Assembly: GCA_014323825.1 (NCBI GenBank)
Contig: JACONI010000098.1
Span: 1-32,423, forward strand
Direction of reading: 5' to 3'
DNA length: 32,423 nt
Source: Ekhidna sp.
Lineage (GTDB): Bacteria > Bacteroidota > Bacteroidia > Cytophagales > Cyclobacteriaceae
The notes under the pieces were generated by a model. The model made no database searches and was not told the origin of the DNA. It saw nothing but the letters and a program-made list of their open reading frames with translations. Positions 1 through 32,423 of this stretch are shown here, piece after piece (positions within the stretch are counted from its first letter, which is position 1; the number at the start of each line of letters is the position of its first letter). The position numbers were made by a program, and so were the translations under genes.

Positions 1-1
1 C

Positions 2-1510
2 ACCGTTACCGATGTGAATGAGGCCCCAACGTTTAACAATGCAAGCCGTGAGGTAGCTGAGGATGCCGACGAGGGGAGTCACGTTGGTGAAGTAGTTGAG
101 GCTACCGACCCCGAGGAAGATGGGATCACTTATTCCATCACCGGCGGCAATGATGCCAATAATTTTGAGATAGATAGCAGCACGGGACAAATCAGTGTTA
201 AAAGGGATGCCAGCCTTGACCATGAGGAAACGGAGACTTACACCCTTACCGTAACCGCTACGGATAACGCGAATCCACAGATGACAGCCACGGCTACCGT
301 CACTATTACGGTTACCGATGTGAACGAAGCCCCCAAGTTTGATCCGGTAACTACAACACCGTCCGTGGCTGAAAATGCTGCTGAAGATACACAGGTGGTG
401 ACAGTGAGTGCGACGGATGAAGACGATACCGACCCTAACAACTCGCTGATGTATACCATCTCGGATGGCAATCCCAACGACGATGGTTTTAAAATAGGCT
501 CCGACGGAGTAATTGCCGTTGATAATAATACATCACTTCATCCCGGAACCGTCTCTCTTACCGTAACCGCTACGGATGATGAAAGCGAAGCAGGCACGAT
601 TAGGTTTAATATTACAGTCACTGCGGCAGCATCAAATCAGTCCCCGGTGTTTACCGATGGCTCTTCTACCATGCGGAGTGTAGTTGAAAATACCACATCA
701 GGGAATGTAGGGGATCCGGTTGCGGCTACCGACCCCGAGGACGATAACATCACTTATGCCTTCAAAGCGGGCAATGAAGCCAATAATTTTGCTATAGATA
801 GCGACGGACAAATCACGGTTAAAAGCGGTGCCGGCCTTGACCATGAGATCACGGAGAGTTACACCCTTACCGTAACCGCTACGGATGTAGGTTCAGGTAC
901 AGCAACTGAGATCACCGTCACCGTTAACGTGAACGATGTGAATGAGACACCCATGTTTGCTAATGCTACATATATACAGAACGTGGCTGAAAATGCCGCT
1001 GTAGATGCGGAGGTGGTGACGGTTAGTGCGACGGATGAAGACGATACCGATGAACCGACTTATGAAATCAGCACAGGCAATACTAATGATGATTTTAAAA
1101 TCAATGAAAATACGGGAGTAATTGCTGTTGCAAAAGCCCTTACCGGCAAGGGTGGGAATACATATACCCTCACCGTAACAGCCCGTGATGATGAGAGTCC
1201 TACTCCGCTGACAGCCACGACCACGGTCACCATTAATGTTACCGATGTGGATGACGTGCTTGGCGTTCCGTCTGCCGAGGGTGTGGAGCTATATCCGAAC
1301 CCTGCGTCCGGTTATTTCAGACTGACGGGTATTTCCGATCCGTTAAAGGGAGTGATACTTATAAGTACAACAGGTCAGGTCATGGGACATTATCCTGTCT
1401 CAAAGGATGGATTGTACGACATTTCAGGGCTTAATGAGGGTATCTTCTTTGTCTTCATTGAAGGAAGGGAAGGACAGAAATATGTGGGGAGGATGGTGAT
1501 AAGGAAATAA
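2..1510 (+). CDS. Cadherin-repeat surface protein with T9SS sorting domain, 5' partial
   Basis: This is the C-terminal 502 residues of a secreted protein; the frame is open at the left edge, so the true start lies outside the window and the GTG at 14 is only an internal codon. About four cadherin-like repeats of roughly 100 residues are visible. They share the pattern VAEN...ATDxD...Y.I..GN....F.I...G.I.V...L.....YTLTVTATD...TVT(V/I)TDVNEAP, with acidic Ca2+-binding-type motifs. From about nt 1258 the protein ends in a type A T9SS sorting domain (LYPNPASGYFRLTGIS, then YPVSKDGLYDISGLNEG, and a basic VIRK end). Export across the outer membrane by T9SS followed by surface attachment or release is expected for the family. 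The sorting domain and last cadherin repeat closely match those of the gene at 16908-21377, so the two are paralogues. Adhesion is the likely role, but the ligand is unknown. Confidence 0.93.
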   Translation, partial: TVTDVNEAPTFNNASREVAEDADEGSHVGEVVEATDPEEDGITYSITGGNDANNFEIDSSTGQISVKRDASLDHEETETYTLTVTATDNANPQMTATATVTITVTDVNEAPKFDPVTTTPSVAENAAEDTQVVTVSATDEDDTDPNNSLMYTISDGNPNDDGFKIGSDGVIAVDNNTSLHPGTVSLTVTATDDESEAGTIRFNITVTAAASNQSPVFTDGSSTMRSVVENTTSGNVGDPVAATDPEDDNITYAFKAGNEANNFAIDSDGQITVKSGAGLDHEITESYTLTVTATDVGSGTATEITVTVNVNDVNETPMFANATYIQNVAENAAVDAEVVTVSATDEDDTDEPTYEISTGNTNDDFKINENTGVIAVAKALTGKGGNTYTLTVTARDDESPTPLTATTTVTINVTDVDDVLGVPSAEGVELYPNPASGYFRLTGISDPLKGVILISTTGQVMGHYPVSKDGLYDISGLNEGIFFVFIEGREGQKYVGRMVIRK

Positions 1511-1736
1511 GAGTTCGCAACTAAGCCGATCCTGTGGAAGCTTACAGGCAGAAGCAGCTCCGTTTTGCCAGGTATTTTTTATTACCCTCAGCAACCAGGC
1601 TGGATGACAGGCATGCTTTTGGGGTACTGTTTTTTTCCTTTGATTCTTTTGCTGTTATCTAAAGACCTCCCAAAAGTTTTGAAAATTCGAAGGCAATCAA
1701 TGCACGTACTCTCACCGACCCTCCGAATTTTCCTTC

Positions 1737-1971
1737 CCGCCTTTCACATACGGTTTATTTACCGTGGAGAGACGGGAGACGTAGAAGGAACTCGTTTGTA
1801 GGAACAGGGACATACATGTTAAGAAACACCCGGAGTTAAAAGATGAAATATTTAAAGTATATAAGTTTATATTTGACAAAAAGGTGCTTCCTTCTATGCA
1901 GCTTGCCGGTAAACCAATTGAGCCGGCCACAAGATGTGGGTAAGCATAATGCGTACATTCTGCCAAAGTGA
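1737..1971 (+). pseudogene. Decayed fragment resembling B12-dependent ribonucleotide reductase
   Basis: Reading through an in-frame TAG at 1782-1784 gives ERRET*KELV, then RDIHVKKHPELKDEI, KFIFDKKVLPSMQ and LAGKPIE. As remembered, this pattern matches the N-terminal part of class II (adenosylcobalamin-dependent) ribonucleotide reductases, which have RRETW, a KxPELxxEI helix, then VLPSMR...GGKPIE followed by YNCAYLP. The TAG falls exactly where the conserved Trp (TGG) of RRETW would be. After a second stop at 1941-1943, a +1 shift gives NAYILP, resembling the next conserved block. Nothing recognisable follows, so this is a short relic of a gene that would normally exceed 600 codons. The identification rests on motif memory; an unrelated decayed gene remains possible. 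Confidence 0.4.
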
Positions 1972-2065
1972 AGGTTGCGTGATCAATACTTCTTCATAGT
2001 GATAAGGAGCCTACCTGTGGGTATCCTTAACAGGTTGCTGCTTTTTTTATTACTTTTATTACTTA

Positions 2066-2073
2066 TACGTTTG
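2066..2073 (+). promoter_or_regulatory. Candidate -7 element for gcvH
   Basis: TACGTTTG fits the Bacteroidota -7 consensus TAnnTTTG and lies 63 nt before the gcvH start. A T-run at 2042-2048 is about 19 nt upstream, where the -33 element would be, but it has no clear TTG. The downstream leader contains a small inverted repeat (ACCAT-TGC-ATGGT). Confidence 0.4.
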
Positions 2074-2136
2074 AATAAAAAGAATTACCATTGCATGGTG
2101 TTACAACATATTGTTAGGTGAAAATACTAAAAATTA

Positions 2137-2514
2137 ATGATGAACATTCCATTAGACTTACATTATACCAAGGATCATGAGTGGGTGAAAATAGAGGGAG
2201 ATATAGCTATAGTGGGGATTACTGACTTTGCCCAGGGAGAACTTGGAGATATCGTTTATGTAGAAATTGAAACTGAAGGAGAATGCCTGGAGGCGGGAGA
2301 AGTTTTTGGTACGGTTGAAGCAGTGAAGACAGTCTCTGACTTATTTATGCCGGTCTCCGGGGAAGTAATCAAAATAAATGAAAAACTCGAAAATAACCCG
2401 GAAATTATCAATACCGATCCTTATGGAGAAGGATGGATGATTAAAATTAAAATTTCTGATCGGGGAAATGATATGATATCTGCCGAAGATTACTCTTCCG
2501 AAGTGGGTGAGTAG
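2137..2514 (+). CDS. gcvH: Glycine cleavage system H protein
   Basis: GcvH is the small lipoylated shuttle protein of the glycine cleavage system. It carries the aminomethyl group from the P protein (glycine decarboxylase) to the T protein and is then reoxidised by the L protein in the cytoplasm. The 125-residue length is normal. The start contains YTKDHEWVKIEGDIAIVGIT, followed by FAQGELGDIVYVE, and the lipoylation site lies in GTVEAVKTVSDLFMP with Lys64 as the modified residue. The C-terminal NPEIINTDPYGEGWMIKI block is also typical. ATG codons occur at residues 1 and 2, so the start may be either. The gene stands next to a tonB-like gene; gcvP and gcvT are not in the window, which is common in this phylum. 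Confidence 0.97.
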   Translation: MMNIPLDLHYTKDHEWVKIEGDIAIVGITDFAQGELGDIVYVEIETEGECLEAGEVFGTVEAVKTVSDLFMPVSGEVIKINEKLENNPEIINTDPYGEGWMIKIKISDRGNDMISAEDYSSEVGE

Positions 2515-2620
2515 TTTTTTGGAATGTTTTTTGTTGTATTAAAAATAATATTAAGTACTCTTTTTCTAATTAAATAGAAAAGAATATATATTTAATGTTC
2601 AACTTTTAAAAGAAGGAATT

Positions 2621-3298
2621 ATGGAAACGAAAAAAAATCCTAAAATAGACCTGTCTCGACAGGGAGGCATGTTCTTAAACATCGGCATGGCAGTCAGTTT
2701 GCTGATCGTTATTGTTGCTTTTGAGTGGAGGTCTTATGACGACAGTGGTCTTATGGATCTTGGTAATGTTGAAGATGACTTTGAAGATATTTTAGAAATT
2801 CCGCCGACTGAACAGCCTCCCCCACCTCCACCCAAGGTGCAGGTACCGGAGATCATTGAGGTGCCGGATGAAGAAGAAATTGAAGAAGAAATCAAAGTAG
2901 AACTTGATGTGGAGGTCACTGAAGAAGCGGTTGTGGAAGAGATCGTTTTTGAAGAAGCCCCGGAAGAAGAGGCCGTTGACGAAATATTTACAATCGTTGA
3001 AGAGCCTGCCTCATTCCCCGGAGGTATTCAGGCATTCTATACTTACCTCGGTAATGAACTTGATTATCCAAGACAGGCACAAAGAATGGGGATTGAAGGC
3101 AGAGTATTTGTTCAGTTTGTTGTTGAGAGAGATGGTCAGCTGACAGATATTAAGGTAATAAAAGGAATTGGTGCAGGATGTGATGAGGAAGCCGTAAGAG
3201 TGTTAAAAAATTCTCCTAAATGGAAGCCCGGAAAGCAGAGAGGTAAGCCGGTAAGGCAAAAAATGGTTCAGAACATTTTGTTTAAATTTGCAAATTAA
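2621..3298 (+). CDS. Energy transducer TonB family protein
   Basis: TonB proteins span the inner membrane and pass energy from the ExbB-ExbD proton channel to TonB-dependent receptors in the outer membrane. This 225-residue protein has the usual Bacteroidota layout: a polar N-terminus with a DLSRQGGMFLNIG segment, one membrane helix at about residues 17-36, and a periplasmic linker. The linker begins with a Pro-rich patch (PPTEQPPPPPPKVQVPE) and continues as a very acidic Glu/Asp/Val-rich stretch (about 75-125). The C-terminal TonB domain (about 128-225) contains SFPGG, YPRQAQRMGIEGRVFVQFVV and WKPGKQRGKPV. An A/G-rich AAAAGAAGG precedes the ATG. No exbB or exbD is nearby. A FecA-like receptor 25 kb away could be a client, but that is inference. 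A clear hairpin terminator follows. Confidence 0.93.
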   Translation: METKKNPKIDLSRQGGMFLNIGMAVSLLIVIVAFEWRSYDDSGLMDLGNVEDDFEDILEIPPTEQPPPPPPKVQVPEIIEVPDEEEIEEEIKVELDVEVTEEAVVEEIVFEEAPEEEAVDEIFTIVEEPASFPGGIQAFYTYLGNELDYPRQAQRMGIEGRVFVQFVVERDGQLTDIKVIKGIGAGCDEEAVRVLKNSPKWKPGKQRGKPVRQKMVQNILFKFAN

Positions 3299-3320
3299 TA
3301 GGTAGAGTAAAACGAATTTC

Positions 3321-3346
3321 AAGCCTCAGGATACTGAGGCTTTTTT
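3321..3346 (+). terminator. Rho-independent terminator after tonB-like gene
   Basis: AAGCCTCAG, loop GATA, CTGAGGCTT form a perfect 9-bp stem followed by a T-run. It lies between the convergent tonB-like gene and the minus-strand TPR gene. The minus-strand gene's stop codon overlaps the T-run, so the same hairpin may not serve both directions equally. Confidence 0.85.
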
Positions 3347-5942
3347 ATTGCCAGACTTCTTGATTTTCTTCTTCTATTTTTTGCTCATAAGTCATTTTAA
3401 AGAGTTGGTACTCTTCATCACTAATTATTTTTTTTAGTCTTTCAAGAACAGGAATCGTATAATCAATGAGTCCCCAATCCAAGGCTTTAAGGATATATGC
3501 CTCCAATAACTCGGGCGAATACTTATTTATCTCTATTGCTTCAATCAAAATATCATAAGCTCCCTCTGCTTCTCGTTCGTTAAGTTCATCAATTACATTT
3601 AGTACCAGATGTTCATTAAACGAATTCTCCTTAGCAAGATGGAACAGAAGCGTGTCACTCATAAACTTAAAATCAATAGCAGGGTACTCTTTTTGATTCA
3701 CCTTGTAATTGTTATAGCGTTTTATCAAGTCATTTGCATAGTGAGTAAGTTCAGGGTCTCGTTCTACAATTTTTAATAGTTCGCTTTGAAACATTTCCTT
3801 TTGCTCTAAAGCAGCAAAAACTTCAAGGCGATTTATTCTCGATTCTTCATGCCTGTCTGAGATTGCTTCTTTAAAATATTCCAATGCTATTTTATATGCG
3901 TTTTGGTCAAGAGCGAGTTTCCCCAAGATATCCAGATATTCACCTTTTGAATATTTCGGGGCGTTGGATTGTAAGAGGTCTAAAACCTGAAAAGCAGCAT
4001 TTACTTTGCCTTTTTTATATAAATGAAGAGCCAGGGCTTTACTTAATCGGTTGTTGGATGAAGCGAGAAGTGTATTGTCAATCTCTTCCTTTAATAAAGA
4101 ATGAATCGAATCGTGGTCAAGCAAGTAAGAAGAGTTCAATAAAAAGGCTTGCCTGTGTAGAGGAGGGGCATCTTTAATCCCTTCCTTCAAAAATTCAACC
4201 GGAATTGAATTGATGAAAGATAAAATATTTGCTTTTACTCCATAGTTTTCATTTGAGTACTCCTCCAAAACTTCAGTTGGCATGGGCATGGAATCTAAGC
4301 GATTATAAATATTCCATTTGTTCACCTTTGGTGCATCGTTCCAGTTATCTGATGAACGATTTGAACCGAAATAACTCAATGCCTCGTGGAAGTTACCTTT
4401 TTTAAGGTGAATTAAACCAAGGTTGTTTTCCATCTCCGGGCTGTTCATTTTCCGTAATGCCTCCTTGTAAACAGCCTGAACTTTGTTAGGATTGGTATTG
4501 AGTTCCAAATTGCCATAGTTTACCCAGGCGTAAGGAGATGGAAATCTTTGGGTTGCTTTGTGAAAATTTGATTTTGAGGCAAAATCTTTGTTTTTATCCC
4601 ACTCCACCCATGCTAGTTTGTAATTTGGGTAATGAGTATTATATCCCAGAAAAGCAGCCTGAATCCAATATTCTTTAGCCAGCAGCTCATTACCTGTTGA
4701 ATCCTCACTGTCACCGAGCAAACTGTAATAACCGGATCTCAATAGATTATATGGTTCTTGGCTTGATAAAAAGTAAAATGCTGCGATGCAAATAAGTCCT
4801 CCAAGCTTAGAGGTGACATAAGGAAAATTCCTCTCCCTGTAAGTAATCTTCCATATCTGAAATCCTTTAACAAGAGGGTCTAGGAAATTAGCTATAATGT
4901 AAAAGAAAAAGAAGACCCCAAAGCCTATGTGAAAGTAAAGAATGAAATAGTGGAATGACTGGCTAACAGCGTCCATCCCTTTATTCATAAACAGACCTAG
5001 AAAAGCAGTGGTTACTATTCCCAGACTTGCGAATGAGATCAATAAACGTTGCTTTGGAATGTAAGACTCAAAGACTGTTTTGTATTGCAGACTCCAACAC
5101 GCAACCAGGCAAGAAGCGGCAAATAATACGTATGGGTCAAAAAAGAAGAAAGAGTTATCGTAGATTCCTGACTTATTTAGATAACATAAGACAAGATTCC
5201 CTAAATAAATCAGAGCAAGCAAAATGAAGTGAAAGTGATTGCTTTTTCCCCTTGACGAACTAACAACATAGATAAACCCAAAAATAACCTCTTCGGAAAT
5301 GAGCAGCAAAAAAATAAGTCCACAGATGCCAAAGCAAAATATAGAATGAGCGAGTAGGTGGTTGGTGAAATTCAATCCGTCGCTGATTCCAAAGCAAAGG
5401 ATGGATGATAATAAGATTAAAATTCCAATTCTGAGAAAGAGTGGAACCTTACGATTGAATTCGTGAAAATAGATGAGAGGCCCTGCGATTACCAAAAAAG
5501 GAAGTAACATTATCATTTTGGAATTGACCCCAAATAACCCTGCTTCAGAAAGGTTGAAGCGATTGATCATGAGAGCAAAGGCGGCAATGATTACGAAAAA
5601 TAAGTAGCGATTGAAGTAGGTGGATATACTTAGAAAGATACAAATTCCGACCCAAATGACTGACAAATAGATTTGGTCCATGATCAGCGACCTTTTAATC
5701 CTGGTTCCGGCATATCTTTCTTCAAGTAAATATTTTTCCCCGGTTATTTCATGATCTAATAGCCCCCCTTCTATTGTCATCGCTGGAAATTCAATAATAT
5801 CTGCCGTAGTAATCACCTCCCAGTCTATTGATTGATCATATCCTGATGAGTAGTTCCACAACATCACGATGAGGCTGACTAGGAATATTCCAATAAAAAA
5901 AATATTCTTATTCCCTTTAGGGCTACTTTTTATGTATTTCAA
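3345..5942 (-). CDS. Polytopic membrane protein with C-terminal TPR-like repeats
   Basis: I do not recognise a named family. The 865-residue protein starts with a membrane helix (about 14-31) and an extracytoplasmic segment of about 60 residues. A cluster of roughly nine or ten further hydrophobic helices runs to about residue 400. The C-terminal half is helical and TPR-like, with phrases such as NNLGLIHLKKGNFHEALSYF and LDILGKLALDQNAYKIALEYF. This layout suggests a membrane-anchored scaffold. The start is a TTG at 5942 inside the end of the acyltransferase gene, a 20-bp overlap, and the first internal Met (about residue 25) lies inside the first helix, so TTG is preferred. The overlap points to translational coupling and a shared operon, which makes an envelope or lipid-related role plausible but unproven. 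Confidence 0.8.
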   Translation of the reverse strand: MKYIKSSPKGNKNIFFIGIFLVSLIVMLWNYSSGYDQSIDWEVITTADIIEFPAMTIEGGLLDHEITGEKYLLEERYAGTRIKRSLIMDQIYLSVIWVGICIFLSISTYFNRYLFFVIIAAFALMINRFNLSEAGLFGVNSKMIMLLPFLVIAGPLIYFHEFNRKVPLFLRIGILILLSSILCFGISDGLNFTNHLLAHSIFCFGICGLIFLLLISEEVIFGFIYVVSSSRGKSNHFHFILLALIYLGNLVLCYLNKSGIYDNSFFFFDPYVLFAASCLVACWSLQYKTVFESYIPKQRLLISFASLGIVTTAFLGLFMNKGMDAVSQSFHYFILYFHIGFGVFFFFYIIANFLDPLVKGFQIWKITYRERNFPYVTSKLGGLICIAAFYFLSSQEPYNLLRSGYYSLLGDSEDSTGNELLAKEYWIQAAFLGYNTHYPNYKLAWVEWDKNKDFASKSNFHKATQRFPSPYAWVNYGNLELNTNPNKVQAVYKEALRKMNSPEMENNLGLIHLKKGNFHEALSYFGSNRSSDNWNDAPKVNKWNIYNRLDSMPMPTEVLEEYSNENYGVKANILSFINSIPVEFLKEGIKDAPPLHRQAFLLNSSYLLDHDSIHSLLKEEIDNTLLASSNNRLSKALALHLYKKGKVNAAFQVLDLLQSNAPKYSKGEYLDILGKLALDQNAYKIALEYFKEAISDRHEESRINRLEVFAALEQKEMFQSELLKIVERDPELTHYANDLIKRYNNYKVNQKEYPAIDFKFMSDTLLFHLAKENSFNEHLVLNVIDELNEREAEGAYDILIEAIEINKYSPELLEAYILKALDWGLIDYTIPVLERLKKIISDEEYQLFKMTYEQKIEEENQEVWQ

Positions 5943-6684
5943 AATCAGTTCTCTTTTGATGTATCGGATGATGATTCAATTCGGACTGGATCACACGAAA
6001 AACGTCATTTTTAAGTTTTTTAATGTCTGCTTCGGTTGAGCCATCCGGAAAGATTGGTTCATGATATATGATGGTACAAGTGCCGTGCTTCATTTCCATG
6101 ATTGCATCATCTGCCAGAATGTTATAGTTATTCGGAAAAGTAATTGGAACAATCGGAGTATTGCTCTCAACAGCGAGCCGGAACGCACCATCTTTAAAAT
6201 CAACCATCACAGGATACTCCTTCGATCGTATTCCACCTTCCGGGAAAAAACCAAGATTAAAACCGTCATTTAATATTTTTCTTGCTTTTGCCAATGTTTC
6301 TCCTCTGCTCTTAAAACTAGTCCTGTTGACTGTAATATGGATTTTTCGGTACATGAATCCGAAAACCGGAATTTTAGCTAATTGACTTTTCCCTACGAAC
6401 TTAAAAGGATATGGAAACAATCCAAGTGCCGGGATATCAAGATAAGAAAAATGGTTGGCACATAGAATATAGTTGTGATTTCGCTGTGGCTCAAAATGCC
6501 AAATCTTTCTGACCGGTATAAGGCTAAGTTTAAAGAACCCCCAAGCCCAGAAGTAGTTGATTTTCAGTGCCAGGCGATGACATACTTTGAAATTAGCACA
6601 TAATGTCAATGGAATAATCAGGATAAAAAAGAAGGAGGCCATAGAAAAAATAACCCAATATGAGTAAAGTCTTCTCAAAAACAT
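5923..6684 (-). CDS. 1-acyl-sn-glycerol-3-phosphate acyltransferase family protein (PlsC-like)
   Basis: PlsC-type enzymes transfer an acyl chain to lysophosphatidic acid, or to related lyso- and amino-lipids, at the inner face of the cytoplasmic membrane. The 253-residue protein has an N-terminal hydrophobic helix (about 11-30). The catalytic HX4D motif is NHFSYLD (His78, Asp83), the substrate-binding FPEGG motif is at 147-151, and VPITF is near 180. All are in the family's order and spacing. It could be the housekeeping PlsC or a paralogue acting on another lipid, such as an ornithine/glycine lipid; the sequence alone does not decide. It is the first gene of a two-gene minus-strand unit and overlaps the TPR protein gene by 20 bp. 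Its promoter region is shared with the divergent ABC transporter gene. Confidence 0.9.
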   Translation of the reverse strand: MFLRRLYSYWVIFSMASFFFILIIPLTLCANFKVCHRLALKINYFWAWGFFKLSLIPVRKIWHFEPQRNHNYILCANHFSYLDIPALGLFPYPFKFVGKSQLAKIPVFGFMYRKIHITVNRTSFKSRGETLAKARKILNDGFNLGFFPEGGIRSKEYPVMVDFKDGAFRLAVESNTPIVPITFPNNYNILADDAIMEMKHGTCTIIYHEPIFPDGSTEADIKKLKNDVFRVIQSELNHHPIHQKRTDFEIHKK

Positions 6685-6770
6685 TTCCGATAAGGTATGC
6701 TGATTGAGTGCTAAATTACCATTAAAATTCAGTCAGTAAAAAATCTTCATCTGACGTATTAAGAAATTAA

Positions 6771-6778
6771 TAGCTTTG
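6771..6778 (+). promoter_or_regulatory. Candidate -7 element for the ABC transporter operon
   Basis: TAGCTTTG matches TAnnTTTG and ends 33 nt before the GTG start at 6812. No good TTTG is seen at the -33 spacing, so this is half a promoter match. Confidence 0.4.
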
Positions 6779-6811
6779 TAATGTTAGCATCGTAACAGAA
6801 AAGAAGACACT

Positions 6812-7729
6812 GTGAGTTTACTGAAAGTAGAGAAAATCAGCAAATCCTATAGCGAACATCAGGCTTTGGATGAGGTAAGTATGGAGATTCCTGAAGGAAC
6901 CATTTTGGGATTACTAGGTCCGAATGGTGCAGGCAAAACCACTTTGATAAGAATCATCAATCAAATTATTGAAGCAGATATCGGATCCATCTATTTTAAA
7001 GGCACTTCACTAAATGCAGATCATATAAGGGAAATTGGTTATTTGCCTGAGGAGAGGGGTTTGTATAAAAAAATGAAAGTAGGAGAACAACTTGTTTACC
7101 TCGGCCGGCTAAGGGGGCTTTCATTGAAGGAAGCTTTAAACAGAGGCAGAGCATGGTGTGACAAACTTGAGATTAGAAATTGCTGGGGAAAGAAAATAGA
7201 AGATCTCTCAAAGGGCATGGCTCAGAAAATTCAATTCATAGCAACGATAATGCATGAGCCTAAGTTGATTATTCTCGATGAACCTTTTTCAGGATTTGAC
7301 CCCGTGAATGCTAATCTCATAAAGGATGAGATACTTGCATTAAGAAATGAAGGAGCGACCATCATTTTTTCTACTCACAGGATGGAATCAGTAGAACAGT
7401 TATGTGATCATATTGTGATGATTAATCGGTCAAAGAAAATTTTAGACGGATCAAAACAAGAAGTTAGAGAACAATACCGGGATGGGTCCTTTTTTGTTGA
7501 ATACAAAGCCGGAGATATTGCAGCCGATAATGACTTCAAGGTTTTAAAAACAGAGGAGATGGGTAGAGGACTAAAAAAATCATTGATTCGGTACAATCCG
7601 GATGCCAACCCTAATAATTTGCTGAAAAAGTTGATCAATCAAGCTGAAATTCACTCGTTTGTAGAGCGAGTTCCGGGGATGAATGATATCTTCATCGATT
7701 TGGTAAAAGAAAATTCCCGGGATCAGTAG
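6812..7729 (+). CDS. ABC transporter ATP-binding protein, NatA-like
   Basis: This cytoplasmic ATPase drives an ABC-2 type exporter. In its 305 residues the Walker A motif is GPNGAGKT (36-43), the Q-loop region reads GYLPEERGLY (Glu in place of Gln, as is usual in NatA-type proteins), the ABC signature is LSKGM (132-136), Walker B is LIILDEP (152-158) and the H-loop His is 189. About 85 residues follow the nucleotide-binding domain, like the C-terminal extension (DUF4162) of NatA-type subunits. The start is GTG at 6812; the encoded SLLKVEKISKSY is the normal N-terminus for the family. The permease begins 30 bp downstream and must be its partner. The substrate is unknown: Na+ export is proposed for NatAB, but related Bacteroidota pairs are uncharacterised. 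Confidence 0.93.
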   Translation: MSLLKVEKISKSYSEHQALDEVSMEIPEGTILGLLGPNGAGKTTLIRIINQIIEADIGSIYFKGTSLNADHIREIGYLPEERGLYKKMKVGEQLVYLGRLRGLSLKEALNRGRAWCDKLEIRNCWGKKIEDLSKGMAQKIQFIATIMHEPKLIILDEPFSGFDPVNANLIKDEILALRNEGATIIFSTHRMESVEQLCDHIVMINRSKKILDGSKQEVREQYRDGSFFVEYKAGDIAADNDFKVLKTEEMGRGLKKSLIRYNPDANPNNLLKKLINQAEIHSFVERVPGMNDIFIDLVKENSRDQ

Positions 7730-7759
7730 AACCCTGATTAACATTCAAAAGACAATAAG

Positions 7760-9049
7760 ATGAATAAAATATTTTTAGTTATACAAAGAGAATTTATGAG
7801 CAGGGTAAAGAAGAGATCCTTCTTACTCGCCACAATTCTTGTTCCATTGGTCTTTCCTGCAATAATCATAGGGATGATCTATGTAAAGCAGCAAAGTGAA
7901 GAGAATAAAGAACAAGAAGTTATACAGGTATTAAATGAAAGTGACTTAATAAGCTTCGAGGACTCGGAAAAGTATAAGTATGTGCCTGTAAGTGGGCCCT
8001 TGGACTCAGCAAAAGCTAGCTTTACCAGGTCAGGTGATTTTGCATTATTATACGTTCCTTTGATTACTCCGGAGGATCCGGTCGGAATTTCCTTCTATGC
8101 AAAAACATCGCCCGGCATTAACCTTATGCGATCATTTGAAAGAAACATAGCATCTCAGCTGCGTGATGAAAAGCTAACAATAGCAGGTCTTACCGATGAG
8201 CAACTGGATCAGTTAAAAACAGATGTCTATATCTCCTTATATGATCTTTCTGAGGCCGGAGATGAAAAGAAAAGCGACTCTATGGTTACATCCGCACTAG
8301 GTTATATCACCGGATCGCTGATTTACATTTTCCTTTTTGCTTACGGAACTCAGGTTATGCAGGGAGTAATAGAAGAAAAAGGCAGCCAAGTCGTAGAAGT
8401 TATTGTTTCGACAGTAAAACCGTTCCATATGATGATTGGTAAAGTTGTTGGGGTTGCTTCGGTAGGGATAGTACAGTTTGCGATTTGGATAATTCTGGTG
8501 GGAGTTGTTTGGATAATTGCCGGCGCAATTCCGGGATTAGATTTGTCACAAACTCAGGGAGCAGAATTTAGTAGTGTCCGGGGAGACTCTTCTAATGATA
8601 TACTGGGTATCATTTATGGTATCAATTGGATCCGAATCGCATTCATCTTCTTATTTTATTTTTTGGGTGGTTATTTGCTTTACGGAGCCCTATTTGCCGC
8701 CGTTGGTTCTGCGGTAGATACGCCGGCGGATGCTCAACAGTTTATGATGCCGATAATGCTCCCCATTATCGTAAGCTTCATAGGATTATCCTTGTTTGTC
8801 TTTGAGGAACCTCATGGTACTCCAAGTTTTTGGCTTTCCATGATACCGTTTACTTCTCCTATTGTCATGATGGGTAGAATAGGATTTGGAGTTCCGACTT
8901 GGGAAATTACCCTAAGTATGGTTCTGCTAATCGGAGGATTCATTTTCACGCTTTGGTTAGCAGGAAGAATCTATCGAATAGGTATTCTCATGCATGGTAC
9001 CAAGGTAAACTACAAAGTGCTGGTAAAGTGGTTTATGATGAAGAATTAA
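7760..9049 (+). CDS. ABC-2 type transporter permease, NatB-like
   Basis: This is the membrane half of the exporter encoded with the preceding ATPase gene. The 429-residue protein has the NatB layout. The cytoplasmic start is MNKIFLVIQREFMSRVKKRSF, followed by a first membrane helix at about 22-42. A large extracytoplasmic domain covers about 45-170. Five or six further helices follow, with a characteristic cytoplasmic-side EEKGSQVVEVIVSTVKPFHMMIGK segment between the second and third. The ALFAAVGSAVDTPADAQQFMMP loop is also typical of this ABC-2 subgroup. It presumably works as a dimer with two copies of the ATPase. The exported substrate cannot be told from the sequence. Confidence 0.9.
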   Translation: MNKIFLVIQREFMSRVKKRSFLLATILVPLVFPAIIIGMIYVKQQSEENKEQEVIQVLNESDLISFEDSEKYKYVPVSGPLDSAKASFTRSGDFALLYVPLITPEDPVGISFYAKTSPGINLMRSFERNIASQLRDEKLTIAGLTDEQLDQLKTDVYISLYDLSEAGDEKKSDSMVTSALGYITGSLIYIFLFAYGTQVMQGVIEEKGSQVVEVIVSTVKPFHMMIGKVVGVASVGIVQFAIWIILVGVVWIIAGAIPGLDLSQTQGAEFSSVRGDSSNDILGIIYGINWIRIAFIFLFYFLGGYLLYGALFAAVGSAVDTPADAQQFMMPIMLPIIVSFIGLSLFVFEEPHGTPSFWLSMIPFTSPIVMMGRIGFGVPTWEITLSMVLLIGGFIFTLWLAGRIYRIGILMHGTKVNYKVLVKWFMMKN

Positions 9050-9092
9050 TGAAATCGGTGAACCCTCTTTATTTTTAGCGAAAAGAGTCCGT

Positions 9093-10304
9093 TTGAAGAA
9101 GTTTCAAGAAGCAACTGGAAGAACACTTGCGCTGCCGCGGTACCATTTAAGATGGATTGTAGTAGGGGTTGCTATTTTTATAAGTATTGGCTCCGTTTGG
9201 TACACAAATAGCATAGTGGTCCAAATCCGGGAACGAGAAAGCAGGCAGATGGAGATTTATGCAAGCTCTTTGAAATTTTTAGCCAATGAATCAGAAAATA
9301 TCAGTTTCATCTTGATTCTGGACGAGATCGTAAAGGCCAACCATACGATCCCCGTTATTCTTACTGACGCAAATGGACTGCCTGAATATCATCGAAATCT
9401 ACCAAAAGCGGATCAACGAACCGAAGAGGCTAAAACAGCTTACCTATTGAGGGAGATAGAGAGGATGAAGAAGCAGCATGACCCTATTTCAGTTACGCTG
9501 GCTGATGATAAAGGCAGTACCTATGGTACAAAGTTTATTTACTATAAGAATTCATACCTTCTTAGTCAGCTTAAATACTATCCGTATGTTCAATTATCAG
9601 TCATCGCTCTTTTTGGCATGGTCACATTTTTGGTATTAAATTCACTAAAAAGAGCGGAACAGGACAGGGTCTGGGTGGGGCTGGCAAAGGAAACAGCCCA
9701 CCAGTTAGGCACCCCGCTTTCCTCCTTAATGGCATGGTCCGAATACTTCAAGCAACTTTATCCGGATCAAATTGATGCAATGCTGGAATTCGATAAGGAT
9801 ATTGATCGATTGAAGGTTGTCACAAATCGCTTTTCCGGTATCGGTAGTGAACCACAGCTTTCCAAACGTAACATTACCGAGATCATCGAGGAAGTCGTTT
9901 GTTACCTGGAAAAGCGTTTTTCAAAAAAGATGGTAATGAGTGTTTCTTCTTTTCCGACAAGAGAGATTGAGGCCAAAGTCAACCCATCTTTGTTTGCCTG
10001 GGTAATCGAAAACCTATGTAAAAATGCTGTAGATGCTATGGAAGGAAAAGGTTCAATTGACATTAAAATCTTAAAAGCCAATGAAGGTAGAATTGCCATT
10101 GACGTTTCAGATACAGGTAAAGGTATCGTCAAAAACAAATTAAAGGATGTTTTTAACCCCGGCTACACTACTAAGAAAAGAGGCTGGGGGCTGGGGTTAA
10201 CCCTGGCACATAGAATAGTGGAGCAATACCACGAAGGTAAGATCTTTGTAAAGCATTCGGAAATAAATAAAGGAACGACTTTTCGAATTTACATTAATGG
10301 GTGA
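9093..10304 (+). CDS. Membrane sensor histidine kinase
   Basis: This 403-residue inner-membrane kinase has two membrane helices (about 21-38 and 166-183) flanking an extracytoplasmic sensor of about 125 residues. No HAMP or PAS domain is evident. The H-box is KETAHQLGTPLSSLMAW with phospho-accepting His203. The N-box is ENLCKNAVDAM (306-316), the G1 box DVSDTGKGI (337-345) and the G2 box GWGLGLT (364-370), so all ATP-binding elements are present. The start is TTG at 9093: the frame is open only from 9042, no ATG or GTG lies upstream in it, and the first internal ATG (Met53) would remove the first helix. It follows the ABC pair by 43 bp and may be co-transcribed. No response regulator is adjacent, so the partner and signal are unknown. 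Confidence 0.88.
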   Translation: MKKFQEATGRTLALPRYHLRWIVVGVAIFISIGSVWYTNSIVVQIRERESRQMEIYASSLKFLANESENISFILILDEIVKANHTIPVILTDANGLPEYHRNLPKADQRTEEAKTAYLLREIERMKKQHDPISVTLADDKGSTYGTKFIYYKNSYLLSQLKYYPYVQLSVIALFGMVTFLVLNSLKRAEQDRVWVGLAKETAHQLGTPLSSLMAWSEYFKQLYPDQIDAMLEFDKDIDRLKVVTNRFSGIGSEPQLSKRNITEIIEEVVCYLEKRFSKKMVMSVSSFPTREIEAKVNPSLFAWVIENLCKNAVDAMEGKGSIDIKILKANEGRIAIDVSDTGKGIVKNKLKDVFNPGYTTKKRGWGLGLTLAHRIVEQYHEGKIFVKHSEINKGTTFRIYING

Positions 10305-10363
10305 TTTTGGGTAAAAAACTTGCACAGTAGTTATTTTTAAACTTCAAATCAATTGAAAAACTT

Positions 10364-11008
10364 ATGAATTCCAAAAAAATAACTCTTTTTGCCTGCTTAC
10401 TGTGCAGTGTGATCTTGGCCTTTGGCCAGCAAGAGGCCAACACCCACGACGGGTTTTTTCTGAACTTATCCTTAGGCGCAAGCTTTGGTAAATCCAATGT
10501 GGAGACAACTAGTAATAACGTATCAGATGATTACAATTATGACTTAACAGGTTCGGGTCTGGCCCTTGACCTTTTGATTGGAGGGGCACCTGTTGAAAAC
10601 TTGGCAATACATGCCACACTGGCCGTTGCATCACTCATAGAACCTGAGGTTGACGGTACTGAATTCGGGAATCCTGTTAATTATACTGCCCAAGACATTT
10701 CATTAAACACCGAATTCTTTGGTGTAGGAGCAACGTTCTATACAGCAGACAACCTCTTCTTTTCCCCTAACCTCGGCATAAGTAAAATTAATATCACTGA
10801 TGATGATGGTTCGGAAATAAGTGATTCAGACCGAGGATTTGGTTTTTTGCTCAGAGCAGGCAAAGAATGGTGGGTTGGGGATCAATGGGGTCTGGGCTTT
10901 GCACTGTCTTACAGGGGAGCATTGGGTTCAACAGATATAGAACCCGATCTGGAGGAAGATTGGTCTTCAAATAACTTTTCTGTTTCATTTTCTGCGACCT
11001 TCAATTAG
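10364..11008 (+). CDS. Outer-membrane beta-barrel protein
   Basis: The 214-residue protein starts with a signal peptide (MNSKKITLFACLLCSVILAFG, cleavage likely before QQ). The rest alternates hydrophobic and polar residues with aromatic strand ends, for example FFLNLSLGASFGKS, LALDLLIGG, FFGVGATFYTADNLFFSPNLGIS and WGLGFALSYRG. It ends in NNFSVSFSATFN, where the terminal aromatic-x pattern fits recognition by the Bam complex. Eight strands would fit the size. It resembles the small 'outer membrane beta-barrel' domain proteins common in this phylum, whose function is mostly unknown; a porin-like or structural role is a guess. It stands alone, 59 bp after the kinase gene and 130 bp before atpD. 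Confidence 0.8.
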   Translation: MNSKKITLFACLLCSVILAFGQQEANTHDGFFLNLSLGASFGKSNVETTSNNVSDDYNYDLTGSGLALDLLIGGAPVENLAIHATLAVASLIEPEVDGTEFGNPVNYTAQDISLNTEFFGVGATFYTADNLFFSPNLGISKINITDDDGSEISDSDRGFGFLLRAGKEWWVGDQWGLGFALSYRGALGSTDIEPDLEEDWSSNNFSVSFSATFN

Positions 11009-11090
11009 ACAGCTATCATTTTTTGATATCACCGGACATGCTTTATCAGTGAGCTAAACATAGCTTTTCTTTTAGGGATTTTTACTTTAA

Positions 11091-12647
<1,557 letters not shown>

Positions 12648-12651
12648 TCGT

Positions 12652-12903
12652 ATGTTCTTAGAGATTATAACTCCGGATGAAAAAGTGTTTGAGGGTGAAG
12701 TGATGTATGCCACTTTCCCGGGTGCAGACGGGGTATTCCAAATATTAAATAATCACGCTCCACTCGTGTCGATACTTGGAAAAGGTGATATTAAGTACCG
12801 GCAAGAGAAGGAAAAAGAAGTACATATCTTAGCAGAAGGAGGAGTAGTGGAAGTGAAGAATAATTCAGTAAATGTCCTTTTAGAGAAGATTTACAATGAA
12901 TAG
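12652..12903 (+). CDS. atpC: F0F1 ATP synthase subunit epsilon, short form
   Basis: AtpC sits on the central stalk and couples gamma rotation to the c-ring. The 83 residues cover only the N-terminal beta-sandwich: LEIITPDEKVFEGEV, then FPGADGVFQILNNHAPLVSILGKGDIKY, and ending in LAEGGVVEVKNNSVNVLLEK. The C-terminal two-helix domain that inhibits ATP hydrolysis in E. coli and Bacillus (full length about 130-140 residues) is absent. The stop codon is clear and no frameshift is visible, so this is the natural short form also seen in other Bacteroidota. Inhibition by the epsilon C-terminus therefore cannot operate here. The 4-bp gap to atpD indicates co-translation. Confidence 0.95.
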   Translation: MFLEIITPDEKVFEGEVMYATFPGADGVFQILNNHAPLVSILGKGDIKYRQEKEKEVHILAEGGVVEVKNNSVNVLLEKIYNE

Positions 12904-12958
12904 AAGATAAAATACGGATAGCAGGGATGGAAGCTAATTAGTAAAGTACAATTTTTGA

Positions 12959-14749
12959 TTATTCGGCTGTTTGGCGAATCAACTTATTACGATAAGCATT
13001 GAAAATTCTGGATTTAGAGATAAAACCAACATACTTTCCATCGTCAATGACAGGTAGATTCCATGCTTGTGTTACCTCAAATTTACTCATAACAGATTGC
13101 ATTTTTTCTTGAGTGCTCACACTTGCCGGGGGTTGATTCATTATTGTTCGGATTGTAATTGCCTTTCCGGTATCAGTATCAAACATCATTTCTCTAATGT
13201 CATCCAAAGTAACGATGCCTTTTAGCTCTCTCCGGTCGTTTACTACGGGGAAGATATTTCTTTTACTCTTTTTGACCAATTTTACCAAATCTTCTAATGT
13301 AGCATCCGGATCAATTACTAAAAGATCTTTTTCTATAATTTTCTTCAAGTCAATAAGGCTGAGAACGATTCTATCTTTATCATAAGGTATGAAATCTCCG
13401 GCCTCAATTAGCCCTTTCGTATATATGCTATGTTTTTCAAAATAGGAAATAGTACTAAATGAAATTGCGGAAACAAGCATTAATGGGACAAAAAGAACAT
13501 ATCCGCTTGTAATTTCGGCAATTAAAAAAATAGCCGTGAGAGGTGCATGAAGTACACCGCTCATGACACCACACATCCCTACAAGTGTAAAATTACTCGT
13601 GCTTAAAGTACTTCCGAATAATGTATTGGCAGTAGCTGAAAAAGCATATCCTGTGAGTCCTCCCATGAACAGGGAGGGGGCAAATATCCCTCCGCTGCCT
13701 CCCGCTCCAATGGTGAAAGCCGCAGCGATCGGTTTCACTAATAAGATCAACACTATGAACAGAATCACGGAAATAGTGTCATCGGAAAACCAGTAAAAGA
13801 AACCGTGAAGAAATATTTCTTCCGTAGTGCCGTTTAATAAGCTTTTTATGGTGGTATATCCTTCTCCGTACAATGGCGGAAATGTAAGTATGATAAGCGC
13901 CAGAGAAATACCCCCGATGCAGGTGCGTACAAAATCGTTCTTTATTTTTTGGATAGACCCCTCAAATAAGTACATCATTCTGGTAAAGTAGAGAGATACG
14001 ATTCCACAAATTGCTGCAAAGACTAAGTAGTATCCGGTCTCTTTCGCCTGAAACGAATCGGTTAGTTTGAAACTAAACAATATATCATCTCCCAACAGCA
14101 CTAACGAAACCAGTTGTCCACATACTGAGGCAAGGAGCAGCGGAATGAACCTGCTGATTACCACTTCCGTTAGAATGACTTCCATTGCGAAGATGACACC
14201 GGTCACCGGAGAGTTAAAGATGGCTGAGATAGCTCCTGCTGCACCACACCCTAAAAGAAGGGTCCTTTGTTTATAACTTAGGTGAAACAGTCTTGCCAGG
14301 TTAGACCCAATTGCCGACCCCGTAACAACAATGGGAGCCTCTAAACCAACAGACCCTCCAAAACCAACGGTAATGGCACTGGTAACCATTCTCGAATACA
14401 TTCCGGTTTTCCGAATGATACTGGAGTTTTTGGAAATCGCATATAGAATTTGAGTGATACCGTGACCCAGTTTTTCTCTGAAAAGGTATTTGGAAATAAT
14501 GACTGTCAGGATGATACCAATAAACGGATAAACGAGGTATAAGTAATTAAAACCGAAAAGATTCAGGCTTATCTCAAGGTACTTCATTAGTTCATGCACA
14601 GCACTTTTTAAGATAACGGCTGCGAGTCCGGAGAAGACCCCTATTAAGCCTGCTATGATCAACAAAAAATTGTTATCACTGATGTTTTTCATTCTCCACA
14701 CCAGAAATTTGACAATCAGACGGCCGGTTTTTGATGATTTTTGAGCCAT
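12959..14749 (-). CDS. ClC-family chloride channel/transporter with CBS pair
   Basis: ClC proteins are homodimeric anion channels or H+/Cl- antiporters of the inner membrane. This one has 596 residues: a ClC membrane domain (about 25-440) and two CBS domains (about 475-525 and 533-585) that usually bind adenine nucleotides. Anion-path motifs are LGHGITQ (94-100; usually GSGIPE), GSVGLEAP (132-139, with gating Glu137 present), FNSPVTGVIFAMEV (179-191), GGSGGIFAP (350-358) and a Tyr at 443. At the place of the internal proton glutamate of E. coli ClC (Glu203) my hand alignment puts Val191, which would favour a passive channel. The gene follows map by 12 bp on the same strand and is probably co-transcribed with it. 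Confidence 0.93.
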   Translation of the reverse strand: MAQKSSKTGRLIVKFLVWRMKNISDNNFLLIIAGLIGVFSGLAAVILKSAVHELMKYLEISLNLFGFNYLYLVYPFIGIILTVIISKYLFREKLGHGITQILYAISKNSSIIRKTGMYSRMVTSAITVGFGGSVGLEAPIVVTGSAIGSNLARLFHLSYKQRTLLLGCGAAGAISAIFNSPVTGVIFAMEVILTEVVISRFIPLLLASVCGQLVSLVLLGDDILFSFKLTDSFQAKETGYYLVFAAICGIVSLYFTRMMYLFEGSIQKIKNDFVRTCIGGISLALIILTFPPLYGEGYTTIKSLLNGTTEEIFLHGFFYWFSDDTISVILFIVLILLVKPIAAAFTIGAGGSGGIFAPSLFMGGLTGYAFSATANTLFGSTLSTSNFTLVGMCGVMSGVLHAPLTAIFLIAEITSGYVLFVPLMLVSAISFSTISYFEKHSIYTKGLIEAGDFIPYDKDRIVLSLIDLKKIIEKDLLVIDPDATLEDLVKLVKKSKRNIFPVVNDRRELKGIVTLDDIREMMFDTDTGKAITIRTIMNQPPASVSTQEKMQSVMSKFEVTQAWNLPVIDDGKYVGFISKSRIFNAYRNKLIRQTAE

Positions 14750-14761
14750 TATAAAGGTAAA

Positions 14762-15553
14762 TCAGATCACCACTGCATTCTTTTTTGATAAAGCCTTTTC
14801 TATGAAATCGAAAGTTGAAAGCACTTCCGGTTTTCCATTAACTACTGCAACATTGTGTTCAAAATGAGCAGATGGTTTTTTATCTGCCGTGGCAATTGTC
14901 CAACCATCGTCAAGTTGTATCACGCCTCGTGCACCCATATTGATCATAGGCTCGATGGCAACTACCAATCCCTCCTGAATTTTACTTCCTTTGCCTCTTT
15001 TCCCAAAGTTTGGAACCTCAGGAGATTCGTGCATTTTCTTTCCAAGTCCATGGCCAACCAATTCCCGTACCACTCCGTATCCATGCTTTTCGGCGTGCTG
15101 CTGAATGACAAAACCCACATCTCCAATCCTATTTCCGGCAACTAATTGAGCGATTCCCAGATCAAGACACTCTTTGGTTACTTTCAGTAATTGCTTTACT
15201 TCTTGCTTTATTTCCCCGACAGCAAATGTGTAAGCGTGATCTCCGTAGAACTCATTTTTTAAAACGCCGATATCAACTCCGACTATATCACCTTCTTCCA
15301 ATGGTTGATCGGTGGGAACACCATGAACGACCTGCTCATTGACCGAGGTGATAATGGAATTCGGATAGTCATACAAACCCAGAAATCCGGGAACAGCCCC
15401 ATGATCTCTCATAAATTCGTCTGCTTTTTTGTCCAGTTGAAGAGGGGTAATGCCAGGCTCTATTAACTCAGCCATCAGTCCGAGTGTTCTTGAGACAATC
15501 CGGGCACTTTCTCTTATGAAGTCTATCTCCCGGGCTGTTTTGTACTTGATCAT
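14762..15553 (-). CDS. map: Methionine aminopeptidase, type I
   Basis: Map removes the initiator methionine from nascent proteins in the cytoplasm and is normally essential. The correct start is the ATG at 15553, giving 263 residues beginning MIKYKTAREIDFIRESARIV, the normal N-terminus. The frame runs open for another 72 codons upstream, but these are the translated 21-bp repeats (SVTGLLF and variants) and unrelated sequence. All five metal ligands are present: Asp94 (VGVDIG), Asp105 (YGDHAY), His168 (VGHGLG), Glu201 (AIEPM) and Glu232 (HFEHN). Substrate-contacting His77 and His175 are also present. A TACTTTTG -7 element lies only 6 nt upstream of the ATG, so the mRNA may be leaderless. In many bacteria map sits among ribosomal protein genes; here it precedes a ClC gene instead. 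Confidence 0.96.
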   Translation of the reverse strand: MIKYKTAREIDFIRESARIVSRTLGLMAELIEPGITPLQLDKKADEFMRDHGAVPGFLGLYDYPNSIITSVNEQVVHGVPTDQPLEEGDIVGVDIGVLKNEFYGDHAYTFAVGEIKQEVKQLLKVTKECLDLGIAQLVAGNRIGDVGFVIQQHAEKHGYGVVRELVGHGLGKKMHESPEVPNFGKRGKGSKIQEGLVVAIEPMINMGARGVIQLDDGWTIATADKKPSAHFEHNVAVVNGKPEVLSTFDFIEKALSKKNAVVI

Positions 15554-15559
15554 AGTGCG

Positions 15560-15567
15560 CAAAAGTA
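15560..15567 (-). promoter_or_regulatory. map -7 promoter element, probably giving a leaderless mRNA
   Basis: On the minus strand TACTTTTG matches TAnnTTTG. It ends 6 nt before the map ATG, so transcription would begin at or next to the start codon. The -33 position falls in the first unit of the 21-bp repeat array and has no clean TTTG. Confidence 0.55.
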
Positions 15568-15571
15568 CAAA

Positions 15572-15676
15572 CAATAACCCCGTAACGCTGAACAATAACC
15601 CCGTAACGCTCAAGGATAACCCCGTAATGCTCAAGAATAACCCCGTAACGCTCAACAATAACCCCGGAACGTGCTG
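15572..15676. repeat. 21-bp tandem repeat, five copies, upstream of map
   Basis: Five consecutive units of exactly 21 bp occur, with ATAACCCC at 15574, 15595, 15616, 15637 and 15658. The consensus core is ATAACCCCGTAACGCT, with 1-3 changes between units; the last is the most diverged. The first unit begins 5 nt upstream of the map -7 element. Confidence 0.95.
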
Positions 15677-15692
15677 CAAGAACCCCCCGAAG

Positions 15693-15725
15693 AATCTGCG
15701 TCCATCTGCGCCATTAGCGGGAGAA
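15693..15725. repeat. Interspersed 'CTGCGTCC...GCGGGAGA' repeat fragment
   Basis: The sequence ATCTGCGTCCATCTGCG followed by a GCGGGAGAA end recurs in diverged form at 21563-21597 and, as its end only, at 21959-21974. This suggests a dispersed intergenic repeat family. Confidence 0.45.
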
Positions 15726-15763
15726 GAATATAAAGAGGAATCCACAAGCCGGACAGGCAAGAG

Positions 15764-15826
15764 CAGCAACCCTCAAGGTTTAAGTAAACAACTCCCTTTT
15801 GGAAAGTTTCCACCTTTCCAAAAGTT
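15764..15826. repeat. Long direct repeat, upstream copy, with internal hairpin
   Basis: This 63-bp segment starts CAGCAACCCTCAAGG and recurs almost unchanged at 16483-16546, so the two copies bracket the coiled-coil gene. Its 3' half is a hairpin: CTTTTGGAAAG (15796-15806), a 7-nt loop, then CTTTCCAAAAG (15814-15824). Confidence 0.9.
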
Positions 15827-15945
15827 GCTTAGCAGGATGCTGATATCCCTCTCTAAAAAAAATACCTCTATAAAAATAATAAAAATGGTATATTTACACA
15901 TAGCAAAAATTACTACATATAAGTGTACGACTGCCCTTAATTATT

Positions 15946-16401
15946 ATGAATACCATAGAAATATTAAATCGGCTTGAAGGGGTGAGGTTCACTCCCGAAC
16001 AAGCTCGTGTCATCAGTGAAATTTTTGAAGATCATCATACGCAGATAGCGACAAGGGACGATATGAAAATCCTCCGGGAGGAGCTAAAAAATACGGTTAC
16101 TAAGGATGAATTAAAAGCTTTATGGGAAGAGCTAAAAGTCATGCGGGAGGATTTTAAACACATGGCTACTAAGGATGAATTAAAAGCTTTATGGGAAGAG
16201 CTAAAAGCCATGCGGGAGGATTTTAAACACATGGCTACTAAGGATGAGTTAAAAGCCATGCGGGAGGATTTTAAATACATGGTCACTAAAGATGAATTGC
16301 ATGCGGGCATTGCTAGAGCCAAGTACGATTTGGTGCGGTGGATTGTTGGTGCGGTCATCGCGAATGGGCTGATTGCGACACTTTTGAAATTCTTTGCGTA
16401 A
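15946..16401 (+). CDS. Small coiled-coil repeat protein with C-terminal membrane helix
   Basis: I do not recognise a characterised function. The 151-residue protein has an N-terminal helical segment (MNTIEILNRLEGVRFTPEQA), then a charged coiled coil made of a 23-residue repeat around TKDELKALWEELK and MREDFKHMA. A shortened last copy lacks the seven residues of KALWEEL. The protein ends in one hydrophobic helix (IVGAVIANGLIATLLKFFA, about 132-150), so it is probably a tail-anchored membrane protein. The layout resembles Bdr/DUF1640-type coiled-coil proteins found in variable copy number in several bacteria. The gene is bracketed by a long direct repeat. Its internal 69-bp DNA repeats are nearly identical, so coil length could change by recombination. 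Confidence 0.75.
   Translation: MNTIEILNRLEGVRFTPEQARVISEIFEDHHTQIATRDDMKILREELKNTVTKDELKALWEELKVMREDFKHMATKDELKALWEELKAMREDFKHMATKDELKAMREDFKYMVTKDELHAGIARAKYDLVRWIVGAVIANGLIATLLKFFA
16102..16291. repeat. 69-bp intragenic tandem repeat in the coiled-coil gene
   Basis: AAGGATGA begins units at 16102, 16171 and 16240, exactly 69 bp apart. The next equivalent site is 48 bp on (16288), a unit shortened by exactly 21 bp (7 codons). All lengths keep frame. Confidence 0.93.
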
Positions 16402-16427
16402 CCTTATCCTTACGACAGCACCACAGC

Positions 16428-16460
16428 AACCTCCAAGGTTTCCCAACACCTTGAAGGTTT
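16428..16460. repeat. AACCTNNAAGGTT-type inverted repeat, copy 1
   Basis: AACCTCCAAGG and CCTTGAAGGTT pair with one mismatch across a short loop. It lies 26 bp after the coiled-coil gene stop and could end its transcript, although no T-run follows. Confidence 0.75.
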
Positions 16461-16482
16461 AACCAACGAGACGACAGCAACA

Positions 16483-16546
16483 CAGCAACCCTCAAGGCTT
16501 AAGTAAACAACTCCCTTTTGGAAAGTTTCCAACCTTTCCAAAAGTT
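16483..16546. repeat. Long direct repeat, downstream copy
   Basis: This is the second copy of the repeat at 15764-15826, with the same hairpin (CTTTTGGAAAG at 16515-16525, CTTTCCAAAAG at 16534-16544) and only a few changes. It sits 81 bp after the coiled-coil gene. Confidence 0.9.
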
Positions 16547-16597
16547 CCCTGTCCATCCTAAAATCAAGTAAATCCTGTTCAAGACCACCACCATAGC

Positions 16598-16630
16598 AAC
16601 CTCCAAGGTTTCCCAACACCTTGGAGGTTT
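16598..16630. repeat. AACCTNNAAGGTT-type inverted repeat, copy 2
   Basis: AACCTCCAAGG and CCTTGGAGGTT form a perfect 11-bp stem with a 10-nt loop. The surrounding sequence duplicates that of copy 1 at 16428. Confidence 0.85.
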
Positions 16631-16657
16631 AACCAACGAGACGACAGCACCACAAAA

Positions 16658-16693
16658 AAAACCTCCAAGGTTTCCTAAAACCTTGGAGGTTTT
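16658..16693. repeat. AACCTNNAAGGTT-type inverted repeat, copy 3
   Basis: AAAACCTCCAAGGTTT, loop CCTA, AAACCTTGGAGGTTTT form a perfect 16-bp stem ending in T residues. It could act as a terminator just upstream of the next promoter, insulating the large secreted-protein gene. Confidence 0.85.
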
Positions 16694-16710
16694 AAAAAAG
16701 ATTAAATAAC

Positions 16711-16744
16711 TTTTGGATGTTTAAAAAATCAAATGATACATTTG
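16711..16744 (+). promoter_or_regulatory. Bacteroidota-type promoter for the large T9SS protein
   Basis: TTTTG (16711-16715), a 21-nt spacer and TACATTTG (16737-16744) match the TTTG-N19-21-TAnnTTTG consensus of the Bacteroidota primary sigma factor. Transcription would start near 16750, giving a leader of about 155 nt that contains the AAAAC repeat. Confidence 0.65.
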
Positions 16745-16837
16745 CACAATGACATGATACAAAATGTATGAATATTGTCTACGAAATCAATTGGATAATC
16801 TTTAAATTACATAGACATGCTTATTCTCGAATTTACT

Positions 16838-16896
16838 AAAACAAAACAAAACAAAACAAAACAAAACAAAACAAAACAAAACAAAACAAAACAAAA
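16838..16896 (+). repeat. Pentanucleotide repeat (AAAAC)11 next to a start codon
   Basis: Eleven perfect AAAAC units (16838-16892) plus AAAA end 11 nt before the ATG at 16908. They lie between the predicted promoter and the start codon, inside the expected 5' leader. Such a perfect short repeat is prone to slipped-strand length change. Confidence 0.97.
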
Positions 16897-16907
16897 TTCC
16901 AGCGGTC

Positions 16908-19900
16908 ATGAGTCGCGTGCTAATCATTCTGGTGGGATGTCTGGCAGGCAGCACAGTCGCTGCTCAGGACTTGGAGCCTGATTTTGCCCGATATATCGGC
17001 GATACGGGTAATGATCAGGGCTTTGGCGTAGCCGCCGACAGTGAGGGTAACGTGTGGGCTACGGGCTTTTTCCATGGCAGCATTGACATTGACAGAGACG
17101 GCAGCAATGATTTGACGAGTAAAGGTGGCAGAGACAGCTATATCACAAAGTTTGACCGCAACAGGAATTTGCTTGCCGCTTTCACTATCGGCAGCAGCGG
17201 CGATGATCAGGGCAACAGCATAGCCACCGACAGTGACGGTAATGCGTGGGCGATAGGCTATTTTCAGGGCAGCATTGACATGGACGGAGACGGCACCAAT
17301 GAGTTGACGAGCAAGGGCGAGCGGGACGGCTACGTCATCAAATTCGACAGCGACGGAAGTTTGCTTGCGGCCTTCAATATCGGAGGCAGCAGTGATGACC
17401 GCGGCATAGGCATTGTCGCCGACGGTGAGGGTAACGTGTGGACCACGGGCTTTTTCCAGGGCAGCATTGACATGGACGGAGACGGCACCAACGAGCTGAC
17501 GAGTAAGGGCGATCGGGACAGCTACGTCATCAAATTCGACCGCAACGGAAGTTTGCTCAAAGCCCTCACTATCGGCGGCAGCGGTGATGACCGGGGCATA
17601 GCCATCGCTGCCGAAGGCAATGGCAATGTGTGGGTTACCGGACGTTTTCAAGAGAGCATTGACATTGACGGAGACGGCACCAACGATTTGACCGGTAAGG
17701 GCGGTAATGATGGTTATGTAGTCCGATTCGACCGCAACGGGAATTTGCTTGCCGCCTTCACTATCGGAGGCAGCGGCGATGACCGGGGCATAGGTATCGC
17801 CGCCGACAGCAACGGAAATGCATGGGCTACGGGCTTTTTCCATGGCAGCATTGACATGGACGGAGACGGCAGCAATGAACTGACGAGTAATGGCGGCAGC
17901 GACAGCTATGTAGCCAAGTTCGGCAGCAATGGAGACTTGCGCTTTGCCTTCAATATCGGCAGCAGCGATAATGACGGGGGCTCAGGCATCACTGTCGACA
18001 GCCATGGTCATGCGTGGGCGGTAGGTCATTTCAAGGGCGGCATTGACCTCGACGGAGACGGCAGCAATGAGTTGACCGCTCCTGTTTCTTTCCCTTCACT
18101 AGGCACCAATGTCGATGGATATGTAGTCCGGTTCGGCAGCAACGGGGACTTGCGCTTTGCCTTATCTGTTGGCGAAATAGCTATAGATAATGTTTTTAAT
18201 ACGAATAGCAGAGTCAATGACATCGTCACCGACAGCACCGGGGAGACCTGGTGGATTACAGGATCTTTCGGGTGGTTTCTAAGATTTAAAGTGCCGGGAG
18301 ACGCTGAGCGGATCCTTGTTACTGATAATAGCTTTAAGAATAGTAATAATAGCTATGTAGTCAAATTTTCTAATGCGGCTCCCACCGGCCTCAGCCTCCG
18401 CAGCAGCAACCTTAGTGAAAACGTCACAGCCAACACGGCTGTCGGCACTTTCACAACCACCGACCCCGATACGGGGGATACCTTTACCTACGAGTTGGCA
18501 GATGGTACGGGAGCTACGGATAATGCTGCCTTCACCATTGCCGGAGACGCACTGCAAATCAACAGCTCCCCGGACTACGAAACGAAGTCGCGTTACGACA
18601 TCCGTGTGAGCACTACCGATACGTGGGGAAATAGTTACTCGGAAAGTTTCACCATTACCGTTACCAACGTGAACGAAGCCCCGACGGACATTGAACTTGA
18701 CAACAAGAGCATCAATGAAAACGTCACAGCCAACACGGCTGTCGGCACTTTCACCACCACCGACCCCGATACGGGGGATACCTTTACCTACGAGTTGGCA
18801 GACGGTACGGGAGATACGGATAATGCTGCCTTCACCATTGCCGGAGACGCACTGCAAATCATCAGTTCCCCCGACTTTGAAACGCAGTCGAGTTACGACA
18901 TCCGAGTTCAAACTACCGATGCGGGGGGAAATAGTTACTCGGAAAGTTTCACCGTTACGGTTACTAATGTAAACGAAGCCCCGACGGACATTGAACTTGA
19001 CAACAAGAGCATCAATGAAAACGTCGCAGCCAACACTGTCGTCGGCACTTTCACCACCACCGACCCCGATACGGGGGATACCTTTACCTACGAGTTGGCA
19101 GACGGTACGGGAGATGCGGATAACACTGCCTTCACCATTGTCGGGAACCAACTGCAAATCAACAGCTCCCCGGACTACGAAACGAAGTCGCGTTACGACA
19201 TCCGAGTTCAAACTACCGATGCGGGAGGAGAGAGTTACTCGGAAAGTTTCACCGTTACGGTTACTAATGTAAACGAAGCCCCGACGCTTACCGTTGATGT
19301 TACCAATGTTTCCTTAGCGGACGGCACTTCCTCAGGTACCGTCGTTGCAACAGTTACGGGTGCGGATGAAGATGTAGGGGATGCCTCCAATTTAATTTAT
19401 TCCATTGTGTCAGGAGATGCTCACAGTGATTTTGCTATCGACTCCGGTACGGGAGTCATTACCGTAGCCAAAGCACTTTCCCGCATGAGAACGGCGATGT
19501 ACACGCTTGAGGTACAGGCTGCTGATGCCGGAGGAAAGACAGGCACTATTGAGATCACCGTTAGAGTCAATGCTCCGGGTAACACCGATCCGACCGTCAC
19601 CGCCGGTCAAACCTTCTCGGTAGCGGAGAACTCCACGTCCGGGACGGCGGTCGGCACGGTTGCAGGTACAGATGCCGATACCGGTGATAATTTAACTTAT
19701 CGGATTACCGGCGGCAATGCCGGCAATGTTTTCTCCCTCGCCGGCAGCGGTGAAATTACCACTGCGGGAACCCTTAACCATGAGGGCACGGGGAGTTATA
19801 CGCTGACGGTACGGGTTAGTGACGGGAATGGAGGGACAGGCACCGGTGAGGTCACCATTAATATTACCGATGTGAACGAAGCCCCTGCGTTTGCCATGCG

Positions 19901-21377
19901 TACATATTCGCAGAACGTGGCAGAAAATACCGCTGCAAATACGGCGGTAGTGACGGTGAGCGCAACGGATGAAGACGATACCGACACCCCGACTTATGAA
20001 ATCACCTCAGGCAATACCGGCGATGTTTTCGCAATAGATGTAAGGTCGGGACAAATTACCATCGCAGCAGGAAAAAGCCTTGACCATGAAGGCATGGGGA
20101 GTTACACCCTTACCGTAACCGCCCGAGATGATGCAGACACTCCGCTGACAGATGAGGCCACGGTCACCCTTACGGTTGATGATGTGAACGAAGCCCCCGA
20201 GTTTGGTAATGCTGCTTATATGCAGAACGTGGCAGAAAATACCGCTGTAGATGCGGTGGTGGTGACGGTGAGCGCAACGGATGAAGACGATACCGACACC
20301 CCGACTTATGAAATCACCTCAGGTAATACCAACAATGATTTTAAAATCAATGCAAACACAGGAGTCATTGCCGTAGCAAAAGCCCTTACCGGCAAGGTTG
20401 GGAACAGATATACCCTCACCGTAAGCGCCCGTGATGATGCAGACACTCCGCTGACCGCCGAGGCCACGGTCACCCTTACGGTTACCGATGTAAATGACAA
20501 CGATCCGGTGATTACCTCCGATAACGCAAAAAGCGTAGCAGAGAATACCACCACAGTACTGACCGTCACCGCCACCGATGCGGATGCCAACACAACCCTC
20601 ACCTACTCCGTCAGTGGAGGAGCAGACGAAGATAGTTTCAGCATTGATGACCGCAGCGGGGCTTTGACTTTCAATACGCCCCCTGATTTTGAAGCCCCGA
20701 GCAGTAATGCCGGTAATAATACCTACGTTGTGCAAGTAACGGCAAATGATGGGACGAGAGACAGCAGTCCGCAGACCATTACCGTTACGGTTACCGGTGT
20801 AAATGACAACGCTCCGGTGATTACCTCCGATAACGCAAAAAGCGTAGCAGAGAATACCACCACAGTACTGACCGTCACCGCCACCGATGCGGATGCGAAC
20901 ACAACCCTCACCTACTCCGTCAGCGGAGGATCGGACAGGAGCAGTTTTGGCATTGACCAAAATAGCGGTGCTTTGATGTTCAATACGGCTCCTGATTTTG
21001 AAGCAAAGGGCAGTGCTGCCGGTAATAATACCTACGTTGTGCAAGTAACGGCAAATGACGGGACGAGAGACAGCAGTCCGCAGACCATTACCGTTACAGT
21101 CACCGATGACCCGAATGATGATGTGTTGGGTGTTCCGTCTGCCGAGGGTGTAGTCCTCTACCCGAATCCGGCCTCCGGTCACTTCAGACTGACAGGTATT
21201 TCGGGGCAGTTGAGTGAAGTGACACTCATTGGCACGGAGGGCAAAGCAGTCAGGAGCTACCCCGTCTCAAAGTCCGGATTGTACGATCTTTCAGGGTTGA
21301 ATGAGGGTCTCTTTTTCGTTTTCACTGAAGGAGACGGAGGACGCAAGGCTGTGGGCAGGATTGTGATAAGGAAGTGA
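16908..21377 (+). CDS. Large secreted beta-propeller/cadherin protein with T9SS sorting domain
   Basis: The 1489-residue protein starts with a signal peptide (MSRVLIILVGCLAGSTVAAQ). Residues about 25-470 are seven SBBP-like repeats of 64 residues (GNVWATGFF.GSIDMDGDG..ELTSKG), probably a seven-bladed propeller. Each full blade carries a DxDxDG loop typical of Ca2+ binding. About nine cadherin-like domains follow (about 485-1400), several with DVNEAP or DVNDN linkers. The end is a T9SS type A sorting domain (LYPNPASGHFRLTGIS, a SGLNEGLFFVF segment, final VIRK). The protein is expected to be exported by T9SS and to sit on the surface, probably as an adhesin (inference). The sorting domain and one cadherin repeat nearly match the gene at 2-1510. 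The coding DNA looks more GC-rich than its neighbours. The ATG at 16908 gives the signal peptide directly. Confidence 0.95.
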   Translation: MSRVLIILVGCLAGSTVAAQDLEPDFARYIGDTGNDQGFGVAADSEGNVWATGFFHGSIDIDRDGSNDLTSKGGRDSYITKFDRNRNLLAAFTIGSSGDDQGNSIATDSDGNAWAIGYFQGSIDMDGDGTNELTSKGERDGYVIKFDSDGSLLAAFNIGGSSDDRGIGIVADGEGNVWTTGFFQGSIDMDGDGTNELTSKGDRDSYVIKFDRNGSLLKALTIGGSGDDRGIAIAAEGNGNVWVTGRFQESIDIDGDGTNDLTGKGGNDGYVVRFDRNGNLLAAFTIGGSGDDRGIGIAADSNGNAWATGFFHGSIDMDGDGSNELTSNGGSDSYVAKFGSNGDLRFAFNIGSSDNDGGSGITVDSHGHAWAVGHFKGGIDLDGDGSNELTAPVSFPSLGTNVDGYVVRFGSNGDLRFALSVGEIAIDNVFNTNSRVNDIVTDSTGETWWITGSFGWFLRFKVPGDAERILVTDNSFKNSNNSYVVKFSNAAPTGLSLRSSNLSENVTANTAVGTFTTTDPDTGDTFTYELADGTGATDNAAFTIAGDALQINSSPDYETKSRYDIRVSTTDTWGNSYSESFTITVTNVNEAPTDIELDNKSINENVTANTAVGTFTTTDPDTGDTFTYELADGTGDTDNAAFTIAGDALQIISSPDFETQSSYDIRVQTTDAGGNSYSESFTVTVTNVNEAPTDIELDNKSINENVAANTVVGTFTTTDPDTGDTFTYELADGTGDADNTAFTIVGNQLQINSSPDYETKSRYDIRVQTTDAGGESYSESFTVTVTNVNEAPTLTVDVTNVSLADGTSSGTVVATVTGADEDVGDASNLIYSIVSGDAHSDFAIDSGTGVITVAKALSRMRTAMYTLEVQAADAGGKTGTIEITVRVNAPGNTDPTVTAGQTFSVAENSTSGTAVGTVAGTDADTGDNLTYRITGGNAGNVFSLAGSGEITTAGTLNHEGTGSYTLTVRVSDGNGGTGTGEVTINITDVNEAPAFAMRTYSQNVAENTAANTAVVTVSATDEDDTDTPTYEITSGNTGDVFAIDVRSGQITIAAGKSLDHEGMGSYTLTVTARDDADTPLTDEATVTLTVDDVNEAPEFGNAAYMQNVAENTAVDAVVVTVSATDEDDTDTPTYEITSGNTNNDFKINANTGVIAVAKALTGKVGNRYTLTVSARDDADTPLTAEATVTLTVTDVNDNDPVITSDNAKSVAENTTTVLTVTATDADANTTLTYSVSGGADEDSFSIDDRSGALTFNTPPDFEAPSSNAGNNTYVVQVTANDGTRDSSPQTITVTVTGVNDNAPVITSDNAKSVAENTTTVLTVTATDADANTTLTYSVSGGSDRSSFGIDQNSGALMFNTAPDFEAKGSAAGNNTYVVQVTANDGTRDSSPQTITVTVTDDPNDDVLGVPSAEGVVLYPNPASGHFRLTGISGQLSEVTLIGTEGKAVRSYPVSKSGLYDLSGLNEGLFFVFTEGDGGRKAVGRIVIRK
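17095..18072. repeat. 192-bp intragenic tandem repeats (propeller blades)
   Basis: The GACGGC.(G/C)CAA segment encoding DGDG(S/T)N recurs at 17095, 17287, 17479, 17671, 17863 and 18055, exactly 192 bp apart. Units differ at scattered positions but share long identical stretches. Confidence 0.9.
18411..19290. repeat. 300-bp intragenic tandem repeats (cadherin domains), three copies
   Basis: ACGTC.CAGCCAACAC marks unit positions 18421, 18721 and 19021, exactly 300 bp (100 codons) apart. The copies share long identical runs, pointing to recent duplication or ongoing homogenisation. Confidence 0.92.
20491..21105. repeat. 309-bp intragenic tandem repeat (cadherin domains), two copies
   Basis: TAAATGACAACG at 20491 and TAAATGACAACG at 20800 begin two nearly identical 309-bp units (103 codons). 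Each encodes VNDN(D/A)PVITSDNAKSVAEN and ends VQVTANDGTRDSSPQTITV. Confidence 0.92.
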
Positions 21378-21401
21378 GAAAGCACCAATAAAACATAAAC
21401 A

Positions 21402-21427
21402 AAGCCCCGGCATCTCTGTCGGGGCTT
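21402..21427 (+). terminator. Hairpin terminator after the large T9SS protein gene
   Basis: AAGCCCCG and CGGGGCTT form an 8-bp GC-rich stem with a 10-nt loop, 25 nt after the stop codon. The T-run is missing on this strand, while the A-rich left side would give U residues on the minus strand, so a bidirectional role is possible. Confidence 0.6.
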
Positions 21428-21488
21428 ATCAATCACCCTAAAACGGACAAACACAGATCAACCCTCCGCTGCACCCGGAAGTTATTTT

Positions 21489-21521
21489 AAACCTTCAAGG
21501 TTTTCAAAACCTTGAAGGTTT
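21489..21521. repeat. AACCTNNAAGGTT-type inverted repeat, copy 4
   Basis: AAACCTTCAAGGTTTT, a single C, then AAAACCTTGAAGGTTT form a perfect 16-bp inverted repeat. Each arm is itself nearly palindromic, so a cruciform or a protein-binding site is as possible as an RNA hairpin. Confidence 0.85.
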
Positions 21522-21788
21522 CTCTAATCATTATCAACAAGAGATTCTTTTTTTCATCAAAATACGTCTGCGTCCGTCAGCGAAAGCTGCGGGAGAGTGG
21601 AGAGCCTGTCACAAGGTGTTCCGTCCTTAAAAAACAAAAGTGAATGCTTCGCCAAATCAGAGAGGACTGCTGCGATGCTATCGTCGTTATTTTAAACCTT
21701 CAAGGTTGCTTTCACGGAACTATTTTCGAGTTAACATTTAATTTTTCAATATTTTTTTAATTCGTACCGTAACATTTGAATTTGTTTG

Positions 21789-21865
21789 TATATTTGCCCA
21801 ACATGATTGTATAATTTAAGTTAAACGATAGAGGGAAGATCCAATTACGGGTCTTTCCTTTTTTT
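21789..21865 (+). ncRNA. Putative small RNA: promoter -7 element followed by a terminator
   Basis: TATATTTG (21789-21796) fits the Bacteroidota -7 element. About 37 nt later GGGAAGATCC (21833-21842), loop AATTAC, and GGGTCTTTCC (21849-21858) form a 10-bp stem with two G-U pairs, followed by seven T residues. A transcript of about 60 nt would result. No reading frame of note lies between, and no gene follows on this strand for more than 2 kb. The -33 element is weak, so this could instead be a leftover of a lost gene's leader. Confidence 0.35.
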
Positions 21866-22092
21866 ATGTCCTTACCTCCTAAGTGTAGTTTGTAACTGCA
21901 CGTTGCCCGGAGTATCGTATTAAACCTTAAAGGTTTTAGCTGACAACAACACCTAACGAATCTGCGGGAGAAAAGAACGCAATCGTAACCCGAATCGGTT
22001 ATCATGCGGATTTTAAAAAGAAATAATCCATTAAGTATCAGGGGGTAACCATACCGTTCAATTGTTACCTTTCTTGTAATTGTACTTACCGG

Positions 22093-22215
22093 AAAACCTG
22101 CAAGGTTGATGTAACCTCCTGTTAAGTGGTTTACCAAATTTAACGAGGTAAACTCAAAACTTTATGCTCAAGCCTACATCCGTGAAGGATTAAAGGAGGA
22201 GCCCTTGCAGGTTTT
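22093..22215. repeat. Spaced inverted repeat AAAACCTGCAAGG / CCTTGCAGGTTTT
   Basis: Perfect 13-bp arms at 22093-22105 and 22203-22215 are separated by 97 bp. They belong to the AACCTNNAAGGTT family seen elsewhere. Between them GTTTACC (22129) and GGTAAAC (22146) form a smaller hairpin. The layout could be the ends of a small non-autonomous element, but no target duplication is evident. Confidence 0.55.
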
Positions 22216-22265
22216 ATTCACCGGTTCTTCCTCATTACATTAACACCGGGTTAAACTACAATTTA

Positions 22266-22877
22266 TCATTTTTTACCTACGGACTCCAGTACTTCTTTCA
22301 TCGGCACTCTCCGGCCGTCTTTGTATGAAACGACCCAGGCATCTTTCACCCCCATCTCTCTCAGGTATTTTTTGAATTTGTCCGCTTGATAATAATCTCT
22401 GAAAACCCCTATGGTATATTTCCGAAGGTCATCTGCACCTTCTGCACTGAAGTTTGGAGAATTATCGTACTGCCTGAGATCTTTTTCCCTAAACGCTCCT
22501 AACTGCACCTTAAAAACGACTCCTTTATTTTCATCAATACTGCCTCCCGTATTGGCAGAAGCAACATTTTGTGCTTTTAGCTGAGTCTGTGCTTGAGCTA
22601 ATTCTTCCTTTAAATCGCCAACCTGTTGTTGATATGCAGCGATTTGCTGATCTTTCTCTGCTACTCTATCATCCACATTGTTTACTTCCGTTTTAAGGCT
22701 GGTAACCTGTCCTTTTAAAGACTTGTTTTCATCAAGAAGCTGCTTATACTGTGCCGGTTGAAGCTTTTTGATGCGCTTTTTCCACTCCTTTTCTTCTTTC
22801 TTGCTCATCTGAGCAGCAGCATTAAATGCGGCTCCCGAGCAAAGGATAATTGTAATTAATAATATTGATTTCTTCAT
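22266..22877 (-). CDS. Periplasmic coiled-coil protein with SPOR-like domain
   Basis: SPOR domains bind peptidoglycan lacking stem peptides and often mark division sites. The preferred start is the ATG at 22877 (203 residues), because MKKSILLITIILCSGAAFNAAAQ is a clean signal peptide; an in-frame start 14 codons upstream would bury it. After the signal comes a basic stretch (KKEEKEWKKRIKKLQP). A coiled coil of about 70 residues follows (LLDENKSLKGQVTSLKTEV and beyond). A C-terminal SPOR-like domain (about 120-195) starts VVFKVQLGAFREKD and continues RKYTIGVFRDYYQADKFKKYL and DAWVVSYKDGRRVPM. Without a membrane anchor it should be soluble in the periplasm. It lies 68 bp downstream of fumC on the same strand, and its exact role is unknown. 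Confidence 0.8.
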   Translation of the reverse strand: MKKSILLITIILCSGAAFNAAAQMSKKEEKEWKKRIKKLQPAQYKQLLDENKSLKGQVTSLKTEVNNVDDRVAEKDQQIAAYQQQVGDLKEELAQAQTQLKAQNVASANTGGSIDENKGVVFKVQLGAFREKDLRQYDNSPNFSAEGADDLRKYTIGVFRDYYQADKFKKYLREMGVKDAWVVSYKDGRRVPMKEVLESVGKK

Positions 22878-22945
22878 AATATGAATTTTGATTGTGTAAT
22901 TAATGTTACTAAAGTACAAAAACTCTGAAAACTACATAGTTCAAT

Positions 22946-24349
22946 TTATTTTTTTAATGAACCAATCATATCCTTCGGTTTTATCCATTCCGTAAATTGC
23001 TTATTTGTAACAAGCCCCAATTCGATTGCTGCTTTCCTCAGGGTGGTGCCTTCTTTGTGTGCTTTTTTCGCAATCTTCGCTGCATTCTCATAACCAATAT
23101 GCGTGTTAAGTGCAGTAACCAGCATTAAAGAGTTCTCTAATTTTTCCCGGATTACTTCATGGTTCGGTTCAATGCCGACAGCACAGTTATCATTAAAGGA
23201 TTCACAAGCATCTCCGATCAATCTTGCAGAGTTAAGAAGATTGAAGATCATCATTGGTTTGAATACGTTTAACTCAAAGTGGCCGGAAGCTCCACCTGTC
23301 GAAACAGCCACGTCGTTTCCAATTACCTGAGCACATACCATTGTTAATGCTTCGCACTGAGTGGGGTTAACTTTCCCCGGCATGATAGAAGATCCCGGTT
23401 CATTTTCCGGAATCAAGATTTCCCCGATTCCGCTTCTGGGCCCTGAGCAAAGCATGCGAATGTCATTACCGATCTTCATCAAACTGACAGCTAATTGTTT
23501 TAAGGCACCGTGAGCCTCTACTATCGCATCGTGAGCGGCAAGTGCTTCAAATTTGTTTGCGGCGGTTTTTAGCGGGAGTCCTGAATTTTTAGCAATTTTT
23601 TTCGCAACTAATTCCGCGTATCCCTCCGGTGTGTTTAAGCCGGTTCCTACCGCAGTACCACCTAAAGCAAGTTCGGAGAGGTGTTCTAAAGTGTTGTTCA
23701 GGGCCTTTAAACCATGATTTAGCTGCGAAACGTAACCCGAAAACTCTTGCCCCAGACTTAATGGCGTAGCATCCATAAAGTGGGTTCGGCCGATTTTCAC
23801 AACATCCATGAAAGCTTCTGATTTCCTGAGAAGCGTATTTCTAAGCTTGGTCAATTTTGGAATGGTATGATCTACCATTATCTTGTATCCGGCAATGTGC
23901 ATTGCTGTCGGGAAGGTGTCATTGGAGCTTTGACTTTTATTTACATCGTCGTTTGGATGAATGATTTTTTTGTCATCAGTAAGCGATCCGCCGTTCAAAA
24001 CATGCGCTCGATTAGCAATCACTTCGTTACTGTTCATGTTGGATTGCGTACCGGAACCCGTTTGCCAAACCACTAGTGGGAATTGGTCGTCAAGTTCTCC
24101 GTTTAGCATTTCTTCACATACTTTTCCGATCAAATCAGCCTTCTCTTTCGGTAATACACCAAGTTCCATGTTGGTCTCGGCAGCTGATTTCTTCAGGATG
24201 GCAAAAGCACGGATAATTTCAATGGGCATTTGATTTTTTTCACCTCCAATCTTGAAATTATCCTTTGATCGCTGGGTTTGAGCACCCCAGTATCTGTCGG
24301 CGGGAACCTTTACCTCGCCCATGGTATCATGTTCTATGCGGTATTCCAT
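22946..24349 (-). CDS. fumC: Class II fumarate hydratase
   Basis: FumC interconverts fumarate and L-malate in the TCA cycle; it is a cytoplasmic homotetramer and, unlike class I, needs no iron-sulfur cluster. The 467-residue length is typical. The N-terminus [26 protein letters not shown], the [18 protein letters not shown] block and [21 protein letters not shown] identify the superfamily. The signature [15 protein letters not shown] contains the catalytic Ser loop. The [18 protein letters not shown] block separates it from aspartase (AspA), which is the main alternative. The gene is divergent from the response regulator, with overlapping promoter regions in the 112-bp gap. Confidence 0.96.
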
Positions 24350-24371
24350 TCGTGTAAGTTATTTATTGCTG

Positions 24372-24379
24372 CAAATCTA
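24372..24379 (-). promoter_or_regulatory. Candidate -7 element for fumC
   Basis: On the minus strand TAGATTTG fits TAnnTTTG, 22 nt before the fumC ATG. No TTG is seen at the -33 distance. Confidence 0.4.
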
Positions 24380-24408
24380 ATCATGAGAATGGCAGGAATT
24401 GAGGTTGA

Positions 24409-24441
24409 TTTTGGTAATTCAAAAATCCCATCATACCTTTG
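24409..24441 (+). promoter_or_regulatory. Bacteroidota-type promoter for the response regulator gene
   Basis: TTTTG (24409-24413), a 20-nt spacer and TACCTTTG (24434-24441) match the consensus fully. The start point would be near 24447, inside the palindrome that follows, leaving a leader of only about 15 nt. Confidence 0.75.
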
Positions 24442-24458
24442 TTTAGAATTATTCTAAA
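24442..24458. promoter_or_regulatory. Palindromic operator-like site before the response regulator
   Basis: TTTAGAAT-T-ATTCTAAA is a perfect 8+1+8 palindrome starting right after the -7 element and ending 3 nt before the ATG, an ideal place for a repressor. The same motif precedes the DUF4856 gene (25196-25212). Its TTTAG...CTAAA frame recalls DtxR-family iron boxes; the regulator itself is not identified. Confidence 0.6.
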
Positions 24459-24461
24459 TAA

Positions 24462-25097
24462 ATGACAACCCGTGTATTTCTGGCAGATTTTCAATTTTTA
24501 ACCCGAAAAGGCATGTCTGCCCTGATTAAATCCATTCCCGGATTTGAAATGTCACTTGAAATTGATGATGTGCAGGGGCTTCAATCGGAAATAAAAAAAT
24601 CGACTCCTGACTTGATTGTTTTAGACTTGGACGGAAAGGAAAAAGAACTGGTTCCTCAGATAGAGGAAATCAAACGAAAGGAAAAAAATACCTCTTTTCT
24701 GGTCATCTCAAATATTCAAAGCAGAGAATCAATTAAAAGGCTTTTAAATGCCGGAATTAAAGGTATCCTTACTAAAAACTGTAGCGAAGAGGAAATTACC
24801 AATGGATTGATAGCAGTATCCAAAGGCCGTCGATTTTTCTGTAATACCATTTTGGAATTGGTGATTCAAGGAGAGACAGAGGAAAAGGATTGTGAGCCGA
24901 CAGATTTATCTGCCAGAGAGTTTGAAGTTTTAGCATTGATCACAAAAGGAATGACTACCGCTGCTATCGCTGATCAACTGTATCTTTCTGTTCATACAAT
25001 TAATTCTCATAGAAAGAATATGCTGAAAAAACTGGGGTTAAGCTCACCAACCGAACTGGTCGTCTACGCATTGGAAAGTGGCTTGATTAAGAAATAA
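24462..25097 (+). CDS. NarL/LuxR-family response regulator
   Basis: A two-domain DNA-binding regulator of 211 residues. The receiver domain (about 1-120) has the phospho-acceptor Asp55 in LIVLDLDG, Ser83 at the switch Thr/Ser position and Lys105 in GILTKN. The acidic pair that normally reads DDH near residue 9 is ADF here, so one metal-binding Asp is missing and phosphorylation may be weakened. The C-terminal LuxR-type helix-turn-helix (about 147-208) is canonical: LSAREFEVLALITKGMTT, then IADQLYLSVHTINSHRKNML and KKLGLSSPTELV. No kinase is adjacent. The gene lies directly upstream of the metal-uptake operon in the same direction, with the same palindrome before both units, so it is probably part of that system, as regulator or co-regulated factor. 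Confidence 0.92.
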   Translation: MTTRVFLADFQFLTRKGMSALIKSIPGFEMSLEIDDVQGLQSEIKKSTPDLIVLDLDGKEKELVPQIEEIKRKEKNTSFLVISNIQSRESIKRLLNAGIKGILTKNCSEEEITNGLIAVSKGRRFFCNTILELVIQGETEEKDCEPTDLSAREFEVLALITKGMTTAAIADQLYLSVHTINSHRKNMLKKLGLSSPTELVVYALESGLIKK

Positions 25098-25195
25098 TCC
25101 CTATTTCTAGCTATTCATTCACTATATCTAGTGATATGAAAATTCCTGATTACTAGCGATTGTGAGGTTTTATCCGGGAAGTCAATTTTGCATTG

Positions 25196-25212
25196 TTTAG
25201 AAATATTCTAAA
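25196..25212. promoter_or_regulatory. Palindromic operator-like site before the metal-uptake operon
   Basis: TTTAGAA-ATA-TTCTAAA repeats the motif at 24442-24458 and is preceded by the same TTG. The matching -7 element is degraded to TTGCATTG, so the promoter may depend on an activator or lie elsewhere. The site ends 33 nt before the preferred DUF4856 start. Confidence 0.6.
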
Positions 25213-25245
25213 TAGTAATTTATAATGCATTTTCAATCGTTTAAA

Positions 25246-26475
25246 ATGACAAAAACAACGAATAAAATATTTGCCTTGATTATTGGAGGCTTCACTGTAT
25301 TCACGGGGTGTGGTGATGATGATGAAGATAATCCTGTTTCTATTAACGCACCGGAGACTTACAGTTTCACAAGAGATGGACAATCGACGGTCTCTTTCAG
25401 CGGACAAACCACACGAATAAAAATGGCGGAGGAAATTATTACTGCTTTGAAAACCGAAACACTTTCTGAAGTACGAATTGATGCAATGTTTGCTCATAAA
25501 AAGGGTGCTGAAGATTTTGATAATGCAACTTTAAACGCCTCGGATAAAAGTGTCAGAAGCAAAACGGCTGCTTCGTCAGACTTTTTCTCGGCAAATACAA
25601 CTGAAGCAGCTGCAATCAAGGAAGAATTTGACAGTTGGATTGCCGGTCAGGTTAAAGAAGTATTCCCCAATTGGGAAACGGAAGCAGCTGCCGGTCAGCC
25701 GGGATTTATTCAGGAAGCAGGCGGCGGATCCAAGCGATACGTTAATGCTAAAGGTTTGGAATTGAATCAGGCGTTCAATAAAGGATTGATTGGAGCACTG
25801 ATGGTAGATCAGATGGTAAATAATTATGTAAGCACCTCTGTTCTGGACGCAGGAACAAATAGAGAAGACAATGATGCCGGGACACTTGCCGAAGGGAAAA
25901 ATTACACAAATATGGAGCATAAGTGGGACGAGGCATACGGATATGCCTACGGCACTTCGGCGAACCCGGCAGACCCCAATCGAACGATAGGATCTGATGA
26001 TAGCTTTTTGAATAAATACATCGGCAGAGTTGAGGGTGATGAAGATTTTGAAGGAATTGCTGATGAAATCTATCAGGCATTCAAATTGGGAAGAGCAGCG
26101 ATTGTGGCCGGAGACTACGCTGCCAGGGATGCACAAGCGGATATTATCAGAGAGAAAGTTTCCGAGGTAGTCGCTGTCCGGGCCGTTTACTACTTACAAC
26201 AAGGTAAGGCAGGACTTGAAGCAAGTACCATTGACCGTGCTTCTGTTTTTCATGACCTGTCTGAAGGTTATGGATTTATCTATAGCCTTCAGTTCACCAG
26301 AAAACCGGGAAGCAAATCACCCTATTTTTCAAACTCGAAAGTTAAAGATATGCTTGAAAGATTGATGGGTGACGGTAACAACGGCTTATGGGATATAACG
26401 CCGGCTACACTGGATAAAATTTCAAGTGAAATTGCGGCTCCGTTTTCATTCACGGTAGATGAGGCAGGGAGCTAA
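25246..26475 (+). CDS. DUF4856-family lipoprotein of the metal-uptake operon
   Basis: The preferred start is the ATG at 25246 (409 residues), which gives a lipoprotein signal MTKTTNKIFALIIGGFTVFTGC with lipidated Cys22; the upstream ATG at 25225 adds seven residues. An acidic tether (GDDDEDN) follows. The mature protein is mostly helical, with NAPETYSFTRDGQSTVSFSGQ near the start, and FNKGLIGALMVDQMVNNY, NYTNMEHKWDEAYGY and FHDLSEGYGFIYSLQFTRKP later. These match what I recall of DUF4856, a family commonly encoded beside imelysins. Conserved His, Glu and Asp residues in HKWDEAYG and FHDLSEG could bind a metal (inference). It is the first gene of a four-gene unit ending in a FecA-like receptor. 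No enzymatic function is known. Confidence 0.85.
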   Translation: MTKTTNKIFALIIGGFTVFTGCGDDDEDNPVSINAPETYSFTRDGQSTVSFSGQTTRIKMAEEIITALKTETLSEVRIDAMFAHKKGAEDFDNATLNASDKSVRSKTAASSDFFSANTTEAAAIKEEFDSWIAGQVKEVFPNWETEAAAGQPGFIQEAGGGSKRYVNAKGLELNQAFNKGLIGALMVDQMVNNYVSTSVLDAGTNREDNDAGTLAEGKNYTNMEHKWDEAYGYAYGTSANPADPNRTIGSDDSFLNKYIGRVEGDEDFEGIADEIYQAFKLGRAAIVAGDYAARDAQADIIREKVSEVVAVRAVYYLQQGKAGLEASTIDRASVFHDLSEGYGFIYSLQFTRKPGSKSPYFSNSKVKDMLERLMGDGNNGLWDITPATLDKISSEIAAPFSFTVDEAGS

Positions 26476-26499
26476 TTTAAAAATAAATAATTGAACTGC

Positions 26500-26524
26500 G
26501 GGGATGATTTAACCACCCCTTTTT
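26500..26524 (+). terminator. Weak intercistronic terminator-like hairpin
   Basis: GGGG, a 12-nt loop, CCCC and TTTTT lie between the DUF4856 and imelysin-like genes. The 4-bp stem is short, so partial termination that lowers downstream expression is the most it suggests. Confidence 0.3.
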
Positions 26525-26543
26525 AGACTTAAAGAAGAAGTTG

Positions 26544-27632
26544 ATGGAGAAGTTGAATTCGTTTTTTGTTATCTGTTTTGCGATTACGATGACTGTCTTG
26601 GTAAGCTGTTCTGAAGATGATCCGGATGAAAGCCCTGATAATTTTGATCGGCAGAAAATGCTTGCAAATTGGGCAGATAATTTTATTATTCCCGGGTACC
26701 GGTCTTATGTCGCCGGTCTGTCCCAGCTGGATCGGGATGTCCGTTTATTCACTGCTTCCCCCTCCAAAGAAACACTGGCTATAGTGAGATCATCCTGGCT
26801 CACTGCAAATCTTGTCTGGCAGAAGGTAGGAATGTATGAAATTGGGAAAGCTGAGGAAATCACACTGATCAACTTTACCAATATATACCCAACAGCCACA
26901 GCAGACTTAGAGGCTGCCGTTGCATCCGGTTCTTATGATCTCACCTCTGTAAATAAGCAAGATGAACAAGGTCTTCCAGCCATTGAGTACTTAATTTATG
27001 GTGTAAGAAATTCGGATGAAGAAATCATCTCCCTTTTTGCAAATGTTAATTATCGGACATTTCTAAAAGACCTGAGCACGAGGTTAAAAATGCTGGCTGA
27101 GACTGTGTTGTCAGATTGGGAAAATGGTTATCGAGATGCCTTCGTTGACAATGATGGTTCCGAGACAACCTCATCGGTAAATAAGTTAGTGAATGATTAC
27201 ATTTTCTATTATGAAAAACATCTGCGTGCAGGAAAGATTGGCATTCCGGCAGGTGTATTCTCAAGAAGCGAGCTGCCGGAGAAAGTAGAAGGTTTGTACA
27301 GCGGCACCTCAAAAGTACTGTTTGATGCCGCCTTACAGGCTATGGTTGATTTTTTCAACGGAGCGGATGGTGAGAGTCTGGCGACTTATCTTCAATTCTT
27401 AAATACAGTAGCTAAAGGTGAAGATTTGGCACAGGCTGTCAATGTTCAGTTTGAGGCTGTGGAAGAAAAGGCTTCCGGCCTTTCCGATAACTTTAATAAA
27501 CAGATAGCATCAAATAACTCATTGATGCTGGAAACTTACGATGAACTCCAAAAGAATGTAGTGAATCTAAAAGTGGACATGCTGCAAGCTCTTAACATTA
27601 GGGTAGACTTTGTAGATGCAGACGGAGATTAG
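26544..27632 (+). CDS. Imelysin-family (IrpA-like) lipoprotein
   Basis: Imelysins are helical periplasmic or surface proteins, named after a supposed M75 peptidase and now linked to iron or haem uptake. The 362-residue protein begins at the ATG at 26544 (a TTG directly before it is unlikely). It has a lipoprotein signal ending LVSC (Cys22) and an acidic tether (SEDDPDESPDN). NWADNFIIPGYRSYVAGLSQL opens the first helical bundle, and IYPTATADLEAAV lies near residue 115-127. The family's GxHxxE motif reads GLPAIE (residues 143-148): the Glu is kept but His is replaced by Pro, as in the IrpA-like subgroup I recall. The HTTM gene follows after 3 bp, so they are co-translated. Confidence 0.88.
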   Translation: MEKLNSFFVICFAITMTVLVSCSEDDPDESPDNFDRQKMLANWADNFIIPGYRSYVAGLSQLDRDVRLFTASPSKETLAIVRSSWLTANLVWQKVGMYEIGKAEEITLINFTNIYPTATADLEAAVASGSYDLTSVNKQDEQGLPAIEYLIYGVRNSDEEIISLFANVNYRTFLKDLSTRLKMLAETVLSDWENGYRDAFVDNDGSETTSSVNKLVNDYIFYYEKHLRAGKIGIPAGVFSRSELPEKVEGLYSGTSKVLFDAALQAMVDFFNGADGESLATYLQFLNTVAKGEDLAQAVNVQFEAVEEKASGLSDNFNKQIASNNSLMLETYDELQKNVVNLKVDMLQALNIRVDFVDADGD

Positions 27633-27635
27633 GTT

Positions 27636-28967
27636 GTGGAAGTGGTATCGTGGATAAGGTGCGAAAGAAAGGCTGCCCCTCTGGCAGTATTTCGCATTTT
27701 CTTTGGCATTATGATGTGCTTAAGCATCATACGTTTTTGGGCGAATGGGTGGATTCGAAAACTTTACATTGAACCTGCATTCTTCTTTTCCTACTATGGC
27801 TTTGAATGGGTCAAGCCCCCGGGCTCATTTACTTACCTCCTCTTCGTCATTTGCGGGCTGGCCGCATTGGCAGTAGCGATAGGATTTAAGTACAGACTGT
27901 CCATAGCCGTATTCTTTCTTAGTTTCACCTATATCGAGCTAATGGATAAAACTACTTATTTGAACCACTACTATTTCATTAGTATTTTAAGTTTTTTGAT
28001 GATTTTCCTACCGGCAGCCGGTCATTTTTCATGGGATTCGAGAAGACGGAACACTGAGCACATTCCGGCATGGACGACAGACAGCATTAAGCTACTTCTA
28101 TCCATTGTTTATTGCTATGCGGGCCTTGCAAAATTGAATTCTGACTGGCTGTTCAGGGCAATGCCGTTAAAGATTTGGCTTCCCGGAAAATACGATATTC
28201 CGTTTTTAGGAGATTTCCTGCACAATGAATGGGTAATTTATGCCTTTAGCTGGGGAGGTGCAATCTATGACCTCACGATTCCCTTTTTACTCCTTTGGAA
28301 AAGGAGCAGAGTATTTGCTTTTGTACTGGTCGTTGTTTTTCATTTGCTGACAAGCGTTTTGTTCCCTATTGGCATGTTCCCTTATATCATGATTGTGAGT
28401 GCGTTGATATTCTTCGATGCGGACTTTCATGAAAAGATCATTGCCTTCTTCAAAAAACTGCTTCGAATAAACTACTTGCCGTCTCCTACTTTAAAGGTCA
28501 CCACTCCTAAGTGGAGCTTGATAATACTTTTTATTTTTTTCAGTATTCAGTTAATGTTTCCGTGGCGTTACCTATGCTATCCCGGTGAGCTTTTCTGGAC
28601 GGAGGAGGGGTTTCGATTTTCCTGGCGGGTGATGTTGGTGGAAAAAGCGGGATATGCGAATTTTAAAATTGTTGATCGAACCAACGATGAGATTTTCTAC
28701 ATTGACAATAGCGATTTTCTTACCCCCTTTCAGGAAAAGCAGATGGCGTTTCAGCCTGACTTCATTTTGGAATACGCCCACTATCTTCGCAATCACTTTG
28801 GCAAACAGGGAAAAGAAGTGGAGGTGTATGTGGAAAGCTATGTGGCGTTGAATGGCAGAAGAAGTCAGCCTTTTATTAATCCTTCGGTTGATTTAACGAA
28901 AGTGAAAGAATCATTTGCCCGTAAAAAATGGATTTTACCATTCAACGATGAAATCAAAGGGATTTAA
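27636..28967 (+). CDS. HTTM-domain membrane protein, gamma-carboxylase-related
   Basis: HTTM (horizontally transferred transmembrane) domains are bacterial relatives of vitamin K-dependent gamma-glutamyl carboxylase. The 443-residue protein has an N-terminal membrane domain with about eight helices (about 15-320) and a polar C-terminal tail (about 325-443). Two carboxylase landmarks appear conserved: YLNHYYFISIL with His111, matching the essential NHSY histidine, and AGLAKLNSDWL with Lys166, matching the AGVKKLDADW lysine proposed as catalytic base in the human enzyme (hand alignment). The start is GTG at 27636, 3 bp after the imelysin-like gene; the end overlaps the receptor gene by 20 bp. 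It may modify an operon partner or serve as the inner-membrane component; neither is shown. Confidence 0.85.
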   Translation: MEVVSWIRCERKAAPLAVFRIFFGIMMCLSIIRFWANGWIRKLYIEPAFFFSYYGFEWVKPPGSFTYLLFVICGLAALAVAIGFKYRLSIAVFFLSFTYIELMDKTTYLNHYYFISILSFLMIFLPAAGHFSWDSRRRNTEHIPAWTTDSIKLLLSIVYCYAGLAKLNSDWLFRAMPLKIWLPGKYDIPFLGDFLHNEWVIYAFSWGGAIYDLTIPFLLLWKRSRVFAFVLVVVFHLLTSVLFPIGMFPYIMIVSALIFFDADFHEKIIAFFKKLLRINYLPSPTLKVTTPKWSLIILFIFFSIQLMFPWRYLCYPGELFWTEEGFRFSWRVMLVEKAGYANFKIVDRTNDEIFYIDNSDFLTPFQEKQMAFQPDFILEYAHYLRNHFGKQGKEVEVYVESYVALNGRRSQPFINPSVDLTKVKESFARKKWILPFNDEIKGI

Positions 28968-31428
28968 AGTTTTCTTTTTGGGCCTTTTGACGGTGAAATC
29001 GCTGACTGCACAACTGACCTTATCAGGCACTATTATTGATGCTGATTCCGGTGGTCCAATCAAAGGAGCGGAAGTTTACGACAGGAACTCCCGTCAGCTG
29101 GCTGCAACAAATGATGACGGGTTCTTTCGCCTGGTGAATCTTCAGGAAGGTCTTCACCAAATTGTCATCATGTCTTTGGAATACGAGAGCCTGGAGCGGG
29201 AGTTAAATCTTTCGGAAGACAAGGAAATCACAATACCTATGGAAGAATTTCAACAGGAACTTTCCGAAGTGGTTGTAAGCAGAAAGAGAGAGGAAATATT
29301 TGCTTTGAGCCGATTAAGGCACGTAGAGGGAACTGCAATTTATGCCGGCAAAAAATCTGAAGTAGTGCTCTTGGATCAAATGGTAGGCAATATCGCTGCC
29401 AACAATGCAAGACAGATCTACTCACAGGTAGTTGGATTGAATATTTACGAGAGTATTGACGCAGGACTTCAGCTAAACATTGGAGGAAGAGGGCTGGATC
29501 CTAACAGAACTTCCAACTTCAATACACGTCAAAATGGGTACGATATTAGTGCTGATGTACTTGGTTATCCCGAAAGCTATTACACTCCTCCGGCAGAGGC
29601 TTTAAGTGAAATTCAGATAGTTCGCGGAGCTGCCTCTTTGCAATACGGAACTCAGTTTGGAGGCTTAATTAATTTCAAGATGAAATCACCTTCCGACAGG
29701 CCGATAGAGTTAATATCCAGGCAGTCAGCGGGCTCTTTTGGCTTGTTCAACACCTTTAATGCTTTGAGCGGAACATTAGGGAGGAGTTCTTATTACACTT
29801 ATTTCAATTATAAAAGAGGTGACGGCTTCCGTCCGAACTCAGCCTTTGATGCGAAGAATTTTTTTGGAAATTTTCGCCATAATTTATCGGGAAGAACCTC
29901 GGCGATATTTGAGTTTACCTCACTCAATTATTTGGTTCAACAGCCTGGCGGTCTTACCGACTTTCTGTTCAATTCAGATGCTGCATACACGATAAGCAAT
30001 CGCTCCAGAAATTGGTTTGAAGTGGACTGGAAGCTGACAACTCTCAAGCTAGAGCATGGACTCTCGGATCGTTCCGACCTGAGCATTCAGTTCTTTAGCT
30101 TAAATGCAGCTCGAAATGCGCTTGGTTTTAGGGGAGACCCGAAGGAATTAAATGCGAATCCGATTCTCCGGAAAGATGAAAAGAACACAGATGGAAGTTT
30201 CTTTTTTTCAAGAGATCTAATCAAGGGGAAATTTCAAAATTGGGGTGTTGAAACAAGATACCTTACAAGGTATTCCTTAGGCACTAAAAATGCCTTTTTT
30301 TTGCTGGGAGCTAAGTATTATAGAGCGAATAACTCAGAAATGCAAGGACCGGGAAGTCGTGGATCGGATGCCGATTTTGACTTCAGGTTAAACGAAAATC
30401 CGGACTACATCAATCAATCGGACTTTGAATTTCCAAACAGGAACCTGGCTATATTTGGTGAGCATATTTTTTTTATCAATGACAGGCTGTCCGTCACACC
30501 GGGCTTTCGATATGAGTTTATCAAAACAGCAAGCAAAGGAATTTACAATGATGAAAATCTCGATCTGGCCGGAAATGTCCAGCCTCTGGGCGATACCACT
30601 GATAACAGAACATTTGACCGCTCCTTTGTTCTATTGGGAATAGGGATTAGTTATGATTTCTCTTCCAATGCGGAGATGTATCTGAATGTTTCCGAAAACT
30701 ACCGATCGGTGACATTTAGCGATATTAGGGTAACCAACCCCGCCTTTGTAGTAGACCCGGACATTAGTGATGAAAGAGGCTATACGTTTGATATTGGTTT
30801 AAGAGGAAAATGGAAAGAGAAGATTTCTTATGATGTAGGATTGTATGGGCTATTGTATGACGACCGAATTGGGATCATTTTGGATGACAGGGCGAATAGG
30901 GTCAGGTCAAATATCGGAACGGCATTAATTGCGGGATTAGAATTTTTCGCTGACTGGAATCTGGCTAAATCAATCGGAATGGCAGAAAACCATAAACTCA
31001 ACTGGTTTGTCAATTCAGCATGGACTGAATCACAATATTTATCTTCCGATGAGAACAATGTAGAGGGTAAGCGTGTAGAGTTCATCCCAAACGTCAATCT
31101 GAAAACGGGACTATCATTTGGTTACAAAAATTTGCTCGGCAGTTTGCAATTCACTTATCTTTCCGAACAATACACGGATGTCGAAAACGCTCCGATTCCC
31201 GATGATAATGACAATAGAAATGGAATTATTGGAGAAATACCAGGCTATCAGGTAATAGACCTGTCCTTTTCCTATTCTTTCAAATGGCTAAAACTGGAAA
31301 CGGGAATAAATAATTTGTTAGATGAAAAGTATTTTACAAGAAGAGCAACGGGTTATCCGGGTCCCGGAATCATACCCTCCGAACCGAGGAGTCATTATTT
31401 GACACTGGAAATAAAGCTGCCCGAGTAG
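28948..31428 (+). CDS. FecA-like TonB-dependent outer-membrane receptor
   Basis: TonB-dependent receptors import metal chelates across the outer membrane using energy from TonB. I prefer the ATG at 28948 (826 residues), which yields a signal peptide (MKSKGFKVFFLGLLTVKSLTAQ); the TTG 33 nt upstream spoils it. A carboxypeptidase-regulatory-like domain follows (LSGTIIDADSGGPIKGAEVYD, about 22-100). The plug domain (about 120-260) contains LNIGGRGLDPNRTSNFNTRQ, YDISADVLGYPESYYTPP and IQIVRGAASLQYGTQFGG, a pattern typical of FecA (ferric citrate) receptors in this phylum. The 22-strand barrel ends in YLTLEIKLPE, preceded by INNLLDEKYFTRRATGYPGPG. It overlaps the HTTM gene by 20 bp, is last in the operon, and implies ferric iron, perhaps citrate-bound, as substrate. 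Confidence 0.94.
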   Translation: MKSKGFKVFFLGLLTVKSLTAQLTLSGTIIDADSGGPIKGAEVYDRNSRQLAATNDDGFFRLVNLQEGLHQIVIMSLEYESLERELNLSEDKEITIPMEEFQQELSEVVVSRKREEIFALSRLRHVEGTAIYAGKKSEVVLLDQMVGNIAANNARQIYSQVVGLNIYESIDAGLQLNIGGRGLDPNRTSNFNTRQNGYDISADVLGYPESYYTPPAEALSEIQIVRGAASLQYGTQFGGLINFKMKSPSDRPIELISRQSAGSFGLFNTFNALSGTLGRSSYYTYFNYKRGDGFRPNSAFDAKNFFGNFRHNLSGRTSAIFEFTSLNYLVQQPGGLTDFLFNSDAAYTISNRSRNWFEVDWKLTTLKLEHGLSDRSDLSIQFFSLNAARNALGFRGDPKELNANPILRKDEKNTDGSFFFSRDLIKGKFQNWGVETRYLTRYSLGTKNAFFLLGAKYYRANNSEMQGPGSRGSDADFDFRLNENPDYINQSDFEFPNRNLAIFGEHIFFINDRLSVTPGFRYEFIKTASKGIYNDENLDLAGNVQPLGDTTDNRTFDRSFVLLGIGISYDFSSNAEMYLNVSENYRSVTFSDIRVTNPAFVVDPDISDERGYTFDIGLRGKWKEKISYDVGLYGLLYDDRIGIILDDRANRVRSNIGTALIAGLEFFADWNLAKSIGMAENHKLNWFVNSAWTESQYLSSDENNVEGKRVEFIPNVNLKTGLSFGYKNLLGSLQFTYLSEQYTDVENAPIPDDNDNRNGIIGEIPGYQVIDLSFSYSFKWLKLETGINNLLDEKYFTRRATGYPGPGIIPSEPRSHYLTLEIKLPE

Positions 31429-32099
31429 GAGTTGGCTTGCTGCCCACAAAGTAAAACAGATAGCTGCTAATCGGATCATGAGAGTACCGTCCCGAATGGC
31501 ATGCCGCAAGAGGAAAGGGGCTTCCCGGAAAGCTGATTTCTTTTTAACACTAACAATGTAAGGGAGATAAACGGTGTAAATAATTTAACATCCTAAACGG
31601 GTATGTGACCGACCCCAAACATACGACCGATAACACGAAAATCTAACCTCTCTAAGTAAAGCCATAGGACTTGTTTTTTCACGGATTCGAACCTTGCGGT
31701 TTTATTTACGCATTACCGTATAGTCATACCCACAACTTTTAAAGCCGTGAAGTTACCTTCCGTTTGGGATGCCTCTTTTAATTTTATTAAGCAGGTTTAC
31801 ATTTCAGATTATTTATAAAAATATATAAAATTGTATTTTAAGGATAAAATTAAAAATATTTTAAAAAAAAATGCCATATACAAATGTATGTTTAATCAAC
31901 AATACTATATTTGTAATGTTACCGTAAAGACGGTAACGTATATATGCCCGTAATTTTTATCTTTATGCTTCTGACATTTTTCAGAGGGTTTTATGCAGGT
32001 GTATCAAAGACCAGAATTTAATTATTGCGAAAAATTGCTGTAAACTTAAATTCAAACAAAAAGAAAATGTATAATTTTAACAAATTAAATTAATTCGTT
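31429..32099. other. Gene-free leader region before the GloVer-type protein
   Basis: No protein or RNA gene is supported. After the receptor stop there is no strong terminator; a weak G+C hairpin with T residues lies near 31515-31550. The right half is very AT-rich and carries a -7-like TATATTTG (31906-31913) and the hairpin GTTACCGT-AAAG-ACGGTAAC (31918-31937). Confidence 0.6.
31906..31937 (+). promoter_or_regulatory. Candidate -7 element with a hairpin at the transcript start
   Basis: TATATTTG (31906-31913) matches the -7 consensus, though no -33 TTTG is evident. Five nt later an 8-bp perfect inverted repeat (GTTACCGT, AAAG, ACGGTAAC) would lie at the 5' end of the mRNA, where it could stabilise the transcript or act as an operator. 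The leader to the next gene would be about 180 nt. Confidence 0.4.
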
Positions 32100-32423
32100 A
32101 TGAAAAATCTTATTTTTTATTTAATGTTAGGTGTGCTGTTCGCTTGCCCCGCACTCGGACAGATCAAGCTGGCAGGCATGGGAACCTGGAGAGGTGGTTC
32201 TGTATTTGCTATCAACTCGGACGGCAGTATGCCGGAACAGTGGAAGGAATTTGAAATTCCTCCGGCAAGGCCAATAGGCAGTCTTGTAGCGGTCAACGGA
32301 AAACTCTGGGGAATGACCAGCGTGGGAGGCGTTACAGGAGTCGGAACCATCTTTCGAATGGATAGCGATGGCGGTAATTTCTCAGTGGTTCACAATTTTG
32401 ATGGTATCAACGGAACAAAACCA
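32100..32423 (+). CDS. Secreted GloVer-type tandem-repeat protein, 3' partial
   Basis: The ATG at 32100 opens a frame that runs off the right edge after 108 codons. It begins with a signal peptide (MKNLIFYLMLGVLFACPALG) and continues with repeats of the kind GKLWGMTSVGGVTGVGTIFRMDSDGGNFSVVHNFDG. The pattern G.LWGMTS.GG..G.GTIF is that of the 'choice-of-anchor tandem repeat GloVer-containing' family, which form beta-propeller-like secreted proteins and often end in a T9SS sorting domain; that end is outside the window. The Cys in the signal (FACPALG) is not in a clear lipobox. The function is unknown; surface display is likely. A/T-rich sequence without a Shine-Dalgarno precedes the start. Confidence 0.8.
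   Translation, partial: MKNLIFYLMLGVLFACPALGQIKLAGMGTWRGGSVFAINSDGSMPEQWKEFEIPPARPIGSLVAVNGKLWGMTSVGGVTGVGTIFRMDSDGGNFSVVHNFDGINGTKP

Follow-up and report, generated by a model that had tools for sequence, protein, structure and literature searches.

Activators that are themselves repressed by Fur, such as PvdS, FecI, PchR, and AlcR, are needed, together with relief from Fur, for the expression of uptake genes. In Shewanella oneidensis, the orphan OmpR/CpxR-type response regulator SO2426 has a Fur box just downstream of its -10 element, and it activates a siderophore operon that itself bears a Fur box (PMC3127752). Among the Bacteroidota, iron limitation induces hemerythrin/response-regulator operons, PG1236-PG1238 in Porphyromonas gingivalis and BT0519-BT0520 in Bacteroides thetaiotaomicron (PMC10434189). 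For Riemerella anatipestifer, the Fur box is reported as ATTTAGAATTATTCTAAAT, with EMSA on promoters holding such boxes (PMC5609570). In the same species, the TonB receptor / gamma-carboxylase / imelysin operon RAYM_09779-09794 was 2.1- to 3.1-fold up without iron (PMC5609570).

We analyzed a window, the whole stretch of 32,423 nucleotides of Ekhidna sp. DNA, in which a response regulator gene is followed by a TonB-receptor operon. We propose a coherent feed-forward loop in which Fur keeps the regulator and the operon repressed and the regulator in turn activates the operon; we give this reading a probability of roughly 0.7. The orphan NarL/LuxR-type response regulator (24462..25097, + strand) has 211 amino acids and matched PF00072 (38.1 bits) and PF00196 (65.6 bits). 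The class II fumarase gene fumC (22946..24349, - strand; TIGR00979, 770.9 bits) is divergent from it across a common intergenic region that holds the first palindrome, box 1, and the same divergent order was found in several relatives. The operon on the other side starts with a DUF4856 lipoprotein gene (25246..26475, + strand; PF16148, 517.7 bits), whose product showed weak similarity to an FEA1-related lipoprotein. The ATG at 25246 yielded a predicted lipobox signal peptide and appeared to be a better start than 25225. It is followed by genes for an imelysin-family protein (26541..27632, + strand; PF09375), an HTTM / vitamin K-dependent gamma-carboxylase-like membrane protein (27636..28967, + strand; PF05090, PF22777), and a TonB-dependent receptor (28915..31428, + strand; PF00593, PF07715), the called start of which overlaps the preceding gene. 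The receptor was nearest to siderophore/FecA-type models, with TIGR01783 at 129.7 bits, under the cut-off. In the open-licence literature, DUF4856 was not found named together with HTTM or imelysin. Just 3' of the TonB receptor of this operon, the genus carries a gene for a conserved protein of 111-116 amino acids with no Pfam match, which has one or two Fur-type boxes 5' of it (loci L170 and L174, and C95:14537 of this genome in L006). Large proteins with multiple cadherin repeats are also encoded in the window, at 16908-21377 and 14-1510, both on the + strand.

The palindrome TTTAGAANNNTTCTAAA had exactly two exact matches in the whole 3.0 Mb assembly, at 24442 and 25196. Dinucleotide shuffles of the window gave an expected 0.39 matches of this type at up to two mismatches, and two exact ones were observed. 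Promoter elements were called as consensus matches, and transcription starts were inferred. The predicted promoter of the response regulator (24411..24441, + strand) consists of TTG at 24411-24413, a 20-nt spacer, and the -7 element TACCTTTG at 24434-24441, and it is of the canonical Bacteroidota type. Box 1, a predicted Fur box (TTTAGAATTATTCTAAA, 24442..24458, no strand), directly abuts this -7 element and lies on the expected transcription start; it was kept in relatives, and it equals the core of the Riemerella Fur box. This agreed with the earlier note, which had placed the first palindrome right after a full-consensus promoter. In relatives of the genus, a TTTTTG/TACATTTG layout was found immediately 5' of the regulator box, as in the window. 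For the operon promoter, CAATTTTG (25183..25190, + strand) is the most likely -7 element; it lies 20 nt after TTG at 25160-25162 and 5 bp further upstream than the CATTG that abuts the box. The predicted Fur box 2 (TTTAGAAATATTCTAAA, 25196..25212, no strand) starts 5 bp 3' of this element, so that both palindromes sit at a promoter or inferred transcription start. The earlier note, which gave no coordinates for it, had described the -7 element of the second promoter as degraded. It was indeed imperfect, but in the register of CAATTTTG it differed from TANNTTTG by only one base. Both boxes were kept at both promoters in the genus relatives, and with both 17-mers found in the window, the claim that the two promoters share one palindrome stood.

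Conservation of the box was then counted at each class of site. The box stood 5' of DUF4856 in 74 of 78 loci from several Bacteroidota groups, compared with 1.7% of dinucleotide shuffles. We collected 24 homologues of the regulator from 23 genomes of the family (34-60% identity apart from the window's own). A box with at least 12 of 14 specified bases lay at most 110 bp upstream in 22 of the 24, compared with 0.4% of shuffles. Of 195 outer genes in these clusters, 22 had a box scoring as high; other receptor operons inflate this number. Together, these counts strongly supported a shared metal-responsive repressor and the membership of the response regulator in its regulon, both of which the earlier note had put forward. 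The genome search for the palindrome, which it had offered as a check, gave a divided answer. The loose 17-mer at up to two mismatches showed no genome-wide excess (73 versus 72 reversed-control matches), and a relaxed TTTAGA-N5-TCTAAA search was not enriched (33 versus 35). However, the 19-mer TTTAGAATNATTCTAAATA at up to two mismatches was enriched over the reversed control, with 12 versus 3 matches in this genome, 20 versus 1 in G005 and G007, and 16 versus 3 in G008. In the genus, the box also stood 5' of hemA, an ABC solute-binding protein gene (assigned at family level only), TonB receptors, and multihaem cytochromes. A Fur box was also found between a LacI-type regulator gene and a divergent SusC-like TonB-receptor gene in G007 and G005 (L160, L166), and a two-mismatch Fur box adjoins a LacI-type regulator gene at C101:39097 of this genome. 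This arrangement suggests a possible iron input to a sugar-type locus.

Several alternatives were weighed for the boxes. A chance likeness of two AT-rich palindromes would fit the lack of 17-mer enrichment, but it was refuted because the two sites are conserved throughout the genus and each site class is conserved in the family and phylum, which leaves it hardly any probability. The choice of repressor required more care. The genome has a Fur gene in the rsh-purA neighbourhood (C73:123445-123804; PF01475, 100.6 bits; top NCBIfam model Fur, under the equivalog cut-off), and it also has a Zur-like protein and an MntR-like DtxR protein. Some operators of the DtxR family are likewise AT-rich palindromes, and the DtxR-family protein here comes with manganese/zinc-type ABC genes. 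On these grounds a repressor of the DtxR/MntR type might be considered, as the earlier note did. However, the box equals the Riemerella Fur box, ATTTAGAATTATTCTAAAT, which matches box 1 at 18 of 19 positions and box 2 at 16-17 of 19. In addition, the genes that follow the box are iron and haem genes, and the promoter of the genome's own DtxR/MntR-ABC operon bears a different palindrome, TTTAGTCTAAACTAAA, instead of a Fur-type box; this is a candidate site and not clearly conserved. For these reasons the DtxR assignment was given up as very improbable, and the repressor is most likely Fur. Another member of the Fur family, such as Zur or PerR, could in principle read a generic AT-rich palindrome. 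On contig C65 (L024), the palindrome TTTTAGTCTAAACTAAAA lies directly 5' of the MntR-like/ABC operon and is likely an MntR-type operator distinct from the Fur box; in this genome, a search with the MntR-type palindrome matched its own promoter exactly, and elsewhere there was no clear enrichment. Box 1 might also belong to the divergent fumC and stand before the response regulator by happenstance. FumC is the iron-independent fumarase and would be a sensible gene for iron starvation, and the divergent gene order in this genome and several relatives fits such a role. Against this, box 1 directly follows the -7 element of the regulator and is about 90 bp from fumC, and the box accompanied regulator homologues also where fumC was not adjacent. 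It is therefore more than an element of fumC, although both genes may use it, and a purely accidental position before the regulator is highly doubtful. With Fur as the inferred reader of both palindromes, we turn to the regulator itself.

The receiver domain of the regulator has the phospho-acceptor D55 and K105, and the second pocket acid is absent. The homologues were similar: of the 24, 22 retained the Asp, 23 the Lys, and only 1 the second pocket acid, which left the phosphorylation pocket incomplete. Activation may therefore bypass the usual phosphorylation route. There was no kinase gene adjacent to the response regulator. A candidate partner kinase is encoded at 9093-10304 (+ strand) of the window; it has a HATPase_c match only and is followed by an outer-membrane beta-barrel gene, with no response regulator. 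No description of the regulator in Cytophagales was found in the open-licence literature.

A second conserved element was located upstream of box 2. It is a candidate activator site, TCACTATATCTAGTGA (TCACTA-N4-TAGTGA; 25119..25134, no strand), with a unique exact match in the genome. A candidate proximal half-site, TAGCGATTG (25154..25162, + strand), contains the -33 TTG at 25160-25162. The genus shares both elements at this position, and the cultured relative Ekhidna lutea (L060) has the regulator, the operon, and the elements. Sites of NarL have a 7-2-7 arrangement, and the 16-bp extent of the dyad fits it. A single exact dyad was present in each of four genomes (G000, G005, G007, and G008), in every case ahead of this operon; G016 had two, and its regulator/receptor cluster contained both of them. 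At up to one mismatch it was not enriched genome-wide, and the dyad is informative only in its exact or composite form. Of 295 genomes of the family, 52 contained the composite, defined as TAGTGA followed after a gap of 50-80 by a Fur box, compared with 11 matches altogether for the reversed controls. At least a dozen genera of the family had composites 5' of TonB-receptor genes, and in all ten composites scanned for it the first downstream gene was a TonB receptor. A single geometry was observed in 34 composites. TAGTGAT was followed after 20-25 bp (mostly 24-25) by TAGCGATTG, the -33 to -7 spacing was 20 nt (21 in four), and the Fur box came about 5 bp further on. The -7 element was present at constant spacing in 34/34 with no or one mismatch. 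A single mismatch was present in 23 of the 34, most often in the first position of the element, which is also where the window has it; these promoters plausibly need help. The TCACTA arm, which was not used to select composites, was present at up to one mismatch in 21 of 32 composites, compared with 1 of 544 in other registers. Variants of the composite, TCGCTA...TAGCGAT and TCACTA...TAGCTA, were observed beside the regulator in G006, at L315:10580 (+) and L315:15766 (-). The promoters of the regulators themselves gave a different picture. No TAGTGA- or GCGATTG-type element was found in 22 of 24, and these promoters lacked the composite; two of the 24 contained only an isolated TCACTA, and one more held scattered motifs.

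The element was linked to the regulator in several counts. About half of the composites that had not been chosen for it had a homologue of the regulator at a distance of 10 kb or less; regions picked for holding the regulator were excluded from this count. The chance of such nearness is below 0.4% per composite at roughly one homologue per 6 Mb genome, although many of the genomes are related, so that the very small binomial probability overstates the case; counted by genera, there are about a dozen instances. A homologue at E <=1e-30 was present in 27 of 30 genomes with composites, and the comparison rate in the family was 23 of 98 genomes at the stricter 1e-35. When these 98 genomes were searched for both, the composite was found in 10 of 23 with a homologue and 3 of 75 without (Fisher p = 1.5e-5), a co-presence that is confounded by phylogeny because the regulator-bearing genomes are related. 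Among the 78 DUF4856 operons, the element was present in 4/4 from the regulator-bearing genus and in 0/74 of the others, nearly all of which retain the Fur box. Conversely, G006 has no DUF4856, yet its regulator, with a Fur box, stands beside two other composite promoters. The regulator was absent from G002 and G009. A reading of G009 in which one locus had lost both regulator and element was rejected, since its DUF4856 operon has another location and different neighbours; this genome adds no more than one further case in which the two are missing. That operon has the Fur box and lacks the dyad, and it keeps GCGATTG. Two genomes counted against the linkage, G020 and G021, which have a distant homologue (42% and 34%) and no element at their DUF4856 operon.

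These results also bear on a reading in which the Fur boxes are real, but some other factor, a global activator or a local regulator, reads TCACTA-N4-TAGTGA and TAGCGATTG, which would leave the response regulator as no more than a co-regulated neighbour that has other targets. The GCGATTG kept without the dyad in G009 fits this reading, as does the half of the composites without a homologue within 10 kb; at those, either the binder would work in trans or a different protein would bind. Three observations oppose it: in about a dozen genera the regulator lies near the element, DUF4856 operons beyond the regulator-bearing genus lack the element, and in the clusters of G006 and G016 a single regulator has several composites around it. 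We regard another factor as a possible but unlikely reader. The response regulator is preferred as the binder of the dyad and as the activator; this was inferred from co-occurrence, and more weakly than the role of Fur. The earlier note had suggested that the operon promoter may need this regulator as an activator. The one-base departure of its -7 element from the consensus made that reasoning right, and the second conserved element, which accompanies the regulator, lent the suggestion unexpected support.

In the proposed circuit, iron-loaded Fur would occupy the transcription starts when iron is ample and repress the orphan NarL-type regulator and the DUF4856-imelysin-carboxylase-TonB receptor operon. 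Under iron scarcity, Fur would depart and the response regulator would be produced. The regulator would then bind TCACTA-N4-TAGTGA, and probably also the TAGCGATTG half-site at -33, and the bound regulator would activate the weak promoter of the operon. The operon would thus follow AND logic, with relief from Fur and the regulator both needed. With less confidence than for the loop at this locus, we lean toward a broader reading for the family. In it, a Fur-repressed orphan NarL-type regulator with an incomplete pocket would serve as a family-wide activator of iron uptake. It would read TCACTA-N4-TAGTGA dyads above a -33 half-site and, by way of a composite promoter whose geometry is fixed, drive several TonB-receptor operons in each genome.

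Iron control in environmental Bacteroidota is poorly mapped. If the proposal is true, the composite of activator dyad, -33 half-site, weak -7 element, and Fur box would be a readable signature of regulated TonB-receptor operons family-wide. Many TonB-receptor genes lack an assigned substrate or regulator, and the composite would also provide a testable activator for genes of this type. The Fur box was already known, and the family of NarL-type regulators and the composite promoter appear to be undescribed in the open-licence literature searched.

PvdS, FecI, PchR, and AlcR are ECF sigma factors or AraC-type activators, unlike the present regulator. The Fur regulon of Riemerella resembles this locus in its 17-19 bp palindrome, which lies less than 100 bp from the start codon, and in the TonB receptor / gamma-carboxylase / imelysin operon, which is iron- and Fur-responsive there; unlike here, neither such a response regulator nor a second element is reported in the sections of that paper considered (PMC5609570). 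In P. gingivalis and B. thetaiotaomicron, a response regulator gene of Bacteroidota is likewise found, there within the iron stimulon, but it is linked to a hemerythrin gene (PMC10434189). The closest precedent for the proposed logic is SO2426, where a Fur box is found both at the regulator and at the target operon, as here. SO2426 has a winged-helix OmpR-type output and CAAAA tandem repeats, whereas a GerE output and the TCACTA-N4-TAGTGA dyad were found here. It also comes from another phylum, and the present regulator is of the NarL/LuxR type and adjoins TonB receptor operons. If the proposal is true, the Fur/response-regulator feed-forward logic of the Shewanella type arose here with an unrelated regulator family.
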